From the NCBI RefSeq assembly GCF_011762095.1, contig NZ_JAASQO010000002.1, positions 1 through 64,000 on the forward strand: 64,000 nucleotides of DNA, given 5' to 3'. The notes below the pieces were generated by a model. The model saw nothing but the letters and a program-made list of their open reading frames with translations, did no database searches and was not told the DNA's origin. This document shows, one piece after another, positions 1-64,000 of this stretch. Position 1 is the first letter of the stretch; every line of letters begins with the position of its first letter. Source of the stretch: Parvibaculum indicum (GTDB lineage Bacteria; Pseudomonadota; Alphaproteobacteria; Parvibaculales; Parvibaculaceae). A program made the position numbers and the translations under genes.

Positions 1-2364
1 TGAAGGAGATGCCACTGCGCATCCTTCAAGACTCGCACGCAACCGCTCGAAAGGGAATCCCAAACCGGACTCTTTCGTTCCAATCAATCCACTAGAAAGC
101 CCTTCATTAGCCAACAGCGGCGTAGCAGAAGCCAAATCCGCACCTATCGTAAAATTCGACCAGATCACGCCCTGTCGTACATCGAACTCCACAGTCGGGG
201 TATCCGTGTTCAGCCCATGCTCGGCGATCGAGGTGAAGAGATAACCCTGCGACGGACCGGGCACGCCCACCGTCATGGCGATGCGCACGGCGGCCTTGTC
301 CGCGCTTTTGAGCCAGGGGTGATCCGGCACGGCAAAGGCCAGCGCGAGCGGTTTCTTCGCATTCATGTGATGCTCGATCACCCGGCGCGAGAAAGTCTGC
401 GTGATGGAATTGGTGGTGATAAGGCCGAAACGCCGCGCCTTCTCCAACCGCACCAGCTCCGCCGCGTGATCCCAGAAATGCATGACGAAATCCGCGCCGC
501 CCGGAATATGCGGCCGCGCAGCCCAGATCGCCTCGGCATAGCCGCTGCCCATTTCCGCCCTGATGTCCTTGCCACCGAGAAACGGCGGATTGCCGACGAT
601 GAAATCCGTTTCCGGCCAGTCCGCCGGGCGCGGGTTCGAATAGCGATAGGTTTCGATGCGCGCCGTCTCGTCCGGCACCTCCTCGCCTGTGACGGGAGAC
701 CGCTTCATCGTATGCCCGTCCCAGCGGGTGACGGGATTGCCGTCCTCGTCGCGCAGCAGCTCCCGCCCGTCATAGGCGAGCACGGCGTCCTGTTCCCTGA
801 TATTCTTGAATGCCTTCAGCACGGGCTCTGAAATGGCGGCCTGACCGCCGGTGCGGATCTGCCATTTGAGGAAGCCGATCCAGAGCACGAGATCGGCGAT
901 CTGCACCGCGCGCGGATTGATCTCCAGCCCGAGGAACTGGTGCGGGTCGATGGTATGGCCTGACAGCTCCAGCAGGTACTGGCTCTCACCCAGACTTTCC
1001 AGATAGTCCAGCACCTCGCCTTCCAGCCGCTTCATCAGCTCCATGGAAACGTAGAGGAAGTTCCCCGTGCCGCAGGCGGGGTCCAGCACCCGCGTCTGGC
1101 AAAGCGCCTGATGGAAACCGCGCACGGCGTCGCGCGCCTCGTTTTCCTTGCCCTCATTCAGAAGCTGCTCGGCTTCCGCCTGCGCGTTCTTCCAGTCGTC
1201 GGTCAGAGGGTCGATGATGGTGGGGACCACCAGCCGCTCCACATAGGCGCGGGGCGTGTAATGCGCGCCGAGCTTGTGGCGTTCCCGGTCGTCCAGCGCG
1301 CGCTCCAAGAGCGTGCCGAAAATGGCGGGCTCCACATCCTTCCAGTCGCGCTTGGCGGCGACCCAGAGCTCGTGGATTTCATCCGCATCGAGGTCGAGCG
1401 CCGTGGGATTGGCGAAGAGACCGCCATTGAAGCGCTTCACCACCTCGTTGATGACGCCGGTATAGCCGCCCGCATTCATCGCCTTCCAGAGATCTTCCAT
1501 GGCGAAGCGGAATTTGTCCGGCGTGTCCTTCATCTGTTGCAGGAGATTGGTGAAGGCCCCTTCCGGCAGCAGGCGCACATCCTCCGCGAACATGGTGAAG
1601 AGGCAGCGCATGAGGAATTCGGCCACCGAGCCCGCATTGTTGCCGCGCGCTTCCAGCGTCTTGGCGACCTTGGCCAGCCGCTCCGCAATGTCGCGCGTGA
1701 CCTCGGCGGATTTGCGCGCCGGGTCGAGCGAGAGGGGATCGGTCCAGACGAGACGCAGGCGCTCGCGCACATCCTTGTCGCGCAGATCCTCCAGCATGAT
1801 CCGGTAGGAGCGCCGGTCCGGGAACTGGGCGTAGTTCTTTCCCTGCCGTGCGAAATCCGCGTAAAGCTCGATGCAGTGCCCCACATCGGCCACGATGAGG
1901 AAAGGCGGCCAGCCATGCTCGCGCGGCAGCGCCTTGGCATAATCCTCCGCCTGGCGGCGCGCATTGACGAGGGCGGCATCCCAGCTCTTGGTGCCGCGCC
2001 GCGCCGTGCCGGTTTTCACCTGCGTCGCATCCTCCGGCAGGAGCCCCATCTGCGCATCGTCCCGATTGACGGCAAGGCCGGCGCGCTTGGCGCTCTGCTT
2101 GGCTTCCAGCACGAAGCAATTGCGCTTGTAGAGATCGATGAAGCCGGAACTCTGCGTCCCGTTCGGATGCTTGAAGGACACCGAGCGCTCGAAGACGTAG
2201 TCGTTCAGCCGGTTTTCCTGAACGGCCGGGCGCGGCTCCTCCACGCCGAGCAGATGGCACAGATCGACCAGAAAAAGCTGATAGTTCGCCCGTTCCGCCC
2301 CGCTGGAGGCCGCCCATTTTTCGATAAAGGCTTCTACGGCCCCGTTTTCCTCTTCCGCCGACAC
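1..2364 (-). CDS. MmeI-like type IIL restriction-modification enzyme (3' end outside window)
   Basis: A single open frame reads from a GTG at 2364 (GGGGGG run about 9 nt upstream, in-frame TGA further up) to the window edge, giving 788 residues. Near residue 77 there is D-X9-E-A-K (D77, E87, K89), the nuclease signature of MmeI-type enzymes. A helical spacer follows, then the SAM-binding motif DPACGTGNF (about residue 428) and the adenine methylation motif NPPF (about 589) in the context [11 protein letters not shown]. The order nuclease, spacer, N6-adenine methyltransferase, target recognition domain is that of single-chain type IIL enzymes, which cut at a fixed distance from an asymmetric site and methylate one strand. 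MmeI has 919 residues, so the missing part should be the rest of the recognition domain and the C-terminus. The last part in the window (1-210) is visibly less GC-rich than the rest. The gene is divergent from uvrB. The assignment rests on motifs; a BREX PglX-type methylase is less likely because of the N-terminal nuclease motif. Confidence 0.85.
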
Positions 2365-2482
2365 GCGCTGGCGCCCCCCGATTCCCCAGGCTGAGACAAG
2401 GCGTTCAGTCTGCCTGCCAGCGTGGACCGGTCAAGCCCCGCGCCCTCTGGATAATCGCCCCGGCCCGCGCCATATTGGGGGC

Positions 2483-4840
2483 ATGGCACGAGGTAATTTC
2501 AAATCTTTCGGGCGCGGCTCCGAGCCGGTTCCGACGCGGGAGAATGGCGGGCTGTCGGAAGGGCCGGCGGGGCGTTTTACGCCTGAAAACCGCGAGGCGC
2601 TGGCGCAGGCCGACCGCGATTCATGGGCCGGCGCGCTGAAAGGCGATCCGGCGAACTGGCCGCTTTTCGAGCCGCACCGCCCCGACCGTCCGGAGAAATC
2701 CGAAGGCGGCATCAGGCTCGACCTCGTTTCGGAATATCAGCCCGCGGGCGACCAGCCGGAAGCCATCAAGGAACTGGTGGCGGGCGTGGATGGCGGCGAC
2801 CGCGACCAGGTGCTGCTGGGCGTCACCGGCTCCGGCAAGACCTACACCATGGCGCAGGTGATCTCGCGCACGCAGCGCCCCGCCCTCATCCTCGCGCCGA
2901 ACAAGACGCTGGCCGCCCAGCTCTATGGCGAGTTCAAGAGCTTCTTTCCGAACAATGCGGTGGAGTATTTCGTTTCCTATTACGACTACTACCAGCCGGA
3001 AGCCTATGTGCCGCGCACCGACACCTATATCGAGAAGGAAAGCTCGATCAACGAGCAGATCGACCGGATGCGCCACTCCGCCACGCGCGCGCTTCTGGAG
3101 CGCGACGACGTCATCATCGTGGCGTCGGTGTCGTGCATTTACGGTATCGGCTCGGTGGAGACCTACTCCGCCATGACCTTCACCATCAAGCGGGGCGAAA
3201 AGCTCGACCGCACCCAGCTCATCGCCGACCTCGTGGCGCTGCAATACAAGCGCAACGACGCGGCCTTCGGGCGCGGCACCTTCCGCGTGCGCGGCGACAC
3301 GGTGGAAATCTTCCCGGCGCATTACGAGGACCGCGCCTGGCGCGTCTCGCTGTTCGGCGACGAGGTGGAAGACATTGTCGAGTTCGACCCGCTGACCGGC
3401 CAGAAGACCGGCAAGCTCGACCTCGTGAAGCTCTACGCCAACAGCCATTACGTGACGCCCAAGCCGACGCTCAACCAGGCGATCGAGGAAATCCAGCACG
3501 ACCTTCAGGTGCGCCTGCAGGAGCTGAAGGGCCAGGGCAAGCTCCTGGAAGCGCAACGGCTGGAACAGCGCACGCAATTCGACATCGAGATGATGCAGGC
3601 GACGGGAAGCTGCGCGGGCATCGAGAACTATTCGCGCTATCTGACGGGCCGCAAGCCCGGCGAGCCGCCGCCCACCCTCTTCGAGTACCTGCCCGACAAT
3701 GCGCTGGTCTTCGCCGACGAAAGCCATGTGACCGTGCCGCAGATCGGCGGCATGTTCCGGGGCGACTACCGGCGCAAATCGACGCTGGCGGAATACGGCT
3801 TCCGCCTGCCCTCCTGCGTGGACAACCGGCCCATGCGCTTCGAGGAATGGAACGCGATGCGGCCGCAATCGGTGTTCGTTTCGGCGACGCCCGGCCCCTG
3901 GGAGATGGACCAGACGGGCGGCGTCTTCGTGGAACAGGTCATTCGCCCGACGGGCCTGATCGACCCGGTGACGGAAATCCGTCCCGTCGCAACGCAGGTG
4001 GACGACCTCATCGCCGAATGCCGCGAGGTGGCCGCGAAGGGCAGCCGCGTGCTGGTGACGACGCTCACAAAACGCATGGCGGAAGATTTGACGGAATACA
4101 TGCATGAGCAAGGCATCCGCGTGCGCTACATGCATTCCGACATCGACACGCTGGAGCGCATCGAGATCATCCGCGATCTGCGCCTCGGCGCCTTCGACGT
4201 GCTGATCGGCATCAACCTCTTACGCGAGGGCCTCGACATTCCCGAATGTTCGCTGGTCGCCATCCTCGACGCGGACAAGGAAGGCTTCCTTCGGTCGGAA
4301 ACATCGCTCATCCAGACCATCGGCCGCGCGGCGCGCAACGTGGACGGGCGCGTAATCCTTTACGCGGACGAAGTGACGGGCTCGCTGGAACGCGCGCTGG
4401 CCGAGACCACCCGCCGCCGCGAAAAGCAGCTCGCCTACAACACCGAACACGGCATCACGCCGGAATCGATCCGCAAGAATATCGGCGACATTCTCGAAAG
4501 CGTCTATGAGCGCGACCATGTGCGCGTGGACACCGGCACGAGCGGCGACACGGAGCTGGTCGGCCACAATCTGCGCGCCCATATCGAGGACCTGGAAAAC
4601 CGCATGAAGACGGCGGCCGCCGACCTCGAATTCGAGGAGGCCGCCCGCCTGCGCGACGAGATCAAGCGGCTGGAAGCGACGGAACTGGCGATCTCCGACG
4701 ACCCGATGCAGCGGCAATCCGCCATCGAGGACCGCGTGGCGAATGCGGGCGGCAAGAAAGTCTCCGGCCGCTCGACGTCAGGCAAACCCGGCACACGCGG
4801 CAACAAGAACAAATACCGCAACAAGGGCAAGAAGCGGTAA
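2483..4840 (+). CDS. uvrB: UvrABC excinuclease subunit B
   Basis: UvrB is the DNA-loading helicase-like subunit of nucleotide excision repair. It takes damaged DNA from UvrA and presents it to UvrC. The 785-residue product carries Walker A GVTGSGKT (113-120), the tyrosine-rich beta-hairpin around [15 protein letters not shown] (about 170-185), the DESHVT motif (about 412), helicase motif [11 protein letters not shown] (about 610) and a C-terminal UVR domain (about 707-733) that contacts UvrC. The first 75 or so residues precede the usual UvrB start ([15 protein letters not shown]) and form a polar extension of the kind common in alphaproteobacteria. The tail is very basic ([11 protein letters not shown]). 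The gene stands alone, with uvrC about 14 kb away. Confidence 0.97.
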
Positions 4841-4867
4841 GCGCCTCCCCTTACACAGGAAATGCCC

Positions 4868-5215
4868 ATGACCGCCCTCATTCCCGTGAACGCTGCCACG
4901 CCCGCCGAACCGGGAGAGCCCGCCGCCGACCGCGTGCTCGCGGGCACGCCGGTTAACCGGACATGGAACGCTTATGCCTCGGAGGACGGCAGGTTCTTCT
5001 CAGGCATCTGGGAGAGCGAGCCCGGCAAATGGGAGATCGACTATAGCGAGCACGAGTTCTGCCACATCCTGGAAGGCGAAAGCGTGATCGCCGACGAGGC
5101 GGGCACCGAAACCCGCGTCCGCGCCGGCGACGCCTTCGTCATCCCGGCGGGCTTCAAGGGCACCTGGGAAGTGGTGACGAAAACGCGGAAGCATTACGCG
5201 ATTTACGAGGCGTGA
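4868..5215 (+). CDS. cupin domain protein (DUF861-like)
   Basis: A small (115 aa) single-domain beta-barrel protein. Cupin motifs are visible as the EHEFCHILEGESVI stretch and the later GDAFVIPAGFKGTWEV stretch, followed by the KHYAIYEA ending typical of the DUF861/EutQ-like cupin_3 group. Function in this subgroup is poorly defined; sugar or amino-sugar binding and metal-dependent isomerisation are both known in cupins. An ATG lies at 4862, but the one at 4868 has the better distance to AGGA (4856-4859), so I prefer it. The gene starts 27 bp after uvrB and may be co-transcribed with it. Confidence 0.8.
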   Translation: MTALIPVNAATPAEPGEPAADRVLAGTPVNRTWNAYASEDGRFFSGIWESEPGKWEIDYSEHEFCHILEGESVIADEAGTETRVRAGDAFVIPAGFKGTWEVVTKTRKHYAIYEA

Positions 5216-5230
5216 CGGCTAACCCATATC

Positions 5231-5337
5231 CCGGTGTCACCCCGGCCCTCCTTACATGAGAAGGTGGCCGGGTCTCACTCGCAACGGTTCCTTGCCGCAG
5301 ATGCCAATGGATACCCGCTTTCGCCGGGATGACACCG
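5231..5337. repeat. palindromic intergenic repeat, TGTCATCCCGG family (copy T1)
   Basis: The ends GGTGTCACCCCGGC and GCCGGGATGACACC are near-perfect inverted repeats enclosing a GC-rich spacer. One reading frame gives VIPAKAGI, a peptide often seen when such repeats are translated by mistake in proteobacterial genomes. It fills the gap between the convergent cupin and membrane protein genes. Related copies are at 37206-37296 and 47025-47220. Confidence 0.75.
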
Positions 5338-5347
5338 TATAGAGGGA

Positions 5348-5755
5348 TCAACCCCCCATCACATATTCCACGACATCCTTCGCATCGAAAACGAGCGACA
5401 CGATCATCGTCGCAAGTGCCAGGGTGAACCAGACGCCGTAGAGACTACGTTTCTCGACCTGCGGCCAGCGCTTGAAGAAATAGATCACCACCGGCGTCCA
5501 GAGCACGAGATGCGTTGCGCCCCAGAGCTTGTTCCAGCCGACCGTCATGCCGAGCGCCATGGTGGCGATGATGGTGAGCACGAAGGACAGAAAGAGCCAG
5601 CGCGCTTCCACGCGGAAGAAGGACGCAATGAAGCTGCCGAGAAACAGCACGCCCATCATCCAGTACATCCAGAGCTGCACCCAATAGGGCAGCGCCGCGA
5701 TATAGGCGTCCTGCGAAGCCTGCGCTGCCTGCAGCGCCGAAAAGAAATCAGCCAT
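5348..5755 (-). CDS. four-helix integral membrane protein, function unknown
   Basis: A 135-residue protein with four hydrophobic segments (about residues 22-45, 50-72, 78-92 and 103-122) joined by short loops and a soluble N-terminus of about 20 residues. I recognise no catalytic or ligand motif. The start at 5755 (MADFFS) is chosen over the upstream ATG at 5785 because AGGAGA lies 5 nt before it. It lies downstream of the TauD-type dioxygenase gene in the same orientation, about 90 bp away, so co-transcription is possible but not shown. Confidence 0.75.
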   Translation of the reverse strand: MADFFSALQAAQASQDAYIAALPYWVQLWMYWMMGVLFLGSFIASFFRVEARWLFLSFVLTIIATMALGMTVGWNKLWGATHLVLWTPVVIYFFKRWPQVEKRSLYGVWFTLALATMIVSLVFDAKDVVEYVMGG

Positions 5756-5848
5756 CCCGCTCTCCTGCCCGTGATTGTGCGTCACATCAGAGGAAGAGAG
5801 CCGGATGGCTGCAAATCACGTTTTCGTCATTGCGCCTGTCGCGCCCAA

Positions 5849-6745
5849 TCAGCGGGACGGCCGTCCGCCGACAATGGAGACGCGTTCGCCGCGGCGCGAA
5901 TGGGGGTAGTAGTCCCACACCGCATGGTGCTGTACGCAGCGATTGTCCCAGAAGGTGAGCGTGTTGGGCGTCCAGCGCACACGGCACTGGAACACCGGAT
6001 TGACCTCCAGATGGCGCCACAGCATTTCCAGCAGCGCATCGCTTTCGGCTTTGGCCAGCCCGTCGATATGCGTGGTGAAGCCGCGATTGACATAGAGCAG
6101 CTTGCGGCCCGTTTCCGGGTGGCGCGTGATCACGGGATGTTTGGTCTTCGGCCAACCGCCCTCCGGCGCGGCGATGCCATAACTGCCGGAATAGGGCTTG
6201 GCGCCGTCATGCACCGCGTCGAGCCCTTCGAGGAAAGCCTTCATCGCGGGCGACAGCGTTTCATAGGCCTCATAGGCGCTGATGAAGCAGGTATCGCCGC
6301 CGCAGCCGATCTCCGGCGTCTCGGTGATGTAGAGCATGGAGCCGAAAGGCGGCTCCTCGTCGCAGGTGACGTCTGCATGCCAGCCCTCGCCCGCCACATA
6401 GCGCGAATTCTGGTCGGCAATGATCGGCAGGATGTTGGGGTCGCTCTCCTCACCCGCATGACCGGGCTTTGCATCCTTCTTGTGATAGGGGTGCGTATGC
6501 AGCGTGCCGAAATAGCCGGCGAAACGCTTGTGGTCCTCGCGCGAAATCTCCTGATCGCGAAAAACCAGCACGGAATGATCGGCAAAGGCCTGCTTCACTT
6601 CCATGAGCTGCGCATCGGAGAGCGGCTGCGTCAGGTCGAGCCCCTCCACTTCCGCGCCCAGCACGGGCGTCAGCGGCGCCACTTCGATCGTCTTGTAGTC
6701 CCGCTTCTCGTCGGTGCGGGCGGTCCGGATCTGGGCCTTGGCCAT
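5849..6745 (-). CDS. TauD/TfdA-family 2-oxoglutarate/Fe(II)-dependent dioxygenase
   Basis: A 298-residue non-haem iron dioxygenase. The facial triad is visible as H123-x-D125 in GEGWHADVTC and the distal H273 in CVQHHAVW; R288 (GERVSI), 15 residues after the histidine, should bind 2-oxoglutarate. Members hydroxylate taurine, 2,4-D, alkyl sulfates or similar small acids with release of succinate and CO2. The substrate cannot be read from the sequence; no sulfonate ABC transporter (tauABC/ssuABC) is nearby, which argues against simple sulfur scavenging. The start has GAGGAAAC just upstream. An IclR regulator is divergent across 133 bp containing a perfect palindrome. Confidence 0.9.
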   Translation of the reverse strand: MAKAQIRTARTDEKRDYKTIEVAPLTPVLGAEVEGLDLTQPLSDAQLMEVKQAFADHSVLVFRDQEISREDHKRFAGYFGTLHTHPYHKKDAKPGHAGEESDPNILPIIADQNSRYVAGEGWHADVTCDEEPPFGSMLYITETPEIGCGGDTCFISAYEAYETLSPAMKAFLEGLDAVHDGAKPYSGSYGIAAPEGGWPKTKHPVITRHPETGRKLLYVNRGFTTHIDGLAKAESDALLEMLWRHLEVNPVFQCRVRWTPNTLTFWDNRCVQHHAVWDYYPHSRRGERVSIVGGRPSR

Positions 6746-6827
6746 GATGTTTCCTCCGTCTCGGAACCTCGATTGACCGCGAGGCTAATCCCGGGGGACT
6801 GGAAAGCGTCAGTCATAAGTCCCATTA

Positions 6828-6842
6828 TTCCGTTGAACGGAA
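6828..6842. promoter_or_regulatory. 15-bp perfect palindrome, probable IclR-type operator
   Basis: TTCCGTT-G-AACGGAA is a perfect inverted repeat with 7-bp arms around one base. It lies in the intergenic region between the divergent dioxygenase and IclR-family regulator genes, 36 bp before the regulator start. Placement and symmetry suit an autoregulatory site that also controls the dioxygenase; binding is inferred. Confidence 0.55.
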
Positions 6843-6878
6843 CAGCTGCCGAACAGGCCGAATGGGAGGAGACCGCCG

Positions 6879-7703
6879 ATGAGCGAAGCGACGAGAGCGC
6901 CGGTGGCGCGGGCGTTGAACGTGCTGGAAGCGATGAATGCCGCGCATTCGCTGCATCTGGGCGAGATCGCCGAGCGCGCATCCCTGCCGAAATCGAGCGC
7001 GGTGCGCCTGCTCGACCAGCTGGTCGAGGCCGGCTATGTGGAAAAGCTTTCGCGCAGCGCAGGCTACCGCCTCACCTCGCGCGTGCAGCGCCTGTCATGG
7101 GGCTTCCGCCTGTCTGACGCCGTGGTGGAAGTCGCCGAGCCATTGATGCGCGAGTTCACGAAGAAGCATCGCTGGACGCTTTTCATCGGCGTGGCGGAAG
7201 GCGACCGGATGATCGTGCGTTACGGCACGGTGGCCGAAAGCCCCGTCGCCATCGACCCGCTCATCTATGAAGCGCCGACACCCTTCCTGCTCGGTGCGCT
7301 GGGGCTGGCCTATCTCGCCTTCTGCCCGGACTGGGAAAGACGCGCCATCATCGCGCGGCTGGGCCGGTCCAGATCCGCGACGGACCGCCTCGCCCGCAAC
7401 CCGGACGATGTGATGCGAATCTTGAACGGCATACGCAAGAGAGGCTATGCCCTGACGAGCGACGAAGTCCGCCAGCTCGCAAACACCAGCCCGAAAAGCG
7501 CGGCGGATGGACGGCGCCGGGTGACGGGCATGGCCGTGCCCGTCATGCGGGGCGACCGTGTGCTGGCAACCGTCAGCCTGCGCTTCATGCGCTCCGTCAT
7601 CGGCGAGCAGGAAGCGGCAAAGACACTGCTGGAGCCGCTGCGCGATCTCGCCCGCGACATCGAAATCGAGACACACCGCCTGACCGACGCCGGAAGAGAA
7701 TAG
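6879..7703 (+). CDS. IclR-family transcriptional regulator
   Basis: A 274-residue regulator with an N-terminal winged helix (about residues 8-70: LHLGEIAERASLPKSSAVRL is the recognition region) and a C-terminal effector-binding IclR domain (about 90-265). Family members control catabolism of aromatic or organic acids and usually sit beside their targets. Here the divergent neighbour is the TauD-type dioxygenase and the gene downstream (8 bp after the stop) encodes a Rossmann-fold protein, so both are likely targets. The shared upstream region holds a 15-bp palindrome. GGGAGGAG about 10 nt before ATG supports the start. Confidence 0.9.
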   Translation: MSEATRAPVARALNVLEAMNAAHSLHLGEIAERASLPKSSAVRLLDQLVEAGYVEKLSRSAGYRLTSRVQRLSWGFRLSDAVVEVAEPLMREFTKKHRWTLFIGVAEGDRMIVRYGTVAESPVAIDPLIYEAPTPFLLGALGLAYLAFCPDWERRAIIARLGRSRSATDRLARNPDDVMRILNGIRKRGYALTSDEVRQLANTSPKSAADGRRRVTGMAVPVMRGDRVLATVSLRFMRSVIGEQEAAKTLLEPLRDLARDIEIETHRLTDAGRE

Positions 7704-7711
7704 GAAAAGAA

Positions 7712-8281
7712 ATGTCCGACACGAAAACAACCGCCCTGCTCATCGGCACCACGGGGATGCTGGCCGAAGCGGCCCGCGAAGCGATCGCCCGGGCGGACAA
7801 GGCGGTCATCGTCTCCCGCAAGGCAGACGAGTTCCTCTATGGCGAACCGGAGCTGGACGAAAAGCTGGTGCCGCTCGCGCTCGACTATGAGGACACGGCC
7901 CGTTTCATTACCGAGATCGAAAAGCACGGCCCCTATGACATCGCGCTCACCTGGATCCGGCCCCGGGCGGAACTGATCCGCGCCGCGCTCGACGCGACGA
8001 TGGCCCAGGGCGGGCTTCTGGTCGAGGTCATGGGATCGCGCTCGATCCTGCTTGGCAAGGACGGAACGCCCTCGATCGCCGAAACGCGCGCCCATGCGCT
8101 GGCCGCTCAGCCCGACATCACCTATGCGCAGGTGATCCTCGGCTTCAAGATCGAGGAGGAGGGGACATCGCGCTGGCTGCATCACCACGAAATCAGCGCG
8201 GCGGCAGCCGCCCAGCTCGACGATCCGATCCCGCGCCGTATCGCAGGCACGCTGGAGCCCTGGGAGAAAAGGCCGTCGTGA
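7712..8281 (+). CDS. small Rossmann-fold (SDR-like) protein
   Basis: A 189-residue protein beginning with a strand and glycine-rich turn (LLIGTTGMLAEAA) that resembles the NAD(P)-binding P-loop of short-chain dehydrogenases. The classical YxxxK catalytic pair is not evident, so a redox function is uncertain. It ends with an LEPWEKRPS tail. It is 8 bp behind the IclR gene and so probably part of the same transcript. Conserved proteins of this size are annotated as short-chain dehydrogenases without experimental data. Confidence 0.7.
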   Translation: MSDTKTTALLIGTTGMLAEAAREAIARADKAVIVSRKADEFLYGEPELDEKLVPLALDYEDTARFITEIEKHGPYDIALTWIRPRAELIRAALDATMAQGGLLVEVMGSRSILLGKDGTPSIAETRAHALAAQPDITYAQVILGFKIEEEGTSRWLHHHEISAAAAAQLDDPIPRRIAGTLEPWEKRPS

Positions 8282-8295
8282 AGGAAATGGCCCCA

Positions 8296-8399
8296 CCCTT
8301 CGAGACGGGCCTGACGGCCCTCCTCAGGGTGAGGAGCAAATTCAGAACCAAACCCTCATCCTGAGGAGCGGCGAAGCCGCGTCTCGAAGGATGCAGGCC
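8296..8399. repeat. palindromic repeat, CTTCGAGACGG family (copy R1)
   Basis: About 104 bp. Outer arms CCTTCGAGAC and GTCTCGAAGG pair. Inside lie a left hairpin (GGGCC-tgac-GGCCC), the box CCTCAGGGTGAGG, a spacer of about 20 nt, the box CCTCATCCTGAGG and a right hairpin (GCGGC-gaa-GCCGC). It occupies the gap between two convergent genes. Other copies: 19324-19436, 19739-19848, 47073-47181 and 59339-59453. Confidence 0.9.
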
Positions 8400-8430
8400 T
8401 GTGCCACCCCACCCGGCACTTCGTCCCGAC

Positions 8431-9675
8431 CTACCCGCCCTTCACCGCCGCGCGCAGCCGGCGCAACGTGCCGAAGACTTTCGGATTGCGCTTGATCCGC
8501 CGCTTGGCGGCGAGCCCGCCATTAATGGCAAGCACCGGCACCATACCCTGAAGGCTGGCGGAGGCGACATGGTTCACCATGCGCATCGGCTCGTCGCAGA
8601 AGCTTGCCTTGTAGGGTAGATAGCCGACGGACAGATCGTAAACCGTCAGTCCACGGTCGATACTGGACTGGAGATGCTTCAACAGATGAAGCCGTCCGGG
8701 CGACAGTTTCGAATGTTCGCCCATCTCATAAGTATGCACCATCAGCGTCGAGCGGCCATGCCAGACATGGCTGATGGAGCCTGACAGAAACTCCCCGTCG
8801 AGACGCAGCACCGCCACTTCCAGCAGGCGCCGCTCTTCGGGAAGGTCGGCCAGCGCGCGCCAGGCCGCGCGATGCGCCGGATCCTGGAAAATGGATGAAA
8901 TCCCCTGCGCGGCAAGCTGCTCCGCCTTGCGCGTCAGAATCTCTTCGGTCATTTCGACAAGCTCGTCGCGCGACTGCGCGATTTCGAACGTCACCTCGCC
9001 TTTCGCTTCGAGCTTGCGCAGCTTGGAGCGGTCCATACGCCGCGTCTCGGCACGATAGCGTTGCGTCAGGTCCTCGAAACTGTCGGGCAGATCGAAAAGA
9101 TAGGCATCGTCCGGCGCCTCGGCCCCCGGCAGGACGGCGAAGGGATTGCGCAACTCGCCCAGCATGGCCGGCTGGTTCTCGAACACGACATAGTCGAATG
9201 CGGGCAGCGCGCGCTTCATCTGCTTCCACAGCACCGGAAACCCGCCCTCCGGCATCTGCTTCCAGAAATCGCGCGCAATGAGCGGGGCCTTGTAGTCGGC
9301 GAGCTTCCCGCCCATCCAGACCAGACGCTTCAGCCCCAGATGACGTTCGATGCCTAAAGGCGCCAGCATGACGGGATGTCCGCCTCGCGAGACGAGCATG
9401 ATGGCCGGTTCGACGCCTTCATGCCCTCCCACATGCTCGTGCCAGATCGACAGCCAGTCGAAACTCTGAAACGCGGTGCCTGCCGCATCGGCTTCCATCT
9501 CGCGCCATGCCTTTTCGGCCTGCGCAAAACTGGAATAGACGGTGATGCCCGACGCATGCGCGACGCGCTGTGCCATTCCCGCGGCGACCGGCGCCCCCCG
9601 GCGCGGCGTCGGGCGTGCCGACGCGCCGAAACCCGGCTGAAGCGCCCCTGCGGAACTTTCGTTCGGCTTGCTCAT
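8431..9675 (-). CDS. GNAT-family protein, CelD/BioF2-like
   Basis: A 414-residue protein of the acetyltransferase_6 (CelD/BioF2-like) group. The N-terminal part includes the FQSFDWLSIWHEH region and the C-terminal part contains the GNAT core with GRLHLLKHLQSSIDRGLTVYDLSVGYLPYK-type sequence (about residues 335-365) and the characteristic YK-x-F ending of that domain. Members are linked to exopolysaccharide or cellulose production and to peptidoglycan-type acyl transfer; the substrate here is unknown. Translation probably begins at the ATG at 9675, preceded by GGAGAGGGAAGA, rather than at 9822. It lies downstream of the Kef antiporter gene in the same direction. Confidence 0.8.
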   Translation of the reverse strand: MSKPNESSAGALQPGFGASARPTPRRGAPVAAGMAQRVAHASGITVYSSFAQAEKAWREMEADAAGTAFQSFDWLSIWHEHVGGHEGVEPAIMLVSRGGHPVMLAPLGIERHLGLKRLVWMGGKLADYKAPLIARDFWKQMPEGGFPVLWKQMKRALPAFDYVVFENQPAMLGELRNPFAVLPGAEAPDDAYLFDLPDSFEDLTQRYRAETRRMDRSKLRKLEAKGEVTFEIAQSRDELVEMTEEILTRKAEQLAAQGISSIFQDPAHRAAWRALADLPEERRLLEVAVLRLDGEFLSGSISHVWHGRSTLMVHTYEMGEHSKLSPGRLHLLKHLQSSIDRGLTVYDLSVGYLPYKASFCDEPMRMVNHVASASLQGMVPVLAINGGLAAKRRIKRNPKVFGTLRRLRAAVKGG

Positions 9676-9863
9676 TCTTCCCTCTCCGCTTTGCCCTTCC
9701 GGGCACCGAACCGTCCCGTTCTGGAACGGCGCAAGTAAGCTTGCTCTCTCCTCGCAAGCTCTCTGCCAGACGGAAATGCCGGGTCGAACGATAAAAATCG
9801 GGAGGAACGCCGCCCCGGACATGGACGCTTGTCCAACTCCGGGACGCGGCGCGGTAGATCGGA

Positions 9864-11645
9864 CTATTTTTCGGAGCTCGACGCGTCCGGGCGCGCCTCT
9901 GCCGAACCGCCATTCTCATCCACGCCTATCTCGGAGCGGATGCGCTCGATCATCTGGGAGGATGCTTCCACCGGTGCACCGATGGCGCGCATGACATGGC
10001 CTGAAAGCTGAAGCGAGACTTCCAGCGCCTCATGCACCACATGGGTCGCCCCGGCGGCGACAAGCTGCTTCATATGCGCCCGGTCGCGCGCCCGGGCGAA
10101 AATCGCAATACCGGGCCACTGATGCCGGATCGCCTCGACCGTGCGATTGGCCGCCGCGACATCGTCCAGCGTGACGACGATGGCGGCCGCACGGCCGATG
10201 CCCAGACGCGACAACACCTCAGGCCGCCCCGCATCGCCGTAATAGACATGGGCCCCCGTTTGCCGCGCCAGCCGCGTACGCGCGACATCGAGATCGAGCG
10301 CGACATAGGGAATATGCAGCTCCTCAAGCATGGACGAGATGGTGCGCCCCACCCGGCCATATCCCGCCACGATGACATGGCCCGTCAGTTCGCCCAGCGC
10401 CGCCGCGTTGCGTTCGCGCTCGCCAGCCTGGGAATCGAGCCAGGCCTCGAGCCGCGCGCCCGCCATGGCAAGGAGCGGCGTCAGCGCCATGGAGATGGCG
10501 GTGGCAAGCTGCACAGGCTGCGCGACGCTGGCCGAAACCACGCCATCGGCCGTGGCCGACGAAATCACCACAAAGGCGAACTCGCCGCCCGAGGCAAGCA
10601 AGAGCGCCGCGCGCACCGAACAGATACGCGACTGGCCGAAGGCCAGCGTCAGACCGCCGACCAGAAGAGACTTGATGACGAGGAAAGCACCAAGAATGCC
10701 GAACACGAGCGTGAAATTGTCGGCCAGCACGTTGAAATCCATGCCCACGCCGACCGAGATGAAGAAGAGCCCCAGCAGCAATCCCTTGAAAGGCTGGATG
10801 TCGCTTTCGACCTGATGGCGGAACTCGGTATCGGAAAGCAGGAGCCCGCCGAGAAAGGCACCCAGCGCCATGGAAAGCCCCGCCGCTCCTGTCGCCACCG
10901 CCGTCAGCAGGGCGGCAAGAAGGGACAGCGCGAGAAAGAGTTCCGGATTGCGCGTCCATGTAATGAAGCGATAGGCGGAACTGAGTACATAGCGCCCCAC
11001 CGTCACGATCAGCGCCACTGCGACGACCGCCTTCAGCGTCGCAAACAGCGCCAGCATGACGATGTTCACATCCTCGCCCTTCGCCACATCGGCCAGGATC
11101 GTCACCATGACGAGAAGCGGTACGACGGCAAGGTCCTGCATCAGCAGGATCGAAAAGGAGATCTGGCCCGACCGGGAAGCGAACTCGCCCCGCTCGATCA
11201 GCAATTGCGTGACGATGGCCGTGGAGGACAGCGCAAGTGCAAAGCCGATCACAGTCGCGCCCGCCGCCGGCACGCCGAACAGCATGAAGACGCCGGTCAG
11301 TACGATCCCGCTCAGCATCACCTGCGCCCCGCCCAGCCCGAGCACGAGAGTGCGCATGGCGCGCAGGCGCGTCCATGAGAGTTCGAGGCCGATGGTGAAA
11401 AGCAGGAAAACGACGCCCAGCTCGCCCAGCGCGGCAATACCGTCCGAACTTTCGATGATCGACAGCCCGTGCGGCCCGATCAGGGCGCCGATGACGAGAT
11501 AGCCGAGAACCGTGCTCGCCCGGACATAGTGGAACAGCGGCATCACCATCACGGCCGCGATCAGGAAGATGATGACCTCCCTGATATACGGCACATGAAT
11601 GTTCCCCGCCGCCTCGGCTATCGCCGCGCTACTCAAATCGTCCAA
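9864..11645 (-). CDS. monovalent cation:proton antiporter-2 family (KefB/KefC/YbaL-like)
   Basis: About 593 residues: a CPA2 exchanger domain of some twelve membrane helices (to about residue 390), then a cytoplasmic TrkA-N/RCK nucleotide-binding domain (about 410-530, with the VIVAGYGRVGRTIS Rossmann turn) and a short polar tail. Such proteins export K+ or exchange cations for H+, gated by nucleotide or glutathione adducts in KefB/C. Upstream in frame there are only TTG starts; the one at 11645 has GGAAGGG about 7 nt before it and I prefer it to 11666. No KefF/KefG partner gene is seen nearby. Confidence 0.88.
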   Translation of the reverse strand: MDDLSSAAIAEAAGNIHVPYIREVIIFLIAAVMVMPLFHYVRASTVLGYLVIGALIGPHGLSIIESSDGIAALGELGVVFLLFTIGLELSWTRLRAMRTLVLGLGGAQVMLSGIVLTGVFMLFGVPAAGATVIGFALALSSTAIVTQLLIERGEFASRSGQISFSILLMQDLAVVPLLVMVTILADVAKGEDVNIVMLALFATLKAVVAVALIVTVGRYVLSSAYRFITWTRNPELFLALSLLAALLTAVATGAAGLSMALGAFLGGLLLSDTEFRHQVESDIQPFKGLLLGLFFISVGVGMDFNVLADNFTLVFGILGAFLVIKSLLVGGLTLAFGQSRICSVRAALLLASGGEFAFVVISSATADGVVSASVAQPVQLATAISMALTPLLAMAGARLEAWLDSQAGERERNAAALGELTGHVIVAGYGRVGRTISSMLEELHIPYVALDLDVARTRLARQTGAHVYYGDAGRPEVLSRLGIGRAAAIVVTLDDVAAANRTVEAIRHQWPGIAIFARARDRAHMKQLVAAGATHVVHEALEVSLQLSGHVMRAIGAPVEASSQMIERIRSEIGVDENGGSAEARPDASSSEK

Positions 11646-11666
11646 GGCACCCTTCCCTTTCCGCAA

Positions 11667-11931
11667 TCATGCCGGGACTATCGCAACCTTGCGCGTGTTG
11701 CGCCACCGGCCAGACGCATTCCCGGCCCTTTCCGACGTGGATTTTTGCTGGAATCCGGCGCGATCCGCCCCTCGGCGCTGTTGCCCGGTGGACGGCGGCA
11801 CCATATATGAGACGGACATGCGCCGGATCGGGCGCGCAGGGGTAATGCGGGAAGCAGGAGGATTCTGACATCGTCACAAGCCAGGTACAGATGCGTCCCG
11901 GCGAAACGCCGTCCACGCCCGCTCCGAAAGG
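11667..11931. other. divergent intergenic region
   Basis: About 265 bp between the Kef-type antiporter (-) and the Ca/Na exchanger (+). It must hold both promoters. Short open frames cross it on both strands but none has a convincing start or homology. I see no strong palindrome or repeat. Confidence 0.4.
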
Positions 11932-13023
11932 ATGTCGAGCGGCATGACCTATTTCCTTCTCCTGCTCGGCTTCGCGATCCTTCTGGCTTCGGGCGATATC
12001 CTGGTCCGCGGCGCAACCGCGCTGGCGGCGCGCTACGGCCTCTCCCCCTTGCTGATCGCGCTCACCGTCGTCGCCCTCGGCACCTCGCTTCCTGAACTGC
12101 TGGTTTCGGTCAAGGCCGCGCTGGAAGGCGCGGCAGGCATGGCCCTTGGCAATGTGGTCGGCTCCAACATCGCCAATATCTGGCTGGTGCTGGGCCTGCC
12201 CGCCCTGATCTACCCGATTGCCTGCCAGGGCCGATCCATCCCGATGAACGCCCTCATCATGATGGGAGCCAGCTTCCTGCTGATCCTGCTTTGCCTGTTC
12301 GGCAGCCTGGGCAAATGGGACGGTGTGATCCTGATCGCCCTCCTCGCAACCTATCTGCTTTTTTCCGGCTGGGATGCGCGCAGCCACCGCCGCAATGGCG
12401 GCACGATACTGGTCGACCGGGTCCACCGCATGGTGACCGGCGTGAAGGAAGTCGAGACCGAGATCGAGGAAACGCTCGAAGCCGTCACCCATACCGAACT
12501 CAGCACTGCCAAGACCTCGCGCCGCCTCATCTGGGGCATGATCGCCATCGGCGTGATCGGCCTGCCTGTCGGGGCGAACCTCATCGTCAGCAGCGGGACC
12601 GAAATCGCCTCCTATTTCGGCGTGTCGGACGCCGTGATCGGCCTGTCGCTGGTGGCGGTCGGCACCTCGCTTCCCGAACTCGCCACGGCCATGGTCGCCG
12701 CGATCCGCAGGAACGACGACATGGTGGTCGGCAATGTGGTCGGCTCCAACATCATGAACATTCTTGCCATTCTGGGCGTGACGGCGCTGATCTCGCCGCT
12801 GCCGGTGGAGCGCGAATTCCTCTACTACTATCTCTGGATCATGATCCTCGCCGGCGCCAGCATCTTCCCCATGGTGATGACCCGCGGCCGGGTGACCCGA
12901 TCGGCAGGCGTCTTGTTCATTCTGCTCTATGCGGGTTATCTGGGGCTGACGATCGAGGTGGGGAGCGTACCGACGCTTCCCCTTGTGGACATGCCGGAGG
13001 CAGGGGCAACGGTCTTACAGTGA
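11932..13023 (+). CDS. calcium/sodium antiporter (CaCA family, YrbG-like)
   Basis: A 363-residue membrane protein with the two inverted alpha-repeats of the Ca2+/cation antiporter superfamily: GTSLPELLVS with GNVVGSNIAN (about residues 50-85) and GTSLPELATAM with GNVVGSNIMN (about 240-280). The acidic residues in these motifs bind the transported ions. A charged cytoplasmic loop (about 155-195, rich in Glu and Arg) separates the halves. ATG codons at 11932 (MSSG) and 11944 are both possible; GAAAGG abuts the first, so the start is uncertain by four residues. Its TGA overlaps the GTG of the following reductase gene. Confidence 0.92.
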   Translation: MSSGMTYFLLLLGFAILLASGDILVRGATALAARYGLSPLLIALTVVALGTSLPELLVSVKAALEGAAGMALGNVVGSNIANIWLVLGLPALIYPIACQGRSIPMNALIMMGASFLLILLCLFGSLGKWDGVILIALLATYLLFSGWDARSHRRNGGTILVDRVHRMVTGVKEVETEIEETLEAVTHTELSTAKTSRRLIWGMIAIGVIGLPVGANLIVSSGTEIASYFGVSDAVIGLSLVAVGTSLPELATAMVAAIRRNDDMVVGNVVGSNIMNILAILGVTALISPLPVEREFLYYYLWIMILAGASIFPMVMTRGRVTRSAGVLFILLYAGYLGLTIEVGSVPTLPLVDMPEAGATVLQ

Positions 13024-13793
13024 CGGGACAGGACGGAAACAAGGGTACGGCGCTGGTCACGGGCGGCGCACGGCGCCTCGGACGTGCCATGGCGTTGTCG
13101 CTTGCCGAACGGGGCTATGCCGTGGCGGTGCATTGCCATCATTCGACGGATGAAGCCGCCTCCGTGGTGCAGGACATCCGTTCGGCGGGCGGTCGGGCAA
13201 CCGCGCTGGCCGGAGACCTCGCCTCGGCCCGCGACGTGGACGGGCTGGTGCCCCGCGCGGCGGAGGCACTGGGCCCCCTCACCCTCCTGGTCAACAATGC
13301 CTCGCTTTTCGAGCACGACACCGCCTCGGGAATGACGGCGGAAAGCTGGACCGCGCATCTCGATACCAATCTGCGCGCGCCGGCCTTCCTGGCGCAGAGC
13401 TTCGCCATGCAGCTCCCCGACGGCATGGAAGGCAATATCGTCAATCTTGTCGACCAGCGGGTCTGGCGCCCGACGCCGCATTTCTTTTCCTACACGGTGA
13501 GCAAGATGGGGCTGTGGGACATGACGCGGGTCATGGCGACATCCTTTGCGCCCCGCATTCGCGTGAACGGCATCGGCCCCGGCCCCGCCATGCGCAATGC
13601 ACGTCAATCGCCCCAGGATTTCGCCAAACAGATCAAGGGCACGATCCTCGGTCGAGGCACTTCGCCGGAGGAAATCTGCGCCGCACTTCATTTTATCCTC
13701 GCCTCGCCGGCCATGACGGGACAGATGATTGCGCTCGATGGCGGACAGCACCTTGCCTGGGAGACCCCGGACGTCGTAGGCATAAACGAATAA
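13020..13793 (+). CDS. SDR oxidoreductase, FolM/pteridine reductase-like
   Basis: A 257-residue short-chain reductase. The cofactor motif is TGGARRLG, the TGxxxRxG variant typical of pteridine reductases and FolM, with arginine where most SDRs have glycine. The catalytic pair is in YTVSK. The gene begins at a GTG overlapping the previous stop (GTGA) and is followed 65 bp later by folB, which makes a pterin role likely: reduction of dihydromonapterin or dihydrofolate. The conserved NNAS motif is present. A general SDR role cannot be excluded. Confidence 0.85.
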   Translation: MTGQDGNKGTALVTGGARRLGRAMALSLAERGYAVAVHCHHSTDEAASVVQDIRSAGGRATALAGDLASARDVDGLVPRAAEALGPLTLLVNNASLFEHDTASGMTAESWTAHLDTNLRAPAFLAQSFAMQLPDGMEGNIVNLVDQRVWRPTPHFFSYTVSKMGLWDMTRVMATSFAPRIRVNGIGPGPAMRNARQSPQDFAKQIKGTILGRGTSPEEICAALHFILASPAMTGQMIALDGGQHLAWETPDVVGINE

Positions 13794-13858
13794 TCGCGAA
13801 ATGAGTTGATCGAGGCCCGTTGGGGAGGCGGACCGCCCTCTAACCGGATTGGACCCGA

Positions 13859-14266
13859 ATGAACAAGCCCGACAATGTGACCCCGCTGAAGATTGCCGAC
13901 GCCGAACGCGCGCTGCGGCATGTATTCGTGCGCGACCTGCTGCTGGACGCCCATATCGGCGTCTACAAGCATGAACTGGGCAGCGCCCAGCCCATCCGCG
14001 TGAATGTGGACCTGTCGGTGCGCGAAGCCCTGCATGGCGACGCGCTGGACAATGTCGTCTGCTACGCCACCGTGGTCGAGCGCATCAAGGCCATTGTCGA
14101 CGAAGGCCATCTCAACCTGGTGGAAACCCTCGCCGAGCGGATCGCAGCGGCCTGCCTGGAAGACGCCCGCGTGCAGATGGCGCGTGTCCGTGTTGAAAAA
14201 CTTGCCGTAATTCCGGAGGCTGCCAGCGTCGGTGTGGAGATCGAGCGGCACCGTCCCCGCCCCTGA
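13859..14266 (+). CDS. folB: dihydroneopterin aldolase
   Basis: A 135-residue protein of the FolB family, which cleaves 7,8-dihydroneopterin to 6-hydroxymethyl-7,8-dihydropterin and glycolaldehyde in folate synthesis. Visible landmarks are HIGVYKHE near residue 32, the substrate-binding region NVVCYATVVERI (about 65-76), NLVETLAERIA (about 83-93, with the conserved glutamate) and the VRVEKLAVIPEA segment. The N-terminus has about 15 extra residues. It probably shares a transcript with the FolM-like reductase upstream. Confidence 0.93.
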   Translation: MNKPDNVTPLKIADAERALRHVFVRDLLLDAHIGVYKHELGSAQPIRVNVDLSVREALHGDALDNVVCYATVVERIKAIVDEGHLNLVETLAERIAAACLEDARVQMARVRVEKLAVIPEAASVGVEIERHRPRP

Positions 14267-14507
14267 CTTCCGCCGCATGCGCGTTCGCCATAACCACATG
14301 TCCGGCCAACGCGCTAAAACGCCCAGAAAAGCGCTAATGGATTCAACGGCTTGATGCGGCAGGGTGACGCATACGGATAAATTTTGCACAGCAGCGGACG
14401 CCCGCCATTAACCATTTCCGCAGCTGCCATAAATCGCCGGCGTTTGTCATCCTCCCTTGCAAAAAACGAAAACTTTTATCTATTTCAAGAGCTTACGATT
14501 CGCGGTG

Positions 14508-14526
14508 TGTGACAGCTTCTGTCACA
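14508..14526. promoter_or_regulatory. 19-bp palindrome, possible operator
   Basis: TGTGACAG-CTT-CTGTCACA: perfect 8-bp arms around 3 nt. No T-run follows on either strand, so a protein-binding site is more likely than a terminator. The binding protein is unknown. Confidence 0.4.
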
Positions 14527-14580
14527 AAACCCAAGGATTACAGGATATTGACCTCACACTTGCAGGAATAACCCACAGAC

Positions 14581-14589
14581 TTATCCACA
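14581..14589 (+). promoter_or_regulatory. consensus DnaA box
   Basis: TTATCCACA matches the DnaA-binding consensus exactly. It is a single strong site with one weaker match about 200 bp upstream in AT-rich sequence. Whether it is functional is not known. Confidence 0.4.
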
Positions 14590-14685
14590 GCTCTTGTTGA
14601 CGAGATAAGGTCCCGAAAAGGGGTCTCCGGCTACAATGATGAAGAAGCAGGACCGCTCGTGACAATTTGTTCTTGTAATGTTCTG

Positions 14686-15258
14686 ATGCGGGTTTGTATG
14701 CTCTCCAGTTGAAAGACGGCAACGCCAATCGCACGTCGCGACGAGGTCACCAGCCTGACCGCGCATCGACGGATCGAAGGAGGCCGGTTTGAAAGATTTG
14801 CACGGCCCCGCGGAGGAGATTTTCGTATCTGGGTGCGGGTCGATTCCGAAACCGGCCTCTATTTCCGTGTCTGAAGCGCAGAATAACGGTCTTCTCTCGA
14901 CCTCCGGCAAGGCCGCCTCCTCGCCCGCGACCCGGGCGCGCGAGTTGTGCGTGACACTGGATCCGGTTTCCATTTCCGGAGATCAGGGTTTTACGCCCTA
15001 TTGGAACGCGCGCTGCGCGGAGAGCCAATCCATGTGGTGGCTGCCACATCAGGTCGGATCACGCGGTCAGGGGTCACGCTCATCGGCCACATCTTCGAAC
15101 TTTCAGGAGGCCGCATCGAACTTCTGGAAGAAAACGATCGTGCCGAGCCGGTCGACGTCAAATATCTCGTTGTGCCTATCATTTGCTTCTGCAACTTCTT
15201 GCACGGCAAGAGGGCAAGTCAAAGGCACGAGAAAGATCCGGGTCTACCCTCGGGGTGA
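14686..15258 (+). pseudogene. tnpA: IS607-type serine recombinase tnpA, inactivated by stop codons
   Basis: One frame reads through an IS607 TnpA-like sequence: a HTH-like stretch ending RPRGGDFRIWV (about 14800-14832), then LYFRV-stop-SAE-stop-RSSLDLRQ, then RDTGSGFHFRRSGF and the resolvase core to 15258. In serine recombinases the core reads Y-x-R-V-S; here the TGA at 14872-14874 takes the position of that catalytic serine. A second stop (TAA, 14884-14886) replaces what is normally a glutamine in the SxxQ context, and a third (TGA, 14710-14712) lies near the 5' end. The gene therefore cannot make an active transposase. Its 3' end overlaps the start region of tnpB by about 90 bp, as in many IS607 elements. 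The 5' boundary is uncertain. Confidence 0.8.
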
Positions 15259-16348
15259 GAGCTTCTTTTTTGCGCTGATCCGTCAGCAAAGACGGGCCTA
15301 CAACCTTGCCATCGGGTGCTTCATCGAGGCCGACAAGGGGTTTGTCGACTACAACCACCCGGATCTTCGCAAGATCGAGCTGCGCCGAACCATCCGGGAA
15401 TTCGTTGCGGCTGAATGCGCAGAACGAGATGAGGCTTTCGTATCGGCATGGTGCGACGAAGCTGTTCTCGCCGCATTCAGAACCCGCGAGGCCGTTATCG
15501 GCAAGCGAAAAAATGGCGAATCTGCCGGCTACGCATTTCGGAGCCTCAAGGACCCCCGTCAGCGCTTCTACATCCAGAAGCTCTCCGCCGGGTTCGTCGC
15601 CAAACAGCTCTCTCTTTCCGAGGGCTTGCCTCCGGAGGCTTTCGGCAAACTCACGACCATCGTTTTTGAGCGGGGCCAGTGGTTCATCTGCGCTCAAAAG
15701 CACATCACCACGATCGGACAAGACGAAATCCAAGCCAGGTCGATCGTGGCCATCGACCCCGGTGTGCGGTGCTTTGCCACCGCATACTCGATGAACCAGA
15801 CCACCTCCTATGGAGAAGACTTCTACGCATCCCGTGTATTTCCCTTGCTGCTCCAGATCGACAAGCTGATCGGTCAGCGAGCAAGAGCAAAACACGATCA
15901 GTGGAAACGGCACTATCAGAAGAAGATCGACCGCCTGGTCCTCCGGATCCGAAACCTGGTCGACGACCTGCATCGTCGTGTGGCTTATGATCTCGTCCAG
16001 AGGTTCGATATCATCTTGCTGCCGCGCTTCGAGACGAAGCAGATGTCCTTGAGGCTGGAGCGCAAGATCCGAACGAAGACAGTTCGGTCGATGCTGGGTT
16101 TCAGCCATTACCGCTTCAGGCAACACCTTGCATGGATGTGCCGCAAATATGGCAAGCGGCTAATCATCGGCAACGAGGCCTATACCAGCAAGACCCGGTC
16201 ATGGGACGGGAGCGTGGTTCAAAACCTCGGCGGCGCGAAAACCATCACGGATGGGAAAATATACGTCGACCGGGACATTAATGGGGCGCGGGGCTTCATG
16301 CTGCGCGCTCTCTATGGCAACTCAGGCCATTCTCAGGCGACTGCGTAA
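15170..16348 (+). CDS. tnpB: TnpB, Fanzor-like RNA-guided nuclease of an IS607-type element
   Basis: About 392 residues if started at the TTG at 15170; the recognisable domain begins with TRKIRVYP near 15215. All RuvC residues are present: D196 in VAIDPGVRCF, E288 in LLPRFETKQM and D369 in DRDINGAR. The segments YAFRSLKDPRQ and MLGFSHYRFRQHL are those of the IS607 TnpB branch closest to eukaryotic Fanzors. The usual four-cysteine zinc finger between E288 and D369 is absent: YTSKTRSWDG and NLGGAKTITDGK keep the scaffold but have no Cys pair. TnpB proteins cut DNA guided by an omegaRNA made from the 3' end of the gene and the element's right end. The start is uncertain because the frame is open further up (to 14789) but without homology. 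The partner tnpA is dead. Confidence 0.85.
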   Translation: MCLSFASATSCTARGQVKGTRKIRVYPRGESFFFALIRQQRRAYNLAIGCFIEADKGFVDYNHPDLRKIELRRTIREFVAAECAERDEAFVSAWCDEAVLAAFRTREAVIGKRKNGESAGYAFRSLKDPRQRFYIQKLSAGFVAKQLSLSEGLPPEAFGKLTTIVFERGQWFICAQKHITTIGQDEIQARSIVAIDPGVRCFATAYSMNQTTSYGEDFYASRVFPLLLQIDKLIGQRARAKHDQWKRHYQKKIDRLVLRIRNLVDDLHRRVAYDLVQRFDIILLPRFETKQMSLRLERKIRTKTVRSMLGFSHYRFRQHLAWMCRKYGKRLIIGNEAYTSKTRSWDGSVVQNLGGAKTITDGKIYVDRDINGARGFMLRALYGNSGHSQATA

Positions 16349-16385
16349 CACTTGTTGCGTTCGTTGCGGGATTAACGGAGTGCGC
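16250..16385 (+). ncRNA. predicted omegaRNA region at the tnpB 3' end
   Basis: By analogy with other TnpB loci, the guide RNA scaffold spans the end of tnpB and the right end of the element, with the guide taken from the flanking DNA just beyond it. Here that places the scaffold at roughly 16250-16370 and the guide in the uvrC leader. There is no direct sequence proof; the limits are guesses based on gene position. Confidence 0.3.
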
Positions 16386-16390
16386 GCAGA

Positions 16391-18346
16391 ATGACCGACG
16401 AACCCGAAAACAGCAGCCCCGGCGCCCCGTCCGGCGGCGAGAAACCCCGAACCGGCGTCGAGGTCATCGCCGATCAGGTGAAACGCCTGCCCGACAGCCC
16501 GGGCGTCTATCGCATGTACGACGCCAGGGGAGAGGTGCTTTATGTCGGCAAGGCGCGCTCGCTCAAGAAGCGCGTTTCCAGCTACGCAAAACTGGGCGGC
16601 CATACCAACCGCATCGCCCGCATGATCCTCGCCACCGCCTCCATGGAATTCATCACCGTGGAGACGGAAACCGAAGCACTGCTGCTCGAAGCGAACCTGA
16701 TCAAACGGCTGAAGCCCCGCTACAACGTGCTGCTGCGGGACGACAAGTCCTTCCCCGACATCCTGCTGACCGGCGATCACGACTTCCCGCAAGTGGTGAA
16801 GCATCGCGGCGCGCGCACCCGCAAGGGCGACTATTTCGGTCCCTTTGCCAGCGCCGGGGCGGTGAATGCCACGCTCAACGCGCTCCAGAAGGCGTTTTTG
16901 CTGCGCTCCTGCTCCGACAGCGTTTTCGAGAGCCGCACCCGGCCCTGCCTCCTTTTCCAGATCAAGCGCTGCTCCGCACCCTGCACCGGCGAAATCTCGA
17001 AGGAGGATTACGCCGAACTTGTGAGGGAGGCGCACGACTTCCTGCGCGGACGCAGCCGCAAGACGCAAGGCGAACTGGCCCGGCTGATGGAGGAAGCCGC
17101 CGCGGAGAGGGACTATGAAACGGCCGCCGTCTATCGCGACCGCATTCGCGCGCTGACCCAGATCCAGCAGCATCAGGGCATCAATCCGCAAACCGTGGGC
17201 GAAGCGGATGTCTTCGCGGCCTATCAGGAGGGCGGTCAGACCTGCGTTCAGGTCTTCTTCTTCCGCGCCGGACAGAACTGGGGCAACCGCGCCTATTTCC
17301 CGCGTCATGACAAGGAAATGGGGCCCGAGGACGTGCTCGATGCGTTTCTCGCCCAGTTCTATGAAAACCGCCCGCCCCCCCGCATGGTGCTGCTGAGCCA
17401 CGACATACCGGGACGCGAGCTGCTGGCGCAGGCGCTCACCCTTCGCGCGGACCGGAAAGTCGCCGTCGGTGTGCCTCAGCGTGGCGAAAAGCGCGAGCTT
17501 GTCGAACACGCCATGACCAATGCCCGCTCGGCGCTGGGACGGCGGCTCGCCGAAAGCTCCACCCAGCGCACCTTGCTGGAAGGCGTGGCGGAAATCTTCG
17601 GCCTCGAAAACGCCCCGGAGCGCATCGAGGTCTATGACAACAGCCATATTCAGGGCGCGAACGCCGTGGGCGGCATGATCGTCGCCGGCCCCGAAGGCTT
17701 CATGAAAAACCAGTACCGCAAATTCAACATCAAGCAGGCGGGCCAGGAGGCCGGCGAATTCGGCGGCGACGATTACGCCATGATGCGCGAGGTGCTGACG
17801 CGACGGTTCACCCGGCTTCTGAAGGAGGAAGGCGAGAAAAAGGAAGGCGAGGACCGCAGCGACGCATGGCCGGACCTCATCCTGATCGACGGCGGCGCGG
17901 GCCAGCTCAAAATCGCCCTGGAGGTGCTGGACGAACTCGGCATCGACAGCGTGACGGCGGTGGGCGTCGCCAAGGGGCCGGAGCGCGATGCGGGCCGGGA
18001 ACGCTTCTTCATGCGCGGCAAGCCCGACTTCATGCTGGAGCCGAGAAACCCGGTCCTCTACTACCTGCAACGCCTGCGCGACGAGGCGCATCGCTTCGCC
18101 ATCGGCAGCCACCGCGCGCGTCGCTCGAAAGCCATCGGCACCAATCCGCTGGACGAAATCCCCGGCGTCGGCCCGGGCCGCAAACGAGCCCTTCTGCGCC
18201 ATTTCGGGTCGGCACGGGCGGTTTCACGGGCCGGGATTTCCGATCTGGAGGCGGTGGACGGCATTTCCGAAACCCTGGCCCGCACCATTTACGACCATTT
18301 CAACGGAAACGCCGGACGCGAAAGCGGCGACACCGCGGGAAAATAG
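16391..18346 (+). CDS. uvrC: UvrABC excinuclease subunit C
   Basis: UvrC makes both incisions in nucleotide excision repair. The 651-residue product has an N-terminal GIY-YIG domain ([21 protein letters not shown], start about residue 36) for the 3' cut, a UVR domain (about 230-265) for UvrB binding, the RNase H-like nuclease (about 400-560, with [10 protein letters not shown] and [12 protein letters not shown]) for the 5' cut, and a C-terminal helix-hairpin-helix pair (about 585-640). It starts 42 bp after the tnpB stop, so the insertion element lies directly against its leader. The frame and motifs look intact. Confidence 0.97.
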
Positions 18347-18437
18347 CCGACCGGCCTCAACAAATGCGCTCCGGGTGATAGAATGCGCGGCAAAGCAACG
18401 ATGCCCGTTCATATCGGGCGAACAGGCGCGCGAGACC

Positions 18438-19070
18438 ATGGCGACCAATCTTCCCAACCTGCTGACATATTTCCGCATCCTTCTGGTGCCCCTCGTGGTG
18501 ATCGCCCTGTATCTGGAAGAGGATGCGGGCAACTGGACGGCGCTGGCCCTGTTTGCGATGGCAGGCATTACCGACTGGCTGGACGGTTACCTTGCCCGCG
18601 CCTGGAACCAGACCTCCAATCTGGGCCGGATGCTCGATCCCATCGCCGACAAGCTGCTCGTCGCCGTGGTGCTGCTGGCGCTCACATGGCAAGGCACGAT
18701 TGCCGGCTATTCGCTCTGGGCGGCGATCATCATCCTGTGCCGGGAAATCCTGGTTTCGGGGCTGCGCGAATATCTGGCGGGCCTGCGCGTCAGCGTGCCG
18801 GTGACGCAGTTGGCAAAATGGAAAACCGCGATCCAGATGGTCGCCCTGGCCTTCCTGCTGCTGGGCCCGGCGGGCGACCGCATCGTGCCGGGCATTACCG
18901 AATTGGGGCTGACGCTCCTCTGGGCCGCGGCGATCCTGACCCTTTATACGGGCTATGACTATTTCCGCGCCGGGCTACGGCATATCGACGATACGCGCCC
19001 GCCGGAACGCCCCGCCGGCGCTCCCGCGACCCCAGGCGGGAGCGCGGCCAATGGAGACGCCGCGCCATGA
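18438..19070 (+). CDS. pgsA: CDP-diacylglycerol-glycerol-3-phosphate 3-phosphatidyltransferase
   Basis: A 210-residue membrane enzyme making phosphatidylglycerophosphate, the first committed step of phosphatidylglycerol synthesis. The CDP-alcohol phosphatidyltransferase signature is clear: DGYLAR, then G and two aspartates in GRMLDPIADK (about residues 40-65). Four or more hydrophobic helices follow (for instance LLVAVVLLALTW and IQMVALAFLLLG). The start at 18438 (MATNLPNLLTYFRI) fits the family; the frame is open upstream but inside uvrC. uvrC-pgsA-moaD is a familiar alphaproteobacterial gene order. Its stop overlaps the moaD ATG. Confidence 0.95.
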   Translation: MATNLPNLLTYFRILLVPLVVIALYLEEDAGNWTALALFAMAGITDWLDGYLARAWNQTSNLGRMLDPIADKLLVAVVLLALTWQGTIAGYSLWAAIIILCREILVSGLREYLAGLRVSVPVTQLAKWKTAIQMVALAFLLLGPAGDRIVPGITELGLTLLWAAAILTLYTGYDYFRAGLRHIDDTRPPERPAGAPATPGGSAANGDAAP

Positions 19071-19318
19071 AACTTCTCTACTTCGCCTGGGTAAAACAGA
19101 AGACCGGCAAGGCGGAGGAAGACGTCACGCTGCCGGCCGGGATCGCAGATGTAACCGGCCTCATAGACTGGCTGCGCCGGCGCGACGAAGGCTATGAAGC
19201 CGCGTTCGAAGACCTGAAGGTCATACGCTGCGCGATCGATCAGGAACACGCCGATCTCGATGCCTCGATCGCAGGCGCGCAGGAAGTGGCCTTCTTCCCG
19301 CCGGTGACGGGCGGATAG
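19067..19318 (+). CDS. moaD: molybdopterin synthase small subunit (MoaD)
   Basis: An 83-residue ubiquitin-fold protein ending in the required Gly-Gly (PPVTGG), whose C-terminal thiocarboxylate supplies sulfur to form molybdopterin. It overlaps pgsA by 4 bp. Its partner moaE normally follows directly, but here a repeat-flanked GIY-YIG gene lies between (about 550 bp). Confidence 0.95.
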   Translation: MKLLYFAWVKQKTGKAEEDVTLPAGIADVTGLIDWLRRRDEGYEAAFEDLKVIRCAIDQEHADLDASIAGAQEVAFFPPVTGG

Positions 19319-19323
19319 TTGAC

Positions 19324-19436
19324 AGGCCTCGTCCTTAGAGACGGCCCTTCGGGCCTCCTCAGGATGAGGCGCAATGTCAGAACCAAATCCTCACCCTGAG
19401 GAGGATGCGCAGCATCCGTCTCGAAGGGCGAGGCCA
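19324..19436. repeat. palindromic repeat, CTTCGAGACGG family (copy R2)
   Basis: About 113 bp beginning 5 bp after the moaD stop. The left arm has CTTAGAGACGG in place of CTTCGAGACGG. Left hairpin GGCCC-ttc-GGGCC, boxes CCTCAGGATGAGG and CCTCACCCTGAGG, right hairpin GGATGC-gca-GCATCC, right arm GTCTCGAAGG. It forms the left flank of the GIY-YIG gene; the AGGGAG that likely serves as its ribosome-binding site is just outside the repeat. Confidence 0.9.
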
Positions 19437-19449
19437 GGGAGCCTGCCAA

Positions 19450-19788
19450 GTGAATGCTTTCGTCTATATTCTTCGCTGCGATGACGGAAGCTACTATGTC
19501 GGCTCTGCGCGCGGATCGCTTGAAAGACGAATCCTCGAACACAATTCAGGCGCCTATCGCAGCTACACGTTCAATCGAAGACCGGTAACCCTTGCCTTTT
19601 CGGAGAGCTTTGAACGAATTACCGACGCTGTCGCCGCAGAGAGAAAACTGAAGGGCTGGAGCCGCGCCAAGAAAGAAGCCCTTATCGCCGGCGATTTCGG
19701 GCAATTGAAGGATTTATCGAAATCGCGGCGCACACCTCGGCCTCGTCCTTCGAGACGGCCCTGCGGGCCTCCTCAGGATGAGGCGTAA
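19450..19788 (+). CDS. small GIY-YIG nuclease (COG2827-like) flanked by palindromic repeats
   Basis: A 112-residue single-domain URI/GIY-YIG protein. FVYILRCDDGSYYVG holds the two tyrosine motifs, SLERRILEH the catalytic arginine and AVAAERKLKGWSR the glutamate. The end of the fold is RAKKEALIAGDF. The GTG at 19450 has AGGGAG upstream; an ATG at 19405 is inside repeat R2 and is rejected. The last 16 residues (RRPCGPPQDEA at the end) and the stop codon come from repeat R3, so the protein tail is repeat-encoded. No specific function is established for this family; DNA cleavage at structured or repeated DNA is plausible. The gene and its two flanking repeats lie between moaD and moaE. Confidence 0.85.
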   Translation: MNAFVYILRCDDGSYYVGSARGSLERRILEHNSGAYRSYTFNRRPVTLAFSESFERITDAVAAERKLKGWSRAKKEALIAGDFGQLKDLSKSRRTPRPRPSRRPCGPPQDEA

Positions 19789-19848
19789 GTCAGAACTGAT
19801 CCCTCACCCTGAGGAGGATGCGCAGCATCCGTCTCGAAGGGCGAGGCC
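19739..19848. repeat. palindromic repeat, CTTCGAGACGG family (copy R3)
   Basis: About 110 bp; same orientation and near-identical to R2 (left hairpin loop tgc rather than ttc, right hairpin GGATGC-gca-GCATCC). It overlaps the last 50 nt of the GIY-YIG gene and ends 18 bp before moaE. Confidence 0.9.
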
Positions 19849-19866
19849 GAAGAAGCAAAGGTCGTC

Positions 19867-20313
19867 ATGATCCGCGTCCAGACAGAGGATTTCGACATCG
19901 GCGCCGAAGTGGCCGCCCTCTCGAAAGACCGCCACGATATCGGCGCGGTCGTCACCTTTTCCGGCACGGTGCGCGACAAGACCGGCGACCTCGTCGCGCT
20001 GGAACTCGAACACTATCCCGGCATGACGGAGAAGGAACTCACGCGCATCGAAGCCGAAGCGCAGGCACGCTGGCCGCTGGAGGCGAGCCTCGTCGTGCAT
20101 CGCGTCGGACGCCTTCTGCCCGGCGAGAATATCGTGCTCGTCGTCACCGCCTCCGCCCATCGGCAGGCCGCCTTCGAGGCGGCGGAGTTCCTGATGGACT
20201 ATCTGAAGACCCGCGCCCCCTTCTGGAAACGCGAGGAAACGGCAGAAGGCGGCGACTGGGTGGATGCGCGCGACAGCGACGACACAGCGGCGGCGCGCTG
20301 GACAAAAAAATAG
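19867..20313 (+). CDS. moaE: molybdopterin synthase large subunit (MoaE)
   Basis: A 148-residue protein of the MoaE family, which with two MoaD chains converts cyclic pyranopterin monophosphate to molybdopterin. Landmarks are GAVVTFSGTVRDK near residue 37, LELEHYPGMTEKEL, the HRVGRLLPGE strand and KTRAPFWKRE near residue 113 with the active lysines. It follows repeat R3 with AAGG before the ATG. Transcription from the pgsA-moaD side would have to read through two hairpin-rich repeats. Its last codons are the A-run that is the T-run of the opposing ilvE terminator. Confidence 0.95.
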   Translation: MIRVQTEDFDIGAEVAALSKDRHDIGAVVTFSGTVRDKTGDLVALELEHYPGMTEKELTRIEAEAQARWPLEASLVVHRVGRLLPGENIVLVVTASAHRQAAFEAAEFLMDYLKTRAPFWKREETAEGGDWVDARDSDDTAAARWTKK

Positions 20314-20333
20314 GGCCGCCCGAAGGCGACCCC
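20304..20333 (-). terminator. intrinsic terminator of ilvE
   Basis: On the minus strand GGGTCGCC-TTC-GGGCGGCCC forms a strong stem followed by TATTTTTTT. The T-run coincides with the lysine codons and stop of convergent moaE, so the two genes share these bases. Confidence 0.8.
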
Positions 20334-20357
20334 ATCTTCCATTCATGTTGGCCCGTA

Positions 20358-21260
20358 TCAGCCATTGGCGACTTTCGCCTTGTCCTGATGCGCATACACA
20401 AGGGCCATGTAGTCCTTGTACAGATTCTCGGAAATCTCACCCGGCGTGAACCTGTAGGGGCCGATCTCGCCCACCGGCGTCACTTCCGCCGCCGTGCCGG
20501 TGATGAAGCATTCGGAGAAGTCTGCCATCTCTTCCGGCTTGATATGGCGTTCGATTACTTCGAGCCCGCGCGCCTTCGCCAGGTCGATCACCGTGCGGCG
20601 CGTGATGCCGTCGAGGAAGCAATCGGGGGTCGGCGTATGGATGACGCCGTCCTTGATGAAGAAGATGTTGGCGCCCGTCGCCTCGGCCACATAGCCGCGA
20701 TAGTCGTACATCAGCGCATCGGCATAGCCCTTGTCCTCGGCGGCATGCTTGGAGATGGTGCAGATCATGTAGAGACCCGCCGCCTTCGCATCGGACGGCG
20801 CCGTCTCCGGCGAGGGCCGCTTGTACCCTGCGATATCGAGACGGATGCCCTTCTTGCGCTGTTCCGGATCGAAATAGGACGGCCATTCCCACGCCGCGAC
20901 CGCCAGATTGATGCGGTTCTTCTGCGCGGAGACGCCCATCATCTCGCTGCCGCGCCAGGCCACCGGACGGATATAGGCATCTTCCAGCTTCTGGGCGGCA
21001 AGCTCGGCCCGGCAGGCCTCGTCGATCTCATCCACCGTATAGGGAATGTCGAAGCCGAGAATGCGCGCGGAATCGACCAGACGCTGCGAATGTTCATGCA
21101 GCTTGAAAATCTCGCCGCCATAGGCCCGGCAGCCTTCGAATACGCTGCTGGCATAGTGCATTCCATGCGTGAGTACATGCACCTTGGCGTCCGACCACGG
21201 CACCAATTCGCCGTTGAACCAGATGTAGCCATCGCGTTTGTCGAAGGGAATATCTGCCAT
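20358..21260 (-). CDS. ilvE: branched-chain amino acid aminotransferase
   Basis: A 300-residue class IV PLP aminotransferase that transfers the amino group between glutamate and valine, leucine or isoleucine. The signature around the Schiff-base lysine (SDAKAAGLYM) and the downstream YRGYVAEATGANIFFIKDG stretch are present, as is the ITRRTVIDLA segment. Start at 21260 (MADIPFDKRDGYIWFNGE) has AGGGAG upstream; the open frame continues to 21440 without homology. Single gene, terminated at 20304-20333. Confidence 0.94.
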   Translation of the reverse strand: MADIPFDKRDGYIWFNGELVPWSDAKVHVLTHGMHYASSVFEGCRAYGGEIFKLHEHSQRLVDSARILGFDIPYTVDEIDEACRAELAAQKLEDAYIRPVAWRGSEMMGVSAQKNRINLAVAAWEWPSYFDPEQRKKGIRLDIAGYKRPSPETAPSDAKAAGLYMICTISKHAAEDKGYADALMYDYRGYVAEATGANIFFIKDGVIHTPTPDCFLDGITRRTVIDLAKARGLEVIERHIKPEEMADFSECFITGTAAEVTPVGEIGPYRFTPGEISENLYKDYMALVYAHQDKAKVANG

Positions 21261-21503
21261 GATTCCGCTCCCTGGCGTTATGTTGTGAGGCTCGCTTGGG
21301 CTCGATTTCGCCATAGACAACAGGCCGCCTCTTGCCTCTTTCGGTCTATCCGGTGGAGCCTCTTCCGGGCCCGGCCGCATATCCCGCTTGGGTGTTATGG
21401 GGCTGTCTATATTATCGTCTGGAAGAATCGAGGATGCCACCCGCCTTCGGGAGGCCGCTTACTCAACCCAGCGAGCGAAGAGAGGCTAGCGCTGCGGAAA
21501 AAA

Positions 21504-21524
21504 TATGTCAATATGGCTGACATA
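21504..21524. promoter_or_regulatory. inverted repeat upstream of the MarR gene, likely autoregulatory operator
   Basis: TATGTCA-atatggc-TGACATA, perfect 7-bp arms with 7-nt spacer, ending 5 bp before the MarR ATG. MarR proteins often repress their own operon from such sites. Inferred from position and symmetry. Confidence 0.5.
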
Positions 21525-21529
21525 AAATC

Positions 21530-22138
21530 ATGCCGATTGCGACAGCGGTGAAAAAGCACGTGACCAAGGAGACGCCCGCCCCGCAAAGGGCCCGAGAAAC
21601 CGACCCCGCCGAAAGCGGCGCGGACCCGGCTGTCGAGGCCGACGATGCGACGCGCCTCGTGGAGGCGATCGAACTCCTGTTCTTCGCCTATCGGGACTTC
21701 ATCTCCGATCCGGATGCCCTGCTGGCGGAATATGATTTCGGCCGGGCGCACCACCGGGTCATCCATTTCGTCGGGCGGAACCCCGGCATTACGGTGGCCG
21801 AACTCCTCGATATTCTCCGTATTACCAAACAAAGCCTCGCCCGTGTGCTGAAGCAGCTCATCGAGCGCGGCTTCGTGGCGCAGGAGACCGGCCGCAAGGA
21901 CCGCCGCCAGCGCCTGCTCTACCTCACCGAGGCGGGGCGCGACCTGAACGACAGGCTGGCCGCCCCGCAGCACGAGCGCGTCGCCCGCGCCCTTCTGGAA
22001 GCCGGCGCGGAGGCCGGCGGCAATGCGGAGGATGCCTGGCGCAAGGTGATGCTGGCGCTTCTCAACAAGGAAAACCGGTCGGAGGTGGAAGACCGCCTTG
22101 CCGACGGCCGGGACCGCCCGAAAGGACGAAAGCCATGA
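21530..22138 (+). CDS. petP: MarR-family regulator, PetP-like
   Basis: A 202-residue regulator with the MarR winged helix: FVGRNPGITVAELLDILRITKQSLARVLKQLIERGFV (read as helices, about residues 78-115) and the wing with DRRQRLLYLTEAG. The N-terminal 40 residues are polar and low-complexity. It is followed, with ATGA overlap, by an OmpR-type response regulator; a MarR/response-regulator pair of this kind is PetP-PetR of Rhodobacter capsulatus, required for cytochrome bc1 expression. The name is given on gene order and size, not on proof. An inverted repeat precedes the start. Confidence 0.75.
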   Translation: MPIATAVKKHVTKETPAPQRARETDPAESGADPAVEADDATRLVEAIELLFFAYRDFISDPDALLAEYDFGRAHHRVIHFVGRNPGITVAELLDILRITKQSLARVLKQLIERGFVAQETGRKDRRQRLLYLTEAGRDLNDRLAAPQHERVARALLEAGAEAGGNAEDAWRKVMLALLNKENRSEVEDRLADGRDRPKGRKP

Positions 22139-22857
22139 GCGCCGCCGGAGAGCCCGATACCGCGGCCGCGCCCCTGCCCGGCGACGATGCCCCGCATGTA
22201 CTCATCGTGGACGACGACCGGCGCATCCGCGAATTGCTGAAACGCTTTCTGAGCGAAAACGGCTATCGCGTCACCGTGGCCGAACACGCGGCCGATGCGC
22301 GGGCAAAGCTCGAAGGGCTCGCCTTCGACCTCATCGTGCTCGATGTGATGATGCCGGGCGAAAACGGTTTCGACTTCGCCAGTGCCGTGCGGCGAACCTC
22401 CAACGTGCCGATCCTGATGCTGACCGCGCGCGGCGATGCCAGCGACCGGATCGACGGGCTGGAGCGCGGCGTGGACGACTATCTCGCCAAACCCTTCGAG
22501 CCGCGCGAACTGCTGCTGCGCGTCGGCACCATTCTGCGCCGGGCACGCGCCCCAGGCGGCGGCGCGGCCTCCGGCGCGCTGACTTTCGGCGGCTGCGAAT
22601 TCAACCCCCAGCGCGGCGAACTCCGCCGCGACGGACAGCTCGTCCGGCTGACGACGCGCGAAGTGCAGCTCCTGCGCATCTTCGCCGCCCATCCCGGCCA
22701 GACGATTTCGCGCCTCGATCTTTGCGAGAACGAAGCGGCGGAACGCTCTATCGACGTCCAGATCAACCGGCTCCGCCGCAAGGTCGAGGACGACCCCCGA
22801 AATCCGCTTTACCTGCAGACCGTGCGCGGCGAAGGCTACGTACTGATGCCGGATTGA
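22135..22857 (+). CDS. petR: OmpR-family response regulator, PetR-like
   Basis: A 240-residue response regulator: receiver domain with acidic pocket DDD (26-28), phosphoacceptor D70 in DLIVLDVMMPG and K in YLAKPFEP (about 121), then an OmpR winged helix (about 150-238, ending QTVRGEGYVLMPD). It overlaps the MarR gene by 4 bp and precedes a sensor kinase gene by 30 bp, forming a three-gene regulatory operon. PetR in Rhodobacter controls petABC; here petABC is about 20 kb away. Confidence 0.85.
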   Translation: MSAAGEPDTAAAPLPGDDAPHVLIVDDDRRIRELLKRFLSENGYRVTVAEHAADARAKLEGLAFDLIVLDVMMPGENGFDFASAVRRTSNVPILMLTARGDASDRIDGLERGVDDYLAKPFEPRELLLRVGTILRRARAPGGGAASGALTFGGCEFNPQRGELRRDGQLVRLTTREVQLLRIFAAHPGQTISRLDLCENEAAERSIDVQINRLRRKVEDDPRNPLYLQTVRGEGYVLMPD

Positions 22858-22887
22858 TGCGCACACAGAAGAAGCGGAACGAATAGA

Positions 22888-24219
22888 GTGTCGATGACCC
22901 GTTTCATCAAGAACATGCTGCCGCGAGGCCTTTACGGCCGATCGCTCATCATCATCGTGGCGCCGATGGTGCTTTTGCAGATCGTCGTGACCTATATGTT
23001 TCTGGAACGGCACTGGCAGCTCGTGACCGAACGGCTCTCCGCCAGCGCCGTTTCCGAGATCGCCCTGCTGCTGAACGAATATGAGCGCGAGCCGACAAGG
23101 GAACGCGCCGAGACGCTCTCGAAGGAAGCGCGCGAAACGCTGACGCTTTCCGTCGCCTTCCTGCCGGGCGAGAAACTGCCCGACACGCCCGCGTCGACCG
23201 GCGGCCTGCTGGAAAGCTCGCTGAGCGCCAATCTGCGCGAAAAGGTGCAGCGCCCCTTCTGGATCGATACCAGCCGATACACCGATTATATCGACATCCG
23301 CGTCGCCTATAATGGCGGCGTCATGCGCACGCTCTCGCCGGCGAGCCATGTCTATGCGACCAACTCGCATATCTTTCTGGTCTGGATGGTCGGCACCTCC
23401 TTCGTGCTGGTCGTGGTCGCAATCCTTTTCCTGAGAAACCAGATCCGTCCCATCGAACGGCTCGCGGAAGCCGCAGAAGGCTTCGGCATGGGGCGGGACG
23501 TGCCGAGTTTCCGCCCGCGCGGCGCATCGGAAGTCCGCCGCGCCGCGGAAGCCTTTCTCGACATGCGCAACCGCATCGAACGCCAGATCGCCCAGCGCAC
23601 CGCCATGCTGGCCGGGGTGAGCCACGACCTGAGAACGCCGCTCACCCGTATGCGTCTCGAACTCGCCATGATGGGCGACGACCCGCAAGTCCAGGAGATG
23701 CGCAAGGATATCGACGAGATGCAGCGCATGCTGGACGACTATCTGGAATTCGCGCGCGGCCATCGCGGCGAAGCGACGGAAGAAACCGACCTCGGCGATT
23801 TGCTGCGCGAAACCTGTAACGACTGGCAGCGCAAGGGCTGCAACGTCACCGTTACCGTGCAGGGCGATCTGCATGTGCCGCTTCGCCGAAGCGCCTTCAA
23901 ACGCTGCCTCGCCAACCTTGTCGGCAATGCCTGCAAATATGGCGACAATGTCTGGATCACCGGCTTTCGCGATATGAGCGATCCGGGCGCGGATATCGAA
24001 ATCGTGGTGGACGACGACGGTCCGGGCCTGCCCGACGATCAGCTCGAGGAAGTGTTCCGCCCCTTCTACCGGCTGGACGACAGCCGCAACCTCGATGAAG
24101 GCGGCTCAGGCCTCGGCCTTGCCATCGCCCGCGACATCGCGCGCGGCCATGGCGGCGACATTACGCTCTCGCGCAGCCCCGCGGGCGGCTTGCGCGCCAT
24201 CGTGGACGTGCCGGTATGA
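22888..24219 (+). CDS. EnvZ-like sensor histidine kinase
   Basis: A 443-residue membrane kinase. The N-terminal helix (about residues 20-40, SLIIIVAPMVLLQIVVTYMF) and a second helix (about 160-185) bracket a periplasmic sensor domain of about 120 residues. A HAMP segment follows (IRPIERLAEAAEGF), then the phosphoacceptor H246 in LAGVSHDLRTP and an ATPase domain with N (GNACKYGD), DDDGPGLP and GSGLGLAI. Starts at GTG 22888 or the ATG 6 bp later. It should phosphorylate the adjacent response regulator. Confidence 0.9.
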   Translation: MSMTRFIKNMLPRGLYGRSLIIIVAPMVLLQIVVTYMFLERHWQLVTERLSASAVSEIALLLNEYEREPTRERAETLSKEARETLTLSVAFLPGEKLPDTPASTGGLLESSLSANLREKVQRPFWIDTSRYTDYIDIRVAYNGGVMRTLSPASHVYATNSHIFLVWMVGTSFVLVVVAILFLRNQIRPIERLAEAAEGFGMGRDVPSFRPRGASEVRRAAEAFLDMRNRIERQIAQRTAMLAGVSHDLRTPLTRMRLELAMMGDDPQVQEMRKDIDEMQRMLDDYLEFARGHRGEATEETDLGDLLRETCNDWQRKGCNVTVTVQGDLHVPLRRSAFKRCLANLVGNACKYGDNVWITGFRDMSDPGADIEIVVDDDGPGLPDDQLEEVFRPFYRLDDSRNLDEGGSGLGLAIARDIARGHGGDITLSRSPAGGLRAIVDVPV

Positions 24220-24590
24220 ACGATCTCCCCCTGATGGTGCGAAAATGGCAGGCGGCCTGGCAGGCACTCGACCCGCAAGCCGTGGCCGCGCTTTATGCGC
24301 CGGACGGGACGCATATGAGCGGCGTGGTGCGCGAAAGACTGGGCAAGGAAGATGCGACCCTGCACGGACGCGACGAAGTGCTCGGCTATGCGACCGCCTC
24401 AGCCAGGGCGCTCGAAAGCTTCCGCGCCGATATTCTCAGCGTCATCGCGGAAGGCGACGACGATACGGGCCGCGCGGCGGTGGAATACCTGCGTATCCTG
24501 AACGGCAACGACGCCAGCCCGATGCGCGTGATGGAAGCGATGGAGTGGCGCGGCGGCAGGATCACCGCCTGCCGGGTGTTTCATTTCTGA
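24216..24590 (+). CDS. SnoaL/NTF2-like small protein
   Basis: A 124-residue protein with the alpha+beta cone fold pattern of SnoaL-like/NTF2-like proteins: an N-terminal helix WQAAWQALDPQAVAALYAPDG, DGTHMSG strand and the terminal WRGGRITACRVFHF. Members are enzymes or ligand-binding proteins of many kinds. The ATG overlaps the kinase stop (ATGA), so it is translated with the two-component system, but no functional tie can be read from sequence. Confidence 0.75.
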   Translation: MNDLPLMVRKWQAAWQALDPQAVAALYAPDGTHMSGVVRERLGKEDATLHGRDEVLGYATASARALESFRADILSVIAEGDDDTGRAAVEYLRILNGNDASPMRVMEAMEWRGGRITACRVFHF

Positions 24591-24596
24591 CAGGGG

Positions 24597-24950
24597 TCAG
24601 GCGAGCCGCGCCCCGTCCGGCAGGTCGCCGTCGACGCCCGCCAGCACGATCCGTCTCTCTTCATCCGGAAAGCCGAGCGTCAGCACCTCCGACATGAAGG
24701 GACCGATCTGGCGCGGCGGAAAATTCACCACCGCCATCACCCGCCGCCCGACCAGCGCCTCGGGCGTATAGTGGTCGGTGATCTGGGCGGAGCTTTTCTT
24801 CACGCCGATATCCGGGCCGAAATCGATGCGGAGCTTGATGGCGGGCTTGCGCGCTTCCGGGAAAGGGGCGACTTCCACCACCGTACCGATGCGGATATCG
24901 ACTTTCAGAAAATCGTCGAAGGAAATCTCCGGCGCCGCTTTCCCGCTCAT
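24597..24950 (-). CDS. csaA: CsaA-like tRNA-binding protein
   Basis: A 117-residue OB-fold protein of the tRNA-binding domain (EMAP/CsaA/YgjH) type: SFDDFLKVDIRIGTV at the start and VVNFPPRQIGPFMSEVLTLGF in the middle are the family signatures. Bacillus CsaA acts as a secretion chaperone, and the fold binds tRNA; the role in alphaproteobacteria is not settled. It overlaps the tetR gene upstream by 4 bp and converges on the SnoaL-like gene. Confidence 0.85.
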   Translation of the reverse strand: MSGKAAPEISFDDFLKVDIRIGTVVEVAPFPEARKPAIKLRIDFGPDIGVKKSSAQITDHYTPEALVGRRVMAVVNFPPRQIGPFMSEVLTLGFPDEERRIVLAGVDGDLPDGARLA

Positions 24951-25591
24951 GCCGCATCCTTCGCATCGTCATTTTCGGGCTTCCCGCGACGCGCGGCCGG
25001 GCGCGGACGCTTCGACATGAAGTCCTGCGCGCGGGCGAACCACTCCTCGCCCTGCCGCAACCGCTTGTCGAGGGCGGCCATGGTGCGCGCCTGATCCTCG
25101 TCGTCGTCGAGCCAGACTTTCAGAAGGCGCGCCCAGAAAAGCGCCAGGCCCCGCACGCGGATAAGCCCGCGCCAGCCCGAACTGTCGATCCCCGCCGCCT
25201 CCAGCATCCACCCCATGGACTGGAGCGTGGAGGGGATGAGCGCAAGCGCCGCCACGGGGTCGCGCTCCAGATCCTCTGTAATACGCTTCAGCGCGGGCTT
25301 GTCCTGCGCCATGGCGTCGAAGCGCAGCATGACGACATCGAACAGGCGGTCGCGGACGGGCTCGTCCGCCAGTTCCTCCTCATCCGCCATCTTCAACACC
25401 TGCGCATCGATGCGCCGTGCATAGGCAGCGAGGATCTGCGCCTTTGAGGAAAACAGCGCGGATAGCTCGCCCAGGCCGAGCTTCGCTTCCCCGGCAATGT
25501 CGGCGAGCGACAAATCCGTCCAGCCGCGCTTCCCGGCGAGCCGGAGCGCGGCATTCACGATCTTTTCTTCCGGGGTCAGTTTACGCGCCAT
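24947..25591 (-). CDS. TetR-family transcriptional regulator
   Basis: A 214-residue protein with an N-terminal TetR helix-turn-helix (about residues 8-52: RKLTPEEKIVNAALRLAGKRG then LSLADIAGEAKLGLGELSALF) and a COQ9-like C-terminal region, ending in a basic-acidic tail. Regulated genes unknown; csaA is in the same operon by overlap. Confidence 0.85.
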   Translation of the reverse strand: MARKLTPEEKIVNAALRLAGKRGWTDLSLADIAGEAKLGLGELSALFSSKAQILAAYARRIDAQVLKMADEEELADEPVRDRLFDVVMLRFDAMAQDKPALKRITEDLERDPVAALALIPSTLQSMGWMLEAAGIDSSGWRGLIRVRGLALFWARLLKVWLDDDEDQARTMAALDKRLRQGEEWFARAQDFMSKRPRPAARRGKPENDDAKDAA

Positions 25592-25658
25592 AATGCCTCT
25601 CCTGTCCGTTCCGCAAAGGAGGATAGTCGGGAAGCCAACGGAAAACGAGGTGTGGGGA

Positions 25659-26486
25659 TTACTTACCCAGCTCGCGGCCCCGGTCGCGCGCGGCCAGAGC
25701 GGCTTTCTTCATCAGTTCGCTCAGCGCATCGCCGCCCATCAGCACGTCGAGCGCCGCCGCCGTGGTGCCGCCCGGCGAGGTGACGTTCCGGCGCAGCGTT
25801 CCGGCATCGAGGTCGGAGCGGTACAGCATCTCGCCCGCCCCGCTTACCGTGGCGCGGGCAAGCCGCATCGCGGTGTCTTCCGGCAGGCCCAGCGCAACGC
25901 CCGCCCCGGCCATCGCCTCGACCATATGGAAGACATAGGCCGGACCGCTGCCGGAAATGGCGGTGACGGCGTCCATCAGCGCCTCGTCCTCGATCCAGAC
26001 GGCGTCGCCGACAGCCGCCAGAAGACCGTCGGCAAGCGCTTTTTGCGCCTCGCTCACACACGGATTGGCAAAGGCGCCGCTGATGCCGCGCCCCACCGAA
26101 GCGGGCGTATTGGGCATGGCGCGCACAATGGCCGCGCCGCCGCCGAGCAATTCGTCGAGCCTGCCCGCTCCCACGCCCGCCGCGATGGAAACGAACAGCG
26201 TCTCCGGCGCAACGAGGGGCCGAAGCGCCGGCAGTACTTCCGGCATGGCCTGGGGCTTTACCGCCAGCACCACGGCGGCCGGTTTCAGCGCGGCAAGATC
26301 GTCGATGGACGCATCGAGGCGCACGCCGCGTTCCTTCGCCAGCGCGGCGACTTCGTCGGGCAGGTGGGGATCGCGGATCGCGACGAGTCCGGGCGCGACG
26401 CCGCCATCGAGCCAACCGCTGAGCAGCGCGCCGCCCATCTTCCCGGCCCCCACAAGGACCAGCGGACGTTCAAGATCGATTGCCAT
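25659..26486 (-). CDS. proC: pyrroline-5-carboxylate reductase
   Basis: A 275-residue Rossmann-fold enzyme that reduces 1-pyrroline-5-carboxylate to proline with NAD(P)H. The dinucleotide-binding turn is VLVGAGKMGGALLSGW (10-25) and the signature SGSGPAYVF near residue 170 and the SPGGTTAAAL stretch near the C-terminus are diagnostic. Start has no strong ribosome-binding site; ATG at 26486 aligns with the family N-terminus. Confidence 0.95.
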   Translation of the reverse strand: MAIDLERPLVLVGAGKMGGALLSGWLDGGVAPGLVAIRDPHLPDEVAALAKERGVRLDASIDDLAALKPAAVVLAVKPQAMPEVLPALRPLVAPETLFVSIAAGVGAGRLDELLGGGAAIVRAMPNTPASVGRGISGAFANPCVSEAQKALADGLLAAVGDAVWIEDEALMDAVTAISGSGPAYVFHMVEAMAGAGVALGLPEDTAMRLARATVSGAGEMLYRSDLDAGTLRRNVTSPGGTTAAALDVLMGGDALSELMKKAALAARDRGRELGK

Positions 26487-26518
26487 GACGATTATCTCTG
26501 ACGCTTGGGCCCGATTTC

Positions 26519-27022
26519 TCAGGCATTACCTTCTGTTTCGAACATGGCCGCGGCAATCGCCTCCTCGGCGGTCTTGCCGGCCCACATCACGAACTGGATG
26601 GCGGGATAATAGCGCTCGCAGGCCTCTACCGCGAGACGCAGCAGCGCTTCGCATTGTTCCGGTGTCGCCGACGCCCCGCCGCAGAGCAGCAGGGAATTGC
26701 GGAACAGGATCACCCCGTCCTCCGACCAGATGTCGAAATGGCCGGACCAGAGCTGCTCGTTGATGAGGGTCAGCAGATGACGGATGGCAGGCCGCTTGTC
26801 GGCGGGTACGCGCACATCCAAGGCGCAGGCGATATGGAGCCCCGCCAGATCGGTCCGCCAGTTGAGGGAAATCTGATAGTCGCGCCACTCGCCCGCGACG
26901 CAGATATTCAGCTCGTCCTCGTGACTACGCTCGAAAAACCAGTCGCGTATGGAGGCTACCTGTTCAAGGAGATCGAGCGGATTGGCGTCGAAATCGTCGG
27001 CTTGAAGCACAGAGCCCGTCAT
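26519..27022 (-). CDS. YbjN-domain protein
   Basis: A 167-residue YbjN-family protein, a type III secretion chaperone-like fold. Typical features are WRTDLAGLHIACALDVRVP, IRHLLTLINEQLWSGHFDIW and the C-terminal AGKTAEEAIAAAMFETEG. The family is linked to stress and motility in enterobacteria by overexpression; the molecular role is unknown. The ATG at 27022 matches the domain start; the frame is open upstream to 27172 without homology. It precedes proC by about 30 bp in the same direction. Confidence 0.85.
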   Translation of the reverse strand: MTGSVLQADDFDANPLDLLEQVASIRDWFFERSHEDELNICVAGEWRDYQISLNWRTDLAGLHIACALDVRVPADKRPAIRHLLTLINEQLWSGHFDIWSEDGVILFRNSLLLCGGASATPEQCEALLRLAVEACERYYPAIQFVMWAGKTAEEAIAAAMFETEGNA

Positions 27023-27199
27023 ATATGTCCCCGCATCGAACGCAGTCCCCTGCGGCGCGGGCACCCCATATATGGGGGACGACCCGGCCCCGAAACACAA
27101 ATTAACCGTGCCCGATGCTTTGAGTCGGCGCAAGCCCGCGCCCGGTCGAAAAGCCGGGGAGACTGGGGACAAGTGAAATTAGCTGGGGATAGACCGCGC

Positions 27200-27529
27200 T
27201 TATTCGGCCGTCTTGGCCGCGGGTTTCTTCTTCGGGGCGGCCTTTTTGGCGGCAGGCTTCTTCGCCGCCGTTTTCGCGGCCGGTTTGGCCGCCTTTTCCA
27301 GCGCCTCGATCCGCTTCTTCAGCGCCTCGTTTTCCTCGCGCGCCAGACGGGCCATGTCCTGCACCGCCTCGAACTCCTCGCGATGGACGAGATCCATATC
27401 GGCGATGAGACGTTCGGCCTGGGACCGGATCACCGTTTCCACTTCCGTGCGCACTCCCTGAGCGGCGCCCGCGGCATTGGTGAAAAACCGGCTCATCTCT
27501 TCGAGAATCTTGTTCTGGGTCTGCGTCAT
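27200..27529 (-). CDS. ubiK: UbiK-family (BMFP/YqiC) accessory protein
   Basis: A 109-residue protein with an amphipathic N-terminal helix, a coiled coil (LAREENEALKKRIEALE, about 67-83) and a C-terminal tail of Ala/Lys/Pro repeats. YqiC/UbiK proteins help aerobic ubiquinone synthesis by assisting the Ubi complex and fuse membranes in vitro. Start chosen at ATG 27529 (MTQTQNKILEEMSRF), the usual family start; the frame extends upstream to 27613. The lysine-rich tail is low-complexity and typical of alphaproteobacterial members. Confidence 0.85.
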   Translation of the reverse strand: MTQTQNKILEEMSRFFTNAAGAAQGVRTEVETVIRSQAERLIADMDLVHREEFEAVQDMARLAREENEALKKRIEALEKAAKPAAKTAAKKPAAKKAAPKKKPAAKTAE

Positions 27530-27692
27530 GGCTCTGGCTCCGTTCAGGGTGGCGGGCACTCTAACTTGCAGGCGGCGTCCTGCGAACCCCGCTATTTGAC
27601 GCGCCTTCCCCATAGATAGGGAGCCGAGGTTGACTCGGCCACGCCCGAAGTCAAACTAGCGCCGCCCGCCCCACCCAGCCGGACCGAAATCC

Positions 27693-28598
27693 ATGCACAG
27701 CGCCGCCATCGTCTTTCCCGATATCGATCCCGTGCTGATCTCATGGGGCCCCGTCGCCATTCGCTGGTATGCGCTGGCCTATATCGCAGGGCTCGTTCTG
27801 GGCTGGCGCTACATCGTCTCCATGGTGGAAACGCCGGGCCTGTGGAAAGGCCCCGCGCCGCTCGACCGGGAGATGGTGGACGATTCGCTGCTCTGGGCCG
27901 CGCTCGGCGTCATTCTCGGCGGCCGCCTCGGCTATGTGCTGTTCTACAATCCAGCCTTCTACTGGGAACACCCGCTCGACGCGCTGAAGGTCTGGCATGG
28001 CGGCATGTCCTTCCATGGCGGCACGATGGGCGTGATCGTGGCCATGTGGCTCTTCTCGCGCTCCCGGAAGATCCAGCCCCTCACCATGCTGGACCTGGTG
28101 ACCGCCGCCGCCCCTATCGGCCTCTTCTTCGGCCGCATCGCCAATTTCATCAATGGCGAACTCTGGGGCCGCGCGACCGAAATGTCATGGGGCGTGATCT
28201 TCTGCAACCAGCGCATCGCGCTCGAGCATGGCGGCTTCTGCCCAGCGGGCGACCTGCCCCGCCATCCGAGCCAGCTCTACGAGGCGGCGCTGGAAGGCCT
28301 CCTCCTCTTTTTGCTGCTGCGCCTCTTCACCCACAAAACGAACGCCCTGCAGAAGCCGGGCACCATCGCCGCCCTGTTCCTTGTCGGCTATGGCGCGGCG
28401 CGCACCTTCGTCGAATTCTTCCGCCAGCCCGACGAGCAGTTGGGCTTCCTCTATGGCAACTGGCTGACCATGGGCATGCTGCTTTCCGCCCCGATGGTGT
28501 TGCTGGGGCTGGCGCTCTTTGCCTATCTGGGCGGCTTCGGCCTTGAATGGCGCAAAGGCGGCGCGAAGAAAACCGAACCTGCCAAAGAAACCAAATGA
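27693..28598 (+). CDS. lgt: prolipoprotein diacylglyceryl transferase
   Basis: A 301-residue membrane enzyme that transfers diacylglycerol from phosphatidylglycerol to the lipobox cysteine of prolipoproteins. The Lgt signature GRIANFINGELWGR (about residues 149-162) and the conserved HGGMSFHGG near 104-112 are present, with about seven hydrophobic segments. The C-terminus is lysine-rich. First gene of lgt-midA-pgeF; its stop overlaps the next ATG. Confidence 0.96.
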   Translation: MHSAAIVFPDIDPVLISWGPVAIRWYALAYIAGLVLGWRYIVSMVETPGLWKGPAPLDREMVDDSLLWAALGVILGGRLGYVLFYNPAFYWEHPLDALKVWHGGMSFHGGTMGVIVAMWLFSRSRKIQPLTMLDLVTAAAPIGLFFGRIANFINGELWGRATEMSWGVIFCNQRIALEHGGFCPAGDLPRHPSQLYEAALEGLLLFLLLRLFTHKTNALQKPGTIAALFLVGYGAARTFVEFFRQPDEQLGFLYGNWLTMGMLLSAPMVLLGLALFAYLGGFGLEWRKGGAKKTEPAKETK

Positions 28599-29713
28599 GC
28601 GACGCGCCGACGCCGCTGGCCTTGCATATCGCCCGGCTGATCGAGGAAACGGGACCGATCACCGTCTCGCAATTCATGGGCGCTGCGCTCGGTCATCCCG
28701 ATCACGGCTACTACGTGACGCGCGACCCGCTCGGCGCGAAAGGCGACTTCATCACCGCGCCGGAAGTGAGCCAGATGTTCGGCGAGCTGATCGGCCTGTG
28801 GCTTGCCGATTGCTGGATGCGCCAAAGGACGGATACGGGGACGCCCTCTCCCTTTCGCCTCGTCGAGCTGGGACCGGGGCGCGGTACGCTGATGGCCGAC
28901 GCGCTGCGCGCCATGAAGAGCGTGCCCGGCATGGCCGCCGCCGCGCATGTGCATTTCGTGGAAACGAGCCCGGCGCTGCGCGCGGAACAGGAAGCCCGCG
29001 TGCCCGATGCGTCATGGCATGACCGCTTCGCGGATGTGCCGGAGGGCCCGACCTTCCTCATCGCCAACGAGTTCTTCGATGCGCTGCCCGTCCGGCAATT
29101 CGTGAAAACCGCGCAAGGCTGGTGCGAACGGCATGTGGCGCTGGCGGACGGCGCCGGCGCCGAGGCGCCCCGTTTCGCCTTCGCGCTCTCGCCCGTGCCG
29201 CTGAAGGACGAAAGCGCGATCCCGCAAGGCGCACGCGGCGCACCGGAAGGCAGCATCGCCGAACTCTCCCCCGCCTCCACCGCCATCGCTCAGGAGATCG
29301 CCGCGCGCATCGCCGACCAGGGCGGCGCCGCGCTCATTATCGACTACGGCCATGCCAGAAGCGCGGCGGGCGACACGCTCCAGGCCATGCGGGGCCACGG
29401 CTTTGCCGACCCGCTGGAGAATCCCGGCGAGGCGGACATTACGGCGCATGTCGATTTCGAAACCATCGCGGCGGCCGCGAAGGCAGGCGGCTGCGCAACC
29501 TTCGGGCCGGTCGAACAGGGACGTTTTCTCGCCGAACTCGGCATTCAGGCGCGGGCCGAGGCGCTGGCCCGCACGGCCTCGCCGGACCAGATCCGCGACA
29601 TCGGAACGGCACTCCAGCGCTTGACCGCGCCGGACCAGATGGGCAGCTTGTTCAAGGTGCTGGGACTGCTCCCGGCCGGCGCGGAACCGCCGGCTGGATT
29701 TACCGGTTCGTGA
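28595..29713 (+). CDS. SAM-dependent methyltransferase, MidA/NDUFAF7 family
   Basis: A 372-residue protein of the DUF185/MidA family. The N-terminus has GYYVTRDPLGAKGDFITAPE and the SAM-binding motif I is LVELGPGRGTLMADAL (about 90-105). The mitochondrial homologue NDUFAF7 methylates an arginine of a complex I subunit; a similar role in bacteria is inferred only. The ATG at 28595 overlaps the lgt stop by 4 bp and is preferred to the in-frame start at 28547. Confidence 0.92.
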   Translation: MSDAPTPLALHIARLIEETGPITVSQFMGAALGHPDHGYYVTRDPLGAKGDFITAPEVSQMFGELIGLWLADCWMRQRTDTGTPSPFRLVELGPGRGTLMADALRAMKSVPGMAAAAHVHFVETSPALRAEQEARVPDASWHDRFADVPEGPTFLIANEFFDALPVRQFVKTAQGWCERHVALADGAGAEAPRFAFALSPVPLKDESAIPQGARGAPEGSIAELSPASTAIAQEIAARIADQGGAALIIDYGHARSAAGDTLQAMRGHGFADPLENPGEADITAHVDFETIAAAAKAGGCATFGPVEQGRFLAELGIQARAEALARTASPDQIRDIGTALQRLTAPDQMGSLFKVLGLLPAGAEPPAGFTGS

Positions 29714-29752
29714 ACCGGCCCGCGTGCCTTCGTGGCAAATGGAGTAAAGCCC

Positions 29753-30571
29753 ATGTCCACTCGTTTGACGTCATCCGAAACGACGCCTGCAACCCGCCCC
29801 GTGACCGCCAAGGCCATGGAGGTGGCGACGCATCTCCGGCACGGTTTCTTCACCCGCGAAGGCGGCGTGTCGAAGGGCATCTATGCCTCGCTCAATTGCG
29901 GCTTCGGCTCCGACGACAAGAAGGAGGCCGTCGCGGCGAACCGCAAACGTGTGGCCACTTCGCTTCACGGGGACAGCGAAAAGCTTATCTCGCTGAATCA
30001 GGTCCACTCCGCCAGATGCGTCTATGTGGAGGAAGCCTGGGCGCCCGGCGAAGCCCCGCAAGCCGATGCCATGGTGACCGACCGCGCCGGGATCGCATTG
30101 GGCATCCTGACCGCCGATTGCGCGCCGGTTCTTTTTGCCGACAAGCAGGCCCGTATCGTCGGCGCCGCCCATGCCGGCTGGAAGGGCGCCTTTTCCGGCG
30201 TGCTGGAAGCGACGATCGCCGAGATGGAAAAGCGCGGCGCACAGCGCAACCGGATCGTCGCGGCGGTCGGCCCCTGCATCTCGCTCGATGCCTATGAAGT
30301 GGGGCCGGAGTTCCACGACAATTTCATGGACGCCGATCCGGCCAATGCCGAATGGTTCCAGCCCTCCGAACGGAACGGGCATTTCATGTTCGACCTGCCC
30401 GGATATGTGGAAGCGCGCCTGCACAAGGCCGACCTCGCCGGCGTCGCGGTGACCGGCCATTGCACCTATCAGGAGGAAAAGCGCTTCTTTTCCTATCGCC
30501 GCGCGGTCCACCGGGCGGAGAAGGATTACGGCCGCCAGATCTCGACGATCATGCTGCGCCCCGCCGACTAG
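29753..30571 (+). CDS. pgeF: peptidoglycan editing factor / multicopper polyphenol oxidase-like (YfiH family)
   Basis: A 272-residue DUF152 protein. Conserved histidines and cysteine are in LNQVHSARCV, LTADCAPVLF and AAHAGWKGAF. E. coli PgeF removes wrongly incorporated serine from the UDP-MurNAc peptide; other members were described as polyphenol oxidases or purine nucleoside phosphorylases. The start at 29753 has GGAG 8 nt upstream; 29732 is an alternative. Gene order lgt-midA-pgeF is conserved in alphaproteobacteria. Confidence 0.92.
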   Translation: MSTRLTSSETTPATRPVTAKAMEVATHLRHGFFTREGGVSKGIYASLNCGFGSDDKKEAVAANRKRVATSLHGDSEKLISLNQVHSARCVYVEEAWAPGEAPQADAMVTDRAGIALGILTADCAPVLFADKQARIVGAAHAGWKGAFSGVLEATIAEMEKRGAQRNRIVAAVGPCISLDAYEVGPEFHDNFMDADPANAEWFQPSERNGHFMFDLPGYVEARLHKADLAGVAVTGHCTYQEEKRFFSYRRAVHRAEKDYGRQISTIMLRPAD

Positions 30572-30675
30572 GCGGCAAACGGCAAAATTTCCCCGAATCG
30601 CGGTAAGATTCAAACCGGATTGAAGAATGTGCCGCCTCCTTCGGGAACAGGGGAGACACCCGGCACATCGAGGGG

Positions 30676-31809
30676 ATGACCGGCGTGGCCGCATCGGCAG
30701 CGAGCAGAAGCAGGATCGGCAGGAGCCGCCGCAAGCGGCGCAGGCACAATTCGCCTGCCACGCGCCGCGCCAGCATGGCGAGCGCGCTGGCGCTGATGGT
30801 CTTTGTCGCCTGTGTCGACAACGCCGCCCCCGCGGGCGCCGCCTCCCCCACACCGCAGAACGCCGCCACCGCACAAGCCAACCCGGCAGCCCCGATCCGT
30901 ATCCGCGCCGTACGCGACACGCCGGAAGCCGCCGCGCAGATATTCGGCACCCTGCTCGCCCGCGAGGCCCGGCAGGACAAGCTGCCGCTGGACGCCGACA
31001 CGGCCCGGGGCGACTACACGCTGCGCGGCGCACTGGGCGCCGGCCAGGGTCTCGAAGGCGTCTATCTGATCGCCGTTCTCGACCTCCACGGAAAAGAGGA
31101 TACCCGTCTCCATCGCGTGGTGACGGAAGCGCGCGCCACCGGCCCGGCCGCCGCGCAGGCCGCCTCGCATGACGGACAGGGCGCAGGCGCCGCCGTCTGG
31201 GAACGGGTCCGGCAGCAGGATATGGAGCGTCTTGCCGCCGAAAGCGTGGCCCGGCTGGCGCAATGGTACGCGGCGAACCGGAAGACCCCGGCCCGTTCCG
31301 CCACCAGCATGGTGGCGACGAACGCCCCGGCCGGGGACGAAGCCGGGGACGACGCTCTCATAACCGGCAGCATAAGGCCCGACCTGCCGGTGACGACACC
31401 CGACGGCAAGGGCGGGCCGGGACAAAGGCTCGCCGCCGCCTCGCCCTTCCGCATCGATGTCGCCCCGGCCCCCGGCGATGGCGACCGGGCGCTGACCTCC
31501 GCCATGGAAAAGGCGCTGGCCGAGCGGCTGAAAGAGCGCCCGGAAGAGATGACGGACGGCCCCTACAAGGTGACGGGGGAAGTCGTGACCGCCTCGCGCA
31601 ATGACGGGCAAACCGACGTCTCCATCCGCTGGGTACTGAAGGGCCCGCAAGGCAAGACGCTGGGCGAGGTTCGCCAGAACCGGGCCGTCGCGGCCGCCGC
31701 CATTGCCGGGCATTGGGGCCCGCTTGCCGAGCAGGCCGCCCGCGCCGCCGCCGAGGGCATTCTGAAGCTCATGGCGCCCGCCGGGCCCGCAAAGGCCGCT
31801 CAGGGCTGA
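30676..31809 (+). CDS. conserved alphaproteobacterial protein, probable envelope protein
   Basis: A 377-residue protein with a very basic N-terminus (RSRRKRRR), a hydrophobic stretch (MASALALMVFVAC, about residues 34-46) and an Ala/Pro-rich segment, consistent with export; the cysteine at its end makes an imperfect lipobox (Phe at -3). The body has no motif I recognise; a long Ala/Arg-rich linker separates two globular-looking parts (about 60-190 and 265-365). Proteins of this kind follow pgeF and precede prs in related genomes. The true start may be 30775, just before the hydrophobic stretch. Confidence 0.65.
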   Translation: MTGVAASAASRSRIGRSRRKRRRHNSPATRRASMASALALMVFVACVDNAAPAGAASPTPQNAATAQANPAAPIRIRAVRDTPEAAAQIFGTLLAREARQDKLPLDADTARGDYTLRGALGAGQGLEGVYLIAVLDLHGKEDTRLHRVVTEARATGPAAAQAASHDGQGAGAAVWERVRQQDMERLAAESVARLAQWYAANRKTPARSATSMVATNAPAGDEAGDDALITGSIRPDLPVTTPDGKGGPGQRLAAASPFRIDVAPAPGDGDRALTSAMEKALAERLKERPEEMTDGPYKVTGEVVTASRNDGQTDVSIRWVLKGPQGKTLGEVRQNRAVAAAAIAGHWGPLAEQAARAAAEGILKLMAPAGPAKAAQG

Positions 31810-31825
31810 CGAAAGCATGGAAAAC

Positions 31826-31858
31826 GGGGCCGGTCATATGTTTACACCTTCCGGCCCC
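31826..31858 (+). terminator. GC-rich stem-loop after the pgeF-operon hypothetical gene
   Basis: GGGGCCGG (31826-31833) and CCGGCCCC (31851-31858) pair perfectly across a 17-nt loop, 17 bp after the stop. There is no clear T-run, so termination, if any, may be weak or factor-assisted. Confidence 0.45.
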
Positions 31859-31956
31859 CTTGCTAAAACGCGCTCGCGCCGTCATCGGAACGTCACGTCA
31901 TCAAGCGTCGTGTCCGGGCGGCGATTTTCTGTTGGGGCTCGCGTCGGGGGTACACT

Positions 31957-31975
31957 CCCTGACCGGCGGTCAGGG
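31957..31975 (+). promoter_or_regulatory. hairpin overlapping the prs ribosome-binding site
   Basis: CCCTGACC-ggc-GGTCAGGG is a perfect 8-bp stem ending 8 nt before the prs ATG. The 3' arm contains the AGGG that is the best Shine-Dalgarno candidate, so the hairpin would mask it in RNA. Confidence 0.45.
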
Positions 31976-31983
31976 GTAACGCC

Positions 31984-32916
31984 ATGAAACTCGTCGCTGG
32001 GAACTCGAACCGGGCGCTCGCCGAGGCGATTGCCGCCTACCTCAACCTGCCGTTGACAAAATCGGTCGTCCGGCGCTTCGCGGATATGGAAGTTTTCGTG
32101 GAAATCCAGGAAAACGTCCGCGGCGAGGATGTGTTCGTCATCCAGTCGACCTCCTACCCCGCCAACGACCATCTGATGGAACTGCTGATCATCATCGATG
32201 CGCTAAAACGCGCCTCGGCGAAACGCATCACGGCGGTTCTGCCCTATTTCGGCTATGCCCGCCAGGACCGCAAACCGCAGGCCCGCACGCCGATTTCGGC
32301 GAAGCTCGTGGCCAATCTGGTGACCACGGCGGGCGCCGACCGCGTGCTGACGCTGGACCTCCATGCCGGGCAGATCCAGGGCTTTTTCGACATTCCGACC
32401 GACAATCTCTTTGCCGCGCCGGTGCTGACCAGCGACATCCAGAGCCATTATGACGGCGAAAAGCTGATGGTCGTCTCGCCGGATGTCGGCGGCGTGGTGC
32501 GCGCCCGCGCCATCGCCAAGCGGATCGACGCGGACCTTGCCATCGTGGACAAGCGCCGCGAGCGCGCCGGCGAGTCGGAGGTCATGAACATCATCGGCGA
32601 CGTGAAGGGCCGCTCCTGTATTCTGGTCGACGATATCGTGGACAGCGCCGGGACGCTCTGCAACGCCGCGCAGGCGCTGCTGGACCAGGGCGCGACGCAG
32701 GTCTCCGCCTATGTTACGCATGGCGTGCTGTCGGGCGGCGCGGTCGCCCGCGTCTCCGCCTCCGCGCTGAAGGAACTCGTCATCACCGATTCCATCCATG
32801 CGACGGAAGCGGTCCGCGTCTCCTCCAATATCCGCGTCGTCTCCATCGCCCCGCTGATCGGCGAGGCGATGCTGCGCACGGCCGAGGAACGCTCGGTTTC
32901 GAGCCTGTTCGACTGA
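31984..32916 (+). CDS. prs: ribose-phosphate pyrophosphokinase
   Basis: A 310-residue class I PRPP synthase, which transfers pyrophosphate from ATP to ribose 5-phosphate for purine, pyrimidine, His, Trp and NAD synthesis. Landmarks: [11 protein letters not shown] at the start, [10 protein letters not shown] (about 97-106), the flexible loop residues and the PRPP-binding motif [14 protein letters not shown] (about 214-227). Length matches the family. Confidence 0.97.
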
Positions 32917-32948
32917 TTACCCTTATCGCCGTTAACGCCCGCTGCTGG

Positions 32949-32977
32949 TTGAGTTTTCCGCTCTCCGGCGCTATAAG
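32949..32977 (+). promoter_or_regulatory. sigma70-type promoter of rplY
   Basis: TTGAGT (32949-32954), 17 nt, TATAAG (32972-32977). Transcription would start near 32984, giving a leader of about 84 nt before rplY. Confidence 0.55.
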
Positions 32978-32983
32978 GCGGGC

Positions 32984-33067
32984 CTGTCCGCACTTCCACA
33001 CCCCTGGAGGAGATATGCGGACCTGATCGAGGGCCGTTAAGGCCCCGTTTTTATTGGAGAAATTGAA
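32984..33067 (+). promoter_or_regulatory. rplY leader with mini-ORF and attenuator-like terminator
   Basis: The leader carries GTCCGC pairing with a later GCGGAC, then GGAGGAG followed by ATG CGG ACC TGA (a three-codon ORF at 33015-33026), and then GGGCC-gttaa-GGCCC (33031-33045) followed by CGTTTTTA, an intrinsic terminator 15 bp before the rplY ATG. A terminator inside a leader suggests attenuation of L25 synthesis. The mechanism is inferred. Confidence 0.5.
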
Positions 33068-33739
33068 ATGGCCGAGACGACAAAGCTCGAGGCCCGTTCG
33101 CGTGAGAAGACCAGCAAGGGGGCTGTTCGTTCTCTCCGCCGCGAAGGCCGGGTCCCCGCCGTGATTTACGGCGACAAGAAGTCCCCCATCCTGATCGACC
33201 TCAGCTACAAAGAGGTTTCCAAGCTCTATCACACGGGCACCTTCCTTTCGCACACGCTCGACATCGAGGTGGACGGCAAGAAGGAACATGTCATTCCGCG
33301 CGATGTGCAGCTGGAGCCGGTGCGCGACTTCATCATCCACGTCGATTTCCTGCGTCTCGGCAAGAACGCCACCATCACCGTGGCGATCCCGGTCCACTTC
33401 ATCAACGAAGAAGCCTCGCCGGGCCTCAAGGCCGGCGGCGTGCTGAACGTCGTTCGTCATGAAGTCGAACTGGTCTGCCCCGCCTCCGCCATTCCGGAGT
33501 CGATCGAAATCGACCTCGCCGGTTACGAGATGGGCGATTCGATCCACATTTCGTCGGTGAAGCTGCCGGCCAAGGTGGAACCGGCCATTGCCGACCGCGA
33601 CTTCACCATCGCCACCATCGCAACGCCCGCGGCCGTGCAGTCCGCCGAATCCGGGGAAGAGGCCGAAGAAGCCGAAGCCGGGGAAGAAGCGCCTGCGGCG
33701 GAAGAAGGCGGCGAAGACTCTTCCGGCTCGGAAGAGTAA
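33068..33739 (+). CDS. rplY: 50S ribosomal protein L25/general stress protein Ctc
   Basis: A 223-residue long-form L25 (Ctc) binding 5S rRNA: N-terminal L25 domain (about 5-95, RSLRREGRVPAVIYG near residue 21) and C-terminal TL5 domain (about 100-185, LEIDLAGYEMGDSIHIS type). The tail from about 195 is almost all Glu, Ala and Ser. GGAG precedes the start. Forms a block with pth and ychF downstream. Confidence 0.95.
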   Translation: MAETTKLEARSREKTSKGAVRSLRREGRVPAVIYGDKKSPILIDLSYKEVSKLYHTGTFLSHTLDIEVDGKKEHVIPRDVQLEPVRDFIIHVDFLRLGKNATITVAIPVHFINEEASPGLKAGGVLNVVRHEVELVCPASAIPESIEIDLAGYEMGDSIHISSVKLPAKVEPAIADRDFTIATIATPAAVQSAESGEEAEEAEAGEEAPAAEEGGEDSSGSEE

Positions 33740-33763
33740 CGGCGGCCGGGGGCGCGAGGCGCT

Positions 33764-34384
33764 ATGCTGCTCCTTGTCGGCCTTGGCAATCCGGGCGCGA
33801 AATACGCCCGCAACAGACACAATGTCGGATTCATGGCGGCGGATGCGATCATCCGCCGCCATTCCTTTTCTCCCGAGCGCGCGCGCTTCCAGGCCATGGT
33901 CTCGGAGGGTGTGCTTTCCGGCGAGAAGGTGCTGGTGATGAAACCGACCACCTATATGAACGAAAGCGGCCGCGCGGTCGGCGAGGCGATGCGCTTCTTC
34001 AAGCTCTCGCCTGCCGATGTGGTGGTGATGTATGACGAGCTGGACCTCGACCCGGGAAAGATCCGCATAAAGACGGGTGGCGGCGCGGCGGGGCATAACG
34101 GCATCCGCTCCATCACCTCGCATATCGGACCGGAGTTCCGCCGGGTGCGCATCGGCATCGGCCATCCGGGCCGCAAGGAAGCCGTGATGCCTTACGTGCT
34201 GGGCGACTTTTCCAAGGCGCAGCACACCGACTGGCTGGACGCGATGCTGGATGCCATCGCGGACGCGGCGCCCCTGTTGGCGGAAGGCAAGGATGCGACC
34301 TTTGCCAACAAGGTGCATCTGGCGGTTCATCCCGAGCCGCCGAAAAAGGCCCGGCCGGCAAACGACACAAAACCGAACGAGTAA
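33764..34384 (+). CDS. pth: peptidyl-tRNA hydrolase
   Basis: A 206-residue enzyme that frees tRNA from peptidyl-tRNA dropped by ribosomes. The N-terminal motif [18 protein letters not shown] includes the catalytic His at residue 19, and [10 protein letters not shown] (about 63-72) and [12 protein letters not shown] (about 90-101) are the other signatures. The C-terminus has a Lys/Pro-rich extension beyond the E. coli length. rplY-pth-ychF is a conserved order. Confidence 0.96.
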
Positions 34385-34400
34385 CGAGAGAGACCTCATC

Positions 34401-35510
34401 ATGGGCTTCAAATGCGGCATTGTCGGCCTTCCCAATGTGGGCAAGTCCACGCTTTTCAACGCGCTGACACAGACCGCGTCCGCCCAGGCCGCGAACTATC
34501 CCTTCTGCACCATCGAGCCGAATGTCGGCGAAGTGGCGGTGCCCGATCCGCGCCTGCCGAAACTCGCCGAGACGGCGGGGTCCAAGGAGATCATCCCCAC
34601 CCGCCTCACCTTCGTGGACATTGCGGGCCTGGTGAAGGGCGCGTCCAAGGGCGAAGGCCTCGGCAATCAGTTCCTCGCCAATATCCGCGAGGTAGACGCA
34701 ATCGCCTATGTGCTGCGCTGCTTTGAAGACGGCGACGTCACCCATGTCGAAGGCCGCGTGGACCCGCTGGCCGATGCCGACATCGTCGAAACGGAACTGA
34801 TGCTGGCCGACCTCGAAAGCCTGGAGAAGCGCACCGTCACGCTCGAAAAGAAAGCCAAGACCGGCGACAAGGAAGCCAAGCAACTCCTCGCCCTCGTGGA
34901 GATCGCGCTCGGCTATCTGCGCGACGGCCGCCCCGCCCGCACCGCGCTGGCCGACGGCAAAATCTCCGAGGAAGACCGCAAAGCCTGGGAAATGCTTCAG
35001 CTTCTGACGGCAAAGCCCGTGCTCTATGTCTGCAATGTGGACGAAGAGGCCGCCGGCACCGGCAACGAACACTCGGAGCGCGTAATGGAACGCGCCAAGG
35101 CTGAAGGCGCGGAAGCCGTCGTCATCTCCGCCCGCATCGAGGAAGAGATCGCGCAGCTCCCCAATGAGGAGCGCGCCGACTATCTGGAAACGCTGGGGCT
35201 GGAGGAAGCGGGCCTCGACCGCCTCATCCGCGCGGGCTACACGCTGCTCGACCTCATCACCTATTTCACCTGCGGCCCGAAGGAAACCCGCGCCTGGACC
35301 ATCACGCGCGGCACCATGGCCCCGGCGGCGGCGGGCGTCATCCATACGGATTTCGAGAAGGGCTTCATCCGTGCGGAAACCATCGCCTATGATGATTTCG
35401 TATCGCTAGGCGGCGAGACGGCCGCGAAGGATGCGGGCAAGATGCGGCTCGAAGGCAAGGAGTATGTGGTGCATGACGGCGACGTGATGCATTTCCGCTT
35501 TGCAAACTAA
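34401..35510 (+). CDS. ychF: YchF/OLA1-family ATPase
   Basis: A 369-residue Obg-family protein with P-loop GLPNVGKST (9-17), the [14 protein letters not shown] switch region (about 70-83), a coiled-coil insertion (about 130-200) and a C-terminal TGS domain ([11 protein letters not shown] onward). The family prefers ATP over GTP, binds ribosomes and is linked to oxidative stress. Start at 34401 has GAGAGA upstream; the frame is open upstream inside pth. Confidence 0.96.
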
Positions 35511-35519
35511 GAGGGTGGC

Positions 35520-35993
35520 ATGAGCGAGCCGGAACTCTATTGGGAAGATTTCGAGCCGGGCACGACGCGCGAATTCGGCGAAAAGCACGTGACGCGCGAA
35601 GAGATCGTCGATTTCGCCAAGGACTACGATCCCCAGCCCTTTCATCTCGACGAGAAAGCGGGCGAAGCCTCCATCCTGGGCGGCCTTTGCGCCAGCGGCT
35701 GGCATAGCTGCGCCATGCTGATGCGCATGCTTTGCGACGGTTTCCTGCTGAAAAGCGCCGCCATGGGCTCTCCCGGTCTGGATGAAGTGCGCTGGCGCAA
35801 GCCCGTCTATGTCGACGATGTTCTGCATGTACGCCAGACCTGCCTCGAAACCCGCGTCTCGAAAAGCCGCCCGGAAATGGGGCTCGTCAAATTCCAGTCG
35901 GAAGTCATGAACCAGAAGGACGAGGTCTGCATGATCTCGACCGGCTGGATGATGATCGGCCTGCGCAACCCCGCCTCCAGGGAGAGTGCCTGA
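35520..35993 (+). CDS. MaoC-like hydratase (hot-dog fold), first of a pair
   Basis: A 157-residue MaoC dehydratase domain protein. The hydratase 2 motif is visible as YDPQPFHLDEKAGEAS (Asp and His catalytic, about residues 36-52), followed by GGLCASGWH. Such proteins hydrate enoyl-CoA substrates. Its stop overlaps the start of a second MaoC gene by one base (TGATG), so the two products probably form a heteromer, as in other tandem MaoC pairs. Substrate unknown. Confidence 0.9.
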   Translation: MSEPELYWEDFEPGTTREFGEKHVTREEIVDFAKDYDPQPFHLDEKAGEASILGGLCASGWHSCAMLMRMLCDGFLLKSAAMGSPGLDEVRWRKPVYVDDVLHVRQTCLETRVSKSRPEMGLVKFQSEVMNQKDEVCMISTGWMMIGLRNPASRESA

Positions 35994-36469
35994 TGCCCTG
36001 GTTTGAAGACATTGCCATCGGCGAGACAACCGACCTCGGCAGCTACACCTTCGAGGCGGACGACATGATCTCCTTCGCCTCGAAATTCGATCCTCAGCCT
36101 TTCCATATCGATGAGGGAGCCGCCAAGGCGAGCGCCTATGGCGGGCTCATCGCCAGCGGCTGGCACACCTGCTCGGTCTGGATGAAGCTGATGGTGAAAA
36201 CCCGGATCGCGGAAAAGGCGCGCAACGGCGCGGACGACGGCAGTCCGCCCGGCGGCCCCTCCCCCGGCTTTCTCGACCTCAAATGGCCGACACCGGTGCG
36301 CGTGGGTGATAGGGTGACCTATTCGACAGAGGTGATCGAGAAGGTCGACCTCAAAAGCAGGCCCGGTCTCGGCATCGTGCGCAGCCTCAACAAGGGCGTG
36401 AACCAGAATGGCGAGCTGGTGATGAGCTTCATCGGCCAGGGCCTCATACAGAAACGGGACCATTCATAA
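35993..36469 (+). CDS. MaoC-like hydratase, second of a pair
   Basis: A 158-residue hot-dog protein with FDPQPFHIDEGAAKAS (about 34-49) and GGLIASGWHT, closely similar in layout to its upstream neighbour. A Gly/Pro-rich insertion (about residues 81-90, NGADDGSPPGGPSPG) distinguishes it. The pair looks like an old duplication. Translational coupling by TGATG. Confidence 0.9.
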   Translation: MPWFEDIAIGETTDLGSYTFEADDMISFASKFDPQPFHIDEGAAKASAYGGLIASGWHTCSVWMKLMVKTRIAEKARNGADDGSPPGGPSPGFLDLKWPTPVRVGDRVTYSTEVIEKVDLKSRPGLGIVRSLNKGVNQNGELVMSFIGQGLIQKRDHS

Positions 36470-36490
36470 GACGACCAGGGAGGAGAGGAC

Positions 36491-37180
36491 ATGGCTCACA
36501 AGGGTGAAATGATCACGCTGAAAAGCGGCGACGGCGCGGACATCCTTTGCTACAGCGTGAAGGCGGAAGGTACCCGCCCGGGCGGCAGCAAGGCCGGCCT
36601 CGTCCTCATCATGGAAATCTTCGGCGTGACCGATCACATCAAGGATCTCTGCGACGACTATGCCGCGCGCGGCTTCGACGTGATCTCGCCCCAGCTTTAC
36701 GACCGCCAGTCGAAGGACTTCAAGGCGACCTACAGCCAGGAAGACATCCAGACCTCGCTCGACCTGCGTGCCAAAAATTCCTACGAGAACACGGTGCTCG
36801 ATACGCAGATGTGCATCGACAAGCTGCGCGAACAGGGTAACGAGAAGGTCTTCATCACCGGCTATTGCTATGGCGGCTCGGTAAGCTGGGTGGCGGCCTG
36901 CCGCGCAACCGGCCTCGACGCGGCCTCCTGCTATTACGGCGGCGCCATCAAGGACTTCATCGACGAAATGCCGAAATGCCCGACCATCTGCCATTTCGGC
37001 GAGAAGGATCACTCGATCCCGATGGAAGTGGTGCGCGAGGTGGAAGCCAAGCACCCGGAAGTGAAGGTCTATGTCTATGACGCGGACCACGGCTTCAATT
37101 CAGACCGCCGCAACAATTACGACAAGGCCGCCGCCGACCTGGCACTCGAACGCACGCTCGCGCTCTTCGACGGGTCGTGA
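36491..37180 (+). CDS. dienelactone hydrolase family protein
   Basis: A 229-residue alpha/beta hydrolase. The nucleophile is C126 in GYCYGGS; the acid and base are expected in the FGEKDHSIP region and H in DADHGFNSD (about 195-203). The Cys nucleophile and Glu/Asp/His set are typical of dienelactone hydrolases, which open carboxymethylenebutenolide in chlorocatechol degradation, but most homologues have unknown substrates. No catechol pathway genes are nearby. GGAGAGGA precedes the ATG. Confidence 0.88.
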   Translation: MAHKGEMITLKSGDGADILCYSVKAEGTRPGGSKAGLVLIMEIFGVTDHIKDLCDDYAARGFDVISPQLYDRQSKDFKATYSQEDIQTSLDLRAKNSYENTVLDTQMCIDKLREQGNEKVFITGYCYGGSVSWVAACRATGLDAASCYYGGAIKDFIDEMPKCPTICHFGEKDHSIPMEVVREVEAKHPEVKVYVYDADHGFNSDRRNNYDKAAADLALERTLALFDGS

Positions 37181-37205
37181 GGACGCCTTCCCCCGCCCTC
37201 CTCCG

Positions 37206-37296
37206 CTGTCATCCCGGCATTCATTGCCGGGATCCACTCGCTTATCCACTTGCCGCAAGGCCAATGGGTCCCGGGAACAAGTCCCGGGACGACACC
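37206..37296. repeat. palindromic intergenic repeat, TGTCATCCCGG family (copy T2)
   Basis: Starts CTGTCATCCCGGCA and ends GTCCCGGGACGACACC, with two smaller palindromes inside (CCCGGCattcattGCCGGG and TCCCGGGaacaagTCCCGGGA). It lies between the hydrolase gene and ohrR. Confidence 0.75.
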
Positions 37297-37315
37297 TCTA
37301 TTTAACAACATCCCA

Positions 37316-37326
37316 CAATTCAATTG
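37316..37326. promoter_or_regulatory. OhrR-type box upstream of ohrR
   Basis: CAATT-C-AATTG, a perfect palindrome matching the ACAATT-N-AATTGT core bound by OhrR in other bacteria; 56 bp upstream of the ohrR start. Confidence 0.55.
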
Positions 37327-37382
37327 CGTCATCGTTATTTCCGCCCATATTGAGGAAAACAACCCCAAAAGGCGGAACCGAG

Positions 37383-37820
37383 ATGACGCAACCCGAAGAC
37401 CCACAGGCGCTCGACAACCAGCTTTGCTTCGCCCTCTATTCCACATCTCTCCTGATGACCAAGGCCTACAAGCCGCTGCTGGCCGAGATCGGCCTCACCT
37501 ATCCCCAATATCTCGCCATGCTGGCGCTGTGGGAGGAGGACGGCGTGACGGTGAACGCGCTGGGAGGCCGCCTTTATCTCGATTCCGGTACGCTGACGCC
37601 ACTGCTGAAGCGGCTGGAGACCGCCGGCCTTATCACCCGCGCGCGCAGTGCGGTGGATGAGCGGCAGGTCCTGATCCGGCTCACAGGAGAGGGCCGCGCG
37701 CTGAAGCGGAAAGCGGCCAGGATCCCGGGAAAAGCCGCCGTCGCAGCGGGCCTCCCCCTTTCCGACCTCATCTCGCTCCGCCGGAAACTGAAAAAGCTCC
37801 GCGCACATCTCGCCGCCTGA
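37383..37820 (+). CDS. ohrR: OhrR-type MarR-family organic peroxide sensor
   Basis: A 145-residue MarR protein. C15 in LDNQLCFALYS is the reactive cysteine of OhrR, followed by YPQYLAMLALWEEDG and the winged helix with SGTLTPLLKRLE (about 60-75) and the DERQVLIRLT wing. OhrR releases DNA on oxidation by organic hydroperoxides. No ohr gene is next to it; the nearest candidate target is the glutathione peroxidase gene, which has two similar boxes upstream. Start chosen at the ATG after the AT-rich leader; the frame is open upstream to 37071. Confidence 0.88.
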   Translation: MTQPEDPQALDNQLCFALYSTSLLMTKAYKPLLAEIGLTYPQYLAMLALWEEDGVTVNALGGRLYLDSGTLTPLLKRLETAGLITRARSAVDERQVLIRLTGEGRALKRKAARIPGKAAVAAGLPLSDLISLRRKLKKLRAHLAA

Positions 37821-37850
37821 CCGCGGCCTCCCGCGCTCACAGTTTTGTGA

Positions 37851-37876
37851 TAATTAAATTGTGCACAATATAATTG
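37851..37876. promoter_or_regulatory. double OhrR-like boxes upstream of the peroxidase gene
   Basis: TAATTAAATTG (37851-37861) and CAATATAATTG (37866-37876) are two copies of a CAATT-N-AATTG-like motif 15 bp apart. Together 37852-37875 form a 24-bp near-perfect palindrome with one mismatch pair, centred on GTGCAC. They lie 59 bp before the peroxidase start in AT-rich sequence. Confidence 0.55.
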
Positions 37877-37934
37877 ATTGCACTATGTTATCGGAAACAA
37901 TCCCCGACGCGCTACCGCCTGAAGGAGCCCTGCC

Positions 37935-38444
37935 ATGTCCGGAAACAAGTCCGACAAAACCGCCTATGACTTCGAGTTCGAGAGCCTGAACGGCAAGCCG
38001 ATGCCCTTGAGCGAATTTGCGGGCCGCCCGCTCCTGATCGTCAACACCGCCTCCAAATGCGGCTTCACGCCCCAATACAAGGAGCTGGAAGCGGTCTGGC
38101 AGAGGCACAAGGATGACGGCCTCGTCGTGCTGGGCGTGCCCTCGAACGACTTTGCCAATCAGGAACCGGGCTCAGGCGACGAAATCGCGCAGTTTTGCGA
38201 GATCAATTTCGGCGTCGACTTCCCGCTCACCGAAAAAGTGCATGTGAAGGGCGGCGACGCTCATCCCCTCTTCCAATGGCTGGCCAAGCAAGGCGGCTTC
38301 CTCTCCAAACCCCGCTGGAACTTCTACAAATACGTCATCGGCAAGGACGGCAAGCTCGTGGACTGGTTCGCCAGCACGACAAAACCGAACGCCCCAGAAG
38401 TGGAAGCGGCATTGAAAAAGGCGTTGGGGAAATCAACTTCGTAA
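37935..38444 (+). CDS. glutathione peroxidase (cysteine form, BsaA-like)
   Basis: A 169-residue peroxidase. The catalytic Cys is C42 in NTASKCGFTPQY (selenocysteine in animal enzymes), with the conserved FANQEPG glutamine and WNFYKY tryptophan. Such bacterial enzymes reduce organic and lipid hydroperoxides, often using thioredoxin rather than glutathione. Probably controlled by the neighbouring OhrR. Confidence 0.92.
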   Translation: MSGNKSDKTAYDFEFESLNGKPMPLSEFAGRPLLIVNTASKCGFTPQYKELEAVWQRHKDDGLVVLGVPSNDFANQEPGSGDEIAQFCEINFGVDFPLTEKVHVKGGDAHPLFQWLAKQGGFLSKPRWNFYKYVIGKDGKLVDWFASTTKPNAPEVEAALKKALGKSTS

Positions 38445-38522
38445 ATCAAGGCTCACTTTGTTATTGCATAGCCCCATCTCACAGATCACTCTCAATACGA
38501 ATACGGATTGGGGGGAAAGCGA

Positions 38523-39040
38523 ATGGTCAAATACTGGGTTTTGCCGCGGCGGCACTGCTGCTGGCGGGCTGTGCAAGCAAATACAAACCGATTTCCTACG
38601 AAGGCCCGTCCACTCGTCTTGAACAAGGCGCCGATTTCTACGTAGTGCTTCCCGAAGACGGTCGATACCAGGATACTGTCTATTCCGGATCGGGCTACAT
38701 GACCGCGCAGGCCATATCGCAGGCATTGGCACCTTACTCAAACAGAGCCTTCCAGGCATCCGCCGTAGAACCTCTGGAAGAGGCTCTGGCAAAAGCGCGT
38801 CAGGGGAACTTCCGATATCTTTTCAATACAAAGATTCTCCACTGGGAAGATCGTGCGACGGAGTGGTCCGGAATTCCCGACAAGATCACGCTCCAGATGG
38901 AAGTCTATGATGCCACCACTGGCGAAAAACTTGCCTCGGAAACCTCCAAGGCAAGCAGCAAATGGGCAACATTCGGAGGAGACCACCCACAGGATCTACT
39001 TCCGATCCCGGCCGAGTCTTTTGTAAAACAACTCTTCTGA
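38523..39040 (+). pseudogene. DUF4823-type lipoprotein with a 1-nt frameshift in the signal peptide
   Basis: The body (from about 38543) reads FAAAALLLAGC-ASKYKPISYEG, a clear lipoprotein signal with lipobox LAGC, followed by a DUF4823-like domain to 39040. The only good start (ATG at 38523, GGGGGGAAAG upstream) is one frame off: it enters MVKYW and needs one extra G in TGGG-TTTT (38535-38542) to join as MVKYWGFAAAALLLAGC. The gene is thus broken by a 1-nt deletion or the run was misread. A rare start in frame (CTG at 38534) cannot be excluded. GC content is lower than in the flanking genes. Function of the family unknown. Confidence 0.6.
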
Positions 39041-39068
39041 ATTGCCTCGGACGGCAATCGCGAGGCCA

Positions 39069-39719
39069 TCAACTCCGCCGCCCGTAGGTCCTGAACTTCT
39101 CGACATTCACCGCCATTTCCTCATCGGAGAGAAGCGGCGGATCGCCGATCTGGAGGGCGCGCCAATATTGCCCGGAAAGCGTCTCCACCTCATGGGCGAG
39201 ATGCAGCGCGTCTTCCACCGTTTCGCCGAGCGCGATCTGTCCGTGATGGGCAAGAAGGCAGGCCTTGCGGCCTTCGAGCGCGGAAAGTGCATGGTCGGCC
39301 AGCGCCGCCGTGCCAAAGGTAGCGTAAGGCGCGCAGCGAATGTCGCGCCCGCCCGCCACGGCGACCATATAGTGGAAAGCCGGAATGTCCTTGTGCATCA
39401 CGGCGAGCGAAACGGCATAGTCGGAATGAGCATGCACGATGCCCCCGACGTCATCCCGCTCGCGATAGATGCCCGTATGCATCTGCCATTCGCTCGACGG
39501 CGGCAGCTGGCCGTCCAGAAGGTTTCCCTCAAGGTCGAGCTTTACGAGATCGTCCGGGACGAGGTCGGTGTAAGCAACACCCGACGGCGTGACGAGAAAC
39601 CCGCCCTCGCAGCGCGCCGAGACATTGCCGGACATTTGCGGCGAGAGGCCTGTATAGGCGAGGTCCAGCGCGGCGTCGATCACGCATTGCCGCAGCCAGT
39701 CCTCGTCGCGCTCAGCCAT
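39069..39719 (-). CDS. class II aldolase/adducin family protein (MTRu-1P aldolase or dehydratase)
   Basis: A 216-residue zinc aldolase-fold protein. Metal ligands are expected in HAHSDYA (about residues 99-105) and [19 protein letters not shown] (about 76-86) holds the conserved Glu. It overlaps mtnA by 8 bp and is the last gene of mtnP-apt-mtnA-aldolase. In classical methionine salvage a protein of this fold (MtnB) dehydrates methylthioribulose-1-phosphate; in the DHAP shunt of Rhodospirillum rubrum and some E. coli the homologous Ald2 splits it to DHAP and methylthioacetaldehyde. No mtnC, mtnD or mtnE is nearby, which favours the second, but motif reading cannot decide. Confidence 0.82.
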
Positions 39720-40809
39720 TCTTCCGTTCCGGATAGAGCTTGAGGAGCCCCTCTTTCGAGGCCTCCGCGATGCCGCGCTCGGTGACGAGCGCCGTCACAT
39801 AGCGCGAGGGCGTGACGTCGAACCCGAAATTAGCCGCCCCGCTCTCCGGCGCGGAGACCTGGACGGTCACAATCTCGCCTGTGTCGGTCCGACCGGTCAG
39901 ATGCGTCACTTCATGCGCGGAACGCTGTTCGATCGGAATGCCGGCGACGCCATCGTCGAGCGTCCAGTCGATCGTGGTATGGGGCAGCGCGACATAGAAT
40001 GGTACGTCATTGTCATGCGCGGCCAGCGCCTTCAGATAGGTGCCGATCTTGTTCGCCACATCGCCCGTGGCGGTGGTGCGGTCGGTGCCGACGATACACA
40101 TATCGACAAGCCCGTGCTGCATGAGATGCCCGCCCGCATTGTCCGGCACGATGGTATGCGGCACGCCGTGACGGCCCAGCTCGAAGGCGGTGAGCGATGC
40201 GCCCTGATTGCGCGGCCGGGTCTCGTCCACCCAGACATGCACGTCGAGCCCCTTGTCATGCGCCATATAGATGGGCGCAAGCGCCGTGCCCCAGTCGACG
40301 CAGGCGAGCCAGCCCGCATTGCAATGGGTGAGGATATTGACCTTGCCGCCTTCATTCTTCCCGGCGGCCGCCTCGATCAGCGTCAGCCCGTTCTCGCCGA
40401 TGCGGCGGCAGATCTCCACATCGTCGTCGCAAATGGCCGCCGCCTCCTTGTAGGCCGCCTCCATCCGCGCATTGTGCCCGTGCGGATGAACCGCGGCGCG
40501 CATGCGCTCCAGCGCCCAATGAAGATTGACCGCCGTGGGCCGCGTCGCGCCCAGCATCGCAATCGCTTCCTCAAGCCCGGCATCCGACGCATCGTCGCGC
40601 ATCGCAAGGCAGACGCCATAGGCCGCCGTCGCGCCGATGAGCGGCGCGCCGCGCACCAGCATGTCCTTGATGGCGCGGGCGGCATCGTCCACCGTCTTCA
40701 GCGTTTTCGTCTCGAAGCTGAAAGGGAGTTTCGTCTGGTCGATGATTTCCACCGACCAGCCATCTTCATTGACCCAGATGGTGCGGTAATGCGTTCCGTC
40801 GATCTTCAT
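39712..40809 (-). CDS. mtnA: S-methyl-5-thioribose-1-phosphate isomerase
   Basis: A 365-residue enzyme of the eIF2B-like isomerase family, converting methylthioribose-1-phosphate to methylthioribulose-1-phosphate. The catalytic Cys is in [11 protein letters not shown] (about 160-170) and the Asp in [19 protein letters not shown] (about 238-256). The N-terminus (RTIWVNEDG...IDQTKLP) is that of MtnA. It follows apt by 48 bp. Confidence 0.95.
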
Positions 40810-40857
40810 CTCTTATTCCCTTTCAGACCGGGGACGGACAGCGTCAGGGAAACGGGG

Positions 40858-41385
40858 TCACTCGCCGTCGAAGGTGCAGAGCGAGAGCACCTCGATATCC
40901 ATGGCCTCCAGCTTTTCACGGCCGCCAAGTGCGGGCAACTCGACCACGAAGCTCGCGCCGGGCACGCTGGCGCCCGCGCGGCGGAAAAGCTTGATCGCCG
41001 CTTCCGCCGTGCCGCCCGTGGCAATGAGATCGTCCACCAGCAGCACCTTGTCGCCTTCCTTCACGGCATCGGCGTGGATTTCCACCATGTCCGTGCCGTA
41101 TTCGAGCTCGTATTCCTCGCCGATCGTTTCCCAGGGCAGCTTGCCCTTCTTGCGCACGGGCACGAAGCCGAGGCCGAGCTGATGCGCCACCGCGCCGCCC
41201 AGGATGAACCCGCGCGCCTCGATCCCCGCCACCACGTCGAAGGCGGCACCCTTGTGAAGCTGGACCAGCGAATCCACCGCCGCGCGAAACCCCGTCCTGT
41301 CGCGCAGGAGCGTGGTGATGTCGCGAAACATGATCCCTTCCTTGGGATAGTCCGGGATGGTGCGAATGAATTGCGTGATATCCAT
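40858..41385 (-). CDS. apt: adenine phosphoribosyltransferase
   Basis: A 175-residue type I phosphoribosyltransferase; the PRPP-binding motif is [17 protein letters not shown] (about 120-136) and [14 protein letters not shown] (about 56-69) is the APRT signature. It recycles the adenine released by MtnP from methylthioadenosine, explaining its place between mtnP and mtnA. Confidence 0.96.
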
Positions 41386-41420
41386 GAAATCTCTCCCCTA
41401 TGGCGACCGTGAAATGCGGA

Positions 41421-42302
41421 TCAGCCGAGAACGCGGCCGGCCACGGCGTCGAGCTTTTTCAGAAGCGCCGGATCGATCTTGTCCGGCGCGGTGATGATGG
41501 CGGCTTCCAGCGCCTCGTCGATGGGCGACGGCTCGCGCTCCGGCCCGAAACTTTCGGCAAAGCTGCGCAGCATGTCGCGCGACTTGTCGGCATTGCCGGA
41601 AAGCACCTGGATGACGGCGGATACATCCACATCGTCATGATGCGGGTGCCAGCAATCGTAATCCGTCACCATGGCGACGGTGGCGTAAGGGATCTCCGCC
41701 TCGCGGGCGAGCTTGGCTTCCGGCATGTTGGTCATGCCGATAACCGAACAGCCCCAGCTGCGGTAGATCTCCGATTCCGCCAGCGTGGAAAATTGCGGTC
41801 CTTCCATCACGAGATAGCTGCCGCCGCGCGATACCGGAATATCGTTCGCCTTGCACGCCGCCTCCAGATGATCGCCAAGCCGCGGGCAGACCGGCTGCGC
41901 CATGGAGACATGCGCCACACAGCCCTCGCCGAAGAAGCTCTTCTCGCGCTGGAAGGTACGGTCGACGAACTGGTCGACGATGACGAAAGTGCCCGGCGGC
42001 AGCTCTTCCTTGAGCGAGCCTACGGCGGAAACGGATACGATGTCTGTCACGCCGACGCGCTTCATCGCATCGATATTGGCGCGGTAATTGATGCTGGTCG
42101 GCGAATGAGGATGCCCCCGCCCGTGACGCGGCAGGAACACCATCTCCAGGCGGCGCCCGCCCGAAAGCGGCAGCTCGCCGAAATGCAGCTCGTCGGAGGG
42201 CTCGCCCCAGGGGCTTTCCACCCGCTCCCAGCGCTCGTTTTCGAGCCCCGGAAACTCATAGACGCCGCTGCCGCCGATGACGCCCAACACAGTTTTCGTC
42301 AT
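41421..42302 (-). CDS. mtnP: S-methyl-5'-thioadenosine phosphorylase
   Basis: A 293-residue purine nucleoside phosphorylase-type enzyme splitting methylthioadenosine, the by-product of polyamine and homoserine-lactone synthesis, into adenine and methylthioribose-1-phosphate. Signatures: IGGSGVYEFPGLE at the N-terminus, FLPRHGRGHPHSPT (about 50-63), EGPQFSTLAE and GMTNMPEAKLAREAE (about 190-205). The start at 42302 is preferred to 42323. First gene of the cluster, downstream of the petC terminator. Confidence 0.95.
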   Translation of the reverse strand: MTKTVLGVIGGSGVYEFPGLENERWERVESPWGEPSDELHFGELPLSGGRRLEMVFLPRHGRGHPHSPTSINYRANIDAMKRVGVTDIVSVSAVGSLKEELPPGTFVIVDQFVDRTFQREKSFFGEGCVAHVSMAQPVCPRLGDHLEAACKANDIPVSRGGSYLVMEGPQFSTLAESEIYRSWGCSVIGMTNMPEAKLAREAEIPYATVAMVTDYDCWHPHHDDVDVSAVIQVLSGNADKSRDMLRSFAESFGPEREPSPIDEALEAAIITAPDKIDPALLKKLDAVAGRVLG

Positions 42303-42404
42303 GCCAATTTCCGCCTCTCTCATTCGTCATGCCCGGCTTCGGACAGGCCGTGACGACTGGGTGTTTTTCGATTTCCGATATAACAGACCAATATCACGAC
42401 GCCA

Positions 42405-42436
42405 TAAAAAAGGGCCCCCGCAAGGGAGCCCTTTTC
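42405..42436 (-). terminator. intrinsic terminator of the pet operon
   Basis: On the minus strand GGGCTCCC-ttgc-GGGGGCCC forms a stem followed by TTTTTT, 24 bp beyond the petC stop and about 100 bp before mtnP. Confidence 0.85.
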
Positions 42437-42459
42437 GATCTGCGGGGGTCGGCCCGTGC

Positions 42460-43278
42460 TCAGTGCACGTCGGACCAGACCTTGCGCGTGGCGAAGTAGA
42501 GAATGCCGGCCAGCGCGATGAGATAGATCAGCACCTGGAAGCCCATCTCGTGGCGCTGTTCCAGCTTCGGCTCGGCGACCCACATCAGGAAGGCCGTCAC
42601 GTCCTGCGATTCCTGATCCAGCGTGGTCGGCGTCCCGTCCTCATATTCCACCTGATCGGCAAAGAGCGGCGCCGGCATGGCGATCGCTCCGCCCGGGAAA
42701 TACGGGTTGTAATGGGTACCGGGCGCCATCTCGCGGCCCTCCGGCGGGTCCTGATACCCCATCAGCAGCGCATGGATGTAGTCGGGACCGCCTTCGCGGG
42801 CCTTCGCCATGACGGAAAGGTCCGGCGGCGCCACGCCGAGCGCGGCCGCGGCCTGCTCGGGGTTCGCGTAAGGCGACGGGAACGGATCCTTGGGAAGGCG
42901 CGGACGCTCTTCCATGTCGCCGTCGCCGTTCAGTTCCTCGATCGTGTACTCGGCCGCGATGACCTTCACCTGCGCTTCAGAGAACGCCGGCCCGCCCTCT
43001 TCCGCGAGATTGCGGAACTTGAGCAGATGAGCCGAATGGCAGGTGGCGCAGACTTCCTTGAACACCTTGAAGCCGCGGCGAAGCTGGCTCTTGTCATAGG
43101 TGCCGAAAGGACCGTTGAAGGACCAGTCGATCGCTTCGGGTTCGTGAGCCTCGGACGCTGCGCTGGCCGGCTGGACGCCGAAGGCGAAGCCGGTGGCAAT
43201 GACGGCACCGGCCATGACGACGCCCATCGCGCGGCGGCCAAGAACGGACTGGATCATGGTTTTCATCATTCTTTCCAT
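42460..43278 (-). CDS. petC: cytochrome c1 of the bc1 complex
   Basis: A 272-residue haem protein. A signal peptide (about residues 15-40, ending ASA) leads to CATCH (77-81) for covalent haem. The axial methionine is expected in the PGGAIAMPAPLF region, and a C-terminal membrane anchor (about 247-267) holds it. It passes electrons from the Rieske protein to cytochrome c. Encoded separately from cytochrome b, unlike the fused fbcH of Bradyrhizobium. Third gene of petABC, 8 bp after petB. Confidence 0.95.
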   Translation of the reverse strand: MERMMKTMIQSVLGRRAMGVVMAGAVIATGFAFGVQPASAASEAHEPEAIDWSFNGPFGTYDKSQLRRGFKVFKEVCATCHSAHLLKFRNLAEEGGPAFSEAQVKVIAAEYTIEELNGDGDMEERPRLPKDPFPSPYANPEQAAAALGVAPPDLSVMAKAREGGPDYIHALLMGYQDPPEGREMAPGTHYNPYFPGGAIAMPAPLFADQVEYEDGTPTTLDQESQDVTAFLMWVAEPKLEQRHEMGFQVLIYLIALAGILYFATRKVWSDVH

Positions 43279-43286
43279 TCCCTCTC

Positions 43287-44708
43287 TTACGCCTCGGCCG
43301 TCGCGGCTTTTTTGCCGAGTACCGATTCCGAGATGCTGGACGGCAGGGATTGCGGACGCTCCACAAGCCCCAGAACCGGGAACAGCACCAGGAAGTGCAG
43401 GAAGTAGTAGATCGTCAGGATCCGCGAGAGGTCCGTCACATCGAAGGCGAAGTCGACGCGCGAAGCGACGAATTCGAGCTTGTTGTCCTCGACATGCTCT
43501 TCGACCTTGAAGTCGTCCTCGGGGCTGAGACCCTGCTCCTTGGCAGCGGTCGTCACGGCTTCCAGCGCTTCGCCGCGCGTATCGTAGATGCCGATCTGCG
43601 TGTCGCTACCGAACAGAACATTGCTCGGAAGCTGCGCACCGCACCAGCCCAGGATGATGCAGACCACCAGGTGAATCCAGAAGAACTGGCGATAGAGCGG
43701 GCGGAACCGGGCCGACCGCACCTTGGAGGTGTCGAGCCAGGGCAGCACGAACAGCACGCCGATCGCAGCGAACATCAGCAGCACGCCGCCCAGCTTGTCC
43801 GGCACGGCGCGAAGGATCGCGTAGAACGGCAGGAGGTACCATTCGGGCACGATATGCGCCGGCGTCTGAAGCGGGTTGGCCTCGACATAGTTCGCGGCTT
43901 CGCCCAGACCGTTCGGGTTGTAGAAGACGAAATAGGCGAACAGGATCAGGAAGACCGACATGCCGAATGCGTCCTTGACGGTCGCATAGGGGGTGAACTT
44001 CACCGTGTCCTTGGCCGGATCCTTGACCTCGATGCCCGAGGGATTGTTCTGCCCCGTCACATGCAGCGCCCAGACATGGAGAATGGTGACGCCCGCGATC
44101 AGGAACGGGAACAGGTAATGCAGCGAGAAGAAACGGTTCAGCGTCGGATTGCCGACGGAAAAGCCGCCCCACAGCCATTCGCGGATCGGGTCGCCCACGA
44201 TCGGGATGGCACCGAACAGGTTCGTGATCACCGTGGCGCCCCAGAAGCTCATCTGGCCCCAGGGAAGCACATAGCCGAAGAAGGCGGTCGCCATCATCAG
44301 CAGATAGATCAGCACGCCGAGAATCCACAGCACTTCGCGCGGCGCCTTGTAGGAGCCGTAATAGAGACCGCGGAACATGTGGATATAGACCGCGATAAAG
44401 AACATCGAGGCGCCGTTGGCGTGAATGTAGCGCAGCAGCCAGCCATAGTTCACATCGCGCATGATGTGTTCGACGCTGGCGAAGGCCAGGTCCACATTCG
44501 GCGTGTAATGCATGGCGAGAATGATGCCGGTGATGATCTGAATGCCCAGGCACATCGACAGAATACCGCCGAACGTCCACCAGTAATTCAGGTTCTTGGG
44601 CGTCGGATAGTCGACGAAGCTGTCATTGACGAGGCGCAGAACGGGAAGCCGATCGTCAAGCCAGCGCGTCAAACCGTTGCCCGGCGTGTAGGTGCTTTCG
44701 CCACTCAT
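43287..44708 (-). CDS. petB: cytochrome b of the bc1 complex
   Basis: A 473-residue membrane protein of eight helices carrying haems bL and bH. The Qo-site motif [13 protein letters not shown] (about residues 285-297) is intact, as are the [14 protein letters not shown] region and the paired histidines of helices B and D. Between helices G and H, where most bacteria have about 12 residues, there is a charged insertion of about 50 residues (about 366-427), predicted on the periplasmic side. Second gene of petABC, 14 bp after petA. Confidence 0.96.
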
Positions 44709-44722
44709 ATTGTGTGCCCCCC

Positions 44723-45262
44723 TCAGCCGATCTTGATTTTTGTGTCGGAAAGAAACTCGTAGGGCGGCACTTCGAGATTAAGCGGTGCCGGGCCTTTGCG
44801 GATACGGCCGGAGGTATCGTAGACCGAGCCATGGCAGGGACAGAACCAGCCATCATATTCGCCCGCATAGGAGAGCGGCACGCAACCCAGATGGGTGCAG
44901 ATGCCGATAACGACGAGCCACGGGCGCTCCAGCGTTCCTTCCGGGTCCTTCTTGAGGCGCTCCGCATCGGTCTGCGGATCGGGAAGGCTCGAAACGTCCA
45001 CATTTTCGGCCGCCTTGATTTCCTCTTCCGTGCGATGACGGATGAAGACCGGCTTGCCGCGCCATTTGGCGGTGATCTGCTGTCCGACCGGTACGTTACT
45101 GATGTCGACTTCGATGGAAGCGAGCGCCAGTACGGAGGCGTCCGGATTCATCTGGTCGATCAGCGGCCACACAGCGAAGGCTGCGCCGACGGCTGCGAAC
45201 GATCCGGTGGCTACATACAGGAAATCGCGCCGTGTCGGCTCTTCCACGTGGGTATCTGCCAC
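44723..45262 (-). CDS. petA: Rieske iron-sulfur protein of the bc1 complex
   Basis: A 179-residue protein with a twin-arginine type N-terminus ([11 protein letters not shown], about residues 10-20) and transmembrane helix, then the [2Fe-2S] ligands in CTHLGC and CPCHGS (about residues 124-147). It shuttles electrons from ubiquinol to cytochrome c1. First gene of petABC; the promoter must be within 45263-45631. Confidence 0.96.
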
Positions 45263-45631
45263 GGTTCAGTCTCCTCGTTGAAATAGGCCACGAGCCCCCT
45301 GCCATCCCGGCGGATGACCCTTCCGACCGAAACCCGAAACCGGGGGTCCCGATCACGATAGAACTGGGTGGCGCGGCGCAAACCCCATGACATGGATTGC
45401 AGGCGCGACGAATCCGCGCGTGCCCCCCCATGCGGGAGGGTTTGTGGCATTCAATCGCCCCCTTGTCCAGTCCCGCACACCCTGTGGCAGGATGACGCAG
45501 GGCCCCGTTTTATGCGGGTTTCGCGCCGTTTTTGCGACCCGTTCGCAAGTGGATCGCCCAAGCCTCTCCGAATAGCCTAACTTTGCATCTCTTCGCCCCG
45601 GAAGGGGCTCACACGGACCCGACGACACCTC
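45263..45631. other. divergent regulatory region of petABC and trmL
   Basis: About 370 bp without a credible gene; short open frames here lack homology. It contains an inverted repeat TTGCGA-cccgt-TCGCAA (45532-45548) that could be a binding site for a regulator of the pet operon. I could not assign promoter hexamers with confidence. Confidence 0.45.
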
Positions 45632-46108
45632 ATGCGCCTCGCCCTTTTCGAACCCGACATTCCCCAGAACACCGGCACACTGATCCGCACCGCCGCCTGC
45701 CTCGGCGTGGGGCTCGACGTCATCGAGCCCTGCGGCTTCGTCTGGTCGGACAAGGCGCTGAAGCGCTCGGGAATGGACTATGCCGCCCTGGCCCCCGTCA
45801 CCCGCCATGCGGACTGGGCGGCGTTTCAGGAGGCCCGCCAAACGCCCCCCATGACCGAAAGCCGCCTCATCCTGCTGACGACCGGGGCCGATATGCCCTA
45901 TACCGCCTTCAGCTTCGCCCCCGGCGACATATTGCTTCTGGGCCGGGAGAGCGCGGGCGTGCCAGACGAGGTGCATGAGGCGGCGGATGCGCGCCTCCTC
46001 ATACCCATGGCGCCGGGGGCCCGCTCGCTCAATGTGGCGCTCGCGGGCGCCATGGTGCTGGGCGAAGCGCTGAGACAGACAAACGGCTTTCCGGAAGCGG
46101 AAAGCTGA
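45632..46108 (+). CDS. trmL: tRNA (cytidine(34)-2'-O)-methyltransferase
   Basis: A 158-residue SPOUT-class methyltransferase that modifies the wobble ribose of two leucine tRNAs. Family landmarks are [18 protein letters not shown] at the N-terminus, [13 protein letters not shown] (about 47-59), [14 protein letters not shown] (about 109-122) and the knot sequence [20 protein letters not shown] near the C-terminus. It precedes hemF by 16 bp. Confidence 0.94.
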
Positions 46109-46124
46109 ACGGAGGAACGGGACG

Positions 46125-47015
46125 ATGGCCGAAACGAACGCGGCGACGATAGAAGACCGGAAAAAACAGGCCGCCGCCTGGTTCCGCGAGCTTCGCGACC
46201 TCATCTGCGCGGAATTCGAGAAGATCGAGGACGAACTGACCGGCACCTTCACCGACCGCCCGGCGGGCCGTTTCGAGCGCACCCCCTGGAAACGGGGCGA
46301 CGGCAGCAAGGATGAGGGCGGCGGCGAAATGTCGGTCATGCATGGCCGCGTCTTCGAGAAGGTCGGCGTCCATATCTCGACCGTCCATGGCGAGTTTTCC
46401 GAGGAGTTCCGCAAGCAGATGGAAGGCGCATCGGACGACCCGCGTTTCTGGGCCTCCGGCATCTCCCTCATCGCTCATATGCAGAACCCGCGCGTCCCCG
46501 CCGTGCATATGAATACGCGGCATGTCTATACGACGAAGAGCTGGTTCGGCGGCGGCGGCGACCTGACGCCGGTGCTGGACGTGCAGCGCCGCGAGGACCA
46601 TCCGGACACGGTGGACTTCCACGCCGCCTACAAGCGCGCCTGCGACAGGCACGACGAGAGCTACTATCCGCGCTTCAAGCAGTGGTGCGACGAGTATTTC
46701 TTCCTGCCCCACCGCAACGAACCGCGCGGCACGGGCGGCATCTTCTACGATCACCACAACACAGGCGACTGGGCGAAGGACTTCGCCTTCACACAGGATG
46801 TGGGCCGGGCCTTTCTCGAGATCTATCCCGAGCTTGTCCGCCGCCACATGAATGAAGGATGGACGGGGGACGAGCGCGAAGAGCAGCTCATCCGGCGCGG
46901 ACGTTATGTGGAGTTCAACCTGCTCTACGACCGCGGCACGGTGTTCGGCCTCAAGACCGGCGGGAACGTGAACTCGATCCTGTCGTCCATGCCGCCCGAG
47001 GTGAAGTGGCCTTGA
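46125..47015 (+). CDS. hemF: oxygen-dependent coproporphyrinogen III oxidase
   Basis: A 296-residue enzyme that uses O2 to decarboxylate two propionates in haem synthesis. Signatures: [16 protein letters not shown] (about 67-82), [23 protein letters not shown] (split about 127-149) and [16 protein letters not shown] (about 264-279). GGAGG precedes the ATG. The oxygen-independent enzyme hemN lies convergent just downstream. Confidence 0.96.
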
Positions 47016-47024
47016 TGTCTTGAA

Positions 47025-47220
47025 GGTGTCATCCCGGGCTTCCTTTAGTACGAAAAGGGATTGGGGCGCAGAGGCCGCATCCTTCGAGACGGCCCTTCGG
47101 GCCTCCTCAGGATGAGGAACCATTTCAGACGTCAATCCTCACCCTGAGGAGCGGCGAAGCCGCGTCTCGAAGGGCGAGGCCGGGTGCTTACTGGATCCCC
47201 ACACAACCCGGGATGACACC
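47025..47220. repeat. palindromic repeat, TGTCATCCCGG family (copy T3), interrupted by copy R4
   Basis: The outer arms GGTGTCATCCCGGG (47025-47038) and CCCGGGATGACACC (47207-47220) are perfect 14-bp inverted repeats. The interior contains a complete CTTCGAGACGG-family element (47073-47181), so one repeat family sits inside another. Confidence 0.85.
47073..47181. repeat. palindromic repeat, CTTCGAGACGG family (copy R4)
   Basis: Left hairpin GGCCC-ttc-GGGCC, boxes CCTCAGGATGAGG and CCTCACCCTGAGG, right hairpin GCGGC-gaa-GCCGC (as in R1), arms CCTTCGAGAC/GTCTCGAAGG. Nested within T3 between hemF and hemN. Confidence 0.9.
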
Positions 47221-47229
47221 TAGAAGATA

Positions 47230-47310
47230 CGTCATTGCGAGCAAAGCGAAGCAATCCAGCGCTCAAGGCACAGGTTGGATTGCTTCGTCGCTTCGCTCCT
47301 CGCAATGACG
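47230..47310. repeat. palindromic repeat of a third family (ATTGCGAG type)
   Basis: CGTCATTGCGAGC at the left pairs with CTCGCAATGACG at the right, and inner AAGCGAAGCAATCCA pairs with TGGATTGCTTCGTCGCTT with small interruptions. It directly follows T3 and ends 7 bp before the hemN stop. Only one copy in the window. Confidence 0.8.
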
Positions 47311-47316
47311 AAGAAA

Positions 47317-48666
47317 CTACACTGCCCTGGAGTGCTGCGCCCCGCCCTGACCGAGATAGCGGTCGAAGACGGCGCAGACGGCGCGCATCAAGGGGCGGCC
47401 TTCCTCGGTGATGACGAGGCGCGAGCCGTCGCGCAGCACGATGCCGTCAGCCTCCAGCGGCTCCAGCGCGGCGAGTTCCGGATCGAAGGCATCCGGGTCG
47501 AGGCCGTGCAGGCCCGCGATCTCGGCAAGATCGACATTCATGTCGCACATCAGCTTCTCGATGATCTCGCGCCGCAATTTGTCGTCGCCATTGACGGCGA
47601 TGCCGCGCGCGATCGGCAGTTCCCCTGCCCTGACCGTCTGCTTGTAACGCTCGATGGCGATCTCGTTCGCCACATAGCCCTGCGGCAGCGAGCCGATGCC
47701 GCTCGCGCCCAGCGCGATGAGCACCGGCGCCTCGTCGGTCGTATAGCCCTGGAAATTGCGGTGAAGCGCCCCGTCCTTCGCGGCCTTCGCCATCGGGTCG
47801 TCCGGATGCGCGAAATGGTCGAGCCCGACGCGGATGTACCCGGCCTCAAGCAGCGCATCGGCGGTGGCTTCATATTGCGCCCAGCGCTCGGCCATATCCG
47901 GCAGCGCGTCCTCCGGGATGAGCTTCTGATGCGGCTTCATCCAGGGCACATGCGCATAACCGAAAAGCGCAATGCGCGCAGGCGCCAGCCCGGCGGCAAG
48001 CCGCGCCATCTCGGTCACGCTTTCCACCGTCTGATAGGGAAGCCCGTAAACGAGATCCATATTGATGGCGGAAATGCCTGCGTCCCGCAGCCAGCCGATC
48101 ACCCGCGCCGTCACATCGTAAGGCTGGATGCGGTTGATCGCCTTCTGCACGCGCTCGTCGAAATCCTGCACACCGATGGAGGCGCGCGTCACGCCCGCCT
48201 TCGCCATGGCGCGAACATAATCCTCGGTCGCCGTGCGCGGATCCATCTCGACCGCGATGTCGGCGTCGAGCGTCACATTGTAGAACTCGCGAAGCTGCGC
48301 CAGCGTCTGGGCGAAATCGTCCGCCTTCAGAAGCGTTGGGCTGCCGCCGCCGAAATGCACGTGATCGACTTTCATCCGCGCCGGAAGCTTGCCGGCGATG
48401 AGCTTCGCTTCGGCCTGCACCGCGTCCAGATAGTCGGCCACCGGCGCATATTTATGCGTCGCCTTGGTGTGACAGCCGCAGAACCAGCACATCTCCGCGC
48501 AATAGGCGATATGGAGATAGAGCGACAGCGGCGCGGTCGGCTCCAGCTCCGAAAGCCAGCGCGCATAAGTGTCCCCGTCCACCGACGGCCCGAAATGCGG
48601 CGCAGTCGGATAGGAAGTGTAGCGCGGGACCCGGAGGTCGTATTTTTCAATCAGGTCGAGTCTCAT
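47317..48666 (-). CDS. hemN: oxygen-independent coproporphyrinogen III oxidase
   Basis: A 449-residue radical SAM enzyme. The [4Fe-4S] cysteines are C56, C60 and C63 in YCAEMCWFCGC, and VHFGGGSPTLL (about 105-115) is the SAM-binding GGGTP-like motif. The N-terminus RVPRYTSYPTAPHF matches HemN rather than HemW. It allows haem synthesis without oxygen and complements hemF, convergent at the other side of the repeat cluster. A 23-bp palindrome lies 42 bp upstream. Confidence 0.96.
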   Translation of the reverse strand: MRLDLIEKYDLRVPRYTSYPTAPHFGPSVDGDTYARWLSELEPTAPLSLYLHIAYCAEMCWFCGCHTKATHKYAPVADYLDAVQAEAKLIAGKLPARMKVDHVHFGGGSPTLLKADDFAQTLAQLREFYNVTLDADIAVEMDPRTATEDYVRAMAKAGVTRASIGVQDFDERVQKAINRIQPYDVTARVIGWLRDAGISAINMDLVYGLPYQTVESVTEMARLAAGLAPARIALFGYAHVPWMKPHQKLIPEDALPDMAERWAQYEATADALLEAGYIRVGLDHFAHPDDPMAKAAKDGALHRNFQGYTTDEAPVLIALGASGIGSLPQGYVANEIAIERYKQTVRAGELPIARGIAVNGDDKLRREIIEKLMCDMNVDLAEIAGLHGLDPDAFDPELAALEPLEADGIVLRDGSRLVITEEGRPLMRAVCAVFDRYLGQGGAQHSRAV

Positions 48667-48707
48667 GGAAGCGACGCTAGACCGCGCACGCCTCCCCGCC
48701 TATTCGC

Positions 48708-48730
48708 CCAAATGTCGCAGGGACATTTGG
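48708..48730. promoter_or_regulatory. inverted repeat between cca and hemN
   Basis: CCAAATGTC-gcagg-GACATTTGG, perfect 9-bp arms. It lies 42 bp upstream of hemN and about 19 bp after the cca stop (both minus strand). No T-run follows, so an operator for hemN or a factor-dependent terminator are both possible. It does not match an FNR box. Confidence 0.45.
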
Positions 48731-48748
48731 CGCAGGCGCTTGAGACCA

Positions 48749-50002
48749 TTAGTAAATCGTCGCCTGCACCACGGCCTTCAGCCGCTCGATGATGGAGAAC
48801 TCGTCATCGGTGAAGTCGCTGTCGACCCACCATTCCTCGACCTCGCGATAGACGCGGCCCATCTCCGGCCCTTCCGGCACGCCGGCGGCCTTCATCATCG
48901 CGCCGTCGAGCGGCAGTTGCGGCTTCTCCCAGCTATCGGCCATGGCCAGCATCGCCCGCCACTGGAAGGCATTGTGGTCGGGCCGCTCGCCCGCCCAGCC
49001 CAGCATGACGCGATCCTTGAAGAGCTCCAGCCCCATATTGTAGAGCGCGCGGCGCACCTCGCGCATGGAGAGGTAGCAGACGATCTTGGTCGTATCGGTG
49101 AGCATGGCCGTCAGGCGCTCGCGATCCCTGTTGGAGAATTTCAAGCGGTCGGCCAGCGCATCCACGCCCGCCTCGTCGAGATCGAGCATCGCGGCCAGAC
49201 GCAACACGGGCGAGGGCTCGGCGGTGAAAAGCTGATCGCGCTCGATCCGCACCAGATTTTCGAAGCGGTCGAGCTTCGAGGCTTCCGGCAGCACCTCGCT
49301 CAGCACGCCGGAAGCCGCCATCTGGCGGAAGGCGGCGGGCGCCTCGTCGGCGGTCAGCGTCTTGAAGAGTTCGACACGGATACGCTCGCCGGAGAGCTGC
49401 TTCATCCCTTCCTTTTCTTCCGCACAGGCCTTGAGCGAGGCCGCGTCGGGCTCGCCCTTGCCGTACCAGGCATGGAAGCGGAAGAAACGCAGGATACGCA
49501 GATAATCCTCGCGAATGCGCTCATGCGGATCGCCGATGAAGCGCACCACGCGCGCCTTCAGATCGTCCTGCCCGCCCAGCGGGTCGTGCAGCGTGCCGTC
49601 CTTGTCGGCATAAAGCGCGTTCATGGTGAAGTCGCGGCGTTTGGCGTCTTCCAGCCAGTCGCCGGTGAATTCGACATCGGCATGGCGGCCATGCGTGGCC
49701 ACATCGACGCGCAGCGTGGTGATCTCGAAATGACGGCCCTCGGCCACCGCCGTCACCGTGCCATGTTCGATGCCTGTGGGAATGACCTTGAGACCCTTCG
49801 CCTCCAGAAGCGCCTGCGCCCGGTCGGGCGTCTCGGTGGTGGCGATATCCACATCCGTCACCGGCTCGCCCAGCAGCGCATTGCGCACGCAGCCGCCCAC
49901 GAAACGCGCCGTGCCGCCATCGGCTTCCAGCGCCTCCATCACGGCGCGGGTTTCGGCCGCTTTCAGCCAGATCTGGTTGGCGAGCTTCTTATCGGCACTC
50001 AT
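48749..50002 (-). CDS. cca: CCA-adding tRNA nucleotidyltransferase / poly(A) polymerase family
   Basis: A 417-residue class II nucleotidyltransferase. The active site motifs are GGCVRNALLGEPVTDVDIAT (about residues 36-55, with DVD metal ligands) and RRDFTMNAL (about 122-130), followed by the RNA-binding helices (DYLRILRFFRF, about 163-173). It adds CCA to tRNA 3' ends. It lies with the NUDIX gene upstream on the same strand (114 bp). Confidence 0.94.
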   Translation of the reverse strand: MSADKKLANQIWLKAAETRAVMEALEADGGTARFVGGCVRNALLGEPVTDVDIATTETPDRAQALLEAKGLKVIPTGIEHGTVTAVAEGRHFEITTLRVDVATHGRHADVEFTGDWLEDAKRRDFTMNALYADKDGTLHDPLGGQDDLKARVVRFIGDPHERIREDYLRILRFFRFHAWYGKGEPDAASLKACAEEKEGMKQLSGERIRVELFKTLTADEAPAAFRQMAASGVLSEVLPEASKLDRFENLVRIERDQLFTAEPSPVLRLAAMLDLDEAGVDALADRLKFSNRDRERLTAMLTDTTKIVCYLSMREVRRALYNMGLELFKDRVMLGWAGERPDHNAFQWRAMLAMADSWEKPQLPLDGAMMKAAGVPEGPEMGRVYREVEEWWVDSDFTDDEFSIIERLKAVVQATIY

Positions 50003-50116
50003 CGGGGTCGACCTCCATACGCTTTATCGTTTTGGGCAGACTGCCATTCCGCGCCGCGCGGGACCAGAGCATAAATGACGCGGGCGTCACTTTTTTCAAG
50101 GCCGGATCATATGCCC

Positions 50117-50767
50117 TCAGGCACTCGCCTGCTGATGCTCGAAAAGCCTGAGATACATATTGCGGAGCATGCCCGCCGTCGCGCCCCAGATATACTGACC
50201 GCCATAGGGCATGGCGTAATAATGCCGCCGCTTGCCCTTCCAGACGGCGCTGTGGCGCTCGTGGTTCTCCGGGTTCATCAGGAAGGAAAGCGGCACCTCG
50301 AAAACATCCGCCACCTCGCCCTTGTTCACCGTCAGCTCGAAACCGGGCCGCACGAACCCCACCACCGGGAGAATGCGAAAGCCCGTGCCCGTCTCGTAAA
50401 GATCGAGATAGCCCGCCACCTCGACGAAAGAACGGTCGAGCCCGACCTCTTCCTCCGCCTCGCGCAGCGCGGCCTCCGCCGGCGTCTCGCCCGGTTCCAT
50501 CTTGCCGCCGGGAAAGGCGACCTGGCCGGAATGCTGGCCGAGATGGTCCGCGCGCCGCGTCAGCAGCATATGGGCGCCATGCTCATGCTCGACGATGGGC
50601 ACCAACACGGCGGCGGCGCGCAACGTCTTGCGGTCTTCCGGCTCCAGCCAGTCGTCCGGATCCGGGTTCAGCGCATGATCGCCATTGGTCGGCTCGCTGC
50701 CGAGCATCACCTCCATCGAAGGCGGCTCGCGATCGACATGGGCTAAAATCAACTCACGATAGTTCAT
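50117..50767 (-). CDS. NUDIX hydrolase, CoA pyrophosphatase type
   Basis: A 216-residue NUDIX enzyme. The NUDIX box runs GGKMEPGETPAEAALREA then EEVGL (about residues 86-108), preceded by SGQVAFPGG typical of CoA/8-oxo-dGTP pyrophosphatases (NudL-like). The ATG at 50767 is preferred to a TTG at 50779. NUDIX-cca is a conserved alphaproteobacterial pair; DUF1285 usually lies just before it, but here vapBC intervenes. Confidence 0.9.
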   Translation of the reverse strand: MNYRELILAHVDREPPSMEVMLGSEPTNGDHALNPDPDDWLEPEDRKTLRAAAVLVPIVEHEHGAHMLLTRRADHLGQHSGQVAFPGGKMEPGETPAEAALREAEEEVGLDRSFVEVAGYLDLYETGTGFRILPVVGFVRPGFELTVNKGEVADVFEVPLSFLMNPENHERHSAVWKGKRRHYYAMPYGGQYIWGATAGMLRNMYLRLFEHQQASA

Positions 50768-50844
50768 TGACAACAACAATAAGAATTGACATATTTTTAT
50801 TCACAAACCAATACAATCGCACCGCTTCGCATCGGAAGTGAACC
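50766..50844 (+). promoter_or_regulatory. AT-rich promoter region of vapBC
   Basis: Much lower GC than the flanks. TTGACA occurs at 50767-50772 (with CATATT 17 nt later) and again at 50786-50791 (TACAAT 20 nt later). Either could direct vapBC transcription, and the NUDIX promoter must overlap on the other strand. GGAAG precedes the vapB ATG. Confidence 0.45.
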
Positions 50845-51276
50845 ATGACGCAGCCTAGCACGGAACAAATGAACGCCATCGCTTCCGGCCTTCCCACGAA
50901 GTCGGCCAAGATCAGGGCTCTGGATTCGGCAGGCTTCCGCCGGGCCGACATCGCGAGGTTCCTTGGCATCCGTTACCAGCATGTGCGGAACGTACTCGTC
51001 CAATCGACAGCCCGGCCGAAAACCGATCAGCCCGTTCCTGTCGAACTCGGCGCGGGCGGGCGCATCGTCATCCCCGCCGCTTTTCGCGAGGCGATGGGAC
51101 TGAAGGAGGGCGACCGACTTATCGCAAAGCTGGAGGACGGCGAGCTACGGCTTGTGAGCAAGAAACTCGCGCTCAGCCGCGCACAAAAACTGATCCGTCG
51201 GCATGTTACCCCAGATGACGATCTGGTCGCCGAGTTGATCGCCGACCGCCGCAAGGAAGCCGACGAGAATGAGTGA
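50845..51276 (+). CDS. VapB-like antitoxin with HTH and AbrB/MazE domains
   Basis: A 143-residue protein with two DNA-binding modules: a helix-turn-helix (about residues 17-52, TKSAKIRALDSAGFRRADIA then LGIRYQHVRNVL) and an AbrB/MazE swapped-hairpin (about 64-104, ELGAGGRIVIPAAFREAMGL then EGDRLIAKLEDGELRL). The C-terminal helices should block the toxin. Typical VapB antitoxins of this class have only the AbrB part. It overlaps vapC by 8 bp. Confidence 0.85.
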   Translation: MTQPSTEQMNAIASGLPTKSAKIRALDSAGFRRADIARFLGIRYQHVRNVLVQSTARPKTDQPVPVELGAGGRIVIPAAFREAMGLKEGDRLIAKLEDGELRLVSKKLALSRAQKLIRRHVTPDDDLVAELIADRRKEADENE

Positions 51277-51652
51277 AATCGTCCTCGACGCCTCCGCGCT
51301 CCTCGCCATATTGCTGAGCGAACCGGGAAATGACGAAGCAACCGATCATCTGGAGGGCGCTTGCATGTCCAGCGTCAATCTGGCGGAAGTGATCTCCAAG
51401 CTGGCCTCGCGCAACATAGCGCGGAACGTCATCGAAGAGCTGATCGACAGCCTCGGAATTCGTATCGAACCAATGGATCGGGACCGCGCGGTCGCCACCG
51501 GGATGCTTACGCCCAAAACAAAAAGCGCGGGCCTGTCTCTTGGCGACCGTGCCTGCGTTTCTCTGGCAGAAGAGTTCGGCATTCCCGCTCTCACCGCGGA
51601 CCGCGCCTGGCGAAAAATAGAAACGGCCTGCGAAATCCGCCTTATCCGCTGA
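51269..51652 (+). CDS. vapC: VapC-type PIN-domain toxin
   Basis: A 127-residue PIN ribonuclease with the four acidic residues D7 (VLDASALLA), E40 ([11 protein letters not shown]), D93 ([12 protein letters not shown]) and D111 (ALTADRAW), so the active site is intact. VapC toxins cut tRNA or rRNA and are held inactive by the cognate antitoxin encoded just upstream. Its 3' end overlaps the convergent DUF1285 gene by 11 bp. Confidence 0.92.
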
Positions 51653-52307
51653 CGGAGGAACGGGCGCCGACTTCATCGGCCGGCATGAAGGGAAAGAACT
51701 CGCCCGACGACCAGACGCCGAACCATGGACGCCCCTCGACCTCCTCTTCCGCGCCGAGCTCCACGAGATCATAGAAAACGGCACGGTTGATGAGCGCGTC
51801 GAGCCGCGCGCGCACATGCACATAGGGCGCAGGCTCGCCGGTTTCACTGTCGATCTCGAACCGCATGGGATGCTCGGGCCCGGCCACGGTCTCGTCGCCA
51901 ACATTGGTCCGGAAGGTCAGCACCTGATCCCTGCCCTCGCCTTCCACCTGCATGGCGACCGCGACGAAGGGCGCGTCTTCCACGGTGATGCCGATTTTCT
52001 CCACCGGCGTGACGAGATAATATTTGCCGTCCTCGTCGTGACGCAGAACGGTGGAGAAAAGCCGCACGAGTTTTTCGCGCCCGATGGGCGTGCCGAGATA
52101 CCACCAGCTCCCGTCGCGGGCGATCCGCATGTCGAGATCGCCGCAAAAAGGCGGATTCCATTTATGAACGGGCGGCAGGCCTTTCGCCTTTTTGCCCGCC
52201 GCCTCGGCTTCGGCCAGCCCCTTCAGACCCATCGTGCCGCCGGTTTCGCGCTTTTTCGCTGCGTCATCCGGCGTCGTGTCGGGCGCCGTTTGTGGCTTTG
52301 CGGTCAT
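51642..52307 (-). CDS. DUF1285 protein
   Basis: A 221-residue protein of the DUF1285 family. The conserved core begins [18 protein letters not shown] (about residues 49-66) and includes [20 protein letters not shown] near the C-terminus, preceded by a polar, lysine-rich N-terminus. Structures of family members resemble a two-domain beta-rich fold but no function is known. In related genomes it neighbours the NUDIX and cca genes and the divergent MoxR operon. Confidence 0.85.
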
Positions 52308-52470
52308 TTTGTCCCTTCTTTCGTCGGGTGAGCGGATTCCTGCCTTTCGCGCAGATGCCGGGCCATATTATCGTCAAGATACCAAGCGCTTATGATGCGG
52401 CGCTCAATCGTGAGCGAAACGAGGCCCGTGCGGCGCCAGAAAGGCACCGTACCACCCAATATGTAGGTCA

Positions 52471-53469
52471 ATGCAGACAGTCAGTGAAGCCGACGGCACC
52501 GCCGTCGAGGAAATCGAAGCCGCGGGCGCGAAAATCGCCGCCGCGCGCGAGGCCATCGGCGAGATCATTTACGGGCAGGAAACGGTCATCGACCAGACCC
52601 TCGTCACCGTGCTCGCGGGCGGCCATGCGCTGCTGGTCGGCGTACCGGGGCTCGCCAAGACGCTGCTCGTTCACACCATGGGCAAGGTGCTGGGCCTGGA
52701 GGACAAGCGCATCCAGTTCACGCCCGACCTGATGCCCGCCGACATTGTGGGTTCCGAAGTGCTGGAAGAATCCGATTCCGGCGCGCGCAGCTTCCGCTTC
52801 ATCAAGGGACCGGTCTTCTGCCAGCTCCTGATGGCCGACGAAATCAACCGCGCAAGCCCGCGCACCCAGTCCGCCCTGCTGCAGGCCATGCAGGAAAAGC
52901 ACGTGACGGTGGCCGGCACACGCTACGAACTGCCCACCCCCTTCCATGTGCTCGCGACGCAGAACCCGCTGGAGCAGGAAGGCACCTACCCCCTGCCGGA
53001 AGCGCAGCTCGACCGTTTCCTGATGCAGATCGACGTGAACTATCCCGACTATGAGGCGGAAAAGCGCATGCTGCTTTCCACCACGGGCGAACAGGCGGCC
53101 GATGTATCGCAATCCATGACGGTGAAAGACCTGATGGAAGCGCAGGCGCTGGTTCGCCGGGTGCCGGTCGGCGAAAAGGTGGTCGCCGCCATTCTGGAAC
53201 TGGTGCGCGCCGCCCGGCCCGAGGAAGGCGCCTCCGAAGAGGTGGAACGCCATGTGGCCTGGGGCCCCGGCCCGCGCGCCAGCCAGGCGCTGATGCTGGC
53301 CGTGCGCGCCCGCGCGCTGATCGACGGCCGCTTTTCGCCTTCCGTGGAGGATGTGGTGGCGCTGGCCGCCCCCGTTCTGCGCCATCGCATGGCACTCAAT
53401 TTCTCGGCACGGGCGGAGGGCGTGACGGTCAGCGGCGTCATCGACAGGCTCTGCCGCACCATCGTCTGA
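52471..53469 (+). CDS. MoxR-family AAA+ ATPase
   Basis: A 332-residue ATPase with Walker A GVPGLAKT (57-64), Walker B LLMADEINRA (about 119-128) and the sensor region FHVLATQNPLEQEGTYPLPEAQLDRF (two parts, about 150-175). MoxR proteins act as chaperones with VWA or DUF58 partners in envelope or redox enzyme maturation. First gene of a four-gene operon with DUF58 and two large membrane proteins. Confidence 0.94.
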   Translation: MQTVSEADGTAVEEIEAAGAKIAAAREAIGEIIYGQETVIDQTLVTVLAGGHALLVGVPGLAKTLLVHTMGKVLGLEDKRIQFTPDLMPADIVGSEVLEESDSGARSFRFIKGPVFCQLLMADEINRASPRTQSALLQAMQEKHVTVAGTRYELPTPFHVLATQNPLEQEGTYPLPEAQLDRFLMQIDVNYPDYEAEKRMLLSTTGEQAADVSQSMTVKDLMEAQALVRRVPVGEKVVAAILELVRAARPEEGASEEVERHVAWGPGPRASQALMLAVRARALIDGRFSPSVEDVVALAAPVLRHRMALNFSARAEGVTVSGVIDRLCRTIV

Positions 53470-53483
53470 CCGGAGCGCGCATC

Positions 53484-54419
53484 ATGCGGCCGCCGAGTGA
53501 CAATGCGCCCCATGCGCCCGCGATCGGCCTGCGCGAACAGGCCGAAACGCTTGCCGAGGCATTGCCGCCTCTGGTGACCGAGGCCGAACATGTCGCGCGC
53601 ACCGTCGCGCAGGGCCTGCATGGCCGCCGCCGCGCGGGCTCCGGCGAAACCTTCTGGCAATATCGCCGCTTCCGCGAGGGCGACACCGCCTCCTCGGTGG
53701 ACTGGCGTCACTCCGCCCGCACACGCCACCTCTATGTGCGCGAAAAGGAATGGGAAGCCGCCGAAAGCGTCTGGATCTGGCGCGACGGCTCGGCCTCCAT
53801 GGATTATGCCTCCGACTTCGCCCCCTGCCGCAAACGCGACCGCGCCACCGTGCTGGCGCTGGCACTCTCCTCGCTCCTTGTGCAGGGCGGCGAGAACATC
53901 GCGCCGCTGGGCAGCGGCGTCCAGCCCGCGACGGGCCGCACCGCCTTTCACCGCATGGCCCACGCCATGCTGGACCGCAGCGAAGACACAACGCTCGAAA
54001 GCCTGCCGCCCCCGCAACATTTGCCGCGCTATGCGCAGATCGTGCTGATCGGCGACTTTCTTTCCCCCGCCGAGGACATCGCCGCGCGCCTGCGCAGCTA
54101 CGCCTCGGAAGGCATCAAGGGACATGTGATCCAGGTGCTCGATCCGGCCGAAGAAGATTTGCCCTTTTCAGGGCGCACCGAATTCGAAGGCATCGAGGAA
54201 GAAACCCGCCTGATGGTGGGCCGCGCCGAAAGCCTGCGCAGCGCCTATCACAAACGCCTCGCCACGCATCGCAGCCATATCGAAGAGGCCGCGCAGCGCC
54301 TGAACTTCACCTTTGCGACCCACCGGACCGACCGCCCGCCGCATCATGCGCTGCTGGCACTTTACGGTGCGCTCTCCGGCGCGCTGGACGCGGTGCAGCC
54401 GCCCCGCGCGGGAGGCTGA
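53484..54419 (+). CDS. DUF58 protein
   Basis: A 311-residue DUF58 protein; the signature DWRHSARTRHLYVREKE (about residues 72-88) is present, followed by a VWA-like region (SGSASM-type WRDGSASMDYASD, about 97-109). DUF58 proteins are partners of MoxR ATPases, but their biochemical role is unproven. GGAG before the ATG; 6 bp to the next gene. Confidence 0.92.
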   Translation: MRPPSDNAPHAPAIGLREQAETLAEALPPLVTEAEHVARTVAQGLHGRRRAGSGETFWQYRRFREGDTASSVDWRHSARTRHLYVREKEWEAAESVWIWRDGSASMDYASDFAPCRKRDRATVLALALSSLLVQGGENIAPLGSGVQPATGRTAFHRMAHAMLDRSEDTTLESLPPPQHLPRYAQIVLIGDFLSPAEDIAARLRSYASEGIKGHVIQVLDPAEEDLPFSGRTEFEGIEEETRLMVGRAESLRSAYHKRLATHRSHIEEAAQRLNFTFATHRTDRPPHHALLALYGALSGALDAVQPPRAGG

Positions 54420-54425
54420 CCGGCG

Positions 54426-57239
54426 ATGTTCACGCTCGGCCCCCTCGCCTTCGCCGCCCCCTGGGTACTCACCGGCCTGATCGCGCTGCCCGCGATCTGG
54501 TGGCTGCTGCGGATTTCCCCGCCCTCGCCCAAGCGCATCCGCTTTCCGGCGATCCGCCTGCTGCAAGGTCTATCCAATGAAGAGGAAACGCCCGCCCACA
54601 CGCCGCTCTGGCTGCTGATCCTGCGTATGCTGCTCGCCGCCATCGTCATCGTCGCGCTGGCCGACCCGCTCTGGAATCCGGCGCCGAAAGTGTCCGGCGG
54701 CGGTCCCCTGCTGATCGTGATCGACGACGGATGGGCGGCGGCCGCGGGATGGAGCGACCGGCAGAACGCGCGGAACGGCCTCATCGCCGCCGCGCGGCGC
54801 GACGACCGCCCGGTGCTGACGGTCGGCACCGCGCCGCGGCTCACCCCCGGCGACATCGACTTTTCCTCGCCCGACGATGCCGCCTCCCGCGCCCGGGCCA
54901 TTGAACCGCGCCCCTTCGCCCCCGATCGCATGGCGCTGGCCGACAGGCTCGAAAAAGCCGCTGCCATCAAAAAGGCCGCGCCGCATATCGTCTGGATCGG
55001 CGACGGGCTCGACTATGGCAAGGCGGCGGACTTCTCCGAAGCGCTCGCACGGATTGCGGGCAAGGGCGGCGTGACGCTGATCGAACCCGCGCCCGCCCAA
55101 CGCGCATTGGCCCTGCTGCCGCCTGAATCGGATGGCGACCTGCTGGTTTCCACGATCCGCCGCGCCAGCCCCGCCGATCCCGACAACGGGACGGTGCAGG
55201 CCATCGGCACGGAAGGAAATGCGCTCGCCACCGCGTCCTTCGATTTCGAGGACGAGGCGTTGGAAACGACCGCGCAGCTTCAACTGCCTCTCGAACTGCG
55301 CAACCGGATCGACCGGCTGCAGATCGTGAACGAGACCTCCGCCGGTGCCGTCACGCTGCTCGACGAACGCTGGCGCCGCCGCGCAGTCGGCCTCATTTCA
55401 GGTTCCGGCACGGACAAGGCGCAGGCGCTTCTTTCCGACCTCTACTACATTCGAAAGGCGCTCGCTCCTTATGCGGAACTTCGCGAAGCAAAAACGGGAA
55501 CGGACAGCTCAAGCGTCGCAGAGCTTCTGTCCCGCCCGCTGTCCGCGCTGGTGCTGGCCGATGTCGGCACGCTGACGCAAGACGATGAGAAGCAAGTCGC
55601 GGACTGGGTGGAAAACGGCGGCACGCTGGTGCGCTTCGCCGGCCCTCACCTCGCCGCGCAAAGCGACAGCCTCATCCCCGTGCCGCTGCGCCATGGCGGA
55701 CGGGCGCTTGGCGGCGCGCTTTCCTGGACGGAGCCGCAGCATCTCGCGCCCTTCGACGAGAACAGCCCCTTTGCAGGCCTCGCCGTGCCGGAGGAAGTCA
55801 ATGTCTCGCGCCAGGTGCTGGCCGAGCCCACGCTCGACCTCGGCGACAAGACATGGGCGCGCCTCAGCGACGGTACGCCGCTCGTCACCGCGGCAAAACG
55901 CGGCAAGGGCCGCATCGTCCTGTTCCATGTGACGGCGAACACCGACTGGTCGAACCTGCCGATCTCCGGCCTCTTTGTCGACATGCTCCGCCGTGTCGTC
56001 GCCAAGGCGCAGAACATCGCCGAGCCCGCCTCCGGCCAGGGCGGCAATGACGCGCTGAGCCCCGTCGCCACGCTGAACGGGTTCGGTCGCCTCGGCGCGC
56101 CCTCGCCGACGGTGACGGCCATTCCCGCGCAGGATCTGGGCCGGATGGACAACAACCCGCGCCACCCGCCCGGCCTTTACGGGCCGCAAGATGCACCCCG
56201 CGCGCGCAATCTTGGCAGCGACGCGCTGAAGCTGACGCCTGCCGCCGACCTGCCCGGCCTGTCGGAACGGCGCGGCTTTGCCGCCGGCGCCGAACTCGGC
56301 CTGCGCCCGTCGCTGCTGGGACTTGCCCTGCTGCTGCTGATTGCTGACGGCATCGCCGCGCTCTGGGTCACCGGCCTTTTCGAGACGGGGGAGATCCGTC
56401 GCGGACGGCTTGGCCGCAACCTGCTGCCGCTGATCCTTCTCGGTCTCGTACTGGTCGCCGCGCCGAAAGCCCTCGCCGCCGACAATGACGGTTTCGATAT
56501 CGCCGCTTCCACCGAAACCCGTCTTGCCTATGTTCTCACCGGCGACGCACGGGTAGATGAGGTAAGCCGCGAAGGGCTGACGGGTCTTTCCGGTGCCCTG
56601 CGGCGGCGGACCGCGTTCGAGCCCGGCGATCCGATGGGCGTCGATGTCGCAAAGGACGAACTCGCCTTCTTCCCGCTGCTCTACTGGCCGATGACGCCGA
56701 CCCAGCCCCCCCTTTCTCCCGAAACGCTCGGCAAGATCGACGCCTATATGAAAAACGGCGGCATGATCCTGTTCGATACGCGCGACCGGCAGGAAACCCT
56801 GTCCGGCGCAGGCGGCAACGGCCCGGGCGCGCAGACGCTGCAACGCCTGCTGTCGGGACTCGACCTTCCCGCGCTGGAGCCCGTGCCCGCCAATCATGTG
56901 CTGACGCGCAGCTTCTACCTGCTGAACGATTTCCCCGGCCGCTGGGCTGGCGGACAGCTATGGGTCGCGGCAAGCGATAGCGGCTCGACGGACACGACCA
57001 GCCTGACCGCCCGCACCAATGACGGCGTCTCGCCCATCATCGTCGGCGCCAACGACTATGCCGCCGCATGGGCCGTGGGCAGCAATGGACGTGCCCGCTA
57101 CGCGGTCGTGCCCGGCGGCGAACGCCAGCGCGAAATGGCGGAGCGCGTCGGCATCAACCTCGTCATGTATGCGCTGACCGGCAACTACAAATCCGATCAG
57201 GTGCATATCCCCGCTCTGCTCGAGCGGCTCGGGCAATAG
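54426..57239 (+). CDS. BatA-like N-terminal / DUF4159 membrane protein
   Basis: A 937-residue protein. The N-terminal BatA-like pair of helices (about residues 8-25 and 57-80) is followed by a periplasmic or cytoplasmic VWA/GATase-like region (about 95-620), a further pair of membrane helices (about 625-690) and a C-terminal DUF4159 domain (about 700-935: LAFFPLLYWPM and GGMILFDTRD are its markers). Part of the MoxR operon; thought to be membrane-anchored client or scaffold proteins. Function unknown. Confidence 0.85.
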   Translation: MFTLGPLAFAAPWVLTGLIALPAIWWLLRISPPSPKRIRFPAIRLLQGLSNEEETPAHTPLWLLILRMLLAAIVIVALADPLWNPAPKVSGGGPLLIVIDDGWAAAAGWSDRQNARNGLIAAARRDDRPVLTVGTAPRLTPGDIDFSSPDDAASRARAIEPRPFAPDRMALADRLEKAAAIKKAAPHIVWIGDGLDYGKAADFSEALARIAGKGGVTLIEPAPAQRALALLPPESDGDLLVSTIRRASPADPDNGTVQAIGTEGNALATASFDFEDEALETTAQLQLPLELRNRIDRLQIVNETSAGAVTLLDERWRRRAVGLISGSGTDKAQALLSDLYYIRKALAPYAELREAKTGTDSSSVAELLSRPLSALVLADVGTLTQDDEKQVADWVENGGTLVRFAGPHLAAQSDSLIPVPLRHGGRALGGALSWTEPQHLAPFDENSPFAGLAVPEEVNVSRQVLAEPTLDLGDKTWARLSDGTPLVTAAKRGKGRIVLFHVTANTDWSNLPISGLFVDMLRRVVAKAQNIAEPASGQGGNDALSPVATLNGFGRLGAPSPTVTAIPAQDLGRMDNNPRHPPGLYGPQDAPRARNLGSDALKLTPAADLPGLSERRGFAAGAELGLRPSLLGLALLLLIADGIAALWVTGLFETGEIRRGRLGRNLLPLILLGLVLVAAPKALAADNDGFDIAASTETRLAYVLTGDARVDEVSREGLTGLSGALRRRTAFEPGDPMGVDVAKDELAFFPLLYWPMTPTQPPLSPETLGKIDAYMKNGGMILFDTRDRQETLSGAGGNGPGAQTLQRLLSGLDLPALEPVPANHVLTRSFYLLNDFPGRWAGGQLWVAASDSGSTDTTSLTARTNDGVSPIIVGANDYAAAWAVGSNGRARYAVVPGGERQREMAERVGINLVMYALTGNYKSDQVHIPALLERLGQ

Positions 57240-57251
57240 GGGGTCGGCGCC

Positions 57252-59333
57252 ATGAACTGGGACATCGTTTTCGAGCCTGCCCTGCCCCCGGCGCTTCTGG
57301 CCGCATTGAGCGCCGCGGCCGTCATCGTGCTGATCTTCTCCTTCTGGCGGCGCGCGCGCGGCGCGCCGTGGCGGGCCGGAGCGCTCGCCCTGCTGATGCT
57401 GGCGCTGCTGAACCCGACCGTCAGACAGGAAGACAGATCCCCGGTGCCGGATGTCGCCGCCATCGTGGTCGATGAAAGCCAGAGTCAGCAGATCGGCGAG
57501 CGCCCGACGCAGACGGAGGCCGCGCTCGGCAAGCTCGAAAAGGAAATCGCCGCAGCGGGCGATATCGAAACGCGCATCGTGCGTGTCAGGAACGACCCCG
57601 GCTCGGAGAACGGCACGGAACTTTTCACCGCGCTCGAAAATGCGCTCACCGACGTGCCGCGCGAACGCATCGCGGGCGCCGTTCTCCTGACCGACGGCCA
57701 GGTCCATGACGTGCCGAAAAGCGCCGAGGCGCTTGGCTTCGATGCGCCGGTTCACGCCCTCGTCACGGGCCGCAAAAACGAGCACGACCGCCGCCTGACC
57801 GTGGTCGAGGCGCCGCGCTTCGGCATCGTAGACGAACCGCTGTCGCTCTCTTTCCGGGTCGACGAGACAGGCGAACAATCGGAAGGGATCGCGCCGGTGA
57901 CGATCTCGGTCGATGGCGAGAAACTGACGACCGCCAATGCCACGATCGGCCAGACCACGACAGTCACTCTCTCCCTCAGTCATGGCGGTCCCAATGTCAT
58001 CGAAGTCGATGTCGCGCCGGGCCCTGAAGAACTGACCATGCTGAACAATCGCGCCGTGGTGGTCGCCAACGGCATTCGCGACCGGCTGCGCGTATTGCTG
58101 GTTTCGGGCGAACCGCATCCGGGCGAACGCACCTGGCGGAACCTGCTCAAGGCCGACCCTGCCGTCGACCTCGTCCATTTCACCATTCTGCGCCCGCCGG
58201 AAAAACAGGATGCGACGCCGGTGAGCGAATTGTCGCTGATCGCTTTCCCGACGCGCGAACTCTTTTCCGAAAAGCTCGACCAGTTCGATCTCATCATCTT
58301 CGACCGTTACAAGCGGCGCGGCGTGCTGCCGCTCGCCTATCTGTCCAATATCGTCGACTACGTAGAAAAGGGCGGCGCCATCCTCGCGGCGGCGGGCCCG
58401 GCCTTCGCCTCGCCCTATTCGATCTACCGCACGCCGCTTTCGAGCATCCTGCCCGCCCGCCCCACCGGCAATGTATCCATCGGCGGCTTCACGCCGGACA
58501 TCACGAAGATGGGCCGCAAGCACCCCGTCACCGCGAACCTGCCCGGCGAGGCCTCGGCCGACGACGCGCAGGCGGACGCGGATTGGGGCCGCTGGTTCCG
58601 GACCGTCGACACGACGACCGACAGCGGCGAAACCGTGATGGATACGCCGGACGGCAAACCCCTGATCGTCCTCGACCATGCCGGCGAAGGCCGCGTGGCG
58701 CAGCTTCTTTCCGATCAGGTCTGGCTCTGGTCGCGCGGCTTCGAAGGCGGCGGCCCCTATGCGGAGCTTCTGCGCCGCCTCGCCCATTGGCTGATGAAGG
58801 AGCCCGATCTGGAGGAGGAACGTCTTTCCGCTTCCACGAAGGGCGGCGTCATGACCATTCGCCGCCGCACCATGGCCGACGAGACGCCGCCCGCCGAAAT
58901 CACGCTGCCCTCCGGCAAGACGCAGGATCTGAAACTGACGGAAACTGCACCCGGCCGTTTCGAAGCGACCCTGCCGGCCGAAGAGCTGGGGCTCTATCGC
59001 ATCCGCCAGGGCGACCTCTCCGCCGTCGCCGCGGCGGGACCGCTCAACCCGAAGGAATTCGCCGATGTCCGCGCGACCGACGCGAAACTGAAAGACCTCG
59101 CGGCGGAAACGGGCGGCGGCCTCTGGTGGCTCGGCGACAAGGCGGACAACATGCCGTCCCTGCGCATGGTGCGCGCGGGCCACGACGCGGCGGGCAGCGG
59201 CTGGTTCGGCCTGCGCCGCAACGAGCAATATCTCGTCAATGCGGTGCATCAGGTGCCCCTGATGACGGGCTTCCTCGCGCTTGCGCTCATTCTCGGCAGC
59301 ATCGCATTGGCCTGGCACCGCGAGGGCCGGTAG
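57252..59333 (+). CDS. large membrane protein with VWA/glutamine amidotransferase-like domain
   Basis: A 693-residue protein with two N-terminal helices (about residues 13-33 and 37-53), a VWA-like segment starting VPDVAAIVVDESQSQ (about 64-78), an Ig-like region and a class I amidotransferase-like segment (about 340-480, with GGAILAAAGPAFASP), and a C-terminal helix (about 667-688). The usual cysteine nucleophile of amidotransferases is not evident, so a structural role is likely. Last gene of the MoxR operon. Confidence 0.8.
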   Translation: MNWDIVFEPALPPALLAALSAAAVIVLIFSFWRRARGAPWRAGALALLMLALLNPTVRQEDRSPVPDVAAIVVDESQSQQIGERPTQTEAALGKLEKEIAAAGDIETRIVRVRNDPGSENGTELFTALENALTDVPRERIAGAVLLTDGQVHDVPKSAEALGFDAPVHALVTGRKNEHDRRLTVVEAPRFGIVDEPLSLSFRVDETGEQSEGIAPVTISVDGEKLTTANATIGQTTTVTLSLSHGGPNVIEVDVAPGPEELTMLNNRAVVVANGIRDRLRVLLVSGEPHPGERTWRNLLKADPAVDLVHFTILRPPEKQDATPVSELSLIAFPTRELFSEKLDQFDLIIFDRYKRRGVLPLAYLSNIVDYVEKGGAILAAAGPAFASPYSIYRTPLSSILPARPTGNVSIGGFTPDITKMGRKHPVTANLPGEASADDAQADADWGRWFRTVDTTTDSGETVMDTPDGKPLIVLDHAGEGRVAQLLSDQVWLWSRGFEGGGPYAELLRRLAHWLMKEPDLEEERLSASTKGGVMTIRRRTMADETPPAEITLPSGKTQDLKLTETAPGRFEATLPAEELGLYRIRQGDLSAVAAAGPLNPKEFADVRATDAKLKDLAAETGGGLWWLGDKADNMPSLRMVRAGHDAAGSGWFGLRRNEQYLVNAVHQVPLMTGFLALALILGSIALAWHREGR

Positions 59334-59338
59334 GCACG

Positions 59339-59453
59339 GGCCTCGATCCTTCGAGACGGGCCTTGCGGCCCTCCTCAGGATGAGGATTTCATGTGGTAAT
59401 TTGTTCCTCATCCTGAGGAGGACGCATCGCGTCCGTCTCGAAGGATGCAGGCC
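59339..59453. repeat. palindromic repeat, CTTCGAGACGG family (copy R5)
   Basis: Left hairpin GGGCC-ttgc-GGCCC, boxes CCTCAGGATGAGG and CCTCATCCTGAGG, right hairpin GGACGC-atc-GCGTCC, arms CCTTCGAGAC/GTCTCGAAGG. Lies between the MoxR operon and the zinc operon; it begins 5 bp after the stop codon. Confidence 0.9.
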
Positions 59454-59513
59454 AATTAACGCCTTCCCCCTCGACGCCCCTTGCCCCGGCGCCCGATCCG
59501 GCCTAACGTCCGA

Positions 59514-59532
59514 GACGTTATAATATCACATC
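59514..59532. promoter_or_regulatory. Zur-like operator of the zinc uptake operon
   Basis: GACGTTATA-A-TATCACATC resembles the alphaproteobacterial Zur box (core GTTATAATATAAC) with 7 of 9 arm positions symmetrical. It ends 13 bp before the first gene of a znu-type operon. Binding is inferred. Confidence 0.6.
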
Positions 59533-59545
59533 ACTGGACAGACCG

Positions 59546-59677
59546 ATGAGCGACCCTGCCTCCCGCCGCGCCCCTGCGCGCCATTCCGCCTTCGGCACGG
59601 GAATCGGCGAAAGGCTGGCGCTGGCCGGGCTGGGCATCGCACTCGTTTGGCTTGGCGTCTGGTGGGCGATCGCATGA
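59546..59677 (+). CDS. 43-residue single-helix membrane protein leading the zinc operon
   Basis: The ORF MSDPASRRAPARHSAFGTGI... ends in a hydrophobic helix (LALAGLGIALVWLGVWWAIA, last 20 residues). It begins 13 bp after the Zur-like site and its stop overlaps the next ATG (ATGA), so it is almost certainly translated with the transporter genes. No homology is recognised; a small regulatory or stabilising subunit of the ABC transporter is a guess. Confidence 0.65.
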   Translation: MSDPASRRAPARHSAFGTGIGERLALAGLGIALVWLGVWWAIA

Positions 59678-60399
59678 CCGCTCCCGCCGAAATCCGCCTG
59701 CACGACCTCACCGTCTCCTATGAGCGGATGCCGGCTGTGCATCACCTCTCCGGCACCTTTCAGGGCGGTCGCCTGACTGCCGTGATGGGCCCCAATGGCG
59801 CAGGCAAGAGCACGCTGCTGAAAAGCCTCGTCGGCCTTTTGCCGCTCGATGAGGGCCGGATCGGCCTTTCCGGCCTCGCAAGGCGGGAAATCGCCTATCT
59901 GCCGCAACATGCCGATCTCGATACGAGCTTCCCCATCACCGTTTTCGATGTGGTGGCCATGGGCCTATGGCACGAACTCGGGCTTTTCGGCCGGATCGAC
60001 ACGGCCCGCGCGCGCCGTGTGGATGAGGCGCTCGAAACGGTCGGCCTGCCCGGCTTCGGCGAACGGCCCGTGACCAACCTCTCGGTCGGCCAGCTTCAAC
60101 GCGTCCTTTTCGCGCGACTGCTGATCCAGAACGCCAGGGCGATCCTGCTCGACGAACCCTTCGCCGCGGTGGACGAACGCACCGTGCGGGAACTGCTCGC
60201 CGTCATGCATCGCTGGCGGGAGGAAGGCCGCATTGTGATCGCGGTGCTGCACGACCTTGCCATGGCGCGAACCGAATTCGACGACGCCTTGCTGCTGGCC
60301 CGCGAACCCGTCGCCTGGGGAGAGGTCGAGGAGACGCTTGGCACGGACAACCTCGCCCGCGCCCGCTACATCTCCGAAGGCTGGGGGCGCGCGGCATGA
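59674..60399 (+). CDS. znuC: zinc/manganese ABC transporter ATP-binding protein (ZnuC-like)
   Basis: A 241-residue ABC ATPase: Walker A GPNGAGKST (about 40-48), signature LSVGQLQR (about 137-144) and Walker B ILLDEPFAAVDE (about 158-169). The Q-loop YLPQHAD is typical of the metal (Znu/Mnt/Sit) subfamily. Begins at the ATGA overlap; an earlier in-frame start at 59647 lies in the small upstream gene. Confidence 0.93.
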   Translation: MTAPAEIRLHDLTVSYERMPAVHHLSGTFQGGRLTAVMGPNGAGKSTLLKSLVGLLPLDEGRIGLSGLARREIAYLPQHADLDTSFPITVFDVVAMGLWHELGLFGRIDTARARRVDEALETVGLPGFGERPVTNLSVGQLQRVLFARLLIQNARAILLDEPFAAVDERTVRELLAVMHRWREEGRIVIAVLHDLAMARTEFDDALLLAREPVAWGEVEETLGTDNLARARYISEGWGRAA

Positions 60400-61322
60400 T
60401 CGTCTACGAGCAGCTGGTCCAGCCTTTTTTCGATTACGCATTCATGCGCCGCGCACTGGTGGCCTGCCTCGCGCTCGCGCTTGGCGGCGCGCCCATCGGC
60501 GTCTTCCTGGTCCTGCGCCGCATGAGCCTGATGGGCGATGCGATCAGCCATGCGATCCTGCCCGGCGCGGCGATCGGCTTTCTCGTGGCCGGGCTCTCCA
60601 TCTGGATGATGAGCATTGGCGGTCTCGTGGCGGGGCTTTCCGTCGCGCTTCTGGCAGGCATCATCAGCCGCACCACGCTCCTGCGCGAAGATGCGAGCCT
60701 GGCGGGGTTCTATCTCATCAGCCTTGCCTTCGGCGTGCTGATCGTCTCCACGCGCGGATCGAACATCGACCTGCTGCATGTGCTTTTCGGAACGATCCTG
60801 TCGGTCGACGACAGCGCGCTGATGCTCGTCGCGGGGATCGCCTCGCTGACGCTCATCGTACTGGCCGTCATCTATCGCGCGCTGGTGATCGATTGTTTCG
60901 ATCCGATCTTCCTGCCCGCCACCATGCGCGGCGCGGGCGTCTTCCATTTCATCTTTCTGGCACTGGTGGTGCTGAACCTCGTCGCAGGCTTTCAGGCGCT
61001 CGGCACGCTGATGGCGCTCGGCCTGATGATGCTGCCCGCCGCCGCCGCCCGCTTTTGGGCGCGCGAGGTCTGGTCGCTCATCGCCGTGGCCATCGTCATC
61101 GCCTTCGGCTCCGGCGTGACGGGACTTCTTGTCTCCTATCATTTCGGCCTGCCTTCCGGCCCCGCCATCATCCTGACGGCGGGCACGGCCTACATTGTCT
61201 CCGTGATCGCGGGCCGGCATTCGAGCCTGCTCGGCCGCTATATGCATCGACCGCATTTCCACGACGTCGGGCCATTGCCCGATCCGAACGATCACGCACA
61301 TGCCAGGGAATCCGTGAAATGA
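60396..61322 (+). CDS. znuB: metal ABC transporter permease (ZnuB-like)
   Basis: A 308-residue ABC-3 family permease with eight to nine hydrophobic segments; SLMGDAISHAILPGAAIGF (about residues 46-64) is the conserved cytoplasmic motif for metal permeases. It overlaps znuC and znuA by 4 bp each. Confidence 0.94.
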   Translation: MIVYEQLVQPFFDYAFMRRALVACLALALGGAPIGVFLVLRRMSLMGDAISHAILPGAAIGFLVAGLSIWMMSIGGLVAGLSVALLAGIISRTTLLREDASLAGFYLISLAFGVLIVSTRGSNIDLLHVLFGTILSVDDSALMLVAGIASLTLIVLAVIYRALVIDCFDPIFLPATMRGAGVFHFIFLALVVLNLVAGFQALGTLMALGLMMLPAAAARFWAREVWSLIAVAIVIAFGSGVTGLLVSYHFGLPSGPAIILTAGTAYIVSVIAGRHSSLLGRYMHRPHFHDVGPLPDPNDHAHARESVK

Positions 61323-62299
61323 AGCATCTCATGCTCGCCGCCGGCGCCGCCTTTCTTCTTTCCGTCTCGCCGCTGCACGCCGCGCCGCTGAAAGTGGTGA
61401 CGAGCATTTCGATCCTCGCCGACATGGTGCACCAGCTTACCGGCGGCAATGCGACGGTGACCTCGCTCGTGCCGCCGAACGGCGATGCGCATTCCTTCGA
61501 GCCGAGCCCGGCCGATGCCAAGGCGCTGGCCGAGGCCGACCTCGTCGTCGTCAACGGCCTTGCGCTGGAAACCTGGATGCACCGCCTCACCGAGGCGTCC
61601 GGGTATAAGGGCCCGGTCATCGTCGCCAGCAAGGGCGTGGACCCGCTCGTCTTCACCCCCGGACACATGGAACATCACGCCGCAAGCGCCGGACATGAAC
61701 ATGCTCATGAACACGAGCACGAGCACGATGAAGACGGACACCACGACGCCGGCGACCACCATCATGGCAACTACGACCCTCACGCCTGGCAGGACCTTGC
61801 CAACGGCAAGATCTATGTCGGCAATATCGAGGCGGCGCTGGAAAAGGCCGACCCGCAACATGCCGACATCTATGCGACGGCCGCCCGCAACTACATTTAC
61901 GAGATCAATGCGCTCGACAAATGGGTCCGCGCCGAAATCGACAAGGTGCCGGCGGCCAAGCGCAAGGTCATCACCTCGCATGACGCCTTCGGCTATTTCG
62001 GCGCCGCTTATAGCGTGACCTTCGCCGCGCCGGAGGGCATCAACACGGAAGCGGAAGTGAACGCCAGGGACCTCGCCCGTCTGGTCGACCAGATCAAAGA
62101 GGAAAAAATCAAGGCGCTCTTCATCGAGAACATGTCCGACCCGCGCATGATGCAGACCATTGCGCGCGAAACCGGCGCCGAACAGGGCGGCGAACTCTAT
62201 TCCGACGCTCTCTCCCCGCCTGGCGGGGAGGCCCCGACCTATCTCGACATGTTCCGAGTCAATGTGCCGAGGCTTGTCGCGGCAATGGAGAAGAACTGA
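61319..62299 (+). CDS. znuA: zinc-binding periplasmic protein (ZnuA-like)
   Basis: A 326-residue cluster A-I binding protein with a signal peptide (about 1-21, ending HAAP). Metal ligands are expected at H in NGDAHSFEPSP (about 58), the HAW motif after the loop, H in SHDAFGYF and a C-terminal acidic residue. A histidine-rich loop of about 40 residues (about 118-157) contains more than 15 His, a mark of zinc-specific proteins. Start at the ATGA overlap. The last 41 bp overlap the convergent GNAT gene. Confidence 0.94.
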   Translation: MKHLMLAAGAAFLLSVSPLHAAPLKVVTSISILADMVHQLTGGNATVTSLVPPNGDAHSFEPSPADAKALAEADLVVVNGLALETWMHRLTEASGYKGPVIVASKGVDPLVFTPGHMEHHAASAGHEHAHEHEHEHDEDGHHDAGDHHHGNYDPHAWQDLANGKIYVGNIEAALEKADPQHADIYATAARNYIYEINALDKWVRAEIDKVPAAKRKVITSHDAFGYFGAAYSVTFAAPEGINTEAEVNARDLARLVDQIKEEKIKALFIENMSDPRMMQTIARETGAEQGGELYSDALSPPGGEAPTYLDMFRVNVPRLVAAMEKN

Positions 62300-62810
62300 C
62301 CCTCTCCTCCGGCTTCAGAACGCGCACCGCGCCCGAAACACCGGAAAACGCACCGAGATCGAGTTCCCGGTAGAGAAGCCGTTGCGGGTTCACCGGCCCC
62401 GGCATGGTCATGCGTCCGGCGGGCACGGGCCCGAACCCCACTTTCGAATAGTATGGCTCGTCGCCGACAAGGATGACGAGCCGCCAGCCCAGCGCCTTCG
62501 CATCCTCAAGCCCCCGCCGCATCAGCAGAAGACCGGCACCCTTGCCCCGCAGCGCGGGCTCCACGGCAAGCGGCCCCAGCATCAGGGCGGGCGTGTCGCC
62601 GATCACGATCGGCCAGAAACTCAGCGAGCCCACCATGCGCCGCTCGCCCCCTTCTTCGGAGAAGGCGACATAGCAGAGGTCCGGCACGGCCTCATTGCCC
62701 TCGCGCAGGCGCTGCGCGGTCTTGGCAAAACGGCCGGGGCCGAAGGAAAGGTCCAGCAGGGCGTCGATGTCGGGCCGGTGTTCAGGCCGCTCGTGCAGGA
62801 TTTCGAACAT
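62259..62810 (-). CDS. GNAT-family N-acetyltransferase (YhbS-like)
   Basis: A 183-residue GNAT enzyme. The acetyl-CoA pyrophosphate loop is LRGKGAGLLLMRRGLEDA (about residues 88-105) and the LVGDEPYYSKVGFGP stretch (about 114-128) is typical of YhbS-type members. Substrate unknown. Its C-terminus is read through the end of znuA on the other strand. Confidence 0.88.
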   Translation of the reverse strand: MFEILHERPEHRPDIDALLDLSFGPGRFAKTAQRLREGNEAVPDLCYVAFSEEGGERRMVGSLSFWPIVIGDTPALMLGPLAVEPALRGKGAGLLLMRRGLEDAKALGWRLVILVGDEPYYSKVGFGPVPAGRMTMPGPVNPQRLLYRELDLGAFSGVSGAVRVLKPEERVSSSPLPRQASAH

Positions 62811-63198
62811 GGGATTCAGGGTCTCTCAGGCAGATCGGCCGCGGGTCTCTGCAACAGGCCGGTCATTGGCGGAAGGATTGGCCGCTCGGGCCCCTCTCCG
62901 CCGGAACCGGCTGTCAGGCCCGGTTCGGACGGCGCGCAGGGGCACGCACGGATCGGAGGGCATAGCCTCCGGCCCGGATTCGTCGTCGCTGTGCAGCCAA
63001 ACGCGCCATAATGTCCATATCCCTTGCGGCGGACCCAAACCTTCCGCCACCTGAAAGAGGGCAAGCGGATAGCACGAGCCGGGCTCCCCGTAAAGTTCCC
63101 GCATGAAACCGGCCAAAACCTCTGGCCCTGCCCTATCCCGTCGGATAGCTTGCCCGGCATATAAACGACAATCGAACAGGGCTTCCACGGAGGAAAAG
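62811..63198. other. intergenic region without a convincing gene
   Basis: About 390 bp between the divergent GNAT gene and the SDR gene. Open frames on the minus strand (62826-63104, about 92 codons; 62816-63160) show no recognisable domain and no clear ribosome-binding site. The region presumably contains the promoters of both neighbours; I see no repeat copy in it. Confidence 0.4.
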
Positions 63199-64000
63199 AT
63201 GGGACTTCTCGATGGCAAGGTAGTGCTGGTCACGGGTGCCGCAGGCGGCATCGGCAAGGAATGCGCGATGATCGCGGCGGCGCAGGGCGCGAAGGTCGTG
63301 GTGAACGATCTGGGCGGCAGCGTGTCCGGCGGCGACGAGGGCAATGCGAGCGCGGCGCAGAAGACCGTGGACGAGATCAAGGCGGCGGGCGGCGAAGCGG
63401 TCGCCAATTCCGACAGCGTGGCGGTGAAGTCCGGCGCAGAAAACATGATCGCGCAGGCGCTCGACACCTTCGGCGGCCTGCACTCCATCATCTCGCCCGC
63501 CGGCATCCTGCGCGACGGCATGTTCCACAAGATGCCCGACGAGGACTGGGACGCGGTTCTCGAAGTGCATCTGAAGGGCAGCTACAACATCACCCGCGCG
63601 GCCATCAATCATTTCCGCGATCAGGAAGAAGGCAATTTCGTCCTCTTCACCTCGACGAGCGGCCTGATCGGCAATATCGGCCAGGCGAACTACGCCGCCG
63701 CCAAGATGGGCATTGCGGGCCTGTCGCGCATCATCGCAATGGAAGGCGAGAAGAAGAATGTGCGCTCCAACATCATCGCGCCCTTCGCCTGGACACGCAT
63801 GATCGCCACCATTCCGGTGAAGGACGAAGCCTCCGCCCAGCGCGTGGAACGCATGAAGAATGCGATGCGCGCCGAGCAGGTCGCGAATTTCTCCGTCGCG
63901 CTCGCAGCCCCGGAATGCAGGACGAGCGGCCAGATCTTCTCCGTGCGCGGTAACGAGATCGTGCTGTTCTCGCAGCCCCGCCCCGTGAAGAGCGTCGCCC
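63199..64000 (+). CDS. SDR-family oxidoreductase (truncated by window end)
   Basis: 267 residues are visible. The NAD(P)-binding motif TGAAGGIG (12-19) is followed by the catalytic Ser in FTSTSGLIGN and Y-x-x-x-K in YAAAKMG (about 166-172). The N-terminus MGLLDGKVVLVTGAAGGIGKE and the NDLGGS motif resemble the (3R)-hydroxyacyl-CoA dehydrogenase part of MFE-2-type proteins. GGAGG precedes the ATG. The gene continues past 64000, so the full domain set is unknown. Confidence 0.9.
   Translation, partial: MGLLDGKVVLVTGAAGGIGKECAMIAAAQGAKVVVNDLGGSVSGGDEGNASAAQKTVDEIKAAGGEAVANSDSVAVKSGAENMIAQALDTFGGLHSIISPAGILRDGMFHKMPDEDWDAVLEVHLKGSYNITRAAINHFRDQEEGNFVLFTSTSGLIGNIGQANYAAAKMGIAGLSRIIAMEGEKKNVRSNIIAPFAWTRMIATIPVKDEASAQRVERMKNAMRAEQVANFSVALAAPECRTSGQIFSVRGNEIVLFSQPRPVKSVA

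Follow-up and report, generated by a model that had tools for sequence, protein, structure and literature searches.

A small GIY-YIG nuclease gene between palindromic repeats at a moaD-moaE junction: a candidate RAYT-like partnership

Known repeat systems and the moaD-moaE cassette

In the available portions of the sources, most REPs are assigned either to a GTAG group linked to RAYT or to a CGTC super-family (PMC3733652), and a RAYT/IS200-type transposase is proposed as the mover of the GTAG repeats (PMC3733652, PMC2817692). The same portions of the first source, a 2013 survey, place CGTC repeats in all alphaproteobacterial orders, where they predominate, and describe them as mostly HH pairs with outside tags (PMC3733652). 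According to the survey, transposase genes do not accompany these repeats and a dedicated transposase is apparently missing; their mobiliser is left open (PMC3733652). GIY-YIG is never mentioned in the available text of this survey, and its available main text contains no match to two strings of the type of repeat R described below (PMC3733652). A 2006 survey of GIY-YIG nucleases recorded, in its available portions, no GIY-YIG homing endonucleases in Alphaproteobacteria, and the string "palindrom" was not found there (PMC1564403); nor was GIY-YIG found in the available text of PMC12306157. Among the matches listed in a search of the open-licence PMC literature, with preprints outside its scope, none was found that joined GIY-YIG to REPs.

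The arrangement described here resembles the RAYT/REPtron/REPIN systems in that a nuclease gene is flanked by its own palindrome type, gene-less inverted pairs are dispersed, and several systems occur within one genome. It differs in its enzyme, which is a GIY-YIG protein rather than an HUH/Y1 tyrosine transposase, and in its printed flanks, which are mostly CGTC/TGTC or CTTCGA...CTCAGG palindromes rather than GTAG. In the 64-kb window, that is, the whole stretch of DNA analysed, moaD stops at 19318 and the first position of moaE is 19867, and the interval consists of the repeat R2, one small GIY-YIG gene and the repeat R3 (Table 1); the sequence-only reading had described moaD and moaE as split in exactly this manner, and its coordinates and gene order matched on re-reading.

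Table 1. Positions of the genes and repeats discussed, numbered within the 64-kb window
Feature	Position	Strand	Basis
R1, repeat pair without GIY-YIG gene	8289..8400		repeat comparison
moaD	19067..19318	+	reading frame, comparison with relatives
R2, palindromic repeat, inverted arms 19325-19369 and 19389-19435	19325..19435		repeat comparison; each arm a hairpin by folding
GIY-YIG nuclease gene, 112 aa, clade C; 3' end overlaps R3	19450..19788	+	Pfam, residue conservation, model
R3, palindromic repeat, 93% identical to R2	19739..19848		repeat comparison, folding
moaE	19867..20313	+	reading frame, MoaE search
TGTC-tagged repeat pair, outward tags, gene-less	37207..37294		CGTC-REP finder
TGTC(ATCCCGGG) repeat pair, R4 in spacer; sister G015 has TGTC pair without R4	47027..47218		comparison with G015
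R4, gene-less, nested in spacer of TGTC-tagged pair	47072..47184		repeat comparison, comparison with G015
CGTC-ATTGCGAG repeat pair; G015 has a different family, CGTCATG(G/C)CCCG, here	47230..47310		comparison with G015
R5, repeat pair without GIY-YIG gene	59339..59454		repeat comparison

The 112-aa product corresponds to a GIY-YIG domain (Pfam PF01541, E 2.2e-15), and Pfam found no second domain in it; NCBIfam assigned no name to any of the four proteins queried. Translation likely begins at the GTG at 19450, which has an AGGGAG immediately 5' of it, and the stop codon (19786-19788) falls within R3, so that the final codons of the gene consist of repeat. The predicted structure had a pLDDT of 81, and the closest solved relatives, by sequence as well as by predicted fold, were UPF0213/YhbQ structures (PDB 1zg2, 1ywl). 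The next best fold matches were Slx1 chains, which were weak (E about 0.02) and carry branched-DNA activity in the entry title.

R2 and R3 lie in the same orientation and are about 92-93% identical, ranking second of 55 pairings (11 repeat pairs compared; median identity 82%), and the remaining copies of R in the window show 77-83% identity to R2. Five copies occur within the window, and 53 half-units match the pattern genome-wide. Every copy is a pair of inverted arms with the arm sequence CCTTCGAGACG...CTCCTCAGG.TGAGG, and neither a CCA tail nor an outer CGTC tag was seen on these arms, which distinguishes R from the CGTC REPs. Folded as a single hairpin, R3 reached -45.1 kcal/mol (z -9.6), a value that 0 of 200 shuffles equalled or bettered. 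A known RNA family was rejected as the identity of these elements, Rfam giving no match at gathering scores across the window and the weak matches to R3 lying far below them.

Relatives of the host provided a view of the same junction without the cassette. When 61 genomes were searched for MoaE, 49 had a match; 30 loci were taken from these, 29 of them from relatives (25 from the genus, one from the family and three from the class). As had been predicted from the sequence, moaD and moaE occur in the relatives without the cassette: a GIY-YIG gene between the two was absent in all 29 loci, and the aligned gene ends were no more than 27 nt apart in 27 of them. The nearest relative, G015 (MoaE 95% identical), reads moaD-stop-CCCC-ATG. 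At the same junction G003 carries a gene-less CGTC(ATTGCGAG) repeat pair, and G007 (L037) a third palindrome kind, of the CTCCACCTCCCCC type. The relatives lacking the cassette, together with the palindromes in G003 and G007, indicate that the cassette was recently inserted and that this junction repeatedly took up palindromes. Turnover was also evident at R4, where G015 has the TGTC pair without R4, adjoined by a repeat family differing from that of our genome. Both the moaD-moaE and the R4 junctions are too diverged from G015 for a target-site duplication to be read.

Repeat flanks across GIY-YIG clades

A Pfam search of the genome returned GIY-YIG domains at nine places, namely UvrC and eight stand-alone genes, seven of which sit between two repeat copies, with at least four repeat types represented. 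The flanks are R at L002, CGTC/TGTC palindromes with CCCGG-type stems at L001, L005, L006 and L008, CGTC-ATTGCGAG palindromes at L007 and a 71-nt direct repeat at L003; L004, presumably YhbQ-type, is the sole unflanked gene. A single repeat common to all GIY-YIG genes was ruled out, R being found at one of the eight genes and the others carrying other repeats. Adjoining the intact cassette of L006, positions 1837-2004 hold in succession a repeat, a gene start, a gene end and a repeat, apparently an internally deleted GIY-YIG cassette, and internal deletion of this kind may be a route to the gene-less form, leaving an intermediate between the two. A relative of L008 in G015 (L125) carries an in-frame stop, suggesting cassette decay.

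Stand-alone GIY-YIG genes and their flanks, taken from the listed matches in 61 genomes, were subjected to a flank test, in which about 300 nt of left flank was scored against the right flank for a shared repeat, direct or inverted, at a local score of at least 40; L131:572 (a duplicate of L052) and L079 (flank too short) were left out. A shared repeat was detected at 68 of 117 GIY-YIG genes versus 3 of 205 controls, and one of these positives was itself a GIY-YIG gene. With clades defined by a tree of 138 domains (137 testable for flanks), sharing amounted to 65/81 in clade A, 0/34 in clade B, 4/5 in clade C, 4/15 in clade D and 0/2 in the others, and the difference between clades A and B gave a Fisher p of 3e-17 when related genomes were treated as independent. 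Clade B, which we take to be YhbQ-type, is separate from clade C in the domain tree; the UPF0213/YhbQ proteins are the nearest solved relatives of the window nuclease in sequence and fold, but the clade B genes of these genomes have no shared flanking repeats.

Sixteen of the 81 clade A loci fell under the flank threshold, and 73 of 82 were positive when CGTC-REPs on both sides were included. Since the strict CGTC-REP finder did not detect the ATTGCGAG repeats, the shared-repeat test served as the main count. A CGTC/TGTC tag, a short stem with a loop, a CCA tail and HH pairing characterise most clade A flanks, which therefore fit the definition of CGTC REPs in the available text of Di Nocera 2013 (PMC3733652). 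In 45 of 52 cases the tags of both flanks face outward, and CGTC-REP density was 2.79/kb less than 200 nt from the genes versus 0.10/kb more than 400 nt away. Four clade D genes (L003, L042, L044, L140) are accompanied by very different direct repeats, of the GGCTACGCGTGGCGCAGCCAC type in L042 and L044; clade D and its direct repeats possibly constitute a third partnership.

Five clade C proteins used as queries recovered at least 557 relatives, and the 80 best-matching loci were kept. Nearly all of these are titled alphaproteobacteria, and the named relatives suggest that the host is likewise an alphaproteobacterium rather than a gammaproteobacterium. Two of the 80 were excluded from the flank test for short flanks; among the 78 testable loci, 60 shared a flanking repeat, versus 2 of 226 controls, and 18 fell under the threshold. 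The earlier idea that repeats are linked to nuclease clades gained support here, since these other loci were mostly flanked by the same palindrome type. One of four repeat subtypes, a (CTTCGAGACG...CTCCTCAGG), b (CTTCGAGGC...CACCTCAGG), c and d, could be typed in 73 of the 80 loci, and the left and right subtypes agreed in 45 of the 46 loci with both flanks typed. Subtype was clustered on the nuclease tree, with 18 changes versus a shuffled mean of 36.8 (0 of 200 shuffles as low), a contrast inflated by near relatives. Within Bradyrhizobium, type a alone was present at seven loci from one nuclease subclade, no two of them syntenic, and type b alone at eight loci that belong to a different subclade and form six syntenic groups. 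The core residues were almost invariant across the 80 proteins (Y 79/80, Y 80/80, G 80/80, R 80/80, E 80/80), and an in-frame stop was present in 4 of the 80 translations, close to the 3' end in two.

Beyond these sets, the clade A profile was matched at 1e-10 in 59 of 200 phylum genomes, with other clades among the weaker matches. A breadth sample of 50 loci (the best per genome and 20 further strong matches), with our own L270 and the already counted L297 and L314 excluded, shared flanking repeats at 23 of the 29 loci from other alphaproteobacteria and at 12 of the 18 from outside that class, in a set that had no control genes. Of 31 plasmid records that matched, four were chosen, those of Azospirillum lipoferum 4B, Novosphingobium aromaticivorans, Sinorhizobium meliloti and Rhizobium sp. 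CIAT894, and all four had CGTC palindromes on both sides. The first three of these species, which carry such cassettes, are named in the available text of the CGTC-REP survey (PMC3733652). In A. lipoferum 4B (L339), the cassette splits sufB from sufC, a second instance in which two genes of one pathway are parted. For clade A, a phage origin was rejected, a query from this clade giving no match at E 1e-15 in phage records.

Spread as a unit, gene-less pairs and copy number

Clade A cassettes were compared at non-syntenic places with at least 75% identity (77 pairs, 40 loci). Similarity stopped at the outer repeat ends, with a median offset of 0 nt on both sides, and its end lay within 10 nt of the repeat end in 57/77 pairs on the left and 56/77 on the right. 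In clade C, 1001 of 1041 pairs were alike in the gene or cassette only, a cut-off-based count in which distant pairs could mask synteny. Purifying selection acts on the clade A nuclease, whose dN/dS had a median of 0.06 and no value of 1 or above among those of 51 pairs that had a finite dS, several of these dS values being near saturation.

The gene-less pairs share the ends of the cassettes. In nine chosen ATGGCCCG pairs, the cassette's ends were retained and a short spacer replaced the gene, and at L257 a second repeat pair lay inside the spacer of such a pair. Conversely, head-out pairs spaced 200-600 nt, among the matches listed, contained a GIY-YIG gene in 8 of 8 cases. In possessing gene-less derivatives with the same ends as an autonomous form, these elements are comparable to MITE/IS pairs; unlike those, they involve no DDE transposase.

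Repeat copies were counted in 27 genus genomes, with cassette copies removed by hand and related genomes treated as independent. The ATGGCCCG repeats had a median of 19 with versus 7 without the cognate nuclease subclade (p 0.0007), and the CCCCCGGG repeats 3 versus 0 (p 0.0008), the subclade sets being hand-drawn and, for these two families, taken from an earlier tree after the counts were visible. Restricting the comparison to genomes at least 90% complete and keeping the cassette copies gave p 0.008 and 0.0008, respectively. For a third repeat family, predicted before its search, the figures were 32.5 versus 8 (p 0.019; 0.033 minus cassette copies). Non-cognate controls gave p 0.69, 0.34 and 0.52, and in one case 0.022. 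Genomes scored as lacking a subclade in these comparisons may hide a member, since only the listed matches were taken, minus some that were UvrC-like or weak.

Repeat R itself followed a less simple pattern. Its units numbered 53 in our own genome (G000), 1 in the sister G015, 47 in G004 and 16 in G003, with fewer in seven others, and clade C proteins were found in G000, G028, G047 and G060 only. As no clade C nuclease was found in the R-rich G004 or G003, R can evidently be abundant without it; one reading is that the nuclease was lost after the repeats had spread. The earlier suggestion that repeat copy number depends on the nuclease therefore stood in part: for R, the contrast with G015 (53 versus 1) agreed with it, whereas G004 and G003 did not, and a simple copy-number link for R was not upheld; the three other families agreed.

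A proposed partnership and its rivals

We consider it probable that the palindromic repeats of the cassette form a mobile unit with its own nuclease gene, a partnership like that of RAYT and built on a GIY-YIG nuclease. The small enzyme would recognise palindromes of its own type, probably on hairpins extruded from single-stranded or supercoiled DNA, and would bind and nick or cut them, and host repair would help to copy the repeat pair into new intergenic places; the enzyme would thus be the cause of the spread. A structure-specific nuclease with extruded palindromes as its substrate would fit the model. Catalysis by GIY-YIG enzymes is hydrolytic and passes through no covalent bond between protein and DNA, and insertion would consequently need another activity. 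The autonomous form would be the pair whose spacer contains the gene; pairs lacking it, which in some families number dozens per genome, would be the non-autonomous form, comparable to REPINs in their relation to RAYTs. Each nuclease clade would serve its own repeat type, with clade A acting on CGTC/TGTC-tagged REPs and clade C on CTTCGA...CTCAGG palindromes. The notion of a RAYT-like system on another nuclease fold, first raised for the moaD-moaE cassette, is supported in part by these data, and independently by clade A and its CGTC REPs.

The chances are about even that the consequences extend further, to a distinct class of prokaryotic mobile DNA: GIY-YIG transposable elements across Pseudomonadota, with clade-specific nucleases driving their own palindromes, which would include the CGTC REPs, and with gene-less REP pairs as miniature elements.

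The strongest rival, though unlikely, is a homing parasite, in which the nuclease cuts REP pairs, repair copies its gene into their spacers and something else spreads the repeats. GIY-YIG proteins are classic homing nucleases, with which the enzyme shares its catalytic domain and possibly a selfish spread; a cassette has the form of a repeat pair whose spacer contains a gene, and the hydrolytic chemistry would be suitable. Against this, Y1_Tnp, the only alternative mover sought, was found in 0 of 26 genus relatives, copy numbers track the cognate nuclease, and the R2-gene-R3 block is located where the sister is repeat-free. The window protein differs from GIY-YIG homing endonucleases in comprising 112 aa and one Pfam domain with no C-terminal DNA-binding modules, and its setting is intergenic among dispersed palindromes rather than an insertion in an intron or target gene.

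A caretaker role, in which the nuclease trims or resolves repeat hairpins for genome stability and its placement between repeats eases local regulation, appears improbable. Slx1 is a eukaryotic repair enzyme with the partner Slx4, and we know of no repeats connected with it; the weakly matched Slx1-like fold speaks for such a role, and purifying selection does too. A caretaker would nevertheless need neither a between-repeat position at non-syntenic sites nor a subtype match, and the YhbQ-type relatives are unflanked (0/34).

Still less credible is movement of the repeats by a RAYT or IS200-type transposase, with the GIY-YIG gene as a passenger, the route to which the proposal for GTAG REPs in the available text of PMC3733652 and PMC2817692 would lend precedent. 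One Y1_Tnp gene is present in our own genome, and such genes occur in 7 of 24 wider-class genomes; however, none was found in the 26 genus or 10 family relatives, and at 0 of 12 Y1_Tnp places (our own included, L330 excluded) was a repeat shared between the flanks at a score of 40, the highest score being 39. RAYT is accordingly disfavoured as the mover. Chance has a negligible probability: repeats are numerous in this genome and small genes are often near dense repeats, but the controls (3/205 and 2/226) and the same-fold YhbQ-type genes (0/34 in the same genome set) refute it.

If the proposed partnership of palindrome and nuclease holds, the GIY-YIG fold would drive a large share of bacterial intergenic repeats, a role for which, to our knowledge, it is not known, and repeat families would become assignable to enzymes by clade. 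The CGTC REPs gain a concrete and cheaply testable candidate enzyme, and the same kind of partnership recurs at a second repeat type. Elsewhere in the window, a TnpB-like ORF (15200-16348, +) lies immediately 5' of uvrC; OrfB_IS605 stayed under its cut-off in this ORF, and a Cas12f1-like TNB domain was matched at E 7e-9.
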